A DNA stretch of 64,000 nt from Schlesneria paludicola DSM 18645 (GTDB lineage: Bacteria; Planctomycetota; Planctomycetia; Planctomycetales; Planctomycetaceae). Within the stretch, counting starts at the first letter, position 1, and every line of letters starts with the position of its first letter. Of this stretch, positions 1-64,000 are shown piece by piece. A program made the position numbers and the translations under genes. The stretch is taken from the NCBI GenBank assembly GCA_945876035.1, contig CAMCMU010000010.1, forward strand, positions 1 to 64,000, written 5' to 3'. The notes under the pieces are model-generated. The model had not been told where the DNA came from and searched no databases. It worked only from the letters and a program-made list of their open reading frames with translations.

Positions 1-1125
1 CAGATTCCGCTGTACGGTCCGGCGCGCCTGACAGACGGGCGATTGGGTGACCTCGAATTTGCGGATCGTACTATTCTCGACTCGACCGTCAGTTCTGATC
101 CACTTTATCCGGCGGCGACTAATTCAAACTACATTCCAACGATTGCCGCAGCCCGGTTCCTACGTCCTGACAATCCTGATCAGTCGGGGCTCAGCAATCG
201 CTGGTATCGGCTGTTGCAGTTCCTCGAAGTCCCGAATCGAAGTCACCAGCACCCTACGATTGCCACACAATCTGCCTTGACGACACCAGCCCCGTCACTG
301 TTGGCCGAACCGTACGACCTGCCCATCGGTTTTGGTTGGCCGCGCACGCACGGTCAGTTAAATCTGAATATGATTCGCGATCCAAAAGTATTGGCGGCAC
401 TTCTGGATGACGATCTGCTCATCGATGGTGCGGATGCGAACCTCATTGGCCTCGACGAACCGGGTCGCTTGTGGTGGGTCGAGTTCTTGAAAGCGCGCGA
501 CTCGCGATACGTCAGCGGCATCGGCTTCAGCCCCGATCCGACGACAGGACTATTTGTGCCCGGTACGGCGAACGCACGGCCGTTCCGGGGATTTGACGCG
601 ATTGGCCCTGCCGCTACATCAACGACGGATAGCCCACTGGAAAACACAATCCTCCGTTCGCTACCGCTCAATGCTGGCACGAATCCGAACGAATCTCGGC
701 GGTTATTTGAAGTCGGGACCAACGGGGAACACTTTGGGCCGTTGGTCGACGAAACGACCGTTGGGAACGACCCGTTGCACCCGTCTGCGCGTTATCGCTT
801 GCTCTCCAAAATACTCAACAACGTCACGACGCGGAGTAATTCGTTCGGGGTGTTTGTGACCGTACAGTACTACGAAGCGGCGGAGGTGTCGTCAGACGTG
901 GCTAACGTGAACGCCATTCGGATCGGTGGGCGTTTGGACGATACGCCGACTCATCGCGGTTACTTCGTTGTCGATCGCACCGGGGCCGTCGAACAGATGA
1001 AGGTCGTTACTCCAAACCCGATCAGTCCCAATTCCTTCAGTTTCAAAGCCGATACGAATCGAACGGGCGTCCCCAACGGGATCCGCTGGCAAGACTTGGT
1101 GCTCTTTCGAAACACATTGAATTGA
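1..1125 (+). CDS. C-terminal part of a large unrecognised protein (partial)
   Basis: The reading frame is open from base 1, so the true start lies left of the window and at least 374 residues are visible. I do not recognise a family with confidence. A stretch near residue 120 (GQLNLNMIRDPKVLAALLDD) recalls the L-N-L-N segment of GspK-like minor pseudopilins and of Verrucomicrobia/Planctomycetes pseudopilin-cassette proteins, and the tail contains a beta-rich segment (residues about 270-300, SNSFGVFVTVQYYEA). There is no membrane segment or enzyme motif in the visible part. The product is probably extracytoplasmic. No partner gene is visible on the left. Confidence 0.7.
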   Translation, partial: QIPLYGPARLTDGRLGDLEFADRTILDSTVSSDPLYPAATNSNYIPTIAAARFLRPDNPDQSGLSNRWYRLLQFLEVPNRSHQHPTIATQSALTTPAPSLLAEPYDLPIGFGWPRTHGQLNLNMIRDPKVLAALLDDDLLIDGADANLIGLDEPGRLWWVEFLKARDSRYVSGIGFSPDPTTGLFVPGTANARPFRGFDAIGPAATSTTDSPLENTILRSLPLNAGTNPNESRRLFEVGTNGEHFGPLVDETTVGNDPLHPSARYRLLSKILNNVTTRSNSFGVFVTVQYYEAAEVSSDVANVNAIRIGGRLDDTPTHRGYFVVDRTGAVEQMKVVTPNPISPNSFSFKADTNRTGVPNGIRWQDLVLFRNTLN

Positions 1126-1541
1126 GGGTGATGGAGAGTCTCTTTCTTTTTTCCCGTGACGGTTTGTCTGGTTGAGCGACCGCATCAGGACCGCTGGTCC
1201 TCGTTTTTGTCTGTCGTTCCGTGGCATTCCGAAACCATTCCGAAATCATCACGAAATCACAGGCACGTCAACCGCCGCAACACCCTGTCATCATGACCCG
1301 TACGGCGTGGAATCCAGCCTGCGGATTGACCGGGTTGAATTCCTCGGGTCGATTCACGGGTTCGGATACGAATTTGGGCGTGTCTTCGCTATTCTAGTCT
1401 CCCCCATGTCGAGCCACATCGCCGGGGAATTGTTCTCTTACAATCCACGCCCTTCACGTCAGTCGTTTGCCATCTGAGTCTGCGAGACCGGTCTCCGGGC
1501 CCAGCGGCACTGACCTGTGACTTCGAACGCCCCTTTTCATT
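1126..1541. other. Intergenic gap, no gene seen
   Basis: This 416-base gap lies between two co-oriented genes. Short frames occur on both strands but none has a ribosome binding site or a recognisable product. I see no clear terminator or repeat. Confidence 0.5.
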
Positions 1542-2696
1542 ATGAGCCGCCTAGAACTGATTGCCACTGCTGCGTTCGGATTAGAAGCCATCGTCTCACG
1601 CGAGTTGAGCGACCTCGGTTACACAGAGCAGACGGTCGAGGATGGTCGCGTCTGCTTTGTTGCGGACGAACTCGCGATTTGTCGCTGCAATCTGTGGCTG
1701 CGCGCGGCGGACCGAGTGCTGATCAAAGTCGGCTCATTCCTCGCGACCAATTTCGACGAATTGTTTCAGGGCGTCACAGAACTGGCTTGGCCGGAGTGGT
1801 TACCGTTCGACGCCAAGTTTCCCGTCAGCGGCAAGTCCGTTCGATCTCAGTTACATAATGAACCGAGCATTCAAGGTGTGACGAAGAAGGCGATCGTGGA
1901 ATGTCTGAAGAAGACGTACCAGCGTCACTGGTTTGACGAGAACGGTGCCGAGTACCCGATTGAGGTTTCGATTTTGAAGGATCGGGTGACCTTAAGCATC
2001 GACACATCGGGCGTGGGTTTGCACAAGCGGGGCTATCGTCCTGAGGTCGCCGCCGCCCCTCTCCGCGAAACAACAGCGGCGGCCTTGGTGTTACTCAGTT
2101 ACTGGGGTCGTGAGCGACCGTTTCTGGATCCGTTTTGCGGATCGGGCACAATCCCGATCGAAGCGGCACTGATCGCCCGAAATCGGGCACCGGGTACCAA
2201 CCGCGGTTTCCAATGCGATCAGTGGGGTCAAATTTCACGCGATCACTGGAAGCAGGCACGGGAGGAAACACGCGACAAACAACTCCCGAAACCTCGATAC
2301 ACTCTGCAGGCCAGCGACATCGACGGCAAAGTGGTTTCGCTTGCTAAACGCAATGCCTTCGAGGCGGGTGTGGCCGACGACATTGACTTTAAAAAATTGG
2401 ATGTCCTCGAACTGAAAACCATTCGTGACTACGGCTGCATCATTACCAACCCCCCGTATGGCGAACGGCTGGGCGACGACGACTCGGCGGCGGCAATCTA
2501 CGACGACATGGCCGATGCCTTTGCCCCCTTCACGACCTGGTCGGTCTATGTCCTGACCTCGCATCCTGGATTTGAACGGTTCTTCCGCCGCCAGGCCGAT
2601 CGACGCCGAAAAATGTACGCCGGACGCATTGAATGCCACTACTTCCAATACTATGGACCCCGACCGCCTGGCGAACCACCGCTGGAAGATCTCTGA
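1542..2696 (+). CDS. THUMP-domain RlmL/YpsC-type 23S rRNA guanine-N2 methyltransferase
   Basis: A 384-residue SAM-dependent methyltransferase of the RlmL N-terminal/YpsC family, expected to methylate a guanine N2 in 23S rRNA. The N-terminal half (about 45-165) is THUMP-like and ends in the family's GLHKRGYR segment (159-166). The Rossmann methyltransferase follows with SAM motif I DPFCGSGTIPIEAA (196-209) and the catalytic NPPYGERLGDD (303-313), which is typical of exocyclic-amine methylation. The length fits the single-domain enzyme rather than the fused RlmKL protein of gammaproteobacteria. The ATG at 1542 gives the family's usual N-terminus. Neighbours are unrelated, so it is probably monocistronic. 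Confidence 0.9.
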   Translation: MSRLELIATAAFGLEAIVSRELSDLGYTEQTVEDGRVCFVADELAICRCNLWLRAADRVLIKVGSFLATNFDELFQGVTELAWPEWLPFDAKFPVSGKSVRSQLHNEPSIQGVTKKAIVECLKKTYQRHWFDENGAEYPIEVSILKDRVTLSIDTSGVGLHKRGYRPEVAAAPLRETTAAALVLLSYWGRERPFLDPFCGSGTIPIEAALIARNRAPGTNRGFQCDQWGQISRDHWKQAREETRDKQLPKPRYTLQASDIDGKVVSLAKRNAFEAGVADDIDFKKLDVLELKTIRDYGCIITNPPYGERLGDDDSAAAIYDDMADAFAPFTTWSVYVLTSHPGFERFFRRQADRRRKMYAGRIECHYFQYYGPRPPGEPPLEDL

Positions 2697-3033
2697 AATT
2701 TTTTCCCGATCCTGCGGCTTGATCGACTCTTTCCCGCGGCTTCAATCCCGTGGCTTTGTCGCAAACAGCCGCAGGCCACGTCGCTGAGATGTTTGGTCCT
2801 GACGTGCAAGCTCCGATGGGTTGTCCGATGCGACTGAGGTTACGATGATCCAACGATGCGAGGGAACGTGGCGGTTTCCGAACGAACTCGATATGAATCC
2901 GGCAGCCAGGAACGGCGGTGGCCGATGCGATGCCTCGCACCGATGTGTTTACGACATGTGGTGCCTGAGCGAACGCCGTCCGAGACACTTAAAAAAACAC
3001 TGAGAGATTCAACATAGGATTGAGGCAGCGGGC
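2697..3033. other. Intergenic gap, probable upstream region of ino1
   Basis: This 337-base gap separates two co-oriented genes. I see no convincing gene in it. It should contain the promoter of the inositol-3-phosphate synthase gene, but I cannot pick out reliable -35/-10 boxes. Confidence 0.4.
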
Positions 3034-4251
3034 ATGGCGAAACGGAAAATCGGTGTCTGGTTGATTGGCGCCTGGGGCGGTGTTGCGACGACGGTGGTGG
3101 TCGGTCTGTGCGCTCTTCGCAAAGGGATTTCGGAGACGACGGGGCTGGTCAGTGCCTTGCCACCCTTCGCCCCACTCGATCTTGTCAAATGGGACGAGAT
3201 CGTCGTCGGCGGTCATGACATTCGCGAAACGTCGTATTTGGCAGAAGCACAGGTTCTGCTCGAACAATCAAAAATTTTCAACCCGTCCATGCTGTCGGCG
3301 ATCAGTTCGCAACTGGCCAAATTCGACAAGAACATTCGGCCGGGTTCGCTCGTCAATGTCGGTGCAAAAATCAATTCACTCACCGGCCCCGCCTCGGCAA
3401 AATACCGTAAAGAGACGGCTCTTCAGGCGGTGAATCGACTTTCCAAGGACATTGTCGAATTTCGAACACGCGAGAAATTGGATCACGTCATCGTGGTCAA
3501 TGTGGCCTCCACCGAACCGCCGCCCGCCGATGAAATCCGTTCGTGGACATGGTCTGAGGTGCAGACGTCACTGCATTCCAAAAGCCCGTCTCTGCTGCCG
3601 GCCAGTACCCTGTCTGCGATTGCCTCGATGCAAAGTGGTTGTCCCTTCATCAACTTTACACCGTCGCTCGGATCGGATCTGCCAGGCTTGGACGAGTATT
3701 CTCGTGCTTGTCGGGTGGTTCACGCCGGCCGAGACGGAAAGACGGGTGAAACGTTAATGAAGGCGGTCTTGGCCCCGATGTTCGCCGCCCGAAATTTGCA
3801 GGTCATGAGTTGGGTTGGACATAACATTTTTGGAAACCTCGACGGAAAGGTTCTGGACGATCCGGCCAACAAGGCCAATAAGGTTAAGTCCAAGGATCAT
3901 CTGCTAACGGAAATTTTGGGCTATAAGCCACAAACACTCGTCTCGATTGAATACATCCAATCGCTCGGGGATTGGAAGACCGCTTGGGATCACATTCATT
4001 ACCAGGGATTTCTGGGAACACCGATGATCCTGCAATTTCTCTGGCAAGGCTGCGACTCTGTCTTGGCCGCACCGTTGGTGATCGATCTGATCCGGTTGAC
4101 CGAGCGTGAAACACGTCGTGGTTCAAGCGGTCTGATGCCGCACCTGGCTTCATTCTTCAAAAGCCCGATGGGTAGTTCCGAGCCGGCATTTGCATACCAG
4201 TTCCAAAAACTGATGGAATGGGTCGAAGAGGTCGCTCACGAGTCGAAATAA
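3034..4251 (+). CDS. ino1: Inositol-3-phosphate synthase
   Basis: A 405-residue NAD-dependent myo-inositol-1-phosphate synthase converting glucose-6-phosphate to inositol-3-phosphate, the first step to inositol and inositol lipids. The NAD-binding glycine loop GAWGGVATT is at residues 12-20. The active-site region has HAGRDGKTGETLMK (230-243) and GNLDGKVLDDP (267-277), with the catalytic lysines in the following K-rich segment (NKVKSKDH). The length and the absence of the long N-terminus of eukaryotic INO1 fit the bacterial form. Planctomycetes commonly carry this enzyme. There are no obvious operon partners, because the next gene starts 285 bases on. Confidence 0.95.
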   Translation: MAKRKIGVWLIGAWGGVATTVVVGLCALRKGISETTGLVSALPPFAPLDLVKWDEIVVGGHDIRETSYLAEAQVLLEQSKIFNPSMLSAISSQLAKFDKNIRPGSLVNVGAKINSLTGPASAKYRKETALQAVNRLSKDIVEFRTREKLDHVIVVNVASTEPPPADEIRSWTWSEVQTSLHSKSPSLLPASTLSAIASMQSGCPFINFTPSLGSDLPGLDEYSRACRVVHAGRDGKTGETLMKAVLAPMFAARNLQVMSWVGHNIFGNLDGKVLDDPANKANKVKSKDHLLTEILGYKPQTLVSIEYIQSLGDWKTAWDHIHYQGFLGTPMILQFLWQGCDSVLAAPLVIDLIRLTERETRRGSSGLMPHLASFFKSPMGSSEPAFAYQFQKLMEWVEEVAHESK

Positions 4252-4536
4252 CGTCTCTCAAAAACACCCTCGGAATGGTTTCAAAACCACCGCGTCATGA
4301 ATGTCGAACCGAAATTCTTGACGGAGCTCCGGGGTTCGATCGAGGGGATTTTGAGCCTTCTACGGAACCGACCTGAAAAAACGGGGTTTGAAATGGGGCA
4401 TTCGATTTGATACGTTGGCAGTTCGCGTGGATTGCGAATGCTCCTGAGTGCCTGATTCAACGGCCGCCGGCCGCCTGTCGACTGTCACTGCTTATTGTGC
4501 CTGACCCATTCGATCCGGAACTTGAGGACGAAAACG

Positions 4537-5619
4537 ATGACTCGAAAAGCAATGCCCGCTGCGTCAATCGCCGTTCGTCGGGGTTTTACGCTGATTGAGT
4601 TGTTGGTGGTGATCGCGATTATCGCCTTGCTGGCGTCACTCTTGTTGCCCGCAGTGCAGCAAGCGCGTGAGGCGGCTCGCCGATCTCAGTGTCAGAATAA
4701 TCTGAAGCAGATCGTTCTGGCGATGCACAACTATGAAAGTGCGTTCAAGTGCTTCCCGCCGGGTTATGTGACTCCCGGACCAGGCGTTGCCAAAAATGTG
4801 GAATTACCCGAACCCTATGTGGCTCGGACCACCATCGCCGGCCAATTGTCGGATACGACTGTTCAGAAGTGGCTCATGCCCAGCGATTGGGGTTGGCCCT
4901 CATTCATTATTTCTTATATGGATCAGCCGTGGACGATCGATTTCCGCATGCCGAAATATCTTGATCCGGCACTGACTTCGACACAGGCGAGCGCACAGAC
5001 ATCGAATAACGAAGTCATCATGAAGAACAATGTTCCTTCGTTTGTGTGTCCCAGTGGGGCATCTCTTCCGCCGACGCGCGCCGACGGTTGGGCGTATCTG
5101 ACCTATCGTGGCAGCATGGGAGCCTATTGGGTTCCGCCCACAAACGCACCGCCGCCACCGTCACCTCAACCCGTCGCACCGCCCAATGCCCCGATCAGCG
5201 CCAACGGAATGCTGTATAAGAACAGTGCTGTCCGCATGGCGGACATCACTGATGGGAGCTCAAACACGATCATGCTGGGTGATTCGTTATTTGGCTTTTG
5301 GGCGGACGCCTATAGTTGTTGCGTCCGAGTCTGGGACGATGCGGCAGCGCAGCATCCGGATCTTTGGGATACTTATTGGAAGATCAGCCCGGCCACTCCG
5401 ATTCAGACGGTTGTCACTCCCGGCAATCTGACGGTGGAATATCAGTTCTTCAGTTTCGGAAGTAATCATCCCAATCTCGCCATTTTTGCCTTAGCCGATG
5501 GCTCGACACAGGTCATTTCTAAAAAGATCGATGCCTTGGTGTTTAAGGCAATCGCCACACGTAACGGATCACTCGGTGGATATGGTCCGACGTCAGAAAA
5601 CGTGGAAAGCGCGTGGTAG
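4537..5619 (+). CDS. DUF1559 protein with type IV prepilin-like N-terminus
   Basis: A 360-residue planctomycete-type DUF1559 protein. The N-terminus has a prepilin cleavage/methylation signal ([20 protein letters not shown]) followed by the family block [20 protein letters not shown] and [14 protein letters not shown]. The C-terminal half has the family's H-x-G-x-x-N-type tail ([21 protein letters not shown]). A Pro-rich insertion lies at about residues 205-225. The start is set at ATG 4537 because GAGGAC lies about eight bases upstream; an upstream GTG at 4495 lacks a site. Function is unknown, and these proteins are thought to be assembled or anchored like pseudopilins. It directly precedes thiS. 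Confidence 0.93.
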
Positions 5620-5693
5620 ACCTAGTGGATTCGGCAGTCGAATTGCTAATCCTGCAAGACGGATGTTGCTCTGTGGAGCAGGAGGTTGTGACT

Positions 5694-5924
5694 TTGACGA
5701 TCGGTTTGAGCGATGCGGCATCGACGCGAATCACGGTGAATGATCGGGAACAGATCGTTCCCGAAGGGACCACGATTGCCACACTGCTGGAGCGACTCGG
5801 ATTGCAGACCAAGTTTCATGCCGTGGAATGGAATGGCCGGGTCGTGAGGCGGGCCGATCATCAGACGGTGGTGTTGTCAGCTGGCGATCAGGTGGAAATC
5901 GTGACGCTGGTTGGGGGAGGATAA
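5694..5924 (+). CDS. thiS: Sulfur carrier protein ThiS
   Basis: A ubiquitin-like sulfur carrier of about 76 residues for thiamine thiazole synthesis. The beta-grasp pattern (RITVNDREQIVPEGTTIATL, then VEWNGRVVRR) and the C-terminal GGG, the site of adenylation and thiocarboxylation, are diagnostic. GGAGG at 5681-5685 is eight bases before TTG 5694, whereas GTG 5688 is only two bases away. I therefore prefer TTG 5694, although a frame remains open back to GTG 5613, overlapping the preceding stop codon. The gene ends nine bases before thiG, so the two should be co-transcribed. No thiF or thiO is visible next to it. Confidence 0.9.
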   Translation: MTIGLSDAASTRITVNDREQIVPEGTTIATLLERLGLQTKFHAVEWNGRVVRRADHQTVVLSAGDQVEIVTLVGGG

Positions 5925-5933
5925 AAGTCGTTT

Positions 5934-6773
5934 ATGTCGTCAATGTCTATGTCCGGTGTTCGATCATTTTCGGTCGGTTCTCAGTGTTTGAAATCTCGAT
6001 TAATTGTGGGAACGGGCAAGTATTCAACGTTCGAACTGATGCGGAGTTGTCTGGAAATCAGTGCTGCCGATGTGATTACGGTCGCCGTACGGCGTGATCG
6101 ATTGATCGATGCGGGCGGACGCAACATTCTGGACTTCATCGATCTGGATCGTTACACGATTCTGCCCAACACCGCCGGATGTTTTACGGCAGAGGAGGCG
6201 ATTCGGACCGCGCGTCTGGGTCGTGAGATCCTCTCCGGTCTCAACAACCCGGGAGCCAACTGGATCAAGTTGGAAGTCCTCGGCGACAAGAAGACATTGC
6301 TTCCGGATTCCGTGGGAACACTGGAAGCAACGCGGGCACTGGTCGCCGACGGGTTTGAGGTGCTGTGCTATACGACGGACGACCCGATGACCGCCCGTCG
6401 ATTGAAGGAGGCGGGTGCGACATCGGTCATGCCGGCCGGAAGTCCGATCGGTAGCGGGCAGGGGATTCTGAATCCGAACAATATTCGGATCTGTCTGGAG
6501 TATCTCAAGGAGAACGATCCGGATTATCCGGTGATCGTGGATGCCGGTGTGGGGACCGCGAGTGATGTTGCATTTGCGATGGAGCTGGGCTGTGACGGCG
6601 TGTTGCTCAATACGGCGATTGCGTCGGCGACTGACCCTCAGGCGATGGCAGAAGCCATGAAACTCGCCTGCCAATCGGGTTATCTGGCCGCACGTGCCGG
6701 CCGGATCGCACGTCGGCTGTATGCCACTGCCAGCAGTCCCGAATCGGGCTTGATCTCCCCCGGACTGCGTTGA
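5934..6773 (+). CDS. thiG: Thiazole synthase ThiG
   Basis: A 279-residue (beta/alpha)8 enzyme that joins 1-deoxy-D-xylulose-5-phosphate, dehydroglycine and ThiS-thiocarboxylate sulfur to form the thiazole phosphate of thiamine. Family blocks are visible: [31 protein letters not shown], the Schiff-base lysine in [22 protein letters not shown] (phosphate loop) and [12 protein letters not shown]. Three closely spaced ATGs (5934, 5943, 5949) make the exact start uncertain. The gene directly follows thiS. Its stop is two bases from the stop of the convergent transporter gene, leaving no room for a separate intergenic terminator. Confidence 0.96.
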
Positions 6774-6775
6774 CG

Positions 6776-8959
6776 TTAATCACGATCCACGAATCGCAAC
6801 AACAGCGGCAGCAGAATCAGATTGCCCAGCAACCCGCCGAGCATGGCCACGCTGACCAGAACTCCAAAGTGAATCAGCGGAATGAAATGAGACAGTGTGA
6901 GGACCGAGAATCCGGCCACGAGCGCGACGTTGGAAAACACCAGAGCCAAGCCGACCCCCTGATGTGTCTCTTTCAGGGCCTCCGAGAAGGTCAATCCACG
7001 TCGACGAGCGTCCTTGTAACCGGCCAGATAATGAATGCTGGAATCGATCGTCAGACCCATGGAGACGCTGGCAATCATCGCGGTCGCAATGTTAATCGGC
7101 AGCCCAATCCAGCCCATGATGCCAATCACCAGCACGATCGGAAACAGATTCGGAATTAAGAGAATCAAGCCCAGAACCAGACTGCCATAGGCAATCCACA
7201 TCAGCACGACGATGACCGCTGCCGCCAGCAAGAAACTGGACAATTGATCGTCCATCAGACTTTCGATGAGGTACGTCAACAACACAAACAATCCGGTGGT
7301 TCGTGCGTCGGGAAACTCTTGCCGCGCGATCCGTTCCACATCGGCAATCAATTTCAGTTTTGTTTCGGACGATTGTCGTTCCCGTGCCCGCAGCATAATC
7401 CGCATCCACCCGTCACGCGGATTATACAAGCTGGCAATGAAGTCGGGCTGCATTCGATCGAGAGCGCCCAGCCTCCATGAAAGTGGCAAGAATGGAGGAA
7501 TCACATCCAGTCCATCCGTCACGGCAATGACTTTGGTCAGTTTGCCTGGTGCATCGACCGCTTCCAGCGTCCTCAATTCTTGCGCCAGATGTCGCACTTT
7601 CGACAGAAATTCGGCATCAAATTCAGCGGGCGCGGAAAAATTGACTTCCCAATTCCCCGCTCCACCAAGGCGTGTTTCGAACACTTCCAGTGCCTTTACG
7701 ACAGGACTGTTGGCACGAAAATTTTTGCTGAAGTCGGTTTCCACGCTCAGTCGCCAAAGACCTGCCGCAGAAAAGGCCGTCAGTAAAAACATACCCAGCC
7801 AGACGATCGTCGGTCGATGTTCCACCCATTCCGTGACCTGTCCCAGAAATCCCTTCAGGCGGGATTCGGCCGGTGCCTGACTCGGGACATCATTGGCCCC
7901 CGCGAGCAGGATTCCGCCCGGCAGGATCATCGCCGCAGCCACCGGAACAAGCAGCGTCGCCAGCGTCATCATTATCCCGAAGTTGAAAATCGGCTGGATG
8001 TGGCTGGTGAGCAGGGCCGCGAATCCCGCGGCTGTCGTGGCAATCGTCCAAAACACGGGCACGATCAGTTCTTGGAATGTCTGCCGCAGGGCGGACGTGG
8101 AATCCGTTTGGTTCCGGTAGTAGCGATAGCGAACGGTGACGTGCATCACCGTTGCAATTCCGATGATCGTGACCAGCGAGTGCAACATAGAACTGACCAT
8201 ACTCAGTTGCATGCCGCTGGCGACCAACAGTCCTTTGGTCCAAATCAGTGTGACTTGAACGACGATTAAGGGGAGCACCATCCAGCGCAGACTGCGAAAC
8301 AGTACGAAGATGACGATCATCAAGAGGACGGTCGAGACCGTACCGAGAGTCGCTCCGTCCTCCTCAACGTGACGAAACATTTCGTGGACTTGAATCGGCT
8401 CGCCAACCGCCACAGCGGGCGGATTTTGCGACGCCCCAATTTGTCTGACAAGTCGATAGGTTTCGGTACGCGAGACGGACGTCTGATCTTTGGGAGTCAG
8501 CCGGCAAAACACCGCCGTGGTTTGGCCATCGCGTCCCACGAGAACACCCTCAAGAAGCCGGCGAATCCCCGCTCGACCGATCGGAGCTTGCATCGCGGCG
8601 GCCAAGTGCTGCACGCTGGCAGGCTGAATTCCTGGCAGTTTCTGAAGTCGCTCGGCGAGCGATTCAATCCGAATCCGAGCGGCGTCTGTCAGACGATCGT
8701 CGTCACCGAATAACTCGGGATCGGTGTAGGCTAGGACCACAAATTCATCGCCACCAAACAATCGCTTGCTGTCCGCCCAAGCCGCCAAGCGAGAATTACC
8801 CGCAGCGTACATGGACTCGATGGACTGATCGAATGTCAGTCGCGAGGCCGGACCCCAAGCCATGGCCGTGAGCAGGAAAGCTATGACCAGCCACAGACCG
8901 CGCCACGTCAGCAGTTGGTTTGTCAGGCGATCAACCCAGAGTGACGGGGGTACGGCCAT
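6776..8959 (-). CDS. RND/MMPL-family transporter (HAE3-like)
   Basis: A 727-residue inner-membrane protein with the duplicated RND architecture: one N-terminal helix, a periplasmic domain (about 25-190), a five-helix bundle (about 200-370), a second amphipathic helix and periplasmic domain (about 400-570), and a second bundle to the end. It matches the COG1033/MMPL group of exporters (lipid or hopanoid-type hydrophobic substrates) rather than tripartite drug pumps, and no adaptor or outer-membrane gene adjoins it. I chose ATG 8959 because AAGGA lies about six bases upstream; ATG 8995 and an earlier start at 9100 have no site. The substrate cannot be deduced. Confidence 0.88.
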   Translation of the reverse strand: MAVPPSLWVDRLTNQLLTWRGLWLVIAFLLTAMAWGPASRLTFDQSIESMYAAGNSRLAAWADSKRLFGGDEFVVLAYTDPELFGDDDRLTDAARIRIESLAERLQKLPGIQPASVQHLAAAMQAPIGRAGIRRLLEGVLVGRDGQTTAVFCRLTPKDQTSVSRTETYRLVRQIGASQNPPAVAVGEPIQVHEMFRHVEEDGATLGTVSTVLLMIVIFVLFRSLRWMVLPLIVVQVTLIWTKGLLVASGMQLSMVSSMLHSLVTIIGIATVMHVTVRYRYYRNQTDSTSALRQTFQELIVPVFWTIATTAAGFAALLTSHIQPIFNFGIMMTLATLLVPVAAAMILPGGILLAGANDVPSQAPAESRLKGFLGQVTEWVEHRPTIVWLGMFLLTAFSAAGLWRLSVETDFSKNFRANSPVVKALEVFETRLGGAGNWEVNFSAPAEFDAEFLSKVRHLAQELRTLEAVDAPGKLTKVIAVTDGLDVIPPFLPLSWRLGALDRMQPDFIASLYNPRDGWMRIMLRARERQSSETKLKLIADVERIARQEFPDARTTGLFVLLTYLIESLMDDQLSSFLLAAAVIVVLMWIAYGSLVLGLILLIPNLFPIVLVIGIMGWIGLPINIATAMIASVSMGLTIDSSIHYLAGYKDARRRGLTFSEALKETHQGVGLALVFSNVALVAGFSVLTLSHFIPLIHFGVLVSVAMLGGLLGNLILLPLLLRFVDRD

Positions 8960-9091
8960 GAGGTCCTTAGGGATTCGATGATTTCGATAACTCATCCACA
9001 ATGATAGACTTCGTCGCCTATCAGAGTAGCTGCCGGCATGTCCGTTCGCTACTAACCCACGACACGAACAGTCTTCTTCAAAGGTGGCTTC

Positions 9092-10402
9092 TTGAGCCAA
9101 GACTCAAACCGACGAATCGAACGTTGGGGACTGGTCCTGTGCCTGTTCGTGGCCTTGGGCCTGCGCGGTCTGGTGATCGGTCTTCACAGCACGGATTTGA
9201 TGCATGATCGGGATGCCTATTTGGGAATCGCCGAGGGAATCGCTGAAGGACGCGGATATTGCATTCCTGGCACGACAAGACCAACCGCTTATCGACCTCC
9301 GCTATACCCGATTCTGCTCGGTTGTCTGACAAAGTGCATGCCGACGGCCGTCGCTGTTGCGGGTGTGAATCTGTGTTTCGGATTGCTCACCGTATGGGCC
9401 ACATTTCAGATGGGTCGGCAGCTAGCGTTGGGGAGCAGCGCCAGCCTGGCGGCTGCGGCATTGGTCGCAATCGACCCGCTCCTGTTGCAGTACAGCTCGC
9501 AGCCAATGACCGAAACGATTTGCACCGGCCTCGTCGCGTTACTGCTCTTGCTGTTGCTTTGCGACGCATCCCAGCACCATGGCCGAGACTGGTGGTTGGG
9601 AATTCTGTTTGGTTTGCTTGTCCTGTGCCGTCCGACGTTCTGGCCTGTGGCCGGGCTCATCAGCCTGCCTTGGCTCACGTCCCGTGTTCGCCATTTCTGT
9701 CTCGAAAAACCGTGCGGCTGGCTGGCGATCTGTCGCTCGCTGATCGACGACGTTCCTTGGCGAATTTTTCTGGGAACTCTCGTTGTTGTGACTCCGTGGA
9801 TCCTTCGCAATCAATGCGTCTTAAACAGCCCTCTGCTGACGACAACACATGGCGGTTATACACTGCTGTTAGCGAACAATCCGGTGTTTTACCGGGAGGT
9901 CGTGGATCAACCGTGGGGAACGACGTGGTCTGGACCCAGTCTCGGAAAATGGCAGGCGGAATTAAATGAACGCCTGCAACGGGATCTCGGATTATTGGAT
10001 ACGGAGGTCGCACGTGACCGACGTCAAGGTGCGATGGCACTGGATTTCATTCGGCAGGAGCCGTACGGTTTTATTCGGGCGAGCGGGTTTCGATTTCGCA
10101 GTCTGTGGAGCGCCGTCCCACTGGGTGACGGGAGGAAAGGAAGTTCCGAGGGAACGATAATCGCCGTGCGTTGGTTCTACCGCCTGACTCTTTCCCTGTT
10201 TGCCGTGGGATTGATCATGACTGTCGGCAGGGCTTTTCGGACTCCTTGGTGGAGCCTTTACGCGTTCGTGATCACGGTTCAAGCCGTACATCTGTTCTAT
10301 TGGACCAATACACGGATGCGTGCGCCGCTGACGCCGCTGATCGCCCTCTTTTCTGTATCAACGGTCCTACCAGGCCGGGAATCAAGCCCGAAAAACCGCT
10401 GA
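9092..10402 (+). CDS. GT-C fold membrane glycosyltransferase (family 39-like)
   Basis: A 436-residue multi-pass protein of the dolichyl-phosphate-mannose/ArnT-like glycosyltransferase group, expected to move a sugar from a polyprenyl-phosphate donor on the periplasmic face. The first luminal loop carries the acidic motif DRDAYLGIAEGIAEG (about 38-52). Helices follow at about 10-28, 82-105, 116-135, 142-160, 168-190 and 223-242 (ending WILRN), with further helices near the C-terminus. The start is a TTG at 9092 preceded by AAAGGTGG. It is divergent from the RND transporter. The acceptor is unknown. Confidence 0.85.
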   Translation: MSQDSNRRIERWGLVLCLFVALGLRGLVIGLHSTDLMHDRDAYLGIAEGIAEGRGYCIPGTTRPTAYRPPLYPILLGCLTKCMPTAVAVAGVNLCFGLLTVWATFQMGRQLALGSSASLAAAALVAIDPLLLQYSSQPMTETICTGLVALLLLLLLCDASQHHGRDWWLGILFGLLVLCRPTFWPVAGLISLPWLTSRVRHFCLEKPCGWLAICRSLIDDVPWRIFLGTLVVVTPWILRNQCVLNSPLLTTTHGGYTLLLANNPVFYREVVDQPWGTTWSGPSLGKWQAELNERLQRDLGLLDTEVARDRRQGAMALDFIRQEPYGFIRASGFRFRSLWSAVPLGDGRKGSSEGTIIAVRWFYRLTLSLFAVGLIMTVGRAFRTPWWSLYAFVITVQAVHLFYWTNTRMRAPLTPLIALFSVSTVLPGRESSPKNR

Positions 10403-10684
10403 TACGCAAACACGGCGACAGTTGGCCGGCAGGGTCTTCCTAATGAGTCCCGTCGTCGGATTGCGACCCTCTTACCCAAAAGATGCTCTCTGATCGGCAG
10501 CCACTGCCGGAAACGATTCGAGATCTTTCTGGAAATCGGCGGACAATACCTGTTCGGTACTGTTCGTGAGTGACGATCTCTGTGGCAGTCTTGAACCCTC
10601 TGTTGCACTCCTGAACTCACTCCTCGGTTGTTCGAATCTCGTTGAATCGATTCCGACAGCCCCTTTTTATATTGAGCCTTCCGA

Positions 10685-11026
10685 ATGACGAAATACCAAG
10701 TTCAGCAGACAATCGGTTTGTCCTTGCTTGTTACCTTTTTTTGTTCCGGCTGTTGCGTCACATCATTGAAGGTCCGGCAGTCTCCGGCTTCGTTTCCCAC
10801 AGAGATCCAACCCTCGACCGAGCTGATACAGATTCCCGAGAGTGGGCGTTCAATGGACGATTCGCTGATTTCACCTCCGCCAATTCCTCCATCAATTCCT
10901 CCGTCGCCGGTACCCGATTTTGAATCCGAATCAAAATCCGAATCCCGTGATCGCGGATTCAAAGCCGCGTCGCTGCTTCAAACAGCCGGATCAAAAATGA
11001 AACAATCGATCAGCTGGATCAAGTGA
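10685..11026 (+). CDS. Small proline-rich putative lipoprotein
   Basis: A 113-residue protein with a hydrophobic N-terminal segment (residues 10-23) ending in CSGCC, a lipobox-like site although the -3 position is atypical. A Pro/Ser-rich middle (SPPPIPPSIPPSPVPDF) and a charged tail follow. No family is recognised. A strong hairpin with a TTCG loop begins 31 bases after the stop, which supports a real transcription unit. It may be an envelope-anchored linker protein. Confidence 0.6.
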   Translation: MTKYQVQQTIGLSLLVTFFCSGCCVTSLKVRQSPASFPTEIQPSTELIQIPESGRSMDDSLISPPPIPPSIPPSPVPDFESESKSESRDRGFKAASLLQTAGSKMKQSISWIK

Positions 11027-11056
11027 CTCCAAATTCGAACGCGTTTTGCGGCGTCC

Positions 11057-11094
11057 CCTCGAGTCGAGTTTCCTTCGGGGAACTCGACTCGAGG
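11057..11094 (+). terminator. 17-bp hairpin with TTCG tetraloop
   Basis: The arms 11057-11073 and 11078-11094 pair over 17 positions with one G-T wobble around a TTCG loop. It lies 31 bases after the small lipoprotein gene. There is no T tract, so it may be a non-canonical terminator or an RNA-stabilising 3' hairpin. Confidence 0.6.
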
Positions 11095-11436
11095 CATTCT
11101 CAGAACAACGCAGAGCATGCGCTTGGCAGCGATCCTGTCTGACGGTGACGATCGTTCTTGACTCAATGCGGCCCGTCAGATCCTTCACCAGAACTTGCCG
11201 CGAAATCCTGTGTCGGAATTTCGGGGGTGTCGGATGATTTCGCGAGGTCACGAGGGCGGACAGCTACTGAAACCACGTTGTCCACGTCAGTCGTCGTGTT
11301 CCGTGTCGATTAGACGGCCGGTGTGTGATTCAACACCATGACTATGGTCCGCTCAATATGACTATGGTCCGCTCAATTTTGCCGGATGACTTCGGGGCAA
11401 CGGCAAGCCGCTCGAATGCGGTGAGCCGTGGATCGG
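11095..11436. other. Intergenic gap with a 20-bp tandem duplication
   Basis: This 342-base gap lies between convergent genes. It contains a perfect two-copy tandem repeat (11338-11377) and otherwise no gene or site that I can support. Confidence 0.5.
11338..11377. repeat. Perfect 20-bp tandem direct repeat, two copies
   Basis: The unit ATGACTATGGTCCGCTCAAT occurs at 11338-11357 and again at 11358-11377 without mismatch. It is probably a recent slippage duplication. Function is unknown. Confidence 0.9.
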
Positions 11437-12243
11437 TCACGTCTGATCGACCGTCTTTCGTCCAACGAACCGATAATACGGCGCTCGCACGCAGGGGATA
11501 TAAGGCAATGTGCCACGATGCTGCGTGAGTGATACGGTTTCTAAGTGACTTTGCAGATACGGAATATGATCATCGTTCAGAAACACGTTGTCGTTGGCAA
11601 ACCAAGCCGGCCAAACGGTACGGGTCGACCAGCCGTGTTTGACGAGCGCATCCGCAGGCCATTTTCGAGCCACAAAGAAATCAACGACACCGATCAAGCC
11701 TCCTGGTTTGAGCATCCGCAGTGCCTGGTCAATGGCAAGGAACCAATCGGGGATCATGGTCAATGAGTAGGAGAACGTGACAATATCAGCCACGCCTTCT
11801 GGCGGCAAAAACCGGGTTGCATCGGCATGCACGGCGGAGACGTTGGACCACTGGCGTGCGGCGATCCTTTGTTCGGCCACCTGCAACAAGGACGGACTGA
11901 GATCAACAAGGTACGCCCGTGAAAATTCGGCTAGCCTGCCCCCCCAATGTTCCGCGTTCTCTCCAGTCCCCGCTCCCAGATCAACCCAAATCCCGCCCGG
12001 TACGGTCGGCAATGCGGCGAACAATTCCGGACGTCCGTGCAATAACCGTTTGCGAAAGGCATCGTATCCGACGGCTTGTCCCGCATAGAAGTTTTCCAAC
12101 CGTTCTTCGTGCGTCTTTCCCCGGCCGCCTGTGACAACCAGATGCCAGAGGATTTTGAGGTCATTCAGCACGCTTCCTTTCGGTGCAGCGGGGTGTGGCG
12201 TGGAATCGATAGGGGGCACGAAAGGGGGTTCCTCTGACAACAT
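11437..12243 (-). CDS. BtaB-like class I SAM methyltransferase
   Basis: A 268-residue SAM methyltransferase with motif I VDLGAGTGENAEHWG (about 88-102), an acidic strand-2 end (AYLVDLSPSLL) and the post-motif DIVTFSYSLTMIPDW. The pre-Rossmann segment GKTHEERLENFYAGQ followed by YDAFRKRLLHGR resembles BtaB and the methyltransferase half of eukaryotic BTA1. Those enzymes trimethylate the headgroup of diacylglyceryl-homoserine to make the betaine lipid DGTS. The partner 3-amino-3-carboxypropyl transferase BtaA is not in this window, so the betaine-lipid role is an inference from similarity. It lies 195 bases downstream of an AlkP-fold gene on the same strand. Confidence 0.8.
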   Translation of the reverse strand: MLSEEPPFVPPIDSTPHPAAPKGSVLNDLKILWHLVVTGGRGKTHEERLENFYAGQAVGYDAFRKRLLHGRPELFAALPTVPGGIWVDLGAGTGENAEHWGGRLAEFSRAYLVDLSPSLLQVAEQRIAARQWSNVSAVHADATRFLPPEGVADIVTFSYSLTMIPDWFLAIDQALRMLKPGGLIGVVDFFVARKWPADALVKHGWSTRTVWPAWFANDNVFLNDDHIPYLQSHLETVSLTQHRGTLPYIPCVRAPYYRFVGRKTVDQT

Positions 12244-12438
12244 GTGATTCAGTGGCTGGGGTTGGATTTCTCGTGGAACGTTTTCGGAATAACAGACCTT
12301 GACTGGATTCCGGTGTCGCCAGCGCTGCGGAAGCGACCTGACTCATGACATTTTTTGATGCTGATCACTCATTTTTTGGAACGGATTATCTCAAGGTTGG
12401 CCAACAATGCCAAGCAAACTCATCATTCCGGCAGTCTA

Positions 12439-13824
12439 TCAGTCGAACTGTAGCCGCAGCGCGAGATCCTTAACCGCGGTCATTGGAATGTCGTCTGTTT
12501 CAATAGAGCGGCTTGAACAGATGAAGACAGCAGATTCTCGATTCTCTTGGCCGGGAGTCGGCTGTCGACCGTGGCTGCCTTTCACCGTCGAAGGGTCGAG
12601 GCCGATGATGTCCATGTAATATCGAAATCCCAGAAACTTCTGCAGGAGTCGACGGGCAATTCTGAGCCGGGGTCGTGGAATTTTCGGATCGATGAACAAT
12701 TCCATCGGGTCATAGCCCGGTTTGCGATGGATGTCGATTGTGCGGGCATAATCCGGAGCAAGTGCGTCATCTTCCCAAAAATAATAGGTGAACCAGGAAT
12801 CCGCAGCGGCGACAACAACCAGTTCGCCCGACCGCTCATGGTCGAGTCCAAAGAGGCGTTGTTCCTCTCGATCCAGAATCAGATCGACGCCGTCCACGGT
12901 CTTCAGGAGCCGCTTGACCGATCGAACGTCTTCCGGCCGTGGAATGTAAACGTGCGCCACTTGGTGATCGGCGACGGCAAAGGCACGTGACGCACCACAG
13001 TCGAGTGTTTCCCAGCCAAGCGGTTCACGACGAACCTTCACATACCCCTGCCGTCTCAAGATCCGATTGATCGGGACCGCACGCGAAACGGGCGTAATTG
13101 CGTACTCGGAAACGACGATGATTTGTGCTCCGATCATCCGTGCGGCGGTGATGCACTTTCCGGCCTCCGTATCCACCCGTCGGATCTCTTCAGAAATCTG
13201 TGGATCGTCGGGTCCCAGACGCTGCAGGCTGTAATCCAAATGCGGCAGATAGACCAACGTCAGGCTGGGCATGTTCTGTCTGATCACCTCGGCGGATGCA
13301 TCCGCGATCCAGCGTGAGCTGCGGATGTCGGCCCCCGGCCCCCAAAATCGATGCAGGGGAAAGACGCCCAGTTTGGCCTGTAACTCATCCCGCAATTCAC
13401 TCGGATAGCTATAGGTATCGAACACCTTCCGCCCGTCGGCCGGATAACTGGGCCGAGGCGTCATGGACCAGTCCACAGCGGCGTACATGTTGTACCACCA
13501 AAACATTTTCGCCGTTGTGTAGGACTGTTCCCGCCGCTTTCCTTCATCGTAAATTCGATCGCCATGGATCAGGTGATTCGATTGCCTCCAGAACAAGACT
13601 TCGGCGAGATCGCGGAAATACCACCCGTTACCAACAATTCCATGTTCCTTCGGCAAGCGACCGGTGAGGATTGTCGCCTGTGCGGAACAGGTGACCGCGG
13701 GCAAGATCGTCCCCAGAGGTCGCGAGAATCCTTCGTCAGCAAGCCTCTTTAAATGAGGGGTATTCGCTCCGAGCATCTCGTGCGTTAAACCAACAACATT
13801 GATCAGAACCAGACGGTGTGACAT
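12439..13824 (-). CDS. Alkaline-phosphatase-superfamily (NPP-like) protein with altered metal site
   Basis: A 461-residue protein with the type I phosphodiesterase/nucleotide pyrophosphatase fold. The N-terminus is collinear with NPP enzymes: TPHLKRLADEGF, LPAVTCSAQATILTGRLP (the Thr would be the nucleophile) and KEHGIVGNGWYFRD. However, the usual Asp of the first strand is Val (INVVGLT), the D-x-x-x-H motif is LDYSLQRLG with Gln for His, and the usual S-D-H-G is SEYA. Only the C-terminal His (KGSHGRQ) and the first Asp of the second motif remain. It may be a pseudoenzyme or a subfamily with different chemistry. AlkP-fold proteins also occur in ebo-type clusters, but no ebo genes are visible here. 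Confidence 0.82.
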   Translation of the reverse strand: MSHRLVLINVVGLTHEMLGANTPHLKRLADEGFSRPLGTILPAVTCSAQATILTGRLPKEHGIVGNGWYFRDLAEVLFWRQSNHLIHGDRIYDEGKRREQSYTTAKMFWWYNMYAAVDWSMTPRPSYPADGRKVFDTYSYPSELRDELQAKLGVFPLHRFWGPGADIRSSRWIADASAEVIRQNMPSLTLVYLPHLDYSLQRLGPDDPQISEEIRRVDTEAGKCITAARMIGAQIIVVSEYAITPVSRAVPINRILRRQGYVKVRREPLGWETLDCGASRAFAVADHQVAHVYIPRPEDVRSVKRLLKTVDGVDLILDREEQRLFGLDHERSGELVVVAAADSWFTYYFWEDDALAPDYARTIDIHRKPGYDPMELFIDPKIPRPRLRIARRLLQKFLGFRYYMDIIGLDPSTVKGSHGRQPTPGQENRESAVFICSSRSIETDDIPMTAVKDLALRLQFD

Positions 13825-13893
13825 GGGATCGGGTGGTCATGCGGTACGGATGCGGGAGGGACGCGGGAGGGACACCGAAACAATCGATTCACG

Positions 13894-14049
13894 TCATCGA
13901 TCTAACCAAATCAGGACTCCCGCGGCGACCGCGGCAATATCAACGATCGCCGAAATGGTGGCGAAATTCAGATGCAGAATATGCGTGGCACCATAGCCTA
14001 TCAGAAAAACGGACAGGGCCAGAGTACTTTTTTTAGAGGGGATCTTCAT
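13894..14049 (-). CDS. Small two-helix membrane protein
   Basis: A 51-residue protein starting at ATG 14049. A lysine-rich N-terminus (MKIPSKK) is followed by two hydrophobic segments (residues about 8-27 and 28-48) and ends WLDR. The same frame continues upstream to 14220, but that part is not protein-like, so I use the internal start. No family is recognised. The hydrophobic pattern is the only support, because the Shine-Dalgarno match is weak. Confidence 0.45.
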   Translation of the reverse strand: MKIPSKKSTLALSVFLIGYGATHILHLNFATISAIVDIAAVAAGVLIWLDR

Positions 14050-14473
14050 CAGAGAGGGCCTTTCCAGAGGAATCGGTCGTGCCGAACTGCTCCTGACAGC
14101 CAAGCGATTGTTCGAGAATTGACAGAGGGCGGTTGATACCAGTCGCTCAAGTCCTGCGTCAACACCGTCCACCCCACGGACAGGAGAACCGGCGGTTTCA
14201 CATCCGGCGACAAGGCTCACGCTGTTCGGACGCGCACGTCACGGTGTTGCCTCGACTCCGCAACGCGTCACAGGTTCGACGCTGGAGCAGGGACGATACC
14301 GAGAGTTGATCGGCCCGACTTTGCGGCGGGATTTCGACGCTCTCCGCTGACGCCGAAATTGTTCTCTGGACAGGAAACTCAACCTTGATAGGCTTCCCCC
14401 ACCGATTTTTTCACCGCGTTTGTGCATTCCGGCACGCGCAGACCGACCGCTGACTGAAACACAGGGAACACGA
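14050..14473. other. Intergenic gap between divergent genes
   Basis: This 424-base gap should hold the promoters of the small membrane protein and of the thioredoxin-like gene. I see no further gene, repeat or clear promoter boxes. Confidence 0.4.
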
Positions 14474-15037
14474 ATGAATCACGTCCAATCACGCCGTCAA
14501 TGGATTCTCGACGCGGTTGGCGGCGCCGGCGTTTTTTGGATTGTGGCGGCCGAGCCTGATCGCAGCCAGGCGCAGACCGGATCAAAGCCGATCTCGGTTC
14601 GAATTGTGGACAAGGCTGGCTACGACAAGATCCTCACCGCCAACATGGGAAAGGTGATCGTTGTCGATTGCTGGGCAACGTGGTGCGTTCCTTGTCGCAA
14701 GGCGTTTCCAAAAACCGTGGAATTGGGCAAGAGGTATGCAGATCAGGGAGTGATTGTCGTTTCCCTGTGCTTCGATGACCCGATCCGTGGAGAGGTGCCG
14801 GAAACGGTGAAAAAGTTTCTTGTGTTGCAGGACGCGCAGTTTGAAAACCTGCTGAGTTCCTTAGAGATTTCCGCTGAGGGCGCCACGGCGTTTGCGATCG
14901 AAGAGGGTGCCTTGCCACACTTCAAGGTTTACGGAAAAAACGGCAAAATTTTCAAGACGTTTAACAGCGGTGAAGACCTAGAATTCAATCACGAAGACAT
15001 CGAAAACGCAGTCAAGGCGGCACTGGCAGCGAAGTAG
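14474..15037 (+). CDS. Tat-exported TlpA-like thioredoxin-fold protein
   Basis: A 187-residue extracytoplasmic thiol-disulfide protein. The N-terminus has a twin-arginine signal (SRRQWILDAVGGAGVFWIV). The mature part has a thioredoxin fold with the redox site ATWCVPCRKAFP (CxxC) and a cis-proline in GALPHFKVYG. ATG 14474 is preceded by AGGGAA at good spacing; the frame extends further upstream without a site. TlpA/ResA-like proteins reduce c-type cytochrome apoproteins or other periplasmic disulfides. The proximity of four cytochrome/DUF1501 genes is suggestive but they are on the other strand. Confidence 0.88.
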   Translation: MNHVQSRRQWILDAVGGAGVFWIVAAEPDRSQAQTGSKPISVRIVDKAGYDKILTANMGKVIVVDCWATWCVPCRKAFPKTVELGKRYADQGVIVVSLCFDDPIRGEVPETVKKFLVLQDAQFENLLSSLEISAEGATAFAIEEGALPHFKVYGKNGKIFKTFNSGEDLEFNHEDIENAVKAALAAK

Positions 15038-15187
15038 ATCCCGACCATTCCAAGGCCCTGCCAATCTCGAAACGGCTCGGGGGGGGAAGGTGAGCCACCT
15101 GCGCAGCAAAGTCTTCCGTGCGGGCAACGCGGCCTCTGAAGCACACGCAACAGGCGGCGGACTTGGCCGACCTGTTTCAGCAAGTGG

Positions 15188-16627
15188 TTAGGCCAAAATC
15201 TGCTGAATCACCTCACCAGCCACATCTGTCAAACGAAAGCGACGACCCTGAAACTTGAATGTCAGTTGCGTATGGTCTAGGCCCATACAATGCAGGATTG
15301 TTGCGTTTAAGTCATGGACGTGCACCGGATCGCGGACAATATTGTAACTGAAGTCATCGGTCTCTCCATAGGTCATGCCACGCCGAATTCCCCCGCCGGC
15401 GATCCATGCCGTGAAACACCGTGGATGATGATCACGCCCATAATTTTCGGACGAGAGTTCGCCCTGACAATAGATGGTCCGGCCAAATTCTCCGGCCCAG
15501 ACCACCAGCGTGTCGTCCAAGAGTCCGACATTTTTGAGATCTTGGAGGAGTGCCGCCGTCGCCTGATCGGTACTGCGTGCCAAAAGCCGCAAATCACGGG
15601 GGAGGTCTTGGTGATGATCCCACCCACGGTGATAGAGTTGAACAAAGCGTACGCCGCGTTCCACCAACCGACGTGCCATCAGGCAGTTGTACGTGTAGGA
15701 CCCTTGGTTCTGAACTTCGGAACCATACAACCTTAAGACATGTGCCGATTCATCCGCAATGTTGATCAAATCCGGAACGGAGGTCTGCATCCGGAATGCC
15801 AATTCGTATTGTGTAATCCGCGTCGCAATTTCCGGATCATCAATTTCGGCGAGTTTCATGCGGTTGAGCTCCGTGACTGTCTTAACCATTTCTCTTCGGA
15901 CTTGTCTGGAAATCCCCGCTGGATTTGTCAGATACAACACCGGCTCACCGACACCTCGAAATCGCACTCCCTGATAGTGTGTTGGCAGGAATCCGCTACC
16001 CCATAAGCGCGCATATAAGGGTTGTCCTCCCTTCGACCCATGCGATGTCATCACAACAAAAGCGGGAAGATTTTGATTTTCTGACCCCAATCCATAGGAA
16101 AGCCATGCTCCAAGACTGGGGCGTCCCGGACGTTCGCTTCCCGTCACGAGAAATGTCGTCGCCGGATCGTGGTTGATCGCTTCGGTATGCATCGACTTAA
16201 TAAAACAAATCTCGTCGACAACCTGAGAGGTATACGGCAGCAGTTCACTGACGGTTGCCCCCGATTGACCGAAGCGTGAAAAAGAAAACAGGGAGGGGGC
16301 AATCGGAATCTTCGGCTGCTTGGAGGTCTGCGTGGTGAGTCGTTGTCCGTTGCGGACGGAGTTGGGAAGTTCCGTACCAAACAGACCGGCCATCAGGGGT
16401 TTCTCATCGAACAAATCCATTTGAGAAGGGCCACCCGACTGACACAGGTAAATGACATGCTTCGCCCGGGGCATATGCCGGGGCAGCGGCCGACCAGCAA
16501 CACTCGCGTGTTGGGCCCGCGACTCCGGCGGCAACAGGCTGGCCAGTGCTGCTGCGCCGAGATTGATTCCCGACTGAGCCAGCCAACCGCGTCGCGTCAC
16601 TGTCGTGGGATGTTCGAGTCTCTGCAT
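15188..16627 (-). CDS. DUF1501 protein, Tat-secreted (second module)
   Basis: A 479-residue DUF1501 protein, a planctomycete-expanded family with a sulfatase/alkaline-phosphatase-like fold and no assigned reaction. The N-terminal Tat signal is TRRGWLAQSGINLG. Family blocks include VIYLCQSGGPSQMDLFDEKP, a Ser/Gly-rich SLGAWLSYGLGSENQNLP, VVWAGEFGRTIYCQG and the C-terminal DLNATILHCMGLDHTQLTFK. It starts nine bases after the stop of the DUF1549/DUF1553 gene on the same strand, so the two are translationally close. It is the last gene of a likely four-gene operon. Confidence 0.93.
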   Translation of the reverse strand: MQRLEHPTTVTRRGWLAQSGINLGAAALASLLPPESRAQHASVAGRPLPRHMPRAKHVIYLCQSGGPSQMDLFDEKPLMAGLFGTELPNSVRNGQRLTTQTSKQPKIPIAPSLFSFSRFGQSGATVSELLPYTSQVVDEICFIKSMHTEAINHDPATTFLVTGSERPGRPSLGAWLSYGLGSENQNLPAFVVMTSHGSKGGQPLYARLWGSGFLPTHYQGVRFRGVGEPVLYLTNPAGISRQVRREMVKTVTELNRMKLAEIDDPEIATRITQYELAFRMQTSVPDLINIADESAHVLRLYGSEVQNQGSYTYNCLMARRLVERGVRFVQLYHRGWDHHQDLPRDLRLLARSTDQATAALLQDLKNVGLLDDTLVVWAGEFGRTIYCQGELSSENYGRDHHPRCFTAWIAGGGIRRGMTYGETDDFSYNIVRDPVHVHDLNATILHCMGLDHTQLTFKFQGRRFRLTDVAGEVIQQILA

Positions 16628-16636
16628 GCGAATGAT

Positions 16637-19048
16637 TCACTCTCGGGTGACGACTTCATCCAAATTCAAAATCACGTTGGCCAAGACTGTGAATGACGCC
16701 AGTTCCACGGGGTCGTAATCCTCCGGCAAACGAATGGCGCCACTCTGCATGAACAGGCTGGCTTGATCCGGAGCGGCCTGAAAGGACGCGTGATACTCGT
16801 GCCAGCCGGACATCAGGCTTTGGAGTTCCGGCGTTCGGGGATTGCGGCAGGTCACGGTCTTGAATAGGAACCGGGTGCGTGTTTCAAGATCGAATCCGTC
16901 GGCTGACAGTGTGCGAAACGCCAAGAGTCTCGCCGCATCGAGGTAGGTTTCGTCATTCATGATGGCGAGCGCCTGAAGGGGAGTATTGGTCGAGGCACGT
17001 CGGACGACGCAGACCTCGCGATCGGGTGCATCAAACAGAGACATTCCGGGTGGTGGAATTGTTCGCCGCAAAAACCCGTAAAGACTTCGTCGATAGCGAC
17101 CCGGCCCCTGGTCTGCTTGATAGCCATCTCGGTAGGCAGAACTCGACCCACTGGCCAAATCCTGCCACAATCCCTCAGGCTGAAAAGGCTTGACCGACGG
17201 CCCCCCCAGTGTCGTGACCAACAGACCACTCACCGCGAGTGTCTGATCGCGTAACGTTTCTGCGGACAGCCGTTCCCGTCGGCAACGGGCCAAGAAGCGA
17301 TTGGTAGGATCCTGTTCCAACATCTCTGGAGAGGACTTGGAAGACTGCCGATAAGTCGCACTACAGGCAATCCTGCGTTGGATGGCCTTCGTGTTCCAGC
17401 CGAGACGGACATACTCCATCGACAGCCAATCCAGAAGTTCCGGATGTGTCGGCAACTCGCCTTGCGAACCGAAATCCTCTGGGGTCTCGACGAGCCACTG
17501 TCGGAATTGGATGTGCCACAGACGATTGATCGCCACTCGAGCGACCAGCGGATTTTCTGGATCGGTGAGCCACTCTGCCAAGCCCAATCGATTGGGCGTC
17601 AGGGCGGGTTTCGGGGGTCTCAGAGAGGCCGGAAGACCTGCGGTCACGACCGCTCCCTGCATGTCATATTGACCTCGCAGTAACACAAACGATTCGCGCC
17701 AAGTCCCGTCTTGGAGGCACATCGTTTCCGGAACACCTTTCCACAATTCTTCCCGAGCCTTTTGGAGAACCTCCGATTCCGGAATGCTCTTCGGAAGTGC
17801 GTCCCTCTGTCGATCCAGAGCGTTGAGTTGCTGCTGCAGGCTGCGGGAGGGAACCTTGATCGTCGGGGGTGCCGAGCGACGATAGACACCTGGCTCAGCG
17901 GTTTCGTTGAAGTAGGCGAAGAGGCGATAGAAATCGACCTGCGTGAACTCGTCGTACTTGTGGTCGTGACATCGAGCACACTCCATCGTCAGTCCGAGCC
18001 ACACGGTGCAGAGGGTGATCACACGGTCGGCGATATATTCCACTCGAAACTCTTCGTCAATCGAGCCGCCTTCTCCGTTTGTGCGGTTGTTGCGGTGGAA
18101 TCCGGTGGCAAGAATTTGTTCCGGGCGAGGATTGGGGACCAAGTCGCCAGCGATCTGGTCTCGCGTGAATTCATCAAACGGCTGATTGTCGTTGAAGGCA
18201 TCAATCACCCATTCGCGCCAACGCCACATCGTTCGGGGTTCGTCATCCTGATAGCCATCCGTATCGGAATATCGCGCGCCGTCGAGCCAACAGACAGCCA
18301 TTCGCTCTCCATAGTGTGGCGACGCCAGTAACCGATCGACCTGACGTTCATAAGCATCCGGCGACACGTCGGCTAAAAACTCATCGACTTCCTCAGAACG
18401 AGGCGGGATCCCGACAAGATCTAGTGCCACTCGTCGAAAAAGGGTGATGCCGTCGGCCTCCGATGACGGACTCAACTGTTCTTGTTTCATTCTCTCCAGC
18501 AGGAATCCGTCAATCGCATTGCGTGGCCAATCGAGCCCAGATGCGCCGCGCATCTCCGGGCGAGACGGCGCGACGAAAGACCAATGTGGTTCCCACAGGG
18601 CTCCCTGATCAATCCACTGTCGCACAATTTCAATCTGTCTGCCGGTCAATGTCAGATGACTGACGGGCGGTGGCATACGGTCCTGCGGATTGTCGGTGGT
18701 GATGCGCCGATAGAGTTCACTTGCCTTGGCGTTTCCAGGAACGACGACAGAGACCGCACTTCCCAACAGACCCTCCTGCGTATCTACGCGTAGATCGGCT
18801 TGCCGCTTGGCCGGGTCCGGTCCATGGCAGGTGAAGCAGGCCTCGGACAAGATCGGACGGACATCACGAGCGAATCGAATGAGGCGTTCGACGCCCACTG
18901 CGGGTTCTCCTGCAGGAACAGCGGTCGCACCAGCGGTCCCCAGCAACGCCACGGCGAAGAACACCACAGAAACCTTCGTCAGAAGTCCCGTCGGCAAAAC
19001 TGGAAATTTTCGAAACTGCTGTTTTTTTGACAAGACGATGATTCTCAA
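16637..19048 (-). CDS. Cytochrome-like PSCyt1/DUF1549/DUF1553 protein (second module)
   Basis: An 803-residue secreted protein. It has a signal segment (about 22-42) and an N-terminal c-type-cytochrome-like PSCyt1 domain with heme motif CFTCH (71-75) followed by DPAKRQADLRVD. A DUF1549 domain carries a second CARCHDHKYDEF motif, and a DUF1553 domain shows WLTDPENPLVARVAINRLW and RESF-like blocks. TTG 19048 is preceded by AAAGGAG at five bases, which makes this start convincing. It is shorter than its 1137-residue paralogue at 20548-23961. The reaction is unknown; such proteins are typically paired with DUF1501 proteins, as here. Confidence 0.93.
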   Translation of the reverse strand: MRIIVLSKKQQFRKFPVLPTGLLTKVSVVFFAVALLGTAGATAVPAGEPAVGVERLIRFARDVRPILSEACFTCHGPDPAKRQADLRVDTQEGLLGSAVSVVVPGNAKASELYRRITTDNPQDRMPPPVSHLTLTGRQIEIVRQWIDQGALWEPHWSFVAPSRPEMRGASGLDWPRNAIDGFLLERMKQEQLSPSSEADGITLFRRVALDLVGIPPRSEEVDEFLADVSPDAYERQVDRLLASPHYGERMAVCWLDGARYSDTDGYQDDEPRTMWRWREWVIDAFNDNQPFDEFTRDQIAGDLVPNPRPEQILATGFHRNNRTNGEGGSIDEEFRVEYIADRVITLCTVWLGLTMECARCHDHKYDEFTQVDFYRLFAYFNETAEPGVYRRSAPPTIKVPSRSLQQQLNALDRQRDALPKSIPESEVLQKAREELWKGVPETMCLQDGTWRESFVLLRGQYDMQGAVVTAGLPASLRPPKPALTPNRLGLAEWLTDPENPLVARVAINRLWHIQFRQWLVETPEDFGSQGELPTHPELLDWLSMEYVRLGWNTKAIQRRIACSATYRQSSKSSPEMLEQDPTNRFLARCRRERLSAETLRDQTLAVSGLLVTTLGGPSVKPFQPEGLWQDLASGSSSAYRDGYQADQGPGRYRRSLYGFLRRTIPPPGMSLFDAPDREVCVVRRASTNTPLQALAIMNDETYLDAARLLAFRTLSADGFDLETRTRFLFKTVTCRNPRTPELQSLMSGWHEYHASFQAAPDQASLFMQSGAIRLPEDYDPVELASFTVLANVILNLDEVVTRE

Positions 19049-19078
19049 AAAAACTCCTTTCCAAAACAGTCATCGAAA

Positions 19079-20512
19079 TCAGGCTAAAATTTCCTGCACC
19101 ACCTGTCCATGAACATCGGTCAATCGAAAATCTCGCCCGGCATATCGATAGGTCAGTCGCTCGTGATCGAATCCCAACAGATGCAGCATGGTCGCGTGCA
19201 GATCATGCACGCTGGTCGGTTTTTCGACCGATTTGAAGCCGAATTCATCGGTCGCGCCGTGGACCGTCCCTCCCCGAATCCCTCCGCCAGCCAGCCAGAC
19301 ACTAAACCCCCAATGATTATGGTCACGTCCCAACATCGACTTGCCACCTTCACCCAGTTCGACTGTGGGCGTGCGACCGAACTCACCGCCCCAGATAATC
19401 AGCGTGTCCTCAAACATTCCACGCCGTTTGAGATCCGTCATCAATGCCGCGATCGGTTGATCAATCTGTCCGGCAAGAAACAGATGCCGTTCTTCAATAT
19501 TTTTATGGTTGTCCCACGGCTGTGAGTTTCCATGCCACAGTTGGACATAGCGGACGCCTCGTTCGAGAAGTCGCCGGGCAATCAATGTTTGCCGGGCATG
19601 CACCCCCGATCCGTAGAGATCTTGAATGTGCTTCGGCTCATCCGCGATGTCGAACGCTTCAGCGGCATCCGATTGCATGCGGAACGCCAATTCAAACGAC
19701 TGGATGCGGGTTTCTAACCGTTGGTCAAGACGCGTTTGACGCGACTCTGTGTGGAACGCCTGAAGCAGATCCAGTTGCCGTCGTTGCATGGCAGGGGACG
19801 CGTGTGGGCTGCGAATATTTTCGATCAGCTTATCGATCTGCCAATTTTGAGGGTCAACGTATGTGCCTTGATAGATCCCGGGGAGGAATCCCGACTGCCA
19901 ATTTTCCGAATCCTTAATGGGCAAGCCGTTCGGACACATCGCCACAAAACCAGGAAGATCCTGATTCTCGGATCCCAGTCCGTACAGAACCCAGGCTCCG
20001 ACGCTCGGCCTTGGCTGCACCGAATCGCCACAATTCATCAACATCAAGGAGGGTTCGTGATTGGGAACCTGAGCATACATCGAGCGGATGACGGCGATGT
20101 CATCGGCGTGCGCGGCAGTCTTGTCGAAGAGTTCGCTGATCTCCAGACCGCTTTGACCATACTTTCGAAACTTGAACGGGGAGGGGAACGCCGCTCCGGT
20201 CTTACGTTCCGTAGTCAAATGCACGGGAATCGGCTGTCCGGCATATTTTTGCAGTGCGGGCTTCGGGTCGAAGGTATCGATATGCGACGGGCCTCCGTTC
20301 AGAAAGAAATGAATGACACGCTTCACCCGGGCTGGAAAATGTGGCGGCCTCAGGCCGACACCACCACCCGCCAAGGCTGTCGCGTCCACGGCCTGACCGC
20401 GTTTCTCGTCGGCACATAATCCGGCCAGTGCCAACGCACCCAATCCCATCCCCGAGCGTTCCAAAAGCGATCGACGCGTTAGCAATGGTGAGGCAACCGT
20501 GAATCCAGACAT
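19079..20512 (-). CDS. DUF1501 protein, Tat-secreted (first module)
   Basis: A 477-residue DUF1501 protein. It has a Tat-type signal (LTRRSLLERSGMGLGALALA), the family block IHFFLNGGPSHIDTFDPKP, RPSVGAWVLYGLGSENQDLP, IIWGGEFGRTPTVE, a GRDHNHWGFSVWLAGGGIRGG segment in two parts, and the C-terminal DLHATMLHLLGFDHERLTYR. It is clearly paralogous to the gene at 15188-16627 but not a recent copy. It begins 35 bases after the upstream cytochrome-like gene and is followed 30 bases on by the next cytochrome-like gene. Confidence 0.93.
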   Translation of the reverse strand: MSGFTVASPLLTRRSLLERSGMGLGALALAGLCADEKRGQAVDATALAGGGVGLRPPHFPARVKRVIHFFLNGGPSHIDTFDPKPALQKYAGQPIPVHLTTERKTGAAFPSPFKFRKYGQSGLEISELFDKTAAHADDIAVIRSMYAQVPNHEPSLMLMNCGDSVQPRPSVGAWVLYGLGSENQDLPGFVAMCPNGLPIKDSENWQSGFLPGIYQGTYVDPQNWQIDKLIENIRSPHASPAMQRRQLDLLQAFHTESRQTRLDQRLETRIQSFELAFRMQSDAAEAFDIADEPKHIQDLYGSGVHARQTLIARRLLERGVRYVQLWHGNSQPWDNHKNIEERHLFLAGQIDQPIAALMTDLKRRGMFEDTLIIWGGEFGRTPTVELGEGGKSMLGRDHNHWGFSVWLAGGGIRGGTVHGATDEFGFKSVEKPTSVHDLHATMLHLLGFDHERLTYRYAGRDFRLTDVHGQVVQEILA

Positions 20513-20547
20513 TCTTTTTTCTCCCGTATCCTCGAACGCGTCAGAGG

Positions 20548-23500
20548 CTAGTCCACGAACATCAGCTCATTGGAAATCAGCAGCACCTGAGCAAGTTGCT
20601 CCCATCGATTTAACAACTGAAGAACCGGCGTCGTAAAATCGCGCTCCGCATCCCATCGTCGCCGTGGCAGAGTTGTCGATTCGGGGGGATCCGGTCGGAA
20701 CACAATCACTGGAGTCCACTGATATTTATCCTGCTCCAGATCCCCGTTGCTGTCCACAACAAAGTCCACGGTTTCCCCTTTCTGAAGCGTGATGGAATCG
20801 ACGTTCAGTTCCTCCCGTCTGTCGTGAATCACAACCGAAGCCAGAACTTCGCTCTGCTTGGCAATGATTTGGCAACGCACGCCATTTCCTTCCTTCTTTT
20901 CATGAGTGATCGCCGAAGTCAGAGAGAATCGCCCTTCAAGCGGCGCGGTCCAGCGACGGACGGAGCACTGTTGCAAATCATTTCCAGGATGTCCTCCCAA
21001 GGCCGTGAGTTGAATCGAGCCCCGTTCGGAATCAGGCCCGGTTGTGCCGACCTGCCACGCTGAACCGGAAAAATAGGTGAGCGTTTGAAAGTTCTGCAGG
21101 CGTTTGGATGCCTCATCAAATTCCCCGTAGCCGTATTGCCACGCCAAGGTTTCTGGTGGCGGAGCGGCCGGAGCATCCACCACATCCCGATTCAGGAAGG
21201 CCAATGCACTGTCCATCTGGCGTGCCGAAGGTTCGCGTTGGATGGCCAGTCGGCACAGATGCCGAAAATTATCCGCCGGCGAATGGCGTTGATCACAGCC
21301 GGCCGCATCGACCAAGGCACGGGCCTGTTGAGCAACGAAGGGGTGGTTTAATGCAAACAACGCCTGCTGCGGAACGGTCGTCTCGCTCCGCAACGGAATA
21401 TGCAAATCAGGGTTCGCAAAATCGAAGACACGAAGAGTTGTGGGAAGGAACTGGCGATCAATCAATCCGTATAAGGTACGGCGTCGATGTGCCATTCCAT
21501 TCTCTGAAAACAGGTCGGACGCTCGTCCACCCATCTGCGTGTCGAGTCGGCCGCTGACGGACAACAGGCCGTCGCGAAATTCTTCAAACGTCAGTCGTCT
21601 CGAAGTCATCCGCCACAGCAGACGATTTTCAGGATCTTTTTGCGTCGCACGCTCTCGAGCGGCAAACTCCGACGGCCCGTCGGAGGATTGTTGATAGGTA
21701 TTGGAAAGCAGAATCAAACGATGCAGATTTTTCGTACTCCAACCGTCAGCCACAAAACGGCTGGCCAACCAGTCGAGAAGTTGCGGATGGCTGGGCTGTT
21801 CGGCTCGGACCCCAAAATCACTCGCCGTACGGACCAGTCCGGATCCGAAGTGGTGCTGCCAAACCCGATTGACCCAGACACGCGTTGTCAGGGGGTTGTT
21901 CGGATCAATAATCGCTTGGGCCAGTTCGAGTCGGCCACTCCCCTTTTGGAAGGGCGGAGGTTTCTCGCCCGCCACGACCGAAACAAAGTGTCGCGACACT
22001 TCGGGGCCTCGGTTGGCTGGGTTTCCTCGGCGGAACACGCGTGAGGGGCGGAGCCACTGTCGATCCACCAGCGACACCGCATAGGGCGATGCCTTGGCGG
22101 ACTGAATCAGCCAGCGATCGACTTCACCTTGTAATTTGGAGAGTTCAACGACCGAACTGCTATCAAAGAACCATTCCGTCGAGACTAAGGCTTCCTCAGG
22201 AATCAAGCAGGGAGATCCTGTTCCGTACAGCACCTGTCTTAATTCTTCGGCTTCCGGCAAGTCGAGCGCCACAGGTTCAGAACGGCCCGCCTGTTTCGCT
22301 GCCATGCAGGCGGCCTGCCATTCGCCATCGACCTCCAGTAGCAGTTTGCCATAGACCTCGGCGACGTCACGCATCGTGGCGGGAAGATTGGCCAAAGCCC
22401 GCAAGACCCGCGGATTCAGCGACGGACGATACTCGGCCAACTGTCGGATCAAGTTGGGGGCCTGCGTCACAAATTCGTCGGACTTCAGTGCGGCGAACTG
22501 ACGCCAAGGCCGAAACACCGGATCGACCCACCGAGCCTCCATGGCCAACCACCCTTCCCATCGACGCACGGTCATGGGGATCACGTCCGTCGTTGCCAAA
22601 TTTTGACCGAACCCTTCCTCGGGATATTTGGAAAGTTCCGTCTGGGCCACAAGATAGTCCGTGACGCGTTGCCGGAACCGGTCTTGAGCTTCCATCCGTT
22701 TGGCGAAAGTCGTGTCACGCAGTTGTTCCTGTCGCTGGACGAGTTCCTTCTCAAACGCCGCCGAGACATCATTGAGGAAGGTCGGTTCTGCAATCCGGTC
22801 CATCTGTTCCGTTGAATTTAGGAAGACTCCGTAAAGCGCGTAATAGTCGGTTGTCGGAATGGGATCATACTTATGATCGTGACAGCGGGCACAGGCGACG
22901 GTCAATCCCATCGTCCCACGGGTCAGCACATCAATACGGTCGTCAATGATGTCATGGGTGACGCCTAAAAACCGCCTACCAAGAGTCAGGAACCCCATCG
23001 CTGCCCAAGCTTTTCGGTCGTCGGGAGCCGCCTGATCAGCGGCGATTTGCAGCAACAGGAACTGGTCATAGGGCAGATCGTCGTTGAAGGCTCCGACCAC
23101 CCAATCTCGATAGGCCGGTGCGTGGACCCAAAATCGCTCCTCACGCGCGTAGACATATCCTTTGGTATCCGAATAACGGGCGACATCCAGCCAATGCCGC
23201 GTCCACTGCTCGCCGTACTGCGGCGATTCCAAGAGCCGATCAATTAACCGTGGGTAGGCATCGGGAGCCGAGTCACTGAGGAATGCTTCGACCTGTTCCG
23301 GAGTCGGTGGTAAGCCCGTCAAATCGAACGTCACACGGCGGATGAGGGTTCTCTTATCCGCCGGCGGGGAGGGTTCTAGACCGGCGGCTTCCAATGTGGC
23401 GGAAACGAACCGATCGATCGGCGTTCGTTCCCAGCCAGCCTCTCGGACGACGGGCAAATCCGGATGACCAATCGATTGAAAGGCCCAATGACTCTGCTGA

Positions 23501-23961
23501 GTCGCCGCCTGCGTTTCGGCGGGCAATCCGGTCGATGCCGGCCAGAGGGCCCCGAGTTCAACCCAGTGCGTCAGCACATCAATTTGTGTGTCACGGAGCT
23601 TTCCCGACGGAGGCATTTGTAAGTCACCCGTATGACTGACCGCCGCGATCAGCAAGCTTTCTGTCGGTTTTCCGGGCACAATTGACGCGCCATTTTCGCC
23701 CCCCTTGAGCATCGCCTGACGCGAATCCAACCGCAGCCCGGCTTCCTGTTTTTTCGATCCGTGGCATCGATGGCATTGCTCGACAAGCAGCGGGCGGATC
23801 TCCGTCTCAAAAAAATGCGCAGCGTCATCGTTTGCGGTCAGGCCCTTCGTCCAAAAACCGGCGAAGCACGACACGACAGCGATCCCGCATCGAATGCGAA
23901 GAAAACCATGCCGGAGGTCGGTCAACCGGCTTCCAAAAGCGGACAAGAGCGGGCCTATCAT
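20548..23961 (-). CDS. Cytochrome-like PSCyt1/DUF1549/DUF1553 protein (first module, long)
   Basis: A 1137-residue secreted protein that opens the four-gene operon. A hydrophobic signal (about 24-42) precedes a PSCyt1 domain with CHRCH (63-67). DUF1549 has GLPPTPEQVEAFLSD, a conserved WLDVARYSDTKGY and a second heme-like motif CARCHDHKYDPI. DUF1553 carries ANPLTTRVWVNRVW-like and SDFGVRAEQPSHPQLLDWLA blocks. A C-terminal extension (about residues 960-1137) is beta-rich and absent from the 803-residue paralogue. Heme attachment is inferred only from the two CxxCH motifs. Function is unknown; a role in polymer or sugar oxidation has been suggested from context in planctomycetes. Confidence 0.93.
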   Translation of the reverse strand: MIGPLLSAFGSRLTDLRHGFLRIRCGIAVVSCFAGFWTKGLTANDDAAHFFETEIRPLLVEQCHRCHGSKKQEAGLRLDSRQAMLKGGENGASIVPGKPTESLLIAAVSHTGDLQMPPSGKLRDTQIDVLTHWVELGALWPASTGLPAETQAATQQSHWAFQSIGHPDLPVVREAGWERTPIDRFVSATLEAAGLEPSPPADKRTLIRRVTFDLTGLPPTPEQVEAFLSDSAPDAYPRLIDRLLESPQYGEQWTRHWLDVARYSDTKGYVYAREERFWVHAPAYRDWVVGAFNDDLPYDQFLLLQIAADQAAPDDRKAWAAMGFLTLGRRFLGVTHDIIDDRIDVLTRGTMGLTVACARCHDHKYDPIPTTDYYALYGVFLNSTEQMDRIAEPTFLNDVSAAFEKELVQRQEQLRDTTFAKRMEAQDRFRQRVTDYLVAQTELSKYPEEGFGQNLATTDVIPMTVRRWEGWLAMEARWVDPVFRPWRQFAALKSDEFVTQAPNLIRQLAEYRPSLNPRVLRALANLPATMRDVAEVYGKLLLEVDGEWQAACMAAKQAGRSEPVALDLPEAEELRQVLYGTGSPCLIPEEALVSTEWFFDSSSVVELSKLQGEVDRWLIQSAKASPYAVSLVDRQWLRPSRVFRRGNPANRGPEVSRHFVSVVAGEKPPPFQKGSGRLELAQAIIDPNNPLTTRVWVNRVWQHHFGSGLVRTASDFGVRAEQPSHPQLLDWLASRFVADGWSTKNLHRLILLSNTYQQSSDGPSEFAARERATQKDPENRLLWRMTSRRLTFEEFRDGLLSVSGRLDTQMGGRASDLFSENGMAHRRRTLYGLIDRQFLPTTLRVFDFANPDLHIPLRSETTVPQQALFALNHPFVAQQARALVDAAGCDQRHSPADNFRHLCRLAIQREPSARQMDSALAFLNRDVVDAPAAPPPETLAWQYGYGEFDEASKRLQNFQTLTYFSGSAWQVGTTGPDSERGSIQLTALGGHPGNDLQQCSVRRWTAPLEGRFSLTSAITHEKKEGNGVRCQIIAKQSEVLASVVIHDRREELNVDSITLQKGETVDFVVDSNGDLEQDKYQWTPVIVFRPDPPESTTLPRRRWDAERDFTTPVLQLLNRWEQLAQVLLISNELMFVD

Positions 23962-24411
23962 TCAGAAACGTCTCCACGCAGTGTCGATCAAGCGTTGAAG
24001 AAACTCACCTGTCGCAGCACCAACAGAATTCTAGCAGCCACGCAATAGTCGTCGAGCAGGTTATCGGCTTGTTTGTCCAAGACCAGACATGATAACTGAT
24101 TGCCCACGTTCTACTTCATGACTCGACATCAAACCAGAGATCGTCACGTTAAAACGCAGGGGGATTTTTCCGATTATTCCGAGGCCCGATCCGCTTGGCG
24201 ATTGAGTCTGCTCGATGGTGGCCTCGAGTTTGGGGTTGCTGGAAAATACCGAACTCGACGACAATTCCTTTGCCTTGCTGAAATTGCTTGGATCGATTTT
24301 CAAGGCCGTCTGTTGGGGGAGGGCTGACCTCCGTCGGCCCCTTGGATATTGGCGAAACAACCTGTGCCTTATGTGGTCCCTCGTGTTTGAAATTACCATC
24401 AGGAATGTTCG
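23962..24411. other. Intergenic gap between divergent genes
   Basis: This 450-base gap should hold the promoter of the four-gene cytochrome/DUF1501 operon on the minus strand and that of the membrane protein on the plus strand. Small frames on both strands lack ribosome binding sites. No repeat or operator was recognised. Confidence 0.4.
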
Positions 24412-25365
24412 GTGAACGAATCCCTCTCAGTCAAGGATTGCAATTCGGTGACCCTGCATTCTTGGGATCAGAGGACGGCTCCCGAGATGTTTTGGTTGTC
24501 TGTCGTGTCGCTCCTTTGTTTTGCCGGGCTGCTCCATCTTCATGGCAAGCCGGAGTATCAGCCGATCTGGGTCGCGTGTGGATTGGGTTTGGCGGGGATC
24601 TATCCGGCCTGCTGGCTGGACGCGATTTACGGTGGGCGGCACGGAACAGCACAGGGGCGAATGCGTTGGTTGTCTATTATTCTGCCCCCTGTGCGTCTCG
24701 CGGCGGGCGATCACGCCACCGGTCAGAGCGTTTGGTTACCGGGCCTCGGATGGCACCTGAAAGGGCCCGTGCTCGAACAAAAATTGGATCGCCGGGCGAG
24801 TTTACCGATGGTTCTGATGGCCTTGATGGTCCTTCCTCTGATGGCTTTGGATAAATTTTACGAGGCTCATTTAGCAGCGGATCCTTGGCTCTCGGGATTG
24901 CTCAACGGAGCACACGGGATGATCTGGTTTGCGTTTGCCGGGGAGTTCATTCTTCGCGTTTCGATCACGACCAAGAAATGGTCCTACGTCAAAGAGCACT
25001 GGATCGACGTCGCCATTGTGCTCTTGCCTCTGATCCCGTTTCTTCAGGCCTTGCGTATTGGGCGTCTCGCTCGTCTGCAAACACTGACGAGCAGTGCGGG
25101 AAAGTTGTATCGCTTGCGGGGTGTCTCTCTGCGCGCCTGGCGGGCGTTGCTGTTAATCGACGCGGTCAAGCGCATTCTTTATGGTCCGGCGGCATTGCGA
25201 CTCGCTCGGTTGCGTGCTGTCGTGAACCAGAAGGAGCTGGAGCTGTTGAACCTTCGCACGGAGGTCGCACGCTTGGCGGAGGCGTTCCCTGTTCAGACAG
25301 ACTTTCTCAATACCGATCTCGGCCCGCGGCGTGAAGACGATCGATCGGCCAGCAAGGCAGCCTAA
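24412..25365 (+). CDS. Membrane protein with voltage-sensor-like segment
   Basis: A 317-residue multi-pass protein. Hydrophobic segments are at about 26-44, 51-70, 131-147, 160-183 and 193-208. The region KEHWIDVAIVLLPLIPFLQA followed by LRIGRLARLQTL looks like the S3-S4 part of voltage-gated potassium channels. A cytoplasmic tail has a Leu-rich heptad-like segment (about 270-292, QKELELLNLRTEVARLAEAF). No selectivity-filter TVGYG is visible, so it is not a complete channel by sequence. The start is GTG 24412 with AGGAA six bases upstream. The function is unknown. Confidence 0.72.
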   Translation: MNESLSVKDCNSVTLHSWDQRTAPEMFWLSVVSLLCFAGLLHLHGKPEYQPIWVACGLGLAGIYPACWLDAIYGGRHGTAQGRMRWLSIILPPVRLAAGDHATGQSVWLPGLGWHLKGPVLEQKLDRRASLPMVLMALMVLPLMALDKFYEAHLAADPWLSGLLNGAHGMIWFAFAGEFILRVSITTKKWSYVKEHWIDVAIVLLPLIPFLQALRIGRLARLQTLTSSAGKLYRLRGVSLRAWRALLLIDAVKRILYGPAALRLARLRAVVNQKELELLNLRTEVARLAEAFPVQTDFLNTDLGPRREDDRSASKAA

Positions 25366-25660
25366 ATGAACATGCGTCCAAAACAATCGTGCCGAATCGC
25401 CCAACGGTTTGATCAGCGGTCAGGAACATCCCCTTTCGATTACACCAGAGTCCGCCGCGGGGACACGATCCGGCCCTCGGTCAGCGATGGGCATGATTGT
25501 CATGGAACCGATCAGAACCACATCCGCCGCCGACAGCGGAGAGACCCCAGAATCGTGGCTCACGATGCCCCTGCTGATGGCCCATGAAACACTCTTGAGG
25601 CGATTCGAGCGGCAGCGACTGGACCTTGAGTGTGACGGAACGGGGAAGGATGTGCGCTTC

Positions 25661-26470
25661 ATGAGTACTGACGGCTGGCAACGATTGGAACATCGGCTTT
25701 CACCGACGGACGATGCCATCGACGTCGTGCGGTTGGATCTGGTCGCCGATTGCGATCGAATCACCTCTCTTCGTGCGCTCCTCTCCACAGATGAAATCGC
25801 CCGGGCGGATCGTTACGTGTTCGCTGAGTCTCGGCGACGTTTCATTGTCTGTCGTGGTGTGTTGCGACAGTTACTGGGTGGCTGTCTCGAACGCAAACCG
25901 GCCTCGCTGGAATTCCACTACGGTCCCTACGGAAAGCCGATGCTCGGTTCGGCCGATAAGGAGTCGATTGGTCTGCCATCGTTGGAATTCAGTGTTTCTC
26001 ACTCTGTCAACTGGGCTTTGATCGCAGTCACGCGGCGACGGCGAGTCGGTGTGGATATTGAGTGTCGCGACAACAAAACGCCGATTCACGAATTAGCTAG
26101 GCGTTTTTTTTCCGCTGGTGAAGCGGCGGAATTGGCTAGCCTTGCCGAGCCTGATCAGCGAGCCGGTTTCTTTCGTGGTTGGACGAGCAAGGAAGCCTAT
26201 CTCAAGGCGACCGGTTTGGGTTTGTCCTATTCCTTGAACCGTTTTTCCGTGGCCATGAACCCGCGTCTGCCGGCGCAGTTGTTGGAAGTAGCCGATCTCC
26301 CGGACCCTTCCGATTTTTGGAGAATGATCGCCCTTGAACCGGCCGACCACTTTTCAGCAGCCCTTCTGGTGGAAGCAGCAAGGCATGAGACGGTGTGTGT
26401 CCGGCAGTGGTCGGTGGAAGGACAGGACATCCCAAGTCCCTCAAAACATCACACACCGGATCCCGACTGA
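25661..26470 (+). CDS. Sfp-type 4'-phosphopantetheinyl transferase
   Basis: A 269-residue enzyme that transfers phosphopantetheine from CoA to a serine of acyl- or peptidyl-carrier proteins. The diagnostic motifs are VGVDIECRD (Mg-binding Asp and Glu) and FFRGWTSKEAYLKATGLGL (W-x-x-KEA-x-x-K). ATG 25661 follows GGGGAAGGA by about ten bases and gives the usual Sfp length; the frame stays open to 25409 with earlier candidate starts but no better site. No polyketide or peptide synthase is visible. It converges on the pseudopilin operon, with stops 32 bases apart. Confidence 0.9.
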   Translation: MSTDGWQRLEHRLSPTDDAIDVVRLDLVADCDRITSLRALLSTDEIARADRYVFAESRRRFIVCRGVLRQLLGGCLERKPASLEFHYGPYGKPMLGSADKESIGLPSLEFSVSHSVNWALIAVTRRRRVGVDIECRDNKTPIHELARRFFSAGEAAELASLAEPDQRAGFFRGWTSKEAYLKATGLGLSYSLNRFSVAMNPRLPAQLLEVADLPDPSDFWRMIALEPADHFSAALLVEAARHETVCVRQWSVEGQDIPSPSKHHTPDPD

Positions 26471-26502
26471 CAACAGCGTCGCCGTTCCATTGTGGCGGTC
26501 GG

Positions 26503-28296
26503 CTACCGCGATGTCGGCAGCAATTGGCTGCGGGTGTATCCCCGGCCGAGGTCATTCAGATCACGTTGAAACACAACTCGAGGTGGAACCTTCGTGGCGT
26601 CTACAACGGCTTCGATGCGGATGACGGGGCCACCCACGTCGAAGAATCCGAAAACCTGAGCGTGATAGACATCGCCTCGTGCCGTGAGATACGGATCGAG
26701 CTCTCGCATCTTCCAAATGTCCACCAATTGCTCCATGAACAGCCAGCCGGTGACGTTGTGCTGTTGGATCGTATCCGGGTCCGGTTGGCCGTTGGCATCG
26801 ATTTTTTGAGCGGTCACAATGCTGTTGACAAGTTTCTCACTCATTCCGGGCACACCGAGAAGGATCTCACGCCGGGCCTGATTGAGATTGATCCGCCCTT
26901 CGATGATTTCGTCACTGCTGACGGAGAGTACATCCATCAGGCGAGGCAGCAAAGCCGGCAGTGACGAGGGCTCTGCAGGCCACGGACTGACCAGAGTCCG
27001 CCTTCCCCCGTCGATCAGCACATCCGCACGCGAGCCGATCAGGTCCCAGAGACTTTTGACCTTCATCTGACCTCCTGTGGAAATGTCGATTCCACCGCGA
27101 GTGACGGTCCCAGCCTGTTTAAAGACTCCTGTCACAATCGCAGAGGTCAAATCTTCGACGGCGGCTTGTTCCTGCTGATTTTTTTGAGTCGGGTCCTGTG
27201 TCGCAGAGTCCGAATCCTCAGCCGCGTCTGCCGGCGGTTGATCTTTGGGTCCGTTCATTCGATAGGCGATGACAAACTTGGCGGCCTCCGCATTGAACTC
27301 ACGTTCCACGGCATCGTACAACTCGGTCAGCAGGCCGTTGTTGACGTCAATCTTTTCCTGACCGTCGGTCCGCCGGTTGGCTTCGCGACTGTACGCTGTT
27401 AAGTAGGCGACCCAGCCGTGATTCAAAACACCGTCCGCATTGTCCCACGGCGGGCTCTTATCAGCATCGTCTTCATGGGGATCAAGCAACCCGTTTCGAT
27501 TGGCGTCCTCCCCATACAGAAGTGCCGGCGTCACTCCGCGGATCAGCAACAATTCATCGAGTGATTCCAGTGGCCCATTCCTGGCCTTGTAAGGCTGAGG
27601 CAATGCCTCATAAACATCCGACTCCGCCCCCTCAGGCCGCTTGGTATCGTCCGTATCAATCCAGTCGAGCAGCGCATCCGCAATACTGGCGGTCATGCCC
27701 GGCAGATTCATCAGCCAAGCCTGCACCTGATCCTCATCCAGCTGTAAGCGATCCAGCAAATTGAGATTCAGTTTAGCTGACTCGTCTGCCAATCCATAGC
27801 GGATCGCATTGCCGCGAACATCCTGCTCGACAGGAGCAATGATCGTGAAGCGCGCGTTACCGCCCAGCCGGGGTGATGCGGCGACGGTTTTTCCAAGAAA
27901 GACGTTCGGATTGTGATTTAAATTTTCTGCTGCGGCCGCCACTCGATTGGCGAGAATCACGGAGACATATTCGACTCCTGAATCGGCGGCTTCGCGCGCT
28001 TGCACTTCCAAACCATATCCTGCCGTGGCTTCCAACTCCGTCTGCATCGTCTGCGTGAAGTTGTAGGCCGCCAGTGTCAGCATCGCGACGACGACCAGAA
28101 CGATCAGCAACAGACTGCCCGAGCGTGCAGGTGAAACCACGTGTCGGGAACCGCGGAACGGGCCACGAGCTGCCGAGCCATCGTCTCGACCACACCACGG
28201 CTCAGAAAACGAATATCGATCACGTGGGAACGCCACCGCGTTTTGATTTCCCTGTCTGTGTCCACAGACCTCGCCCGGTTTCCTGTTTCTGTTCAT
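26503..28296 (-). CDS. GspK-like minor pseudopilin
   Basis: A 597-residue type II secretion-like minor pseudopilin, long for GspK. The N-terminus is arginine-rich. The hydrophobic stalk RSGSLLLIVLVVVAMLTLAA (about 58-77) is followed by the GspK pattern of a large alpha-helical globular domain containing KLNLNLLDRLQLDEDQVQAW and INLNQARREILLGVPGM (helix-hairpin-helix-like). An acidic, Gln-rich insertion lies mid-protein. ATG 28296 overlaps the stop of the upstream GspJ-like gene as ATGA, so the start is well supported. It would cap the pseudopilus tip with H, I and J. Confidence 0.85.
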   Translation of the reverse strand: MNRNRKPGEVCGHRQGNQNAVAFPRDRYSFSEPWCGRDDGSAARGPFRGSRHVVSPARSGSLLLIVLVVVAMLTLAAYNFTQTMQTELEATAGYGLEVQAREAADSGVEYVSVILANRVAAAAENLNHNPNVFLGKTVAASPRLGGNARFTIIAPVEQDVRGNAIRYGLADESAKLNLNLLDRLQLDEDQVQAWLMNLPGMTASIADALLDWIDTDDTKRPEGAESDVYEALPQPYKARNGPLESLDELLLIRGVTPALLYGEDANRNGLLDPHEDDADKSPPWDNADGVLNHGWVAYLTAYSREANRRTDGQEKIDVNNGLLTELYDAVEREFNAEAAKFVIAYRMNGPKDQPPADAAEDSDSATQDPTQKNQQEQAAVEDLTSAIVTGVFKQAGTVTRGGIDISTGGQMKVKSLWDLIGSRADVLIDGGRRTLVSPWPAEPSSLPALLPRLMDVLSVSSDEIIEGRINLNQARREILLGVPGMSEKLVNSIVTAQKIDANGQPDPDTIQQHNVTGWLFMEQLVDIWKMRELDPYLTARGDVYHAQVFGFFDVGGPVIRIEAVVDATKVPPRVVFQRDLNDLGRGYTRSQLLPTSR

Positions 28297-29210
28297 GGTT
28301 GGAGCTCCGGTGGAAGCGGATCGGCTGTCGGAACAACGATGACCGTACGAAACTGATTTGACGACGAGCTGACCGCCACATTTGTCAAAATTCCCGCCTG
28401 AGTTTCCACCGGGCGAAAGGTAATCGAGACTTCGATGGCGCGGGGTAAATAACCAGCGATCACACTGTCCCAAGACAGATGCCACCCGGACCCTGCAAAA
28501 TAACGAAACGTCAGCGACTGGATCTCGGGAGCGAGACGTTGCGAGCTTGAGGCCTGCGCGGCGAAGCCTCCTTTTTCTTCAACCGCCTGAACGGTCAAGC
28601 GATCACCCTCCGTACGAATCAGGCCCCCCTCGACGCCGCTTGTTGTCTCCACGTGATACGTCACCGCCTTCAGGTCGCTGGTTCGAGGCCCCACATTGTT
28701 GCCGACGGGATGTGACATAAAATTCCAGTCTCGACGCGCTTGCGAGAGGTGCAATTCCAACTGATTCGCAGTGCCGCGGATTCCGATACTCGTGGCTCCC
28801 GGTTCCGTCACGACGCTCGTCGTCGTTTCAGCAGAAGACGTATCCTCAGAATCGTTGGCCTCGTCCTCGACAACTCCCGACGCCACAAACATGACAGAGC
28901 GGACGTCCGTGGTCATTATCCGAATCACGGCGCGGGCCACTTGAGACCTCGTGATTTCCTCTCTGCCGCTAGCCGTTATCCGCCATGATTGGCCTATCGC
29001 TGCATAGATTGCTCCTAGGAGCAAGATCGCCAAGGTCAGGGAGAGCATGACTTCCACCAGTGAGAAGCCCGCGTCGATGGCCATGCCCCGATGTCGTGAC
29101 GTGATCCTCAGACAACTGCCAAAAAGCATCGAGGATTGCCGCGAGCCTGGGTCCACACATCGCCCTGTTGCGTGTCGATTGTCCCGGCCAGCAAGACGGC
29201 TCAGAATCAT
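28293..29210 (-). CDS. GspJ-like minor pseudopilin
   Basis: A 305-residue prepilin-type protein with the methylation motif DAGFSLVEVMLSLTLAILLL (about 46-65), the Gly-Phe cleavage site and Glu+5 intact, and a GspJ-like beta-rich C-terminal domain (QSLTFRYFAGSGWHLSWDS). A 47-residue leader is unusually long; ATG 29084 would give a normal leader. However, ATG 29210 overlaps the previous stop codon as ATGA and suits translational coupling, so I keep it. A Glu/Thr-rich insertion (ESEDTSSAE-like) lies at about residues 115-130. Confidence 0.85.
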   Translation of the reverse strand: MILSRLAGRDNRHATGRCVDPGSRQSSMLFGSCLRITSRHRGMAIDAGFSLVEVMLSLTLAILLLGAIYAAIGQSWRITASGREEITRSQVARAVIRIMTTDVRSVMFVASGVVEDEANDSEDTSSAETTTSVVTEPGATSIGIRGTANQLELHLSQARRDWNFMSHPVGNNVGPRTSDLKAVTYHVETTSGVEGGLIRTEGDRLTVQAVEEKGGFAAQASSSQRLAPEIQSLTFRYFAGSGWHLSWDSVIAGYLPRAIEVSITFRPVETQAGILTNVAVSSSSNQFRTVIVVPTADPLPPELQP

Positions 29211-29743
29211 CGGTTCGCCTCCGGATTTTGACGGGACGTTCCCAAAGACTCCAGGATTTTTTGAGCTTCCGCCGCTTTGACAAAAAGAGACGGATCACGC
29301 ATCCACCGCTTCAAGGAGAATGTGACATTCGCCAGACGACTTCCGCCCGTATGAGAAACAAGGACTTCGAGTTGCCATAAATCGGGAAACGGACCCTCGT
29401 TCAGACTCACACTGTAGGTCCATTGGGAATCGTCGGAAAAGGGTACTTCTGTTTTTGACTGCCGATCTTCGATCCCCGAAAGAACCTCCGCCAACTTTGC
29501 TTCACAACGCACAATGGCTTGTGTCTTCAGTCGCGACTGGATAGCCGCTCGACTGCCATTCCAAGTCAGTTGTGACAAGACCGTCAGGGCACCGAAAAAA
29601 ATCGTCACTGCCAGCACGATTTCCAGCAAGGTCATCCCCACACGTTCCGGCGCCGTCCGAGTCCCGCTGCTGAACCGCGTTGGGAACCGCGTTGTGCACC
29701 GCGTTGTGCCGGTGAAATGTGGATCGATCGTGGTGCGAATCAC
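29207..29743 (-). CDS. GspI-like minor pseudopilin
   Basis: A 178-residue prepilin-type protein. The cleavage/methylation motif is RVGMTLLEIVLAVTIFFGAL (about 35-54), and the Gly before Met and Glu+5 are present. The short globular domain, with a cysteine after AIVR, resembles GspI/V. ATG 29743 overlaps the upstream stop codon as ATGA. Its long Arg/Thr-rich leader is like those of its neighbours. It is part of a tightly coupled H-I-J-K set. Confidence 0.82.
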   Translation of the reverse strand: MIRTTIDPHFTGTTRCTTRFPTRFSSGTRTAPERVGMTLLEIVLAVTIFFGALTVLSQLTWNGSRAAIQSRLKTQAIVRCEAKLAEVLSGIEDRQSKTEVPFSDDSQWTYSVSLNEGPFPDLWQLEVLVSHTGGSRLANVTFSLKRWMRDPSLFVKAAEAQKILESLGTSRQNPEANR

Positions 29744-30375
29744 CGAACCTCCCGTTGCACTCGGCTGACGGTAACGGCTCCTGTCAGCCCACGAACACGA
29801 ATCAAGATCCGCTGGTTGCGGTCATCGATCACGAAAAATTCCGTATCGACAGCCGATCCGGTCGACTGAAAGAGAATCGGCGGCGACCACGACAGACTCG
29901 AAAGTCTGTTTGCATCCGCGAGGCCGTTCAAGGCCTCCGCATCGAGTTGTTGTCCGGAAAGCGTAAGAGATGGTTTTTCGGTTGAAAATCGCAGCATGCT
30001 GGGCAGATTTCCGCTGACCGCGCCACCGCGTTCCGATCGGCGTGCGGCGGGCCCCTCTTGGCCGGTGGAGCCAAGACCGTCAAATTCTCGTTCGTACGGG
30101 ATCGCAAGGAAATGAGATCCCTCGCGTTCATAGACGAATTGATAGGCAAAGCCGTTTTCAATGGCGTTGACGCGCGCCCCAGAGACCACAGCACGGACTT
30201 TTTCCGCGGCATTCAAAATTTGGTGATCGCCGTGCAACCGCAACACGCTGGGCCAGACGAGTGTGGCCAGAATGGCGATCACTGCGATCGATAGAAGGAC
30301 CTCCAGCAAAGTGATCCCGACCCGTGGGACCTCCGCGACGCTGACGATGACAAATGACGTTGGCCTGCGACGCAT
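29740..30375 (-). CDS. GspH-like minor pseudopilin
   Basis: A prepilin-type protein of about 211 residues with methylation motif RVGITLLEVLLSIAVIAIL (about 19-37) and a GspH-like beta-sandwich domain that includes FVIDDRNQRILIRVRGLTGA near the end. ATG 30375 is the first ATG; GTG 30402 in the same frame is possible. It is the first of four overlapping pseudopilin genes. No gspD, E, F or G homologue is visible nearby, so the secretion machinery must be encoded elsewhere. Confidence 0.8.
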   Translation of the reverse strand: MRRRPTSFVIVSVAEVPRVGITLLEVLLSIAVIAILATLVWPSVLRLHGDHQILNAAEKVRAVVSGARVNAIENGFAYQFVYEREGSHFLAIPYEREFDGLGSTGQEGPAARRSERGGAVSGNLPSMLRFSTEKPSLTLSGQQLDAEALNGLADANRLSSLSWSPPILFQSTGSAVDTEFFVIDDRNQRILIRVRGLTGAVTVSRVQREVR

Positions 30376-30520
30376 GACGAGATCTCGGCAGGAAGCCCAC
30401 ACGACGGAGACAATCGGCCACCCCGTCGCTGCTCTGGGGCAGGCTACGGGGGTCGCAATTTTTGCGGCCCTCGGATCGAATGACGACAGTCAGTCTACTG
30501 CGAACCTTGTGCTGGAACAA

Positions 30521-32425
30521 TCAACGATCGCTGGGCGACGATCGTCGGGAACCGGCCTTGGGAATCGCCACGCTCAGGGAGACACAGACGAGAAATGTTC
30601 CACAAATCATGGCGAACCAATCACCCCAGCGCACGTACAGACTGCGTCGAGAATCGAGAGGGACGGTGTGAACGATGGCGGCATTCAATTGTTTGTGCCA
30701 CGCGCCGGTGGCGAGATCACGCGCCGAGGTCCTTGGCGCTGCCGGTGCATTCTTGCGTGCGTCTCCATCAATAAAGACTTCCGGGTTAAGAATCGCACCA
30801 TCACCGTCAATGATCGCGCTGATTCCTGTGTTAACGGCACGGACCAGTGGCAGGCGACATTCCACAGCACGGAAGGCGGCGGTAATCAAGTGCTGTTCCA
30901 ATTCACTCGATCCGTGAAACCACCCGTCATTAGAAAGGTTCACCAGCAGATCAACTCGCTTTTCCGCGGCGTTATCGGATTCCACGGCAACAAGACTGCG
31001 CACCAAATGCGGGACCGTATCCTCAAAGCAGATCACAGGGGCCATCCGCCACTTTCCATACTGAAACACCACCCCTTTTCGGCCTTGGTCTAATCCTTCG
31101 GATCCGCGATACGGCATGAGTTTGGCCAGCCATGGCAACGAGTCCCGCAAGGGGATGTATTCACCGAAGGGGACGCGGTGCAACTTGTCGTATCGCTCGG
31201 TCAAACCCATACCCGGCTGGATGAAGGCGGCGGAGTTGTACTGGTACAATCGATTCGGTTCTGCGACGAATGAGTTGATTCCGACGATCAAGGCCGCATT
31301 GGTCCGCAGACTCTCTGTCATCAACGTCTGACGCACCACATCACTCCGCCATTGCTCCGGCTTGATGTACGGCGTCAGATTCTGCAACTGTTCATCGGTG
31401 CAACTCAACGAGGCCTGAAGCAGGGGGTATGGAAACATCCCTTCCGGCCAGACGATCAAATCCGGCTGCTCCTTGACCGTTTGAGCCATGAGTTGAAGAT
31501 GCTTCAAAAACACATCTTCCTCCGACGGCGGACGGACTCGAAGCGATGCGGGAAAGTTTCCCTGAATCAGCGCCACCCGAGGACCCGGCGTGAATGCGGC
31601 CTGACTTCGTCTGACGTAGCCATACATCAGCGTCGAGCCAAAAACCACGCCGCTCGCCAGTACCTGCACAAGTTGCGGCCAAGTCCAGCTCGCAACCACA
31701 ATCGGCTCTGTCATTGAATGCGCTAATCGGAATCGAATCAACCAAGCATGAGGGATCAGCAACGCCAGAGACGCGGAAGACATGGCAATCACAAAACTCA
31801 CACCATACGCACCGACTAAATCGCAAATTTGAATCAATTCGAGCCAGCGATATTGCGAATGGCCCAGAAAGTACCAAGCAAACCCCGTCAACAAATGAGC
31901 ACGCAGATATTCGATGCCCACCCACGCCAGCGGCCCCGCCACGACAAGTGGAACTCCCCATTTCTGGACGGACACGCGGCAGACCCCGACAAACAGGACC
32001 GAAAACAGCGCCAGATAGAGCGCTAACGCGATCCAAGCAAAGCACATTGTCGGATCGCCCAATCGCATCCATTGCAGTGTGGCCAACTGTCCAACCAGGG
32101 CCGTGAAATAAATGGCGGTATACATCCAGCGGGTCGCCTGTTTGATGCGGACCAACAGGAACAAGGGAATCAGTGCCACCCACGCTAAGGAGCTCGCGTT
32201 CAGCGGAGTGAAGCAGGCCCACAACAAGAACGAGGACAGAAGTGACATGCCCCAAGCACCGGCACTGCCCACGAGGAACTTCTGACCACTTTGCACGGAC
32301 CGAGCGGATAAAATGATGTCACGAACGGATCGATCTGTTGCGGCAGCTGGTCGTCCCTCGATCCTCGATCGAGCGTTGGATTCTTTCAATTCCGTACCCC
32401 GTACCATGGACGTTCTAGACAGCAT
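30521..32425 (-). CDS. lnt: Apolipoprotein N-acyltransferase
   Basis: A 634-residue inner-membrane enzyme for the last lipoprotein maturation step, N-acylation of the diacylglyceryl-cysteine. The N-terminal half has 6-7 hydrophobic helices, and the C-terminal half is a periplasmic nitrilase-fold domain. The catalytic triad is visible: Glu in IVWPEGMFPYP, Lys in RYDKLHRVPFGEYIP and Cys in PVICFEDTVPH. A last hydrophobic helix lies near the end. Start ATG 32425 has GGAAGGAG six bases upstream, whereas ATG 32431 abuts that site. The N-terminus is longer than in E. coli. It lies 145 bases upstream of the pseudopilin operon. Confidence 0.94.
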   Translation of the reverse strand: MLSRTSMVRGTELKESNARSRIEGRPAAATDRSVRDIILSARSVQSGQKFLVGSAGAWGMSLLSSFLLWACFTPLNASSLAWVALIPLFLLVRIKQATRWMYTAIYFTALVGQLATLQWMRLGDPTMCFAWIALALYLALFSVLFVGVCRVSVQKWGVPLVVAGPLAWVGIEYLRAHLLTGFAWYFLGHSQYRWLELIQICDLVGAYGVSFVIAMSSASLALLIPHAWLIRFRLAHSMTEPIVVASWTWPQLVQVLASGVVFGSTLMYGYVRRSQAAFTPGPRVALIQGNFPASLRVRPPSEEDVFLKHLQLMAQTVKEQPDLIVWPEGMFPYPLLQASLSCTDEQLQNLTPYIKPEQWRSDVVRQTLMTESLRTNAALIVGINSFVAEPNRLYQYNSAAFIQPGMGLTERYDKLHRVPFGEYIPLRDSLPWLAKLMPYRGSEGLDQGRKGVVFQYGKWRMAPVICFEDTVPHLVRSLVAVESDNAAEKRVDLLVNLSNDGWFHGSSELEQHLITAAFRAVECRLPLVRAVNTGISAIIDGDGAILNPEVFIDGDARKNAPAAPRTSARDLATGAWHKQLNAAIVHTVPLDSRRSLYVRWGDWFAMICGTFLVCVSLSVAIPKAGSRRSSPSDR

Positions 32426-32671
32426 TGACATCTCCTTCCATGGAGCGTTTTTTACTTTGAAGAGGGTTTCATTCGGGAACTGTTCCCCCGCACCTCGGAC
32501 GGGGGTTTAATCGATTGTCCCAAAAAACAGGTCTCGTGCCCGCTATGGTAGCCCGAGGCGTCCCGCGTGAGAACCTCGGTTTTGCTGAGGCGATACACCG
32601 GTTACGGCGTCGCCGTTCGGGCGTGGATCCGTCACGAAGCGTGCTGAAAAAAAATCCTGAGCGGCAGAGAC

Positions 32672-33913
32672 CTACCACGAGATCACGCTCAGTGATTCGC
32701 CGGCGACGTATTGCTTCGGCTGACCCGACAGGAAGGCCATCGAATTCGCGGTAACCGTTCCACAGAGATCCGAAGAACCACGCCACGGAACGAGGATCAC
32801 TGTGGGTCCTGCCGGCGTCCACGTCACCAGCGCGGGATGGTATGTCGGTCGATCGCGTTTCGCGACAAAATCCTGTTGCAAGCGGGCCTCAATCGACTGA
32901 GGCAGCGCCGGCTCCTCCCCGAGAAGGCGGCGGATTGCCGTGCGCACAAACAACTCGCAACAGACAAGACAGCTAACAGGGTTTCCGGGAAGACCAAAGA
33001 CATAATTCCTTGCCGCAAGACGAGTCGCCGGACTGTTTTTGCTGTCGGCAACGGTGTTGTCTCGGATACCAAACCAAACCGGCTTTCCTGGTTTCATCTC
33101 CACCTTGTGGAAGACTTCTTGAACACCTGCCTCTCGAAGTTCGTTGGGGACAAGGTCGAACATTCCGGCGGAGACTCCACCGGAGAGGACAAGCACGTCG
33201 GATCGAAGACCTGTCTGAATCTTGTCCCTCAGATCCTCTCGGTTGTCGCGCGCCACTCCGAGGGGGACTGGAATCGCTCCCATCGCCTGCACTTGTGCAA
33301 CGAGCATGGCTTCATTGGAATTCCGGATTTGTCCTGGACCCGGCAGCGTGTCAACCGAGACAAGTTCATCGCCCGTTGCCAAGATGGCCACGGTCGGACG
33401 ACGATGCACCAAGGCCCTCGCTTGCCCCAGTTCGGCGAGGATTCCGATTCGAAGTCCGCTCAACTTTGCTCCCGCATGCAGAATCACAGTCCCCGCTCTG
33501 GCCGATACTCCCCGCCGAACAATGTTGGTTCCCCGTGTTACGCAACGGGTTTTAATGTGTACTTGCTCGTGATCACGTGTCGTCTCTTCAATTTTCACGA
33601 CCAAATCCGCTCCGAGCGGTAACGGGGCACCGGTCATGATTTGAATTGCTTCGCCAGGCCCAATCGCTTTCGTGGGTGTCTGCCCGGCGGCAAGAAGGTC
33701 GATCACTCGCAAGGAGACGGTGCCCCGCTCAACATCCGTGGCCCGCACGGCATAGCCGTCCATCAGCGACTTGTCGAAAGGGGGCGAGTCCAGATCGGCG
33801 ACGACGTCTTCCGCCAAGCTCAAATTCAGGCAATCGAACAAGGGCATCCGCTGCGATCCCAAAGTCGACAGGTGATTCATAAGAAGTTGGAATGCTTGAG
33901 CAACACTGTGCAT
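32672..33913 (-). CDS. moeA: Molybdopterin molybdenumtransferase MoeA
   Basis: A 413-residue enzyme that inserts molybdate into adenylated molybdopterin to make molybdenum cofactor. Family blocks are present: LDSPPFDKSLMDGYAVRA (about 40-57), PGEAIQIMTGAPLPLGAD, VKIEET, ILATGDELV and FGLPGNPVSCLV, with a C-terminal MoeA domain IV (about 335-413). The length is normal. No other moa/moe gene is visible next to it, so it is likely a single-gene unit. The start at ATG 33913 gives the usual N-terminal HSVAQAFQLL helix. Confidence 0.95.
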   Translation of the reverse strand: MHSVAQAFQLLMNHLSTLGSQRMPLFDCLNLSLAEDVVADLDSPPFDKSLMDGYAVRATDVERGTVSLRVIDLLAAGQTPTKAIGPGEAIQIMTGAPLPLGADLVVKIEETTRDHEQVHIKTRCVTRGTNIVRRGVSARAGTVILHAGAKLSGLRIGILAELGQARALVHRRPTVAILATGDELVSVDTLPGPGQIRNSNEAMLVAQVQAMGAIPVPLGVARDNREDLRDKIQTGLRSDVLVLSGGVSAGMFDLVPNELREAGVQEVFHKVEMKPGKPVWFGIRDNTVADSKNSPATRLAARNYVFGLPGNPVSCLVCCELFVRTAIRRLLGEEPALPQSIEARLQQDFVAKRDRPTYHPALVTWTPAGPTVILVPWRGSSDLCGTVTANSMAFLSGQPKQYVAGESLSVISW

Positions 33914-34200
33914 GGTGACGGCAGATCCTCAGCAGAACGTTTTCGGCGACAGAATTCACACACTCACCAAAAAATCACGTCCCTCGACAAGTCGGCCGGT
34001 CAGAGGGATTGTTGTTGCGGCCTTGTGTCACCGGTGAGCTTCGTTCAAGATGTTGGATTTTTTCTGATCAAGAGTGCGGGCATTGGGCAAGGGCAAATCT
34101 TCACACGACTCGTTATTTCCCTTGGGGGGCGATTCCGGATTTCGTCGCCGTATTTTTGTGATTTCGTTGGATCCACTATCTTCGCATAAGGTCGAGTTGA

Positions 34201-35412
34201 ATGGCAACGGGTAACGTGCTTGTCGGTCAGTCTGGCGGTCCCACCTCCGTGATCAATTCCTCTCTGGCAGGCGTTGTGGATCAATCCCTGAAATCCCCGA
34301 GAGTCCGGCGAGTGCTGGGGATGCGATTTGGAATTGAAGGCGTCCTGAACGATCAGCTGATCGATTTGAGTGCGGAATCGGCAGGCTTGCTGCAGGGACT
34401 TCGGTCCACACCAGGAAGCGCTCTCGGTTCCAGTCGTCTGAAGCTGAAGGAGGAGCACTTCCCCAAGATCCTTCGGCAATTGAAACGGTACGACATTCGG
34501 TACTATTTCATGATCGGGGGTAACGACACGATGGATACCATTCATCGTGTCACCCAATACGCTCTCGACCATGGTCACGAGATGCAGGGTGTTGGCATAC
34601 CGAAAACCGTCGACAACGATTTGTTCGGCACCGATCACACGCCGGGTTATCCGAGCGCGGCGCGGTATGTGGCTCTGAGTGTCATGCAGGCGGGCCTGCT
34701 GGCTCGCGACATGCAGAAGGTCGATCATTTTGTGATCTTCCAATCCGTCGGTCGGAGCGCCGGTTGGTTGCCGGCGGCCGCGGCGTTGGCGCGAAAGAAC
34801 GGACTGACGGCTCCGCATGTGTTGCTCCTTCCGGAAAGACCTTTTGATCGGCGGAGTTTTTTGCAAGCCGTGTCAGATGCGCATCGAAAATACGGTTTCG
34901 TGAGTCTTGTTTGCGGTGAAGGAATCGCCAATGCAGACGGATCGCCCGTCAGTGTTTCCCGCACGAAGGACACCTTTGGCAACGTCGAATTCGGCGCCAT
35001 GGGGGGAACGAGTGCCGCGCTGATCCTGCATCAACTCATCACGAACGAGTTTGGGTGGCGAGGCGAATTCCAAATTCCCGAATCACTCCCCATGTGTGCG
35101 GCCGATCGTACAACGAAGCTCGATTTGGGGGAAGCATACACTTGTGGAAAGCAGGCTGTGCGGCTGGCTCTGCGGGGTATCGGCGGGGTCATGGTGACCT
35201 TGGAACGCCGCAGTCAACCGGGCGAGCCGTACCGTATCGAATTCGGCACAATTGCACTCCGTGAAGTGGCCAACAACGAACGTCCCCTGCCTGAGGAATT
35301 CATGACGAAAGACGGCTTCGGCGTCACCCCGGCGTTCCTCGACTATGCGGCACCCCTTATCGGCGAGTTGCCCTGTTATGCGTCTCTGACCGCCAAGCGT
35401 GCAAAACCATGA
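34201..35412 (+). CDS. pfp: PPi-type 6-phosphofructokinase
   Basis: A 403-residue phosphofructokinase interconverting fructose-6-phosphate and fructose-1,6-bisphosphate. The N-terminal loop is VGQSGGPTSVIN. The specificity positions point to pyrophosphate rather than ATP: the phosphate loop is IGGNDTMD, with Asp where ATP enzymes have Gly (GGDGS), and the catalytic segment is PKTVDND, with Lys where ATP enzymes have Gly (PGTIDND). The usual MGR motif is VGRSAGWLPAAAAL. The Asn in GGND, where GGDD is more common, is unusual. The enzyme is probably reversible. A SIS-domain sugar isomerase follows 180 bases downstream. Confidence 0.9.
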   Translation: MATGNVLVGQSGGPTSVINSSLAGVVDQSLKSPRVRRVLGMRFGIEGVLNDQLIDLSAESAGLLQGLRSTPGSALGSSRLKLKEEHFPKILRQLKRYDIRYYFMIGGNDTMDTIHRVTQYALDHGHEMQGVGIPKTVDNDLFGTDHTPGYPSAARYVALSVMQAGLLARDMQKVDHFVIFQSVGRSAGWLPAAAALARKNGLTAPHVLLLPERPFDRRSFLQAVSDAHRKYGFVSLVCGEGIANADGSPVSVSRTKDTFGNVEFGAMGGTSAALILHQLITNEFGWRGEFQIPESLPMCAADRTTKLDLGEAYTCGKQAVRLALRGIGGVMVTLERRSQPGEPYRIEFGTIALREVANNERPLPEEFMTKDGFGVTPAFLDYAAPLIGELPCYASLTAKRAKP

Positions 35413-35592
35413 GCAGGACGGAACGATTCCGGTCGTTGGCTTTGATGCCTCGATTCTGGTTTTGATCATCGAAGCGGCCGCAAATGCCGAATTACTGTAA
35501 CTTGCAACGGCCATCGATATCCACTCCGACTTCCGCGACGACACGCCAGACTCCTTCGTGTGTTGCCGTCCCCTCATGAAGGAAAGATTCAC

Positions 35593-36612
35593 GTGATTAG
35601 AGACGGTGAACCGTATTCGCAGTTCCATCTCGTTAAAGACATGTTCGCCGCCGCGGATGTGATTCGAACATTTGACCCTGCGGTCACGCGTGTGACCGCC
35701 GCGGAGATCGCATCGACTGGGCGGATCCTCTTGACTGGCGAGGGATCAAGTCGCCTTTTTCCGGCGAAAAGCGCGATCCGACACTCCCGACAGAACGGTT
35801 GGAAGACCGTTGTCAATACCGAGGCTGGACGGGAATCCCAAGAGGATGATCTTTCCGGCTGCGCCGTTCTCGGAATTTCCAATTCGGGGCGGACAGCAGA
35901 AGTCATTCGGCTGTTCCTGTCACTGAAATCTCTCGGGCACCGACAGTGTTACAGCTTGACGGCTCTGGCCGACTCACCTCTCGAAAAGCTGGCCCATCGA
36001 GGACACCTTTTGACATGCGGTCAGGAAGGGGCCATTGCGGCCACGAAGAGTGTGGTGGAACAGGCTCTTTTTTGCCGATCGCTGATTGAACACCTCGCCG
36101 GCCAAGAAACTCTGACATCTCGCTTGCCGGACTTGTCCGAGCAATTTCGGTCGGTACTGACAACGACGATCGATCCCGCTCTCACTGAAAAACTCTGCAG
36201 CGCGGGCACGATTTACTTCGCCGGAAGAAATGACGGTGTGGCAGAAGAGTTAACGTTGAAAACCAACGAAATCGCGCGCAAACGAAGTGACTTTCTCGAG
36301 GGAACGTATGCCGTGCATGGCATTGAAGAAAGTATGCAGGCGAGCGATGTCGTGATCTGGGTTGACCCGTATGAGGAATCCGAGCAGAAGTTTGACGAGG
36401 TCCTCGTCAAGGGCGTCGGCTTGACGGTTATCGCCATCGCATCTAGGGCAACACGGTTTCCGACAGTGCGGATCCCCGATGCCGGTGACCTGAATCACTT
36501 CCTTCAGTTGGCCGCCGGTTGGAATCTACTCGTCGAGACGGGCCTTGCTCTATGTTTGAATATCGACAAATTGGAACGGGCTCGCAAAGTCGGCAATGAG
36601 TTCACCGGTTGA
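35593..36612 (+). CDS. Double-SIS-domain sugar-phosphate isomerase-like protein
   Basis: A 339-residue protein with two SIS domains, related to the isomerase half of glucosamine-6-phosphate synthase and to AgaS/FrlB-type isomerases. Motifs are LLTGEGSSRLFPAKSAIR (first sugar-phosphate loop), LGISNSGRTAEVIRL and a second loop region YFAGRNDGVAEELTLKTNE. No glutaminase domain is present. GTG 35593 has GAAGGAAA about six bases upstream, whereas the longer frame to 35560 begins with TTG without a site. The substrate is unknown; proximity to the phosphofructokinase suggests hexose-phosphate metabolism. Confidence 0.85.
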   Translation: MIRDGEPYSQFHLVKDMFAAADVIRTFDPAVTRVTAAEIASTGRILLTGEGSSRLFPAKSAIRHSRQNGWKTVVNTEAGRESQEDDLSGCAVLGISNSGRTAEVIRLFLSLKSLGHRQCYSLTALADSPLEKLAHRGHLLTCGQEGAIAATKSVVEQALFCRSLIEHLAGQETLTSRLPDLSEQFRSVLTTTIDPALTEKLCSAGTIYFAGRNDGVAEELTLKTNEIARKRSDFLEGTYAVHGIEESMQASDVVIWVDPYEESEQKFDEVLVKGVGLTVIAIASRATRFPTVRIPDAGDLNHFLQLAAGWNLLVETGLALCLNIDKLERARKVGNEFTG

Positions 36613-36686
36613 TTCTCCTCGCCGACTTAGTATCTTCCAAGAATCACGACCGCCGGGATGTCGGTTTCATTTTTGGAGTTGATCTC

Positions 36687-37715
36687 ATGTCGATTCGTCT
36701 GGGACTGTTGATCTCCTTCGTGGCCCTTGGATTTGATCCACGTGTCACCCTTGCTGAAAGTCGCAAGGATCCGAAAGTTAAGTTATCCGCCCAGCGCGGT
36801 CTCGACTGGCTCGTTGGTGAACAACATCGACAGGGATTTTGGGAAGCCAATCAGGGACAGTACCGAGTGGCGATGACCGCGCTTGCGGGAAACGCCATGT
36901 TGTGCGAGGGCTCGACAACCACACGTGGAAAATATGCCAAGAACATCTCGGATGCGGTCGACTATCTGATGGAAACCGCGCAGCCGAATGGGTTGATCGG
37001 TTACAAACATGACTACCACTACACCTATGGACACGGCTTCTCCATGCTGTTTCTGTCACAGGTCTTCGGGGAAGAGGAGGACGCTCGACGACGCGAGCGA
37101 CTCAAGGAGGTTCTGACGCAGGCCGTGCAGTTCTGCGGTGACGCGCAGACTCCGGATGGTGGTTGGGGCTATGTCTCTGCCAAGGATGGGAATAACTTCG
37201 ATGAGGGTTCGACGTGCGTGACACAGGTCCAGGGACTTCGCGCCTGTCGTAATGCCGGGATTCCGGTTCCGAAAGAGGTGGTGGATCGAGCCATCGAATA
37301 CATCCGTAAATGCGTCGCGCCCGATGGTGGAGTGCAATACAGCATCCGCGGAGGCGGATCACGGCCACCCATTAGCGCGGCCGCCGTCGCCTGCCTGTTT
37401 AACTCCGGAGAATACGACAACGAACTGGCTCAAAAACTATTGAAGTACTGCGTGCAGAGCATCAACAACGGTGAGAATCAGTCGCAGATGTTCGGCCACT
37501 GGCACTACACGCACCTGTACTACTCTCAAGTCCATTACCGACTCGGTGAGAAGGAATGGTTGAAATATTTCGCACCCATCAGCAAGCAGATTATCAGTCA
37601 GCAGTCGGCCAATGGATCGTGGAAGGAAGGGCACGTTGGCCCGGTCTATACCACCGCAATCAACGCGACAATCTTGTTGATCGACAATGGGTTTCTTCCC
37701 ATCTATCAAAGATAA
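36687..37715 (+). CDS. Secreted terpene-cyclase-fold (prenyltransferase/squalene oxidase repeat) protein
   Basis: A 342-residue protein with a cleavable signal peptide (about 1-23, LLISFVALGFDPRVTLAE) and an alpha/alpha-barrel of prenyltransferase/squalene-oxidase repeats. QW-like repeats include QGFWEANQGQYRVAMTALAG, DGGWGYV and NGSWKEG. The DxDD catalytic motif of squalene-hopene cyclases is absent, so it is unlikely to be a cyclase. ATG 36687 follows GGAG by eight bases; the frame also extends upstream to 36609, overlapping the isomerase stop. Such secreted repeat proteins are common in planctomycetes and of unknown function. A perfect 18-bp terminator follows. Confidence 0.85.
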   Translation: MSIRLGLLISFVALGFDPRVTLAESRKDPKVKLSAQRGLDWLVGEQHRQGFWEANQGQYRVAMTALAGNAMLCEGSTTTRGKYAKNISDAVDYLMETAQPNGLIGYKHDYHYTYGHGFSMLFLSQVFGEEEDARRRERLKEVLTQAVQFCGDAQTPDGGWGYVSAKDGNNFDEGSTCVTQVQGLRACRNAGIPVPKEVVDRAIEYIRKCVAPDGGVQYSIRGGGSRPPISAAAVACLFNSGEYDNELAQKLLKYCVQSINNGENQSQMFGHWHYTHLYYSQVHYRLGEKEWLKYFAPISKQIISQQSANGSWKEGHVGPVYTTAINATILLIDNGFLPIYQR

Positions 37716-37793
37716 TCCGACGCGGTGTCCGGACAGGCCATCGAAACCCACGGGAAGACGGCCGTGTCGCCGAGGCCACGCAGGCCCCATCAA

Positions 37794-37833
37794 AAAGAAA
37801 GAGGCGACTGGTTTGCCAGTCGCCTCTTTCTTT
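37794..37833. terminator. Perfect 18-bp bidirectional terminator
   Basis: Arms 37794-37811 and 37816-37833 are perfectly complementary around a TTTG loop. The outer stem is AAAGAAAG paired with CTTTCTTT, giving T-rich 3' ends on both strands. It separates the convergent terpene-cyclase-fold gene and the small Lys/Ala/Pro gene and should terminate both. Confidence 0.9.
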
Positions 37834-37893
37834 CGTTGTAGCACATAATCGCGAGCTGCGAGGAATGCCTCACAGGACTCCGCCAGAAGTCTT

Positions 37894-38013
37894 CTACTTC
37901 TTAGCAGCCTTCTTGGCGGCCTTCTTGGCTGGCGCCTTCTTTGCTGGTGCTGCCTTTGCTGGTGCTGCCTTCGCTGGGGCTGCCTTCTTCGCTGCTGCTT
38001 TCTTCTTGGCCAT
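37894..38013 (-). CDS. 39-residue Lys/Ala/Pro histone-H1-tail-like protein
   Basis: Reading the minus strand from ATG 38013 gives a 39-residue protein of only Met, Ala (19), Lys (15) and Pro (4). It starts MAKKKAAAKKAAPAKAAPAK and ends AAKKAAKK, with a PAKAA-type five-residue period. GGAAGGAG lies eight bases before the ATG, an excellent ribosome binding site, and a strong terminator follows 60 bases after the stop. The composition matches the C-terminal tails of histone H1-like bacterial DNA-binding proteins, so nucleoid binding or compaction is the likely role (inference). Alternative overlapping frames are Arg/Gln-rich and lack a comparable site. Confidence 0.8.
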   Translation of the reverse strand: MAKKKAAAKKAAPAKAAPAKAAPAKKAPAKKAAKKAAKK

Positions 38014-38829
38014 TTGCAAAACTCCTTCCAAGGGTTTTTTGAGTGACCATCTTCACCGCTGGCGCACCGGGCTAAGCAGATCGGATTCGACGTGTCACAC
38101 AATCCAAATCCATTCAGTCTGTCAACCTTAACAGACCGCGTGTCAGTCGTACTCATCGTTGCTTCGCGTGTCACTCATTGCGGCAGCAATTCGTAGACGT
38201 TGGCTTGACAATAAAACATTCAAGTACACTGACACCGAACTGGGCGACATCCTACTTATTCCAAGGAATACTTCAAGCCAATTCTGCTCGTTGATAAGAA
38301 TAAAAAAGATGATTCACAAAAAAAATTATGTGTCGGTTGAGCATCGACCACCGCCGTTCCTGACTCTGAGAGACTCGTGGTGAACAGATCCTGGCATCGT
38401 CCGATGCGTCACTCATCGTCTATCAAAAAGATACTCACGTGTTCTCGACCACTGGAGTGCGCAGACCGTGTTCAACGATTCGTTGCGTGATGTTTCGAGA
38501 CTCTGCATCACGGCATGAGGCCACAGAGGACCTTCTGGAACCAACGACATTTGATACTATAAATACAGCGTTTTTCGCATTCATTGCGGCACCCAAAGAA
38601 ATACTTTTCGATGACATCTGGCCATTCATTTCATTGAGCCCGACTCCGTTCGAAGGATGTCACGCGTGATCAACACCGCGTCGTTTCGAGTGTTGCCAAT
38701 GACGTTGATGCGTTTTTTTGTGCTCACATATTTTGCACATCCGGGGAGACTCGCGAGCGATAAAAAGCAGACGAACGTGAGCACTCAACATGCCGCTCTT
38801 TGAATCAAATATCTCTCTGATTTTTTTCG
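38014..38829. other. 816-base intergenic gap, AT-rich in part
   Basis: No gene was recognised. The part from about 38200 to 38340 is AT-rich. The minus-strand promoter of the Lys/Ala/Pro gene must lie here. A minus-strand TTGACA (complement of 38118-38123) exists but lacks a good -10 box at the right distance. Several 60-76 residue frames lack ribosome binding sites. Confidence 0.4.
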
Positions 38830-39663
38830 TCATTGCACCGGAGCACCGAGGTCGCGCAACACATCTCGCATGTAACGCAGGCTGTCGCGTGCGATGCGTT
38901 CCGCTCCGGGTGAGTCATCAAACACTTCCACAGAAACCCAACCTGAGTAACGACTCTGTAACAACGCATCGAAGATGGGGCGGTAGTCGGTCACTCCCAT
39001 ACCGGGCCCCAACAGATTGCCATCGTTGACGTGGAAGTGCTCTGTCACACTCGCATATTGTAAAATCAAATCGGGGATTGGCTTCGACTCACTCAACATC
39101 GCTCGGACATCCTGATGCAGAACGAATAGAGGATGGTCAATTCGTTCGATCAACTGAAACGCTTCTTCACACGTATTGATGAAGTTGGACTCACTCGGCG
39201 CGAGAGGTTCAATCGCGATCCTGACGCCGCGTTCGGCAAGGACCGGCATCACATCACGAAACACTGCGGCGGCGTTGCCGAGTCCTTGGTCCTTGGTCAT
39301 CCCCGGTTTCAAGTTCCTTTGGAGCGGCGAGCCGAAGACCAGCACCGTGCCACCCAAATCCGCACAGGCGTTTCCCAGTTCAATCAAGTACTGAGCAGTG
39401 GCGCGGTGAACGGCGGAGTCGCCCTCCGTGAGATGCAGGCCCTCCGTCTTGGCAAGCAACCAATGCAGGCCACAGATTGTCAGACCCTGCGATTCGGCCA
39501 CAGCTCGAATTGTGCGGCGCTGCTCCGAGGAAACCTCTGTGATTCGAGACGCAAGTGTGAACGGCGCCACTTCAACTCCCGTGTAGCCCGTCTCTGCAAT
39601 GAACCGGCATTGGCGTTCCCATTCCCAACCGACAAACAATTCCTGACAGATGGCGAACTTCAC
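38830..39663 (-). CDS. Sugar phosphate isomerase/epimerase family TIM-barrel protein
   Basis: A 277-residue AP-endonuclease-2-fold (xylose-isomerase-like TIM barrel) protein. Barrel strands and candidate metal ligands are visible: TGYTGVEVAPF (Glu), CGLHWLL (His), IAIEPLAPSESNFINT (Glu), LFVLHQDVRAM (His, Asp), EHFHVNDGN (His) and GWVSVEVFDDSPGA (Glu). This is the pattern of hydroxypyruvate isomerase, inosose dehydratase or epimerase relatives. The substrate is unknown. It stands alone. The family is greatly expanded in planctomycetes. Confidence 0.88.
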   Translation of the reverse strand: MKFAICQELFVGWEWERQCRFIAETGYTGVEVAPFTLASRITEVSSEQRRTIRAVAESQGLTICGLHWLLAKTEGLHLTEGDSAVHRATAQYLIELGNACADLGGTVLVFGSPLQRNLKPGMTKDQGLGNAAAVFRDVMPVLAERGVRIAIEPLAPSESNFINTCEEAFQLIERIDHPLFVLHQDVRAMLSESKPIPDLILQYASVTEHFHVNDGNLLGPGMGVTDYRPIFDALLQSRYSGWVSVEVFDDSPGAERIARDSLRYMRDVLRDLGAPVQ

Positions 39664-40269
39664 GAGGTCGTCTCCTCAATGCCTGTTGATTTTGATGCGT
39701 CGCAGGCGAACAGGCCTCGACACCCCCTCACACGAATAGACTTGTTCCAGTGCATCGACATTCACCTCCCTTGACTGTGATTCCACTCGATTCGGACTCT
39801 CAATTCCGTCACGCCATTTTTCGGGCTCGTCGACTCTGAGCGTCACTCCGCCGTTGCCGCCGCGGCAGGATCTGCCGATTAAGCGAAGATCTTGTTTTTT
39901 CTGCCCGACGACCCCTAGGGAAAACAGGGGGACTGGGTTTGCGTGACGGCAAAAAAAGATGTCACAAAGATCGCCGATCGGTCCTGCCGATGATGGTGTT
40001 GAACAGGAAAATACTGCGAGTGATCTGAGCGGTTGCTTTTTGTCGTAAAGTCTTCACTCGATGTCGTCTTCGATCCTGGACTAACCTCGCTATCGTGTTG
40101 GCGGGAGGCTGAACAAGACGCTTCAAAAAACGAGCTCTCGTTTTTTGATTGAAGTTGGTCCGTTTTTGAGCCGATGAATAATAGACGAGATCGTGTTCTG
40201 CGCGCACCTTGTAAGTTTCCGTGATATTTCATCTGAATCAGACGTTTTGACAGGGACAAGGAAAGATCG
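39664..40269. other. 606-base gap between divergent genes
   Basis: This gap contains the promoter regions of the isomerase (minus) and of the Cys-rich repeat protein (plus). AAGGAAAG lies just before the plus-strand ATG at 40270. No gene is supported; frames on the minus strand are Arg/Ser-rich shadows. Confidence 0.45.
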
Positions 40270-41544
40270 ATGAGACACGCAGGTTGGATGTTCATCGCAG
40301 CGAGTTTGTTGACGCTCGCCAGTGAGACACGAGTCGAAGCCTTCTATTGTGGAGCGGCCAGTGCTCGGTGCTGTCCTTCCGCAGCCTGCGTCCCTTCCGG
40401 TAACTATTGCGCTGCCAAACGCTGCTGTGGCACGCGTTACCAGACAATCCGAGAGACCGTCTACGAACAGCAGACGGTCAACTGTTGCCGAACCGTCTAT
40501 GAGCAATGCACCGAACAGATCCCGGTGACATGCAAACGCAATGTTTATGAAACGTGCTACCGGGACGAGTGCTACACGGTCTGCAAGCCCTGTTACCAGA
40601 CCTGCTACCGCGACGTCTCGTGCACCATCCGCAAGCCCTGTGTCCAGACCTGCTACCGCGATGTGTGTTGTACGATTCGCAAGCCCTGCTACCAAACATG
40701 TCAACGGGAGGTCTGCTGTACGATTTGTAAACCTGTCTACGAAACCAAGTATCGAGACGTCTGCTGTACGACTTATAAGACCGAAACAGAAACGTGCTAT
40801 CGAGACGTTTGCTACACCGTTTGTAATCCGGTGACCGAATCCAAACAGGTCGAGATCTGTACGGGAGACTGGGTCACAGAAGTGACACAAGTTCCAGGCC
40901 CCGTCTGTGCTCAGCCCTCGTCATGCAGCGACAGTTGCACCGCAACCGCCAGCGGATGCTGCCAAACCACTCGAACGATTTGCTGCAGGAAGTGGGTTCC
41001 CCGCGTCGAGATGCGAACGATTTGCTGTACGCGAATGGTGCAGGAAGTCCGCCACTGTCAACAACCCTATACCGTCTGTCGACGAGTCCCCGTGACCTGT
41101 ACGAAGCAGGTTCCCTACACCTGTTGCCGTTACGAGCAGCAAACGATCACGAAGCAAGTTCCCTACACGACCTGCTCATGGACCTGCGAAACGATCACCA
41201 AAAAGGTGCCCTACACGACCTGCTCATGGACCTGCGAAACAATCAGCAAAAAGGTGCCCTACACAACCTGCTCGTGGACCTGCGAAACGATCACCAAAAA
41301 GGTGCCTTACACAACCTGCACGATGACTCAGGAATCTCGGACACGCAAAGTTCCCTATACGACCTGCCGGGAAATTTGTGAGACACACATGGTGACCAAG
41401 ACTCGATGTACTCCCCGTCGAATTCAAGAAACGAAAATTGTCTGCGTTCCTCGAACGATCTGTCGGCGAGTCCCCGTTCCAACCTGCTGTTCGACCGATC
41501 CCTGCGTGAAACCCGGTTGCACGTCTTGCAGCACGGGCGGTTGA
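40270..41544 (+). CDS. Secreted Cys-rich 16-residue-repeat protein, YTV cell-wall-like
   Basis: A 424-residue protein with a signal peptide (1-24, ending RVEA) and about 63 cysteines. Two blocks share an exact 16-residue period. Block A (93-188) has six units such as VQTCYRDVCCTIRKPC. Block B (266-377) has seven units such as PYTTCSWTCETITKKV. Between them lies a linker with CC pairs, and the tail is Cys/Pro-rich. YTV and YTT tripeptides recur at fixed places. This resembles the planctomycete Cys-rich YTV-motif proteins reported as cell-wall components, so extensive disulfide cross-linking in the envelope is likely. AGGAAAG precedes the ATG and a strong terminator follows. Confidence 0.88.
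   Translation: MRHAGWMFIAASLLTLASETRVEAFYCGAASARCCPSAACVPSGNYCAAKRCCGTRYQTIRETVYEQQTVNCCRTVYEQCTEQIPVTCKRNVYETCYRDECYTVCKPCYQTCYRDVSCTIRKPCVQTCYRDVCCTIRKPCYQTCQREVCCTICKPVYETKYRDVCCTTYKTETETCYRDVCYTVCNPVTESKQVEICTGDWVTEVTQVPGPVCAQPSSCSDSCTATASGCCQTTRTICCRKWVPRVEMRTICCTRMVQEVRHCQQPYTVCRRVPVTCTKQVPYTCCRYEQQTITKQVPYTTCSWTCETITKKVPYTTCSWTCETISKKVPYTTCSWTCETITKKVPYTTCTMTQESRTRKVPYTTCREICETHMVTKTRCTPRRIQETKIVCVPRTICRRVPVPTCCSTDPCVKPGCTSCSTGG
40546..40833 (+). repeat. Coding tandem repeat block A, six 48-nt units
   Basis: Six consecutive 48-nt units encode variants of Y-x-T-C-Y-R-D-x-C-x-T-x-x-K-P-C (Cys-rich protein residues 93-188). Units are diverged at DNA level but keep the frame and length exactly, so the periodicity is under protein-level selection. 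Confidence 0.85.
41065..41400 (+). repeat. Coding tandem repeat block B, seven 48-nt units
   Basis: Seven 48-nt units encode PYT-x-C-x11-type repeats (residues 266-377). The three units at 41161-41304 are nearly identical at DNA level, pointing to recent duplication or gene conversion, while the flanking units are diverged. Confidence 0.88.
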
Positions 41545-41577
41545 GCCATCGCATCGGCGACAGCTCCTAATTCTGCG

Positions 41578-41618
41578 AAATGCCGGAGATCTCTGCTCAG
41601 AAGCGATCTCCGGCATTT
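41578..41618 (+). terminator. Rho-independent terminator after the Cys-rich gene
   Basis: A perfect 14-bp stem (41578-41591 with 41605-41618) encloses a 13-base loop and runs into a T-rich tract. It lies 34 bases after the stop of the Cys-rich protein gene. Confidence 0.9.
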
Positions 41619-41696
41619 TTTATTTGTCGGCGCGGCCGTGAGTTTACCGCCGCAACGCGGATCGAGTGGGCTGGTTTGAAAAAAACGGCGCTTCGC

Positions 41697-42830
41697 TCAG
41701 GATCCGGTGCGTTCAACGTTTCGAGCAATCCTTCCACGGAGATAGAGATCTCCGCGGAGCATCTCGACAGACAATTCTTCCAGCGATATCGCATCGCTCA
41801 TCTCCGGCCAACCGATCCCGGCAACCGGTGAAGGTGCCGTCGATCCGCCGATCACTTTTGGCGCGATGAAGGCATGCACCTCATCGACGACCGCCTGATC
41901 AAAACAACCACCCAAAACTTGACCGCCACCTTCGACGAGGACATTCGTCATCCGACGTCGCCCCAGTTCCGCCAGTAGAACCCGAAGATCGGGATGGCCG
42001 TTCGAGTCTTCGGAAATGACGAGGATTTCGGCTCCCGTCGCGGCCAGCGCAACACATCGTTGCCGCGGCGCGCTGCGGGTGACAACCAGCATGGTCGGGA
42101 CCGACCTCGCGGTACATCCTAGTTGTGATTTCAATGGTGTCTGCGCTGTCGAATCAAGGACGATGCGTGTCGGGACTCGCTGTCCGGGGGGGCGTACAGT
42201 CAACAAGGGGTCGTCGGCGATGACGGTACCTAGCCCGACCAAAATTGCATCCATTCGACCTCGCAAACGATGGACCACCTGACGTGATGCTTCGTTGCTG
42301 ATCCACTGTGATTTTCCGGACGTGGAGGCAATCTTACCATCAAGCGTCATGGCCCATTTGGCATGGACCCATGGCCGACCAGTGACCAGCAGTTTCTGGA
42401 AGGGCGCAATCAGTTTTTGAGCCTCAACAGCACACAGTCCAACGTCCACTTCCACTCCTCCCGCGCGAAGCTCTGCGATGCCAAGGCCGCGAGCGTGAGT
42501 TGCCGGATCGATCGTGGCCACGATCACCCGCCGGATCGCCGCCTGCAAAACGCTCTGCGTACATGGCGGCGTCTGACCAAAATGGCAACAGGGCTCCAAC
42601 GTGACAACCAAAGTGGCGCCTCTGGCCGCCGTACCCGCCTGCTGCAGTGCCATCACTTCCGCATGAGGACCGCCAAATCGCTCGTGCCAGCCTTCGCCCA
42701 AGATCCGACCATCCTCGTTAATGATCACCGCACCGACAGCGGGATTGGGCTCGACCAAACCGATTCCGCGCTCGGCAAGTTTGAGAGCGCGACGCATGGC
42801 GTCTTCAGCGTTAGAGACAAACAGAGACAT
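41697..42830 (-). CDS. ribD: Bifunctional riboflavin biosynthesis deaminase/reductase RibD
   Basis: A bifunctional enzyme of about 377 residues. The N-terminal cytidine-deaminase-like domain has the zinc ligands in GGPHAEVMAL and EPCCHFGQTPPC and deaminates the pyrimidine intermediate. The C-terminal reductase domain (from about 150) has WVHAKWAMTLDGKIAS, GVGTVIADDPLLTVR-like and VEGGGQVLGGCF blocks and reduces the ribosyl side chain with NADPH. ATG 42830 gives the usual family start; TTG 42857 is an alternative with a weak site. It is 66 bases downstream of the SEC-C/TPR gene on the same strand. No other rib gene is visible. Confidence 0.94.
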   Translation of the reverse strand: MSLFVSNAEDAMRRALKLAERGIGLVEPNPAVGAVIINEDGRILGEGWHERFGGPHAEVMALQQAGTAARGATLVVTLEPCCHFGQTPPCTQSVLQAAIRRVIVATIDPATHARGLGIAELRAGGVEVDVGLCAVEAQKLIAPFQKLLVTGRPWVHAKWAMTLDGKIASTSGKSQWISNEASRQVVHRLRGRMDAILVGLGTVIADDPLLTVRPPGQRVPTRIVLDSTAQTPLKSQLGCTARSVPTMLVVTRSAPRQRCVALAATGAEILVISEDSNGHPDLRVLLAELGRRRMTNVLVEGGGQVLGGCFDQAVVDEVHAFIAPKVIGGSTAPSPVAGIGWPEMSDAISLEELSVEMLRGDLYLRGRIARNVERTGS

Positions 42831-42896
42831 GGCGCGGCCACAGAGAACTCTGATCAATCCAAGGAGATCACCTCGAGCAAAACGGATCCGACGGAT

Positions 42897-45047
42897 TCAT
42901 TGTCCGGGCAACCACAACGGAGCGGTTGTTGGTGCCTGTTCCATGAAAGAGCCGGTCGGCGAAATCTTTCCTGTCGTAGATCCGCCTTGGCCATCAACGA
43001 CGACGATGCCCGTGTCCCATGGAGAGGGAACACCGTAGGTCTCTAACAATCGTTCAACATGGCCGCGCATTTGAGGGACCTTCGGCGAATAATAGGTCAC
43101 GAATCGATCCAGCAGAGGTTTCAACGCCGGATCCTCTGGCGATTCCAGCCGCAGAGACAACTCGGTCATGTCGCAGCTCCACTGATGCTCAAAGTTCGAC
43201 CCTTGACGCGGTTCCTTTTCGCGTGCCGCATTGATCCACCGAAAGGCTTCTTCGCGTTGGCCGTTTTTCGCACAGAGATCCGTCAGAGTTCTATAAACGC
43301 GCGATGCCTCAACTTCCTCTTCACAACTCGGCCTCGCGGCGACAGCTTTGAGCGCCTGGTAGAGAAAGCGACTGTGCCGCGTTAGAAGCGCACGATTCGC
43401 AACCGAAGTCAACTGGGCATCGGTCAGACGCTCAACCAAAATTCGGTGCAAGTTCATCACCGACTGACTACTCAAAGAGGTCTGCTCATCGACCTCCAAA
43501 GGGGGCAGCCCAAGCAGACCCAGTTTTGCAAGCATCTGCTCCAAATCGAGTGTTCGTCCCTGAGACTCACATTGCGAATCGAGCACATGAATTGCTGCCA
43601 GCAGTGGAATTCGCTGTGCCGGTTCAGCCGCTGCTTCTCGTGGTGTGCGGCCGTGCAAGCCCTTCAGTCCGCAGGTCATCCAGACCTCGTCGAGTGTCAC
43701 TCGCCATTGTTGATCGATGAGTTCGCGACTGCATCTGACTGGTATCGGCTCAGGAAAGATCCATCGCCAGCGCAAGGACTGCAACTCCGCGGGAATACCG
43801 CCAGTCACTTCCGGTTGCGGTTTGTCGGTTCGCCATTTGATCAGACCCGTGGTTGCCGCCTCCAGCAGCGATCGCGATTCTTCCAACTCGGGGCCTCGAT
43901 CACCACTGAGGAACAAGGCTGCCTGTTGGTCCGAATCGGGAAGGGGATCGTAAATGGTGAGATGCGCCTGCAACCTCGGAAGCTTCTCCAAGGTGAGTTG
44001 CGTGAAATCGACGTCGCAAAGTTGCGGGCGATCCAACACCTGATAGGTGGCGACGGGCCGATTCAAAGATTCACCAACGGAGGTCGGCAATTTGACTCGA
44101 ACAAACCGGGGCTGTTCATCAAGCGTTGTCAGCAATCGCCCCACGGATACGATTGGACTTTCATACGTGCACGTCTCGATCACGTCTGTTGACGTGTTGC
44201 GGTCGAACAGTTGAGCCAGAGTTTCGCATTCAACGGCAGTCGCGTCTTCGGTATAGAGTTGCGAGGCGCGATGAAGCGCCTCCGCCGCCAAGGCCTCAGC
44301 ACCATCCCAGGCACGGCACAAGCCAATCGAATGCCAAACCTCCGCAGAGTTGGGCAGAGTATTGCCCAGCGACTGGAACAAATCGGCGGCGGTACTCCAG
44401 CAGCCAACCCCGGCATACTTGTGCGCTTTCTTAATCTCTTTCTGCTGGTCTTCCGTCCCCTCTATTTTCGGCAGCAAATGTGTTCCCCGCAGCGGATAGG
44501 GAATCGTTTCGTCCCCATCAAGCTTGAGCAGCTGTACAAAACATTCCTGACGCCGCTCTTGCTGCGAAAGACGCAATGCCAGACTCAAGTGCTCCCGTGC
44601 GGCCATCACCTGTTGACGTTGCGTGAACAGCGAGGCCATGGTTGCCGCGAGACCGCTGATCATCGTCGGAAATTTCTTCGCGCCACGTTGGAAGGCCCGG
44701 TGGATCGACGTCTTCGCCGCATCAAGACCTTCCGCTTGAAATATTGCGGTCGCCAGAAGAACAAGGGCAAACTCGTTGTCACGACAATGTTCCAGAAGAT
44801 CTCGCAAGACATCTCGCGCCGTGGTCGCGTCGTCCAAGGCCAGATAAATCATGGCCCGCGTCGTCCCTATCCACGGATTCGCTGGAAGTTTTCTCGCCAG
44901 TTTCTCCAATTGCTGCAACGCCACGTGAGGTTGATTGCCGTCGGCCAGCCGCGAAATTCGATCCATCTCTTCTGCCAAACTTTGACAGCAAAACTTCAAT
45001 TTCTTTCCACTGCCGCACGGGCAGGGATCGTACGGACTGAGCGGCAT
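42897..45047 (-). CDS. SEC-C zinc-motif protein with TPR-like repeats
   Basis: A 716-residue cytoplasmic protein. A SEC-C zinc-binding motif lies at the N-terminus (PCPCGSGKKLKFCC, about 8-21), as in the SecA tail. An alpha-helical TPR-like region follows (about 25-290), with repeated helix pairs such as PANPWIGTTRAMIYLALDDA. The rest has no recognised domain apart from another helical stretch near 560-660. ATG 45047 is preceded by AAGGAA at eight bases; the longer frame to 45140 lacks a site. SEC-C plus TPR suggests a protein- or ribosome-binding adaptor, but the partner is unknown. Confidence 0.85.
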   Translation of the reverse strand: MPLSPYDPCPCGSGKKLKFCCQSLAEEMDRISRLADGNQPHVALQQLEKLARKLPANPWIGTTRAMIYLALDDATTARDVLRDLLEHCRDNEFALVLLATAIFQAEGLDAAKTSIHRAFQRGAKKFPTMISGLAATMASLFTQRQQVMAAREHLSLALRLSQQERRQECFVQLLKLDGDETIPYPLRGTHLLPKIEGTEDQQKEIKKAHKYAGVGCWSTAADLFQSLGNTLPNSAEVWHSIGLCRAWDGAEALAAEALHRASQLYTEDATAVECETLAQLFDRNTSTDVIETCTYESPIVSVGRLLTTLDEQPRFVRVKLPTSVGESLNRPVATYQVLDRPQLCDVDFTQLTLEKLPRLQAHLTIYDPLPDSDQQAALFLSGDRGPELEESRSLLEAATTGLIKWRTDKPQPEVTGGIPAELQSLRWRWIFPEPIPVRCSRELIDQQWRVTLDEVWMTCGLKGLHGRTPREAAAEPAQRIPLLAAIHVLDSQCESQGRTLDLEQMLAKLGLLGLPPLEVDEQTSLSSQSVMNLHRILVERLTDAQLTSVANRALLTRHSRFLYQALKAVAARPSCEEEVEASRVYRTLTDLCAKNGQREEAFRWINAAREKEPRQGSNFEHQWSCDMTELSLRLESPEDPALKPLLDRFVTYYSPKVPQMRGHVERLLETYGVPSPWDTGIVVVDGQGGSTTGKISPTGSFMEQAPTTAPLWLPGQ

Positions 45048-45296
45048 CGGGCCGTTCCTTGTATCTTGATGATGGTATTGTCTGCGGCAAAGAACGACAG
45101 GCAGGCATTGAGCCAGAGCCGGAACGTTCGGTTCACGCAAATGATTCTTTACAACGACGGTGACGCCGAGGTCTCAGTCTAGCAATACGAGATCGATTTG
45201 ACAGGCATGCCGCCGCATTGCATCGACACCGTTCCGAAATCCTGATTCTGCCAACGGTTGTCGTTTGGCTGGATTTGTTGCTGTCGTTATCACCGC

Positions 45297-45674
45297 CTAT
45301 TCGCGGGGGCCTCCATCAGCTGAACAATCGATCAATGCACTGGTCACAATCATTTCCACCCGGTAACCCACAGCGAGGCCAACGGCAATGCAAGCCCGCG
45401 CGGGAGCGTGGCCCAGAGGGACCCATTCGTCCCAGAGTGCGTTCAATACCGGGACGTCTGCCAAATCGGCGACGTAGATCAACACTTGTAAAATGCGCTT
45501 TCGATGACTGCCGACCAGTTCTAATCTGTCATCGATCTGTTTCAACACCTGAGCAACCTGTCCACCCATCTCCTGTGTCGGATCGTCCGCCACTTCGACA
45601 AAGTAGGCGATTCCACGGTGGATTACCGCATCTGACCAGCGTCGTGTCACCCCATGTCGTTGAACGTCTGTCAT
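45297..45674 (-). CDS. RidA-family protein, YoaB-like
   Basis: A 125-residue RidA/YjgF-family protein. The pattern RRWSDAVIHRGIAYFVEV, QIDDRLELVGSHRKRILQVL and NALWDEWVPLGHAPARACIA matches the E. coli YoaB type (RWSDVVIH..., AWDAWVVAGHAPVR). The conserved Arg in APARACIA and Glu in RVEMIV, which form the ligand pocket of RidA proteins, are present. RidA proteins hydrolyse reactive enamine/imine intermediates; the activity of this subgroup is less certain. It is a single-gene unit on the minus strand. Confidence 0.9.
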   Translation of the reverse strand: MTDVQRHGVTRRWSDAVIHRGIAYFVEVADDPTQEMGGQVAQVLKQIDDRLELVGSHRKRILQVLIYVADLADVPVLNALWDEWVPLGHAPARACIAVGLAVGYRVEMIVTSALIDCSADGGPRE

Positions 45675-45805
45675 CTTGCGTTCCCGGAATCAAGATCGAA
45701 GGATCCGTTTGCCAAACAACGCGTCATTGTGCAAAACGAAACTTGGTATTGGAGTCATTGTGCCCCGGTCATCACTCCACGTCATGACCAGGCACACCAT
45801 TCGTT

Positions 45806-46561
45806 TCATTGGTTAAACCCGAAATGTGACCAATTTTCTGGCAGGGGTGCCTCCAGCCAGACAGGCTGATACCGGATCGGATGGTAGAGACCGAGGCGAA
45901 ATGCATGGAGTGCAATCGGCGATGTCTGCTCGGCCGGGTTCTCATGAAACGGCGTTTGTGCCCCATATTGTTCATCACCCACAACAAACCATCCGCGTGA
46001 CGCCAATTGTACACGAATCTGATGCATCCGTCCGGTATGAAGCTCAATTTTTAATAGCGCACAGCCCTTTTTTACGGCCAACACCTCGTAGTCAAGTCGT
46101 GCCTCCTTGGCTCCAACGGTTGCGGGAACGGCCACGCGGACGTGCGCGGTAACAGCATCCTTCAACAGCCAATCCGTCAGGCGTCCTTGTGGGGGAGCGG
46201 GGACATGCTCTGTCACGGCCAGATATTCTTTCTTCACGCTGCGGTCGCGAAACTGTTCTGCCAACCGCGCCGCGGATTTCGAGTTTTTCGCAAACACAAG
46301 GACTCCCGATACTGGCCTGTCGAGACGATGAGGCACTCCAAGATAAACGTTTCCCGGCTTCGAGTCACGATCTCGGAAGTACGCTTTCACCAAACCTTCA
46401 AGACTGGACTGGCCCCCAGAAACACCCTGAGTCAATAACCCGGCAGGCTTATTGAGGGCGATCAGCGGACCATCCTCACAGAGGATCTGAAGTCCGTGTT
46501 TTCGAGCGATGTCCTTGGATAATTTCGTGGAACTAAAATCCGGGATCACTTCGTTCTTCAA
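45806..46561 (-). CDS. RluA-family pseudouridine synthase
   Basis: A 251-residue RNA pseudouridine synthase without an S4 domain. The catalytic motif is GVPHRLDRPVSGVLVFAKNS (Asp in HRLDR). Other family blocks are LIALNKPAGLLTQ, KKEYLAVTEHVP, LKIELHTGRMHQIRVQLAS and HAFRLGLYHP. The RNA target cannot be told from sequence. The start is a TTG at 46561 that overlaps the lutB stop codon (TTGA), so translation is probably coupled to lutB although the functions are unrelated. Confidence 0.92.
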   Translation of the reverse strand: MKNEVIPDFSSTKLSKDIARKHGLQILCEDGPLIALNKPAGLLTQGVSGGQSSLEGLVKAYFRDRDSKPGNVYLGVPHRLDRPVSGVLVFAKNSKSAARLAEQFRDRSVKKEYLAVTEHVPAPPQGRLTDWLLKDAVTAHVRVAVPATVGAKEARLDYEVLAVKKGCALLKIELHTGRMHQIRVQLASRGWFVVGDEQYGAQTPFHENPAEQTSPIALHAFRLGLYHPIRYQPVWLEAPLPENWSHFGFNQ

Positions 46562-48015
46562 TTGTTCTGCACCTCATGGCCTTGGAAGACTTCTGAAACA
46601 CTTGGGGCCCTGTCGTCCACGACACGGGCCGTGGTTTTTCTCCGATGCCGATATAAGTCACGAAAACTGTGCTGCGGCATGGGCGGCAAATCGCGTTGCT
46701 TGCCCCACGTGTTGAAGCCATTATAGATCATAAATCGTGGCAGTTTCGGGAATATCCAACGACCGATACGGCCGACCGTTGTGAAGATCCATGTATTGCC
46801 CAGCAGGACTCGCGCGAATTTCATGCTCAGTCGTTTTGGCCAAGGCAGTAAGCCTCGGACTGCGATCTCGCGACGCCAAGCGAGAAGCTGGGTATGGAGA
46901 TCGATTTTCACCGGACAGACGTCACTGCAGGAACCGCACAGCGTGCAGGCAAACGGCAGACTCTTGTGGGTTTTTGGATCACGAGCTGGAGCGAGGATCG
47001 AACCGATGGGGCCTGGCACAGTCGTTCCGTAGCTGTGACCACCGCTGCGCCGATAGACAGGGCAGGTATTCATGCACGCCCCGCAGCGAATGCAGCTCAG
47101 CGACCGACGGAACTCCGGAGATCCGAGAATTTTGCTTCGGCCATCATCGACGAGGACGATGTGCAGCTCTCCCCCATCCAACGGGCCATGGAAATGGGAT
47201 GAGTACGTCGTGATTGGCTGACCGGTCGCCGAACGAGCAAGTAGTCGCAGAAAGACACCGAGATCGGCCGCTCGCGGAATGAGCTTTTCAATTCCCAGAC
47301 AGGCGATGTGCACTTTGGGGAGGCTGACACCAAGATCTGCATTCCCTTCGTTGGTGCAGACGACGAAACCACCGGTTTCGGCAATTGCGAAGTTCACTCC
47401 CGTGATACCCGCATCGGCTTGGATAAATTTTCGACGTAATTCATCGCGTGCTGCATCCACCAAATAGGGGGGATCGGTGGCACCCTTGTCCGTACCGATA
47501 TGCTTATGAAACAACTCGCCGATCTCTTCCCGTCGAATATGAATTGCCGGCATGACAATGTGAGACGGCGGCTCGTCACGGAGTTGCACGATCCATTCTC
47601 CGAGGTCGGTATCGGTCACTTCGATCCCGTTCCGTTCGAGGTACGGATTCAGATGACACTCCTCGGTCAGCATCGACTTGCTCTTCACGAGCTTCTTCAC
47701 GCCATGCTTTTGCAAGATCGACAAGACGATCTGATTATGTTCGGCCGGTGTGCTGGCCCAGTGAACAACGGCCCCGTTTTTTGTGGCGTTCCGCTCGAAT
47801 TCCTCGAGGTAATCACCTAAGCGTGACAGTGTGTGCAGCTTGATCTGCGAGGCAAGCTCGCGTAGCTGCTCCCACTCCGGCAGAGTCGCCGCCGCCTTGT
47901 CTCGCTTCGAACGGACGAACCACAGCGATTGATCATGCCAATGTGCTCGAGCATCATTGGCTACGAATGTCGCGGCGTTCTCTGGATGTTCCTGATGTGT
48001 CATCGTGTGTGACAT
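46558..48015 (-). CDS. lutB: L-lactate utilization iron-sulfur protein LutB
   Basis: A protein of about 485 residues, the LUD-domain iron-sulfur subunit of the LutABC L-lactate oxidation complex. The N-terminal LUD domain (about 60-290) includes GITGVNFAIAETGGFVVCTN. Two ferredoxin-like motifs follow: CIRCGACMNTCPVYRR and CTLCGSCSDVCPVKIDLH, each CxxCxxCxxxCP, binding 4Fe-4S clusters. ATG 48015 lies just beyond the lutA stop codon; a TTG at 48030 would overlap it. The gene order is lutA-lutB-rluA-like, and lutC, normally third, is not here. Confidence 0.92.
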   Translation of the reverse strand: MSHTMTHQEHPENAATFVANDARAHWHDQSLWFVRSKRDKAAATLPEWEQLRELASQIKLHTLSRLGDYLEEFERNATKNGAVVHWASTPAEHNQIVLSILQKHGVKKLVKSKSMLTEECHLNPYLERNGIEVTDTDLGEWIVQLRDEPPSHIVMPAIHIRREEIGELFHKHIGTDKGATDPPYLVDAARDELRRKFIQADAGITGVNFAIAETGGFVVCTNEGNADLGVSLPKVHIACLGIEKLIPRAADLGVFLRLLARSATGQPITTYSSHFHGPLDGGELHIVLVDDGRSKILGSPEFRRSLSCIRCGACMNTCPVYRRSGGHSYGTTVPGPIGSILAPARDPKTHKSLPFACTLCGSCSDVCPVKIDLHTQLLAWRREIAVRGLLPWPKRLSMKFARVLLGNTWIFTTVGRIGRWIFPKLPRFMIYNGFNTWGKQRDLPPMPQHSFRDLYRHRRKTTARVVDDRAPSVSEVFQGHEVQNN

Positions 48016-48019
48016 GGTG

Positions 48020-48790
48020 TCATGATCCAATCGGTGTCAATGCCATCGGCTGTCGTCCAGCCAATATCTCGGCCACATGCATGACTTGAATCGGTTTTTT
48101 CTGCCTGTGAATCAGACCATACAGGTGCATCAGACACGACATATCTCCCGCGGTCATGACTTCGGTTCCTGCCGTTTCATGATCGTGAATACGGTCGAGT
48201 CCCATCATGCAGGAAACCGCTTCTTGAGCCACCGCGAATGTGCCACCAAATCCACAGCATTCATCTGGACGTTTGAGTTCGACGAATTCAATTCCTTTCA
48301 GTCCAGAAAGCAGTTGACCTGCCTTATTGAAGTTGCCAACCATCATCTCGCTGCTCGATCCGAGCCGCAGTTCGCGCAGGCCGTGACAACTATTGTGAAG
48401 GCCTACTTTGTAGGGAAAGTGCCCTTCGACTTTCTCCACCCTCAACACGTCAACTAGGAATTCACATAACTCAAACGTCTTTCGACGCAGCTGTGCATAA
48501 TCCTCCGACCCCTGAAGCAACTCTCCGTAATGATGCGTGACCATCGCGGTACAGCTCCCCGACGGACAAACGACGTACTCAAAGTCTTTGAAGATCGACA
48601 AAAACTTTAGAGCCAGTGGCTTTGCATCTTGGGTACAGCCTGTGTTCGCCATCGGCTGTCCACAACAGGTCTGAGCCACAGGAAAATCAACCTCGCAGCC
48701 GTAGCGTTCCAACAGTTCCAAAGTGGCCAGTCCAACCTCTGGGTACAGCTGATCGACATAGCAGGGAATAAACAAACCAACGCGCGGCAT
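48020..48790 (-). CDS. lutA: L-lactate utilization protein LutA
   Basis: A 256-residue protein with two CCG (cysteine-rich) domains, as in LutA, GlpC and heterodisulfide-reductase subunit B. The first block is VAQTCCGQPMANTGC and the second RPDECCGFGGTFAVA, each with CCG and flanking cysteines (FIPCYVDQ, NSCHG). It works with LutB to oxidise L-lactate to pyruvate. It is the first gene of the lut operon and its stop abuts the lutB start. No lactate permease or regulator is next to it. Confidence 0.93.
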   Translation of the reverse strand: MPRVGLFIPCYVDQLYPEVGLATLELLERYGCEVDFPVAQTCCGQPMANTGCTQDAKPLALKFLSIFKDFEYVVCPSGSCTAMVTHHYGELLQGSEDYAQLRRKTFELCEFLVDVLRVEKVEGHFPYKVGLHNSCHGLRELRLGSSSEMMVGNFNKAGQLLSGLKGIEFVELKRPDECCGFGGTFAVAQEAVSCMMGLDRIHDHETAGTEVMTAGDMSCLMHLYGLIHRQKKPIQVMHVAEILAGRQPMALTPIGS

Positions 48791-48985
48791 GAGAAAATTT
48801 CCACAGCGGGCCGTCTTAAAATTCTAACAACAGTTACTATAGTCACTCCGAGGATGAGCCGCGAACAATAACGCCTTCCGTGGTGGCAATTTCGTATCAC
48901 GTCCACGAGATGCGGCAACATTCCCTCAACCAGAATCCAGCCCAGCCCGCAATCGCGTCAGTCTGTCAACGCGGAGGAATGAACC

Positions 48986-49408
48986 ATGGTTTTCCGACGT
49001 AATCCTGAGCCAGGCCGACAGGCTGCAACGTGGTTGGCAACCGCATTTGTCCTCGTGGCGGGAGCGGGATCTTGCGCCTTCACGATTTTTCTGGCTGTTG
49101 AAAATCCGACAAAACCGCTTGTTGTTTGTGCCTGCCTGTTTGGCGGAATTATCTTATTGCTGGTGTCGTTGTGGGTGCCCAAAGAACACAACATTGCAAG
49201 GACATGGTTTCACTTTTGGATCGCATCGCACGACCAGACCGACCCCTCTAAGGTTCTTCGCCTCAGGCGAAAAAAGACTGCTGCCCCGCGTAGCGGCCTC
49301 AATCAGCCACCCACTTTGGAATCCGTCCGCGAAGCTGCGGAACAAGCAAATAGCGTTTATTGGGTGCCTCACGGTTCGCATTCCAATCAATCTCCGCGAT
49401 CCCGATAG
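48986..49408 (+). CDS. Small two-helix membrane protein
   Basis: A 140-residue protein with two hydrophobic segments (about 14-37 and 43-63) and a charged C-terminal half (about 65-140, KVLRLRRKKTAAP). The start is well supported: GGAGG lies eight to ten bases before ATG 48986. No family is recognised. It is divergent from lutA and points towards the AT-rich gap beside dnaA. Confidence 0.7.
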   Translation: MVFRRNPEPGRQAATWLATAFVLVAGAGSCAFTIFLAVENPTKPLVVCACLFGGIILLLVSLWVPKEHNIARTWFHFWIASHDQTDPSKVLRLRRKKTAAPRSGLNQPPTLESVREAAEQANSVYWVPHGSHSNQSPRSR

Positions 49409-49539
49409 TCTTCCGAGACGTTTCACGGCCGATTGGCAATCCCATTTTCGTTGACAATCATCAGGTATCGAGGATTCTTGTGACAGAGATCGCACAGTGA
49501 TTCTCGAGACCCTGTTGGTACAACATATCCGTTCTCCAA

Positions 49540-49740
49540 CGCGTCTCTCCGGTATTTTTTACCTAAAAGAAATTATTTAGAAATAGTCTTATTAGAGGGT
49601 TTAAAAATCGTGGATTGATGAAATTAAAAAAAACGTAATTACTGAATGAGTGAGGACTTCAGGAATATTATCCACAAAATAGCAGCGATGATAAACCGTT
49701 CACAACGCGTTCAAATCCTGTCAAAGACGAGGCCGAAAGT
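49540..49740. other. Candidate replication origin (AT-rich, perfect DnaA box)
   Basis: The gap 49409-49821 between the small membrane protein and the dnaA-like gene has a long AT-rich tract (about 49550-49680). A perfect DnaA-box consensus TTATCCACA lies at 49668-49676. A near match TTACGCACA is at 49822-49830, overlapping the dnaA stop, and weaker ones are TTACCCACC (about 49748) and TGTGGGAAA (about 49782). The location beside dnaA supports an oriC, but only one box is exact. Confidence 0.5.
49668..49676 (+). promoter_or_regulatory. DnaA box, perfect consensus
   Basis: TTATCCACA matches the E. coli R1-type DnaA box exactly and sits at the edge of the AT-rich tract. A 9-mer can occur by chance, so the weight comes from its place next to dnaA. 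Confidence 0.6.
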
Positions 49741-49821
49741 CTGACACTTACCCACCAAGGATCCACGCTCTCCAACGTCGCTGTGGGAAACCGAGAGAAA
49801 AGTAAAACGGATATCGACACG

Positions 49822-50949
49822 TTACGCACAATCTTCCCGGCGGTTTTCGGAAAGACGATTTCTGATTTTTTGGAGCTGTTGGCTGATCGTCGGAGCGTGT
49901 GGCAGTATTTTTTTGAGGCGACTCAATCCATGGGAAACGGTGGTGTGCGTTCTCTGACCAAAATAGAGTCCGATCGCCTCCAGCGGCCGACCGGTGAATT
50001 CTCTCGCGAAAAACATGGCACATTGCCGCGGAACGATCAATTCGCGGTTTCGAGATCTCGATCGAAGATCTGTCGAATCAATTCCGAATTCGGCGGCAAC
50101 GACGTTGGCGATCGTGTCCATCGAGGGTGAGACGGACAGAGCTTGTTCGGAGTGATATCGTTCGAGAAGCGGAACGTCGAGGACAACTTGGTGTAATCCA
50201 CAGTAATCGGCTAGGTTGCTGACAGCGCAGACAATTTCCCGCGGAGAGAAGGGCCAATGCTCGGCGAGCCATTGAATCGCTTCAGAGGCGGGTTCGCGGA
50301 GTGGGACATGTTTAGCATTGGTCAGCCGGCTGATGAGTTGAGATCGGCTCTCCAGACCCGGCCAAGACAAGGAGACGCACAAACCACCATGGCATCGGCT
50401 CACCCAGCGAGGAGAGAAATTTCGCAACTCGCCCGGACGTTTTTGGCTGGTCACCAGAATCCGCGAACCGAAGGTCATCGAACGATCCAGAAGAGACAAC
50501 AACATCTGTTGCTCCAGCGGCAGTCCTTCGATCCCCAGCAGATCTTCGCAGACAATCAAGTTCAGTGTGCCAAACCGTTCGAGCAGTTCTGCGAGTGATT
50601 GTCTTTCGTCGGCAATGACAAGTAACTCTACGAGTTCAACAGCCGTGGCAATGAGGAACCGAAATTTGGGTTGTCGATAAAGAGCATCGAGAATGGCCTG
50701 TCGCACGAGAAGCGATTTTCCGCTTCCTGCGGTTCCCGACAGGAAGGTTAAACTGTTTGCTGTGGGAACAACCCGCGCCAGCGGACTCGCGACGCGCATC
50801 AGCGCGGCGCGGGCAAACCCGTGTTCGGGAAGCGACACAAACAATTCCGTGACCGACACGACAGACTGGCTACGCGTGACAAGTTGATCGAACATTTCGA
50901 ACCGACCTTCGTGAGTCGTGTTCGCAAGCGTCCGTTTGCGGGTGGTCAT
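49822..50949 (-). CDS. dnaA: Short DnaA-like replication initiator
   Basis: A 375-residue DnaA homologue, about 80-100 residues shorter than typical DnaA because domains I-II are nearly absent. The AAA+ domain has Walker A SGTAGSGKSLL (71-81), a Walker-B-like LIVCEDL (131-137, Glu-Asp for Asp-Asp) and a sensor/Arg-finger region ILVTSQKRPGELRNFSPRWV (164-183). The DNA-binding domain IV is clear: VPRQCAMFFAREFTG (306-320) and FGQRTHTTVSHGLSRL (330-345), matching the DnaA signature. ATG 50949 is used; ATG 50895 (MFDQL) has a slightly better upstream AAGG. Neither dnaN nor recF is adjacent. Confidence 0.86.
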   Translation of the reverse strand: MTTRKRTLANTTHEGRFEMFDQLVTRSQSVVSVTELFVSLPEHGFARAALMRVASPLARVVPTANSLTFLSGTAGSGKSLLVRQAILDALYRQPKFRFLIATAVELVELLVIADERQSLAELLERFGTLNLIVCEDLLGIEGLPLEQQMLLSLLDRSMTFGSRILVTSQKRPGELRNFSPRWVSRCHGGLCVSLSWPGLESRSQLISRLTNAKHVPLREPASEAIQWLAEHWPFSPREIVCAVSNLADYCGLHQVVLDVPLLERYHSEQALSVSPSMDTIANVVAAEFGIDSTDLRSRSRNRELIVPRQCAMFFAREFTGRPLEAIGLYFGQRTHTTVSHGLSRLKKILPHAPTISQQLQKIRNRLSENRREDCA

Positions 50950-51088
50950 CCTTGAAAATCAGCACAGCCCGAACAGCGAACTGGCAGCATCAATTTCGAT
51001 AAATCGGACGACAAGGGCCGGTTTCTGTCTGCACCGAGAAACCTCAAAAAAAACAAAGGGGGGGGTACTTTGTTTTTTTTGATGCCGT

Positions 51089-52234
51089 TCAGAATAGTAC
51101 CGCGGCGGATTCGGAATTGCGAAGCCGCGCAACAAGGAAACTGATCCGCCGCGCCGCTTCGTCAATTTCCGCTTCCGTGTTCAGGCGACTCAGCGAAAAT
51201 CGAACGGCCGACCGATACAAATCGGAAGCGAGACCCATTGCCACAAGGATTGGAGCCGGTTCAGCCGAGCCGCTGGCACAGGTTGTGCCGCGGGAGCAGC
51301 AGACACCTTCCAAGTCGAGCGCAATCATCAAGGCTTCACCATCAACATCGGGAAAGGAAATATTAAGGGTATTTGGCAGTCGTCTGACGCCGAAACCGTT
51401 GACCACAGCGGGATCACAACTCTCCAACAGGGCCTGTTGCAATCGGTCTCGCAAGATTGCGGTTTTGGCCGATTGCTCCGAGGCAGTCGTCTGCCATAAT
51501 TGGAGAGCTTTTGCCATCCCTGCCACCAACGCCACGGCCTCCGTCCCCGGCCGTCGTTCCAATTCCTGATGGCCACCTCGCATCAACGGCATCAGCCGCG
51601 TTCCTTCCCTGACAAGTAAGCCACCGACCCCGCGTGGCCCGTGAAACTTGTGAGCGCCGAAACTCAGCGTCGTGGATCCCAGTTCGTGGAAGTTCACGGG
51701 AATCTTTCCTACAGCTTGAACTCCGTCGAGATGGACGGGGATCGCCTTGGCGCGGCAGTTTATCGACAACCCATCCAGATCTTGAATCACACCGGTTTCG
51801 TTGTGAGCCAATATGACCGCGGTGAGTCGCGTATCAATCGGCATCTCTAAAGAAGAGAGTTGTCCATGAACATCCACGGGAAACTTGTACAACTTCCAGC
51901 GACGCATTGCCGGAGCACGGCAAACTTCCAAAATCGAGGGGTGTTCTCCCGGTGAAAGGGCGATTGTCCCCGACAATCCGTACGTCAGTCCGTGCACGGC
52001 GGCGTTGTTGGCTTCGGTTCCCCCGCTGGTAAAGATCAACTCTTCGGGGAGGGCACCGACTGTTTTTGCAATTGCCTCTCGACTGTCCTCCAGAATCTGC
52101 CGGGCTTTGCGTCCGGCAAGGTGTGAGCTGCCGGGGTTGCCGTAGCAATCCTGCATCACCCGGGCCACGACCTCGATGACCTCCGGCAGAGGGGATGTTG
52201 TGGAATTGTTGTCCAGATAAATCGTGGGAGACAT
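51089..52234 (-). CDS. Cysteine desulfurase (NifS/IscS family)
   Basis: A 381-residue PLP enzyme that releases sulfur from cysteine for iron-sulfur clusters and thiamine or tRNA thiolation. Features are IYLDNNSTTSPLPEV at the N-terminus, FTSGGTEANNAAVHG, the PLP lysine in FGAHKFHGPRGVGG and the persulfide loop CSRGTTCASGSAEP with its cysteine. The sequence is of the NifS-like group. No iscU or sufBCD gene is adjacent. It is 139 bases upstream of dnaA on the same strand and could supply sulfur to ThiS. Confidence 0.93.
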   Translation of the reverse strand: MSPTIYLDNNSTTSPLPEVIEVVARVMQDCYGNPGSSHLAGRKARQILEDSREAIAKTVGALPEELIFTSGGTEANNAAVHGLTYGLSGTIALSPGEHPSILEVCRAPAMRRWKLYKFPVDVHGQLSSLEMPIDTRLTAVILAHNETGVIQDLDGLSINCRAKAIPVHLDGVQAVGKIPVNFHELGSTTLSFGAHKFHGPRGVGGLLVREGTRLMPLMRGGHQELERRPGTEAVALVAGMAKALQLWQTTASEQSAKTAILRDRLQQALLESCDPAVVNGFGVRRLPNTLNISFPDVDGEALMIALDLEGVCCSRGTTCASGSAEPAPILVAMGLASDLYRSAVRFSLSRLNTEAEIDEAARRISFLVARLRNSESAAVLF

Positions 52235-52645
52235 CCCGTCATCCTAACAAGATCAGATGTTTTTTCGCCTCCCCGAAATCGTCCTATCGAGACAATTTCG
52301 GCTCCTTGCATCGAGAGTTTCTAGAAACACGGAGATTTGGTCAAAGACCGGATGACAAGTTGCCTGATGTCACACGGTTAAGATTGTCTGTCTAGACTTC
52401 GTCGGCCGAGGTGTTCGGTGATGGGGGCGAGCTCAGACCTGACCGCCTGCAGCCCGGAGCTGACCCACTCGAGTCGCCCTCTGGGATGTCCCGCATAGCA
52501 CATCTCTCCTCAGCGGACTCGAATCTCAGAAGCCGTCCAGCGGATCAAGATTCGAGCCGCGCAAGATCCGAAAAACCGTGACTGACATGAAGCAGGAACG
52601 TGTTTTTGAACTTCTAACGCAGGGACAGCTCTGTTCCGGACGCTC
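52235..52645. other. Intergenic gap, nothing seen
   Basis: This 411-base gap lies between two minus-strand genes. No protein-like frame, clear hairpin with T tract or repeat was seen. Confidence 0.4.
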
Positions 52646-53227
52646 TCACGGTGCCGGCGGCAAATTCTTGACGGCCAAGCCCAGCATCAGGATCGACAAC
52701 CCATTGAAGAGCATGTCGATACCAACGAACATTCCGATCACCACAATCCCGTCTAGCGGCCACTGCTGCCAGATCATGATCCCTAAAGCCAGATTGACAA
52801 GGCCATGAAGCACAAGCCAAATCGAATTGTGAAATCGGATTGTCAGGGCAATAGTAATGCGGAACAGTCCACTGAAAATCAGGAATACCGCGATGAGGAG
52901 CGTGAGCGTGATTGCGGTTGCAGCCGGATGAGCAACGACCATGATGCCGACAACGAGAGACAGCAACCCGGCCAGCAGGTCAATGAAAAATCCAGCCCAG
53001 CCTCTGGTCGCGACGGCATGAGTGGCTTGAAGCAGACCTCCAACGATCATCAGCCAGCCGAAGAAGACCGTTGTTGCCAGAGTCACGTAGGCTGCTGAGC
53101 CGAGTGCCACCGTTCCCAAGAGGGCCAAGACGAAGCCGAGGCTCACAATCCAGCACCACCGCTTGCGGAGTTCGTCGAGTCCGACCAAATGCAAGCTACC
53201 GATCGTCAAGACATTCGTGGATTCCAT
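52646..53227 (-). CDS. HdeD-family (DUF308) membrane protein
   Basis: A 193-residue protein with six hydrophobic segments in the repeated-pair pattern of DUF308/HdeD (for example WCWIVSLGFVLALLGTVALG, FFGWLMIVGGLLQATHA, LLAGLLSLVVGIMVVAHP and LVLHGLVNLALGIMIWQQW). In E. coli HdeD is linked to acid resistance at high density; the role here is unknown. The start at ATG 53227 gives a normal length. It is a single-gene unit. Confidence 0.88.
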   Translation of the reverse strand: MESTNVLTIGSLHLVGLDELRKRWCWIVSLGFVLALLGTVALGSAAYVTLATTVFFGWLMIVGGLLQATHAVATRGWAGFFIDLLAGLLSLVVGIMVVAHPAATAITLTLLIAVFLIFSGLFRITIALTIRFHNSIWLVLHGLVNLALGIMIWQQWPLDGIVVIGMFVGIDMLFNGLSILMLGLAVKNLPPAP

Positions 53228-53742
53228 TGGAGTCTTTCCCGGAAGGTTACGACTGAGGAAACGGGCAAACTATCGATGTCAGAGAGCGACCGCCCGTCAC
53301 GATCAGTTCAGCCTAACAAGTCCGGCTTCGGGCAGATAGACACGGGCACTCGGCAACCGAGAACGAGCCGACACGTTGCCGATAATCTTCGGATCAGCTC
53401 CCTCGGAACGGGCGTGTCTGTCGCCGTGGTTCTTTCGGTCCTTTCGAGGGCGGCGGGATCCTGCAGAGGCCCCCTCCAGCCGAGCGGATTGCTCAACACA
53501 TCGTCCAGCACGACCACAGACCAAAGCCGCACATCGGTTCCGTCCCGGAGCATCGATCACCGGAGAACAGCACCGAATGCATCAGCACTCTGCGGGAGTC
53601 ACTCGCCGCAGGAGCCTTTCGGTGTTTTCGAGCGAGGTCCATTCAGCGAAGAGGAGGGCTCTTCTATCAGGAATTCTGAGCCCGGAATCGCACCCAAAAT
53701 CTTGGCGGGTCGCGAGTCCTCCCGTTGTTCGCTCGGATTTCG
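53228..53742. other. Intergenic gap, no supported gene
   Basis: Long frames exist on both strands of this 515-base gap but they overlap each other, have Arg/Ser-rich compositions and no ribosome binding sites. It may hold a decayed gene, but I cannot identify one. Confidence 0.4.
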
Positions 53743-54105
53743 TCATGAGTCCCGATGAGCGGTTTCCATGGAAAAGGCCGGTCGACAGACGGCAACGTAA
53801 TCGGCCCCTTCGGTTTCCGGAGTACTGTATTGAACCCACTCGCCCGGATGAGTCAGGATCGCTTCCCCGGAATGCACATCGAAAACGCCGTCACGATGTG
53901 CGACTCGAAGGACTCCTTTCAAGACGAGCGTGAATTCCTCGAAGTCCGGCGTTTGCCCCGGCTCGATCCAGCCTGCGGGACATTGCAGGTGTGCAATGCT
54001 GGTCTCGGTTTGGCCGGAATGGGTCCGACCGACGTACTCGTCAATCCGAATGGGTTTGTTTGTCACCGCCTCAATACAATTCGGCAGTGGAATGAAAGTC
54101 GGCAT
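53743..54105 (-). CDS. Single-domain cupin protein
   Basis: A 120-residue cupin. The beta-barrel has a first motif around TPDFEEFTLVLKGVLRVAH and a second around GEAILTHPGEWVQYSTPE. The classical G(X)5HXH metal motif is only partly kept (the usual His pair is replaced by EEF), so metal binding is uncertain. GAGGAG lies eight bases before ATG 54105, which supports the start. The role is unknown; many such cupins bind sugars or small acids. It is divergent from an IS110 remnant. Confidence 0.85.
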   Translation of the reverse strand: MPTFIPLPNCIEAVTNKPIRIDEYVGRTHSGQTETSIAHLQCPAGWIEPGQTPDFEEFTLVLKGVLRVAHRDGVFDVHSGEAILTHPGEWVQYSTPETEGADYVAVCRPAFSMETAHRDS

Positions 54106-54156
54106 AGCGAGGGCTCCTCATGTCCGCGTTTATTACGGATCAAATATTTCCAAACG

Positions 54157-54324
54157 ATGATCGTCGTTCACGAGATCACAGGCATCCTCAACGGAACCGT
54201 CGGTCAGATGGGAGTCTTGGTGAATCCAGCTGCCGTGTATCGGTTCGTCGTCGATGTTTCCAAGGATACCAAGACCGATCCCCGCGACGCACGCGTGATT
54301 GCTCTCGACAGATACAGGGCTTAA
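54157..54324 (+). pseudogene. IS110-family transposase remnant (N-terminal piece)
   Basis: The frame encodes MGVLVNPAAVYRFVVDVS followed by KDTKTDPRDARVIALDRY. This is the DEDD-domain segment of IS110 transposases (usually vNPrqvrdFA...aKTDriDArvLA). It stops at 54324, nothing of the C-terminal transposase half follows, and the upstream start is missing. IS110 elements lack inverted repeats, so the ends cannot be defined. Confidence 0.7.
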
Positions 54325-54859
54325 GTCGCGGTAGAAAACTGGGGCGGCGACAAACAGCGTGATTGGCGATAATATTTTGAGACAGAAGTCGGATCTTGGC
54401 AGAGGCCCATTGACCCTGAGGCATGGTTGGCCGAAGCGTTTCGAGGCAATCCTTTTCCGGGCAACATCCGTCCATCGAATGGATTCATGGCCGCCGTTGA
54501 ATTGCGTCACGGACCATCCCAATCGGCGCACCGCTGTTGGAGTTTTAATGCAACTGGGCGTCTCGCGTCCGCACCGCCGCCGCCGGTGATTTGTTCGTCC
54601 GGATTCCACAAAAAATTTCAATGCGCGCCGTGGTGATCGAGGATCATGCTCCGTCGACCTCTTCTTTTGGCGGAGTAATTTTTGCTTCGCCGACGTCGGA
54701 TTGTCAGTGATTAAGACAAAGCATGAGGTGCCGAACGAAACGGTCTAGTCGTGTTTCCAGGGTTCCGCTAGATTCTGCGGACGGTCTTTGGGGAAGGTGT
54801 GAATACACAGGCCCTTCCAAGACGACTCACGCCACTCGATCAGGATGTTTTGCTTCACC
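54325..54859. other. Intergenic gap after the IS110 remnant
   Basis: This gap of about 535 bases has no gene that I can support. It may contain further decayed insertion-sequence DNA. The promoter of the LolA-like gene should lie at its right end. Confidence 0.4.
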
Positions 54860-55912
54860 ATGCGTGCCCCATCTCGAGTTTGTGTTGTTCCAATGGGAAT
54901 CCTCCTGTTGGTTGTCTGTGTCACCAGCCTGTCGGCACAACAACAAGTTGGCAAATCGGCCGTGCGCCCCAAGCCGTCGTCGCCGGCCGCCCCGAATAGC
55001 CCACCAGCCCAGCGGCCGGATGCGATCCAAGGAGCGGTGAAAGCCGCACCCATGAAAATACCGCGTGTTGACACGAAAATGGATGAACTGGAACCGGTAT
55101 CAGCGGAGCTACTGCGGGTTTTGGAAGATTGGGAGCAAAAGTCAGCACAAGTGAAATTGATTCAAGGCAAACATACGCGTGTCGTCTTCAACCACGTTTT
55201 CGAATTGGAAAAGCGTTCTGAAGGCAAATTTTTCTTAGAGACTCCTGACAAGGGGAGAATCGATTTGGTCGGAGTCAAGCCAAAGAAGTCGGAGGAATCC
55301 AAAAAAATCGGTAAGGAGAGTGGCAAGCCGTACCGGATCGATGAAGATCGTCACGAAATGTGGATTTGTAATGGCGAGGAAATCGTGATGGTCAATGGCG
55401 ACGAAAAAACCTATGAAATAGCCGCCATCCCAGAAGATCTTCGCGGGACGAACATCGTGAATGGCCCACTTCCGTTTCTTTTCGGAATGAAGTCGGAGGA
55501 GGCTCAAAAGCGATTCCAAATCACGCTACGCCAAAATAATTCCACCTCCGCAGTCCTTCGCGTTGTGCCTCGACTTCAAAGCGATCGAGACAACTACAAG
55601 GAGGCGTATGTGATTCTCGACAAGAAAACATATCTCCCCAAAGCGGTGAAGATGATCGATCCCTCCGGCAATCTCGAAACGGAGTACTGGTTTGAAATTC
55701 AGGATGTCAACAATCGCTCTCTCAAGGCCAAATTGGCGGGCATGTTTGGAGATGCGGATCCGTTCCATCCCGATTTAAAGAATAAAGGATACAAGCTTTC
55801 TCTGCCGACGGATGCAGGGAACGCGATCCATACGGCAGGGGCAAAACAGCCGGCAGGACAATCGGCACCACGACCAACCCCGAATCCAAGTGCTGTGAAA
55901 TTAAAGAAGTAG
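54860..55912 (+). CDS. Secreted TIGR03009/LolA-like planctomycete protein
   Basis: A protein of about 350 residues with a signal peptide (1-25, GILLLVVCVTSLSAQQ), a Pro/Ala-rich linker (about 30-65) and a LolA/LolB-like half-barrel domain (about 75-310). The domain contains PVSAELLRVLEDWEQKSAQV, EMWICNGEEIVMVNGDEKTY and ETEYWFEIQDVNNRS. It matches the planctomycete TIGR03009 group. The tail is again Pro/Lys-rich. ATG 54860 gives a clean signal peptide; ATG 54845 in frame is possible. It is likely a periplasmic lipid- or lipoprotein-binding protein, but this is only from the fold. Confidence 0.82.
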   Translation: MRAPSRVCVVPMGILLLVVCVTSLSAQQQVGKSAVRPKPSSPAAPNSPPAQRPDAIQGAVKAAPMKIPRVDTKMDELEPVSAELLRVLEDWEQKSAQVKLIQGKHTRVVFNHVFELEKRSEGKFFLETPDKGRIDLVGVKPKKSEESKKIGKESGKPYRIDEDRHEMWICNGEEIVMVNGDEKTYEIAAIPEDLRGTNIVNGPLPFLFGMKSEEAQKRFQITLRQNNSTSAVLRVVPRLQSDRDNYKEAYVILDKKTYLPKAVKMIDPSGNLETEYWFEIQDVNNRSLKAKLAGMFGDADPFHPDLKNKGYKLSLPTDAGNAIHTAGAKQPAGQSAPRPTPNPSAVKLKK

Positions 55913-55986
55913 GGCGAGCCCATGGACAACGGTCTCTGCGGCTCCCATTCGAGCCGATGGCTCCGAATCCAGCAGGAGAGTCGCCC

Positions 55987-56490
55987 ATGTCTGATCCCGA
56001 TTTTCTCGGCGACGCTGCGGTGACGATTCCCAAACCCGGAATGACGGTTCCGACCCCGCTTGCGAAGCACGCGTCAGACGGCATAACGCCGACGGCTGTC
56101 GGAGACGCAACAGAGGACTCGGCCTTCGTTTGGCTGCGGCGATCAGATCAGGTCGTTGTCGCGACTCTGCTTGTGGCTTTGATCCTCTTGACGACACTTC
56201 ATTGGCTGCAGTTGTCTCGTTGGGGATCCGCTGCGATTGAGGTCCAGAGTCGCGAACCGCGCGAGTACTACTATTCGCTGGATATCAATACCGCGTCGTG
56301 GGTCGAATGGGCTCAGCTGGAGGGGATCGGCGAAAAACTCGCCAAGCGAATCATTGCCGACCGAAACGAATTTGGCGCTTTTCGAAATGCAGACGATGTT
56401 CGTCGAGTTCCGGGCATTCATCGGAAACAGTTGCAGTCCATGAGACCCTTTTTGCGAGGCGGTATCGAAAGCGCAGGTGTTGTCCGATGA
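55987..56490 (+). CDS. ComEA-like helix-hairpin-helix membrane-anchored protein
   Basis: A 167-residue protein with a cytoplasmic N-terminus, one transmembrane helix (about 60-80, VVVATLLVALILLTTLHWLQ) and a C-terminal ComEA-type helix-hairpin-helix domain: LDINTASWVEWAQLEGIGEK, LAKRIIADRNEFGAF and DDVRRVPGIHRKQLQSM. In competence systems ComEA binds incoming DNA at the membrane. AGGAG lies eight bases before ATG 55987. It overlaps the next gene by four bases. No comEC is visible. Confidence 0.87.
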   Translation: MSDPDFLGDAAVTIPKPGMTVPTPLAKHASDGITPTAVGDATEDSAFVWLRRSDQVVVATLLVALILLTTLHWLQLSRWGSAAIEVQSREPREYYYSLDINTASWVEWAQLEGIGEKLAKRIIADRNEFGAFRNADDVRRVPGIHRKQLQSMRPFLRGGIESAGVVR

Positions 56491-57221
56491 CATCCCATAT
56501 CCCTCTTTCCGATACCGTGGAAATCCGCGTTCCGCTGCAGGGAATCGCTGTTTTTCCAGCAGGATTACCGCGCATCCCCGGTGGCTGGACGGAGCGAGAA
56601 TGGGTCATTGAAGGGCGTTCATTTCGACTGATACTTCCCGCAACGCCCGATGCATTTCTGGATGATGCCGATGTCCATGCCGCGTTTGAGCGTGATGAGT
56701 ATATGCCGTATTGGGCCTACCTTTGGCCGGCATCACTGAAAATGGCCGCGACGGTGTTGAGATCGGCTTGGCCGAGGGAAGCGGATGTTTTGGAGCTCGG
56801 ATGCGGTATCGGAGTGGTTGGACTTGCGGGGTTGACCCAGGGACTGAACGTCACATTTAGTGATTACGAACCCGTGGCCGTGGAGCTTGCCGTCATGAAT
56901 GCTCGCCGAGCGGGTTACTCCAACGCGCAGGGCTTGGTCTTCGATTGGCGTCAGCCGCCGAATCGAAAGTTCTCGTTAATTTGGGGTTGTGAATTGCTGT
57001 ATGAGGATCGCAATCATCAGCCATTGCTGTGCCTCCTTCGGCAATTACTCGCCCCGGAGGGTAAAGTGTGGTTCGTCGATGGTGGGCGTATGCACGCCGA
57101 AGCATTTTGGAAGATGATCCCGACATGGGGACTTTCTTGCCAACTGTTTGACGAAAACTTCCAGACCTTGGCCGCTCCGCGTGTCGGCAAATATCAATTG
57201 TTCGAGATCCGGCACGCGTGA
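56487..57221 (+). CDS. METTL-like class I SAM methyltransferase
   Basis: A 244-residue methyltransferase with VLELGCGIGVVGLAGL (motif I, about 93-108), FSDYEPVAVELAV and IWGCELLYEDR. The preceding MPYWAYLWPASLKMA is the signature of the METTL21/lysine-methyltransferase-16 group (nicotinamide N-methyltransferase-like fold). A protein-lysine substrate is therefore possible. ATG 56487 overlaps the stop of the HhH protein as ATGA, so the two are co-translated. The gene converges on the DUF2617-like gene. Confidence 0.87.
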   Translation: MTSHIPLSDTVEIRVPLQGIAVFPAGLPRIPGGWTEREWVIEGRSFRLILPATPDAFLDDADVHAAFERDEYMPYWAYLWPASLKMAATVLRSAWPREADVLELGCGIGVVGLAGLTQGLNVTFSDYEPVAVELAVMNARRAGYSNAQGLVFDWRQPPNRKFSLIWGCELLYEDRNHQPLLCLLRQLLAPEGKVWFVDGGRMHAEAFWKMIPTWGLSCQLFDENFQTLAAPRVGKYQLFEIRHA

Positions 57222-57279
57222 TCATTTTTTCGGCAGGTTGTGTGGTCACGCTGAACGTCTGTTGATTGGTGAATAAATC

Positions 57280-57834
57280 TTAGGCAGATTCATTTAACTC
57301 AAACAGCGACTGAGTTTTCACAACGGCCAATTGATTGGGAAACGTGTGAAACGTGTAAACCAAAATACTGTCCCGCGAAACTTCCGTTTGAATCAGGCTC
57401 AGTGCTCCCGGGCTGAAACGGTTGGTACTGGAGAAGTGAATCGAGAGACTGGGGTGCCGGCAATCCTGAACGAGTTCTTCATGCAGTCGGAGAAACGTTG
57501 TCGGACTCAGAATTTCCAAGGAAGAACTGATACTGTAATGCAGGGCCCGTTTAAAATCTAACGCCTTTGTCGCACAGCCATGTGGCCGATATTCAAACAA
57601 CCGGTGCTGAGTCGGGAGTGGCTCTCGGCGATCTGAAAATACTTCTGTCAGCGATTCGGCACCATGACTCAGCACCAGAACATGGCCCGCAGAGCACAAT
57701 CGTGCCTCCAAAACCATCTTCGAATTTTTCAGGGAGGCCGACCGCAGACAGAGACACAGTTCTGGATGCAGGCGGCGTGTAAAACCGCTGAGCAGCATGT
57801 CGGAAACGGCAGGATGACACGTCGGCGTGAGCAT
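57280..57834 (-). CDS. Uncharacterised protein, possibly DUF2617-like
   Basis: A 184-residue soluble protein with an alternating strand pattern: MLLSGFTRRLHPELCLCL, MVLEARLCSAGHVLVLSHG, SLTEVFSD and SILVYTFHTFPNQLAVVKTQ. The layout fits DUF2617, a family of unknown function, but the match is from memory and weak. It lies 20 bases downstream of the sulfite reductase gene on the same strand, so it is probably co-transcribed. Confidence 0.6.
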   Translation of the reverse strand: MLTPTCHPAVSDMLLSGFTRRLHPELCLCLRSASLKNSKMVLEARLCSAGHVLVLSHGAESLTEVFSDRREPLPTQHRLFEYRPHGCATKALDFKRALHYSISSSLEILSPTTFLRLHEELVQDCRHPSLSIHFSSTNRFSPGALSLIQTEVSRDSILVYTFHTFPNQLAVVKTQSLFELNESA

Positions 57835-57854
57835 TGAATGAGGCCCAGGGGCAA

Positions 57855-59576
57855 TTAAGAGGCATGCTTTTCGAGATCTGCCAAGCCTTTTCGATGACAG
57901 AAGTCACCAAAGGCTTCACCGCGCTGTCGATCCAATTTGTAGTACCTTAATGGCGCGATGAGTGTCGCTGTGATCTCCTCTTGAGGCACAGAATCCTTGT
58001 AGATGAAGGCTAGGCGTGTTCCTTGAGCATTTCCGCCCAAATAGATGGTGTACTTTCCAAAAGCACCACCCACACCCGCTTGTTTTCCGACGAGGCCAAT
58101 GTCCGGTGTGTACGGTCGTGCGCAGCCGTTTGGGCAGCCTGTCATGTGGACGGCAATCCGATCGTGTTCGATGCCGAGTTTGGCCATCTCGACTTCCAAT
58201 GTGTCGATGATCCCGGGAAGCGTCCGTTCGGCTTCGGTAATTGACAGGCCGCACGTTGGAAAGGCGGGACAGGCGATGGAGTAGCGACGAATCAGGGTCA
58301 GTTCGTGCTCCTGTTTGATTCCATGCTCAACAAGAATTTGCACAATATTGGCTTTGTCCTGTGGGTCGATGTCGCACAGAATGACGGACTGGAGTGCCGT
58401 CAATCGGGTCTCCATACCATATTTCGAAAGGATCGTTCGAATTCCGGACTTGATGCGTAAGGGGCCTTCATCCTTGATCCGTCCGCATTCGATGTTGATG
58501 CCGAGAAATAATTTCCCATCGCCCTGTTCGTGCCAACCAATGTGGTCGTCCACATCCGTGACATCCACGGGGGACGGATCCGCGAGCACCTGACCTAGGT
58601 ATTCCTCAACCTTTGCTTTAAACCACTCTAGGCCGTGATTGCGGATCGTGTATTTCAAACGCGCAATCTTGCGATCTTCGCGATTTCCGAAATCTCGCTG
58701 CACCTTGACAATGGCTTCTGCAGTATCGACGACCTGATCCGGTTTGACGAAAGCCAATTTCTGGGCGATGGCGACAAAGGTCTTCTCCGCCGAAGGTGTC
58801 TTCCCTTGACCACCGCCGACGAGAACGTTGTACCCGACAATCTTGCCCTCCTCGACCACCGCCAAGAAACCAAGGTCCTGTGTATAAATGTCGATACAAT
58901 TGTCCTCGGGAAGAGCAATTCCCGTTTTGAATTTGCGTGGGAGATAGACTGTGCCATAAATCGGCTCATCGATGGGCCTGAAATCGGCAGCGACGTTCTT
59001 TGACTCCCCGGAGTCATCGGTCAACCAAATTTCGTGGTAGGCCGTCGTTCGTGGCTTCAGGCGTTCGGCAATGGAATCGGCCATCGCCTGCATTTCCGCA
59101 CGAACGGGACTGTTCTTGATTGGAGCGGGACAGCACATCACGTTTCGCTCGACATCGCCGCAGGCCGCCAGAGTCGTTAACAACGTGTCGTTGATCTCCT
59201 TCACGGTTGCTTGCAGGCGACTCTTAATGACTCCATGCAATTGGAAACCTTGGCGAGTGGTGACACGCAGTGTTCCGTTCGCCTGCCTGTCGCAAATGTC
59301 GAGATGTGCCAGAAACTGACGGGCAGAAACTTTTCCACCCGGAATGCGCGTTCGCACCATGAAAATATACTGTTTGCCCTTCGCCGTTCCATCGTCGTTC
59401 TTGGCCTTACGCACGTCACGATCGTCTTGTTGGTAAATCCCGTGGTTTTTGATGAGATGTTCGGAGTCCTTGCCAAATTCATGATCGTGTCGCAGCTCTT
59501 CGGCGAGAGTCCCACGCAGTTGATGGCTCGCCTCTTTGATAATTTCGACGGCGGAACGCTTCGCATTTTCTGACAT
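57855..59576 (-). CDS. cysI: Sulfite reductase hemoprotein
   Basis: A 573-residue siroheme/4Fe-4S enzyme reducing sulfite to sulfide for cysteine synthesis. Two ferredoxin-like half domains and two siroheme-binding domains are recognisable. The cluster cysteines are in ACPAFPTCGLSITEAERT (C-x5-C) and HMTGCPNGCARPY (C-x3-C). Substrate-site arginines occur in LRVTTRQGFQLHGV and NVMCCPAPIK. ATG 59576 has GGAG about eight bases upstream and gives the normal CysI length; the frame runs open to 59852 without a site. Whether NADPH (with CysJ) or ferredoxin is the donor is unclear, as no cysJ is adjacent. Confidence 0.93.
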   Translation of the reverse strand: MSENAKRSAVEIIKEASHQLRGTLAEELRHDHEFGKDSEHLIKNHGIYQQDDRDVRKAKNDDGTAKGKQYIFMVRTRIPGGKVSARQFLAHLDICDRQANGTLRVTTRQGFQLHGVIKSRLQATVKEINDTLLTTLAACGDVERNVMCCPAPIKNSPVRAEMQAMADSIAERLKPRTTAYHEIWLTDDSGESKNVAADFRPIDEPIYGTVYLPRKFKTGIALPEDNCIDIYTQDLGFLAVVEEGKIVGYNVLVGGGQGKTPSAEKTFVAIAQKLAFVKPDQVVDTAEAIVKVQRDFGNREDRKIARLKYTIRNHGLEWFKAKVEEYLGQVLADPSPVDVTDVDDHIGWHEQGDGKLFLGINIECGRIKDEGPLRIKSGIRTILSKYGMETRLTALQSVILCDIDPQDKANIVQILVEHGIKQEHELTLIRRYSIACPAFPTCGLSITEAERTLPGIIDTLEVEMAKLGIEHDRIAVHMTGCPNGCARPYTPDIGLVGKQAGVGGAFGKYTIYLGGNAQGTRLAFIYKDSVPQEEITATLIAPLRYYKLDRQRGEAFGDFCHRKGLADLEKHAS

Positions 59577-61352
59577 CACTTCCACTCCGGTAGCCTGCAA
59601 CGACATACACTTCGGAAAATCCACGTCTCCGACGATGTTCCGAAACCACAAACCTTCGCCGACTGTGTTCTTAGAATCATAGCGACTGAGGCTCGGAGGT
59701 CGAGTGTTCCTGATCAATAGGAGCCTCGGGCGCCCGAGGCCATCGATCCACTCACGGGTCGCCAAGCGTTTGGCTGTGGTCTTTCTTGGGGTCGGCCAGA
59801 TCGAAAGACGATCAAGCATCCCCGGGACCTCATCGGACACAATCGCCACCATTTGTCACGGTCGAGAAAAAGACGATGACCTCATCGATCCCAATCGAGC
59901 TGTCGGAGATTGCTTTGGGTACGAAATGAAGCGTGCTTCGTCTCGGAGGGGGCATGGTCCTCGGATCCAAAGAAACGATCCAACCGCAGACCTCGTTGGT
60001 GCGAGAGATCTGCGGTTGAAATCGAACGGGTGGTGTCGGTCATCAAGCGTGCGAGTGTGTCATTCGGCTGTTCGAGGAGACAAGTGGAGTTGGTCGCTAA
60101 ATGAATATGAAATCTGTCGTTCAGGGCCGGGATAGCACGACGACAGCGGGAATCAAAACCGGTTTCACAGAAACGATGCAACCGGCTTTGTCGCGGGTCA
60201 GTTCGATGAAGAGCGTCGTCATGCTGTCGGTTCCTTGATGAGTCGCACGGGTCGAGCGATTTTGACCCGCAAGCGGCTGCCATGTCTGTTGTGTAGGATT
60301 AATTAAGATGTAGAGCAGCTGGAGTGCCAATCGAATAACTCGTTCGAAAAAATCAACGGAAAAAAACGTTGTGCCGTCGCAAAGTTTTATCAATGATTCG
60401 TTTACGTCGCATTAAATCGTGTGTTCCGCACGGATTCAGAGATCTGCAGGTCGCAGCAGCGCGTTGCCAAAAGACATCAAAAAAGTCACCAACACAGGCG
60501 GCTTCTCGCACCGAAACCGTATCCCAATCGACTGTTCTGTATGCGCTCGAGTTGGTGTGGTGCATGTTGACAACAGACCACAGGTCCAATGAGACCATCG
60601 ACAGCCGACAGCGGGTTTGTCGACGAGTCGGTTCCACGGTCTAGGGCTTGGTGATGGGACTGTTCAAACAACCGGACAGCGGCTCGCCGTTTTGGTGAGC
60701 CGCTTGGAGTTGACACGGTGACCAATATCGGTGAGCGTTTTGCTGAACGGATCTATTTCCGTGTCACCCCGCTGACGAGCGTCGGGTGGGGCCCGTTGTC
60801 CGATCAACCTCAATCGTGAATCGCGGCACGTTCGTTCTCCCGGTTGAAACCAGCTTTCGAGGCGATTTTTTCGGCAGCGAAACAATCGTTGGCGTCTTCG
60901 TGGGTTGAATCCAACGGGAAAATGTCGCAACGGCGTAATACGGCCTTAAACGCAGTTTTTTGCGGGACGACATTCTGCCGCGAAAATAACAACGGCTCGT
61001 GAACTCGAAACTCCAGGGCAGGCCACTTGGCAATTGAGCCGAGTCTTGGGGGTCAACGTGAATTCTCGGCCTGTGTGCGCGGTGTTCGGCGTCTGTTTTT
61101 TGGGAAACCTTGCCGATGATTTCACAACCAGATTGGCCGATCCCGCTCCTCTTCAGTACCAAGAGACCCCGAACGTTCGCTAAACGACGCCGAACGCGAT
61201 AGCGCTGGCCGATAGTGCTGCAAAAATTTGGCTGGCCACCCGTCCTCATCGATGCCGTGGCATGCGCGACGCCGAACCATAACGCCTCGACCGCTTCTCC
61301 CAGAGGAATCTCGTCCCGTTGGATTCTCAACACTCCCCACAAGAGGACATGA
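59577..61352. other. 1.8-kb region without recognisable genes
   Basis: It contains an imperfect hairpin (59981-60018) upstream of cysI and an 11-bp-stem hairpin (60678-60704). Overlapping frames of 60-230 residues on both strands are Arg/Ser-rich and lack ribosome binding sites. It looks like decayed or horizontally acquired DNA leading into the degraded right end. Confidence 0.5.
60678..60704. terminator. Hairpin, 11-bp stem, no T tract
   Basis: Arms 60678-60688 and 60694-60704 pair over 11 positions with one G-T around GTTTT. With no adjacent gene or T tract, its role as a terminator is doubtful. Confidence 0.3.
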
Positions 61353-61697
61353 TTGATGGACTCGAACGCTTCTGACCCGGGACTGCCGGCCGCGCAAAAC
61401 ACGCGCCGTGAAGTCCTCCAAGGAATGGGCGGCGCGCTGCTGTTTGTCCTCACGGCGAGGGGCAATCCAGCGCAAATCTACGCGGCGGCTCGGGCCAGGC
61501 GGGACCTTTTTCTCAAGCTGAACGAGCTCGAAGGCAAAACGCTGGAGGCGCTCGGCGATACGTTGCTGCCCGGTGCCGCGCACGCCGGCTCCGTCGCCAA
61601 TGGATACGGGCAAACGCACGACGTGATTAACCTTTTTTTTGTGCGGGTTCTGGCCTCTTTCCCACCTCCGGAGCGGTCAAACCTACGTTCACCCTGA
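61353..61697 (+). pseudogene. Truncated gluconate 2-dehydrogenase subunit 3-like gene
   Basis: The N-terminus has a Tat-like motif (NTRREVLQGMGGALLFVL), then LNELEGKTLEALGDTLLPGA, which is the opening of gluconate 2-dehydrogenase subunit 3 family proteins. The frame then turns into unrelated sequence and stops after 114 residues, about half the usual length, and no oxidoreductase partner follows. I read it as a broken remnant; the family call is moderate. Confidence 0.5.
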
Positions 61698-62427
61698 CCG
61701 CGCAGGCGTTGCGCACGGTGCAACATGGGATCGCTCGCTGGGGGAATTATTCCTAATAGGATAATCCCCTCGACGCCACAGCGTTGAGTACCCGTCCTCT
61801 GGCGTCTGGCAGATGCGACGCAGGAGGGATGGATTTGCTCTCACCGACCCACAATTCCAACCAGTCCGAATTGTGGGTCAACGGAATGTGACGCGGAAAA
61901 TCGAACATGACAACCTCGCCCCAATCCTCGCTGTCGGTGATCGCGGCACACAGTGATCGCCCATGGAAAACCGCTCGGCTCTCCGAAGTCGAGGGTCACA
62001 GGGTTCCCCTTGGACGACGAAAGTCTGAAGAATTCGTTGTAGCAGCAGGGGTTCAAAGGAGAATTGATCAAGGACAATTGAGTTGACAAATCACGGGGCT
62101 TCTCTAGTGGTCTAGGAACCTCACTATAGATTTATCCGTTCGCGATGTATCCGTTCGCGACGGTTCTCGCTCGTCGAGGGTCTGGCGGCGTTGTGCAAAG
62201 GGAGTCCGAGTGCAACCATCGAACTTTCGTGGATGTCTGCTCAGCAAAAAGAGACTCGCATTCGCAACGTCCACGCCTTGATCGCCACCGCAGGGAATCC
62301 GCTCTTTCGGAGAGTTTTTAAAATGATTCTGAATAATCAGGATTTGCGATTGTCAAGCATTCTGCGTACGAGACAGGATCGTATGCGCTGGCTCCAATTT
62401 ATTTATTTAAAAAGATGAGATCATCAA
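61698..62427. other. Intergenic gap with a perfect inverted repeat
   Basis: No gene is supported in these 730 bases. A perfect 12-bp inverted repeat with a 10-base spacer lies at 61846-61879. The last 150 bases before the GH5 gene are AT-rich. Confidence 0.45.
61846..61879. repeat. Perfect 12-bp inverted repeat
   Basis: GACCCACAATTC (61846-61857) is followed after ten bases by its exact reverse complement (61868-61879). It could be a hairpin, an operator or a leftover of a mobile element end. Confidence 0.75.
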
Positions 62428-63646
62428 ATGATTTTGAATGAGGTGGCAAAGTGTTTGACTCGCCGCTCACTGCTTCAGCATTCCGCAGCCATTGCAGCCG
62501 CTCTGGCTCATCCGTGTATGGCCGCATCCGATAATCGCTCGGACCGCCCCCCCCCCACGCCGCCCTATAAATATTGTCGGCAGATGGCGGGGTTTCAATC
62601 TTCTGGAAATGTTCAGCCCTCCGATCCCTGTCCCCGGGGTTCGTATTGCTTTGCCGCGGGCATTCAGCGAAGACACGTTCGAACTGATCGCCAACTGGGG
62701 GTTCAACTTTGTGCGGGTGCCGATGTCCTACTGGTATTGGGCTCGGCCTTCCGAATGGGGCCCAATGAGCGAGGAAATCCTTGAGCGAATTGACCGTGCG
62801 GTCTTGCTCGGACAAAAGTATGGCCTGCATGTGAGCTTGGCGATGCATCGCGCGCCGGGATACTGCGTGAACCCGCCTACTGAGCCATTGAGCCTCTGGT
62901 CTAACGACCGCGCGCTCAAGGCGACTTGCGACTATTGGAGCACTCTCGCCAAACGGTACAAGTATATCAGCTCACGTCGTTTAAGCTTTGACTTGCTGAA
63001 CGAGCCGCCGTACCCCTCCGACGCGGCTTATAATTTATTTTACTCGACGCTTGGCCAAGGTCTTGGAGAGGCGAAGCCGATGACCTATGCCGATCATGCA
63101 CGCTATGTGGAATCAGCAACTAAGGTTATCCGCCAGCACAGCTCTGAACGCCTCGTGATCGCCGAGGGAGTTGGTTGGGGTACCACTCCGGATACAAATT
63201 TAGAATCGCTCGGGATCGCTCACAGCTTTCACTGCTATGAGCCCGTCGGCGTCGCGCAGTACAGGAGTCCCGCCATGGGAAAAGGGATTCCTTGGGATCA
63301 AGTGCCGCTGCCAAGTTGGCCTCACGGCTGGAATCTGAATCAGGAGTTCTGGACGGCTGAAGACTTGAAGCAGTTTTTCAGTCCCTACACTCAACTTGCT
63401 CGTTCGGGCAAACTCGTGCATTGTGGTGAGATCGGTTGCTACAACAAGACGCCGCATCAGGTGACTCTGGACTGGCTTGAAGCGGCCCTGAGCAGATTCA
63501 CGGGGCAGGGAATCGGATTTGCGATGTGGCAACTCGAGGGAGAATATGGCCTAGTCAACTCCGGTCGCACAGATGTGGCCTACGTCACCATGCGCGATGG
63601 TCGCCGTCTCGATCAGTCGATGCTCAAGCTGCTCCAAAAATATTGA
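62428..63646 (+). CDS. GH5 glycoside hydrolase (cellulase family) interrupted at a C10 run
   Basis: The N-terminal part (from ATG 62428) is a Tat signal, CLTRRSLLQHSAAIAAALAH, in one frame. The catalytic barrel is in the +1 frame and runs to 63646. The shift falls at ten Cs (62547-62556); nine Cs would give one 405-residue protein. The barrel shows RWRGFNLLEMF, NWGFNFVRVPMSYWYW, the acid/base Glu in FDLLNEPPYP and the nucleophile Glu in LVHCGEIGCYNKTP, as in GH5. Without the shift the barrel frame could start only at internal codons lacking an export signal. It is a phase-variable gene, a pseudogene or a sequencing error. Confidence 0.85.
62547..62556 (+). repeat. Ten-C homopolymer at the GH5 frameshift
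   Basis: A run of ten cytosines sits exactly between the signal-peptide frame and the catalytic frame. Loss of one C joins them. Confidence 0.95.
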
Positions 63647-63775
63647 ACCCGCGTTGGATGTTTCTCGGCAAGGGGCGAGGGATCAACTTCGCCCCTTGAT
63701 CGTAATGCCGGACTGGTCGAAAAGATCGGCACCAAAAACGTGGCTGTGACGTTCGGGGGCAGCCATCAGCGAAGC

Positions 63776-64000
63776 CGAACCCATCGACCTGACAATGAAC
63801 GTCTACACCGATCCGAAGTTGCTCGACGTTCAAGGGGCGTTGGATTCGCTGCCGTCGCTCGATTGGAAGTCGTCATCCTCGACCGAACGCCCGATGATGC
63901 GAGCAACCGGGACAGACGATCAAGACAGAACGCGAACAGTAGACGGCATGTCTTCGCCGTTTGCACCAGCGTTTGCACCAAACTCTGGCAAACGGGGGCA
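63776..64000 (+). pseudogene. Tyrosine recombinase C-terminal remnant (runs off edge)
   Basis: The frame reads PIDLTMNVYTDPKLLDVQGA, then LDSLPSL, and near the edge SSPFAPAFAPNSGK. It is open to base 64000. The NVYTDPKLLDV segment and the FAP-x-FAP tail resemble C-termini of planctomycete tyrosine recombinases/integrases. A stop codon at 63747 and no upstream catalytic domain show the front is missing. Identification is by recollection of the family tail. Confidence 0.5.

Follow-up and report, generated by a model that had tools for sequence, protein, structure and literature searches.

Antiparallel pairing of two repeat blocks suggests a long two-stranded beta-ribbon in planctomycete YTV proteins

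A cysteine-rich gene with two repeat blocks

The window analysed here, the first 64,000 nucleotides of contig CAMCMU010000010.1 of Schlesneria paludicola DSM 18645, contains a gene for a cysteine-rich protein (hereafter the window protein) built from two blocks of repeats, A and B, that differ in sequence and yet run with the same 16-residue period. Why should two unlike blocks in one protein keep a common period? Our results point to a simple answer: blocks A and B have a common period because they pair with each other.

The ATG-initiated open reading frame at 40270-41544 on the forward strand, correctly delimited in a preliminary description of this DNA, encodes 424 amino acids, of which 63 are cysteine (14.9%, in line with the approximately 15% estimated there). 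The gene and its associated elements are:

40258..40265, forward strand: Shine-Dalgarno-like AAGGAAAG, a candidate by sequence reading, 4 nt 5' of the ATG
40270..41544, forward strand: YTV-family protein gene (open reading frame with seven PF07639 stretches)
40270..40341, forward strand: probable signal peptide, residues 1-24 (MRH.../VEA-F), called by eye; a 20-row alignment shows conservation of the start and of the hydrophobic stretch
40342..40431, forward strand: Cys-rich N-terminal head, residues 25-54, conserved in the alignment and outside the long strands in both AlphaFold2 (AF2) models
41156..41299, forward strand: three tandem 48-bp units, pairwise 44/48 identical at the DNA level
41476..41541, forward strand: Cys-rich C-terminal tail, delimited from the sequence; antiparallel pairing of the blocks would place it at the same ribbon end as the N-terminal head
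41577..41619, forward strand: terminator-like hairpin (RNA fold -26.8 kcal/mol, z -4.57), its 3' side leading into a T6 run

The neighbouring genes are ordinary and both lie on the opposite strand, a TIM-barrel gene (AP_endonuc_2) upstream and ribD downstream. No operon partner was seen among them, and the gene stands alone. Consensus scans around the gene listed neither a promoter nor a terminator; the hairpin was found by folding the downstream stretch, and one possible reason why the scan missed it is the scan's loop limit of 8 bases. Comparison with two congeners gave a dN/dS of ~0.06 at near-saturation of the synonymous sites (pS 0.64 and 0.71), which indicates purifying selection on the YTV gene. 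The antisense open reading frame at 40123-40890 was taken as non-coding, being without a Pfam match and opposite a conserved gene. Elsewhere in the window, at 37894-38013 on the reverse strand, a 39-aa Lys/Ala-rich open reading frame resembles the tail of a histone H1-like protein and contains the tandem repeats near 37.9 kb.

The 16-residue period is common to both blocks. Identity autocorrelation at lag 16 was 0.39 over residues 25-424, 0.51 over the block-A stretch and 0.47 over the block-B stretch, above the maxima that 2000 shuffles gave over lags 1 to 59 (0.16, 0.25 and 0.23, respectively); over residues 25-424 the next peaks were at lags 32 and 48. The repeats had been called exact, which overstates the case, as roughly one residue in two is identical at lag 16. 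Similarly, six A units and seven B units had been counted, and profile segmentation finds 7 and 8, a number that depends on the threshold. The recurrence of YTV and YTT tripeptides in register was confirmed, as was the near-identity at the DNA level of three block-B units (44/48 pairwise).

A resemblance to the YTV proteins had also been proposed. A profile search bears this out, with a match to PF07639 (YTV; a model of a 43-residue repeat) at E 2.3e-18 and 66.4 bits, compared to a gathering score of 21, over seven stretches; an NCBIfam profile search with the window protein gave no match. Like the window protein, the YTV family is Cys-rich, repeat-built and probably secreted. For the window protein, secretion is suggested by a signal-peptide-like N-terminus that, read by eye, appears conserved in the 20 aligned rows. 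All 59 genomes of the class that were searched (its own and 58 relatives) contain a match to the window protein, and PF07639 was found in 0 of 14 control genomes. The available text of PMC10632474 gives the family as restricted to Planctomycetia. The window protein is thus a new member of a known family, and the explanation of its fold concerns the whole family. Two other leads were set aside. A PDB sequence search gave four weak matches to RNA-binding domains of hnRNP L or L-like proteins (best E 0.006, residues 178-232), which we regard as chance, and the YTVN domains in the available text of PMC12758564 carry a different name.

The genome has a second YTV gene on contig C11 (G000:C11:29480-30700), whose product is 34% identical to the window protein and contains 8.7% cysteine, compared to 14.9% in the window protein. 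About 9 kb from it (L039:1024-2106, forward strand) lies a gene for a Cys-rich protein of 360 aa that appears secreted and carries tandem AAPAANCAPAC repeats; by eye its second half looks HEAT-like, and it is perhaps another wall protein. Among the relatives, L150:585-3146 (forward strand) encodes an 854-aa YTV protein with 20 + 19 units. Counted outward from the loop, its 14- and 16-residue units succeed one another identically in the two blocks; by eye its C-terminus looks frame-disturbed.

Predicted pairing of blocks A and B

The lengths of the two blocks are locked to each other. In 104 aligned orthologues we measured the anchor distances P85-W201 for block A and P244-P394 for block B. These were 132 and 150 residues in 94 rows, 148 and 166 (+16/+16) in five rows, and 164 and 182 (+32/+32) in one row. 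The exceptions were the window protein (116 and 150), its sister in genome G009 (100 and 134), one row without the N-terminal anchor and one damaged by an assembly gap. Hence the B distance exceeds the A distance by 18 in 100 of the 102 usable orthologues and by 34 in the window protein and its sister, and every length change in these 102 rows is a whole number of 16-residue units. The loop spacing W201-P244, in contrast, varies from 41 to 75 residues in the 104 rows (41-72 without the gap-damaged row, which has 75). Left out were L108 (block B 209), L026 (cut by a contig end) and 15 of the 30 rows L280-L309, duplicates by their last 100 residues. L108 and L159 cover the same region, in which a stretch of unknown bases within the gene, with duplicated sequence on both sides, has inflated block B by 59 residues.

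On the tree, parsimony places paired gains in five places (L034; L069; L103; L286; L291 with L302), and perhaps fewer of these are independent because some nodes are weakly supported (0.24 at L069). Fitch parsimony counts seven state changes overall; the other two fall in the window clade, one of them unbalanced. Within the genus, 13 of 15 genomes (its own and G001-G014) have equal unit numbers in the two blocks, the exceptions being the window genome and G009. The unit imbalance of the window protein breaks the length rule. The two-block, fixed-period design had been said to merit its own description, yet it is not special to the window protein: both blocks could be measured in 102 of the 104 orthologues (the rest being one partial and one gap-damaged). 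Variation in the number of block-B units between strains had been suggested; between species, copy number differs little, and in both blocks at once except for the one unbalanced change in the window's clade.

Covariation was calculated as mutual information with APC over the 94 orthologues of canonical block length (Neff 41); since the block lengths are identical, the blocks contain no gaps. The summed z on the antidiagonal i+j=168 was 20.1, with 14.5 and 11.8 on the neighbouring antidiagonals 170 and 166, compared to 2.1 for the best parallel diagonal. Shifts by one unit (152 and 184) gave -1.55 and 0.23, and background values were found for every parallel diagonal and for each shift by one or two units that was tested. 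The signal extends along the blocks, as each of ten sub-windows of rungs had a mean best z of 1.8-4.1 on the ribbon, compared to 0.4-0.9 at shifted positions. Antidiagonals within block A and within block B reached only 3.0 and 2.4 at best. Covariation at separation 2 within a strand was 12.1 in A and 15.4 in B, as expected for beta structure.

Side-chain properties show the same register. Weighted opposite-charge and same-charge pairs were 412:25 on antidiagonal 168 and 557:38 on 170, compared to ratios of 0.2-2.5 on the nine other diagonals checked. Prolines occupy a single rung parity (722/722 in A, 1215/1216 in B, and 20/20 in the window protein), as would be expected from beta-sheet geometry if those positions point their backbone NH outward. 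The orthologue family thus covaries as expected of one antiparallel ribbon with two strands and about 169 rungs, a fold that we hold with high confidence.

The structure models are in agreement with this pattern. For the canonical relative L040, AF2 gave unbroken strands at 56-225 and 250-419 (170 residues each); their end residues sum to 475 both times, which is the covariation register in L040 numbering. For the window protein it gave strands 57-124/132-209 and 234-311/335-402, with pair sums of 459 and 443 around a 16-residue mismatch. Confidence was modest in both the window and the L040 model (pLDDT 65.6 and 63.9, pTM 0.29 and 0.28, respectively), and as the alignments given to AF2 were of the same family, the models are no independent test of the covariation. 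The predicted parts of the ribbon in the window protein are:

40438..40896, forward strand: ribbon strand A (block A), residues 57-209; AF2 strands 57-124 and 132-209, covariation with block B in orthologues
40642..40662, forward strand: break in strand A, residues 125-131, from AF2; one 16-residue A unit fewer than in the 94 canonical orthologues, exact place uncertain
40897..40968, forward strand: tip loop between the strands, residues 210-233, from AF2; length varies among orthologues
40969..41475, forward strand: ribbon strand B (block B), residues 234-402; AF2 strands 234-311 and 335-402, covariation in orthologues
41203..41271, forward strand: surplus B unit, residues 312-334, outside the strand in AF2 (pLDDT <50 at 304-336), flanked by pair sums of 443 and 459

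Scored on the sequence of the window protein alone, charge and Tyr-Pro pairing is also best at sums 459 and 443; the unit-shifted sums 427 and 475 come close, and the best breakpoint falls at 147-152, compared to 125-131 in AF2. By itself, the sequence of the window protein leaves its own register and the place of the bulge unfixed; the family ribbon is well supported.

These results bear on the disulfide-linked superhelix of the preliminary description, taken here to mean that each block would form a separate beta-solenoid or superhelix with one 16-residue coil per turn and disulfides between coils. The fixed period and the high cysteine content agree with such a fold, as does a weaker covariation inside the blocks, which was 5.2 in A and 3.3 in B at separation 16, and 4.3 in A and 4.2 in B at separation 32. 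A solenoid, however, implies a turn in each unit and contacts between successive units. Instead, the canonical L040 model is without turns inside its blocks, the dominant covariation is the antidiagonal from A to B, unit numbers in A and B are coupled, and the prolines keep one register of parity across both blocks. Moreover, in this orthologue group cysteines avoid facing one another in the predicted ribbon (see below), and a relative nearly without cysteine (L147) still has YTV repeats. We therefore consider the solenoid very improbable. What stands of the original suggestion is that the common period reflects a common structure.

The pattern was examined in four other YTV clades, where it was clear in two, had a blurred register in one and was not decisive in one. 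In the paralogue clade, to which the second gene of the genome belongs (24 rows), the antidiagonal reached z 14.1 and the best parallel 2.3, a clear repeat of the antiparallel pattern. It was also clear among the ~760-aa proteins f2-long (30 rows; z 13.8, best parallel 3.2). In this ~760-aa clade (L250-L279), covarying rungs run from 37:750 to 381:400, about 345 rungs, which would correspond to a ribbon of roughly 115 nm. Clade f5 (27 rows) gave z 8.3 with a best parallel of 5.0; its register was blurred over 545-550, and its top register value had no charge bias (156:131). In f2-mid (30 rows), the best antidiagonal (7.1) was not above the best parallel (7.4). For these analyses L137 was left out of the paralogue group and L202, L206 and L210 out of f5, identical rows were removed, and the contig-edge rows L248 and L256 were kept.

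A further comparison used mirrored 14-residue units, which occur in 18 of 51 distinct non-edge open reading frames, in 15 of them in both blocks (L181, L183 and L207 were unscored; L172 and L176 were kept though poorly segmented). In antiparallel order, the summed overlap over the 15 proteins was 12.48, compared to a shuffle mean of 6.59 and maximum of 10.51 (2000 shuffles). Parallel order scored 10.07, because many of the unit series are near-palindromic; as this too is above the shuffle mean, the test alone does not exclude parallel order. By protein, L212, L217, L165 and L175 favoured antiparallel order, the poorly segmented L172 favoured parallel order, and the other ten tied.

Could the covariation be an artefact of repeats, shared ancestry or misalignment? 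The sequences are both repetitive and related (94 rows at Neff 41), and the parallel diagonal in f2-mid is as strong as its antidiagonal. In the main set, however, an artefact of this kind would have to leave the tested unit shifts and all parallel diagonals at background, and to arise between blocks of identical length without internal gaps. Charge pairing and proline parity also fit the register, and AF2 gives the same one, though from the same family. We hold such an artefact to be scarcely credible.

Alternatively, the same antiparallel A-B pairing might form between two molecules, as a strand-exchanged dimer or chain. Covariation is blind to the difference between contacts within a chain and contacts between identical chains, and at the end of a dimer or chain a surplus B unit could be absorbed. 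Yet the ribbon reaches a loop of sufficient length for a hairpin (~24 residues), and in its single-chain models AF2 forms one. Pairing between molecules thus seems unlikely, and we favour pairing within one chain.

Fold comparison found no solved counterpart among the 50 listed of 172 Foldseek matches to the PDB, which had TM-scores ≤0.20 and rmsd ≥11 A. The top matches were the long beta-hairpins of pore formers (lysenin, aerolysin and anthrax protective antigen pores) and the collar of phage phi29, which alone among those 50 passes E 0.001 (E 1.1e-4); the likeness lies in local two-strand geometry. Membership in the pore-forming toxin hairpins was rejected, as there was no global fold match (TM-score ≤0.20 among the same 50 listed). 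Four BFVD matches at E ≤0.001 were likewise set aside, with TM-scores ≤0.21 among the 50 listed. The best of them was a 606-aa uncultured phage protein (A0A6J5L639, a PA14-containing fragment; E 3.0e-12, 432 columns, TM-score 0.08). The single-layer beta rods formed by the G5-E domains of SasG and Aap reach tens of nm on the surface of staphylococci; they consist of many small domains, compared to the one uninterrupted hairpin predicted here.

Cysteines and the predicted ribbon

If disulfides stitched the ribbon along itself, cysteines should face each other across it. We looked for positive Cys-Cys association on the register of the main orthologue set and found the opposite. Cysteine was present on both sides in 12 cells and on one side in 4508, and the number of Cys-Cys rungs per molecule was 0.20, compared to 1.48 if columns were independent and 3.29 if placement were random. 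Four rungs carry a cysteine on either strand, with virtually no molecule having it on both (phi -0.70 to -0.88); at a single rung (17,151), the association was positive (phi 0.25). On other diagonals, the mean Cys association rose to no more than 0.16-0.19 (8-11 pairs), without a clear pattern. With the AF2 pairing assumed, the window protein has one Cys-Cys rung, with 26 cysteines in A and 21 in B. Hence the ribbon of the main group is not stitched along itself. Because its cysteines almost never face each other across the ribbon, they more likely bond neighbouring molecules, and such inter-molecule bonds would be the natural reading.

The clades differ in this respect. In the L250-L279 clade, Cys-Cys rungs on the register averaged 0.0 per molecule (30 rows, columns kept). 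The paralogue clade, in contrast, tolerates such rungs (2.57 observed, 2.97 expected from columns and 1.42 at random); since they are not depleted there, disulfides within the ribbon may exist in that clade. The YTV-like proteins L147 (0.8% Cys; PF07639 E 7.4e-12) and L149 (1.9% Cys) both still segment into A and B units, so the repeats are independent of cysteine. Proteins of f2-mid have about 11 cysteines per molecule in paired columns, and with such low-Cys branches as f2-mid and L147, disulfide cross-linking cannot be the job of every member.

A proposed role in the planctomycete wall

We consider it probable that the secreted YTV protein is one very long antiparallel beta-hairpin of A and B strands; these rods would be disulfide-linked to their neighbours in the wall. 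Our computations support the antiparallel pairing, its register, the locked length in the orthologue family and the avoidance of Cys-Cys rungs; the cross-linking and the strut function are what we infer from them. Blocks A and B would each form a strand, with a short tip loop between them. At a rise of 0.33 nm per residue, the canonical ribbon of about 170 rungs would measure about 56 nm. The window protein would have 146 paired rungs and one unpaired B unit, which may bulge or slip to the end. The rods would be exported via the signal peptide and then oxidised; among oxidation genes, the genome has one DsbB match, and a search of it for VKOR found none. Their cysteines would form disulfides with neighbouring rods side by side and through the Cys-rich head and tail, which antiparallel pairing would bring together at the open end of the hairpin. 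Cross-linked in this way, the rods may contribute to the SDS-resistant, disulfide-stabilised protein wall that has been reported in planctomycetes.

The assignment to the wall relies on the localisation of YTV proteins in relatives. According to the available text, YTV proteins are main components of Gemmata obscuriglobus walls boiled in SDS (PMC5287468), and in Tuwongella immobilis two of them score highest among the wall proteins (PMC8567305). The wall YTV proteins of these two species and of Rhodopirellula baltica bear the same family name; in the available text of both papers they are treated by proteomics, without structure or strand pairing. Furthermore, a YTV protein is listed in the essential set of Planctopirus limnophila (available text of PMC10632474). 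Possibly, the same fold serves another job, as a stalk, holdfast, surface layer, or redox or metal buffer. Localisation comes from the relatives only, and it can be speculated that Tyr-Cys rungs bind metals, yet the abundance of YTV proteins in the wall preparations of both Gemmata and Tuwongella makes another job doubtful. Protein need not be the only load bearer of a wall, since peptidoglycan has been reported in some planctomycete walls (available text of PMC5287468).

PMC8078820 tabulates a trRosetta model of one YTV protein, D5SU36, built without a template and with a predicted TM-score of 0.59; section 10, which has the table, does not describe the model. Apart from this table entry, we found no description of a YTV ribbon fold in the literature searched; most subscription papers and AlphaFold DB lay outside its scope, and public models may already show the fold. 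A literature search for long hairpins of two strands gave no papers.

Because its length is locked, the ribbon may serve as a strut of fixed size. We lean towards the view that YTV proteins form a separate architectural class of single uninterrupted two-stranded ribbons (~50 nm here and ~115 nm in the longest clade), whose length is locked by the gain or loss of units in matched pairs and which would act as fixed-length struts of a protein sacculus, with cysteines bonding neighbours and not across the ribbon. The construction of the protein part of the planctomycete wall has been a question ever since work of the 1980s reported a protein envelope stabilised by disulfides (cited in the available text of PMC3035269). 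If our reading is true, it would supply a major family of wall proteins with a fold and a register, allow the rod length of each species to be predicted, and name the rungs to be tested. It would also reveal an unusual form of molecular evolution, in which two separate repeat arrays within one gene are forced to change their copy number together.
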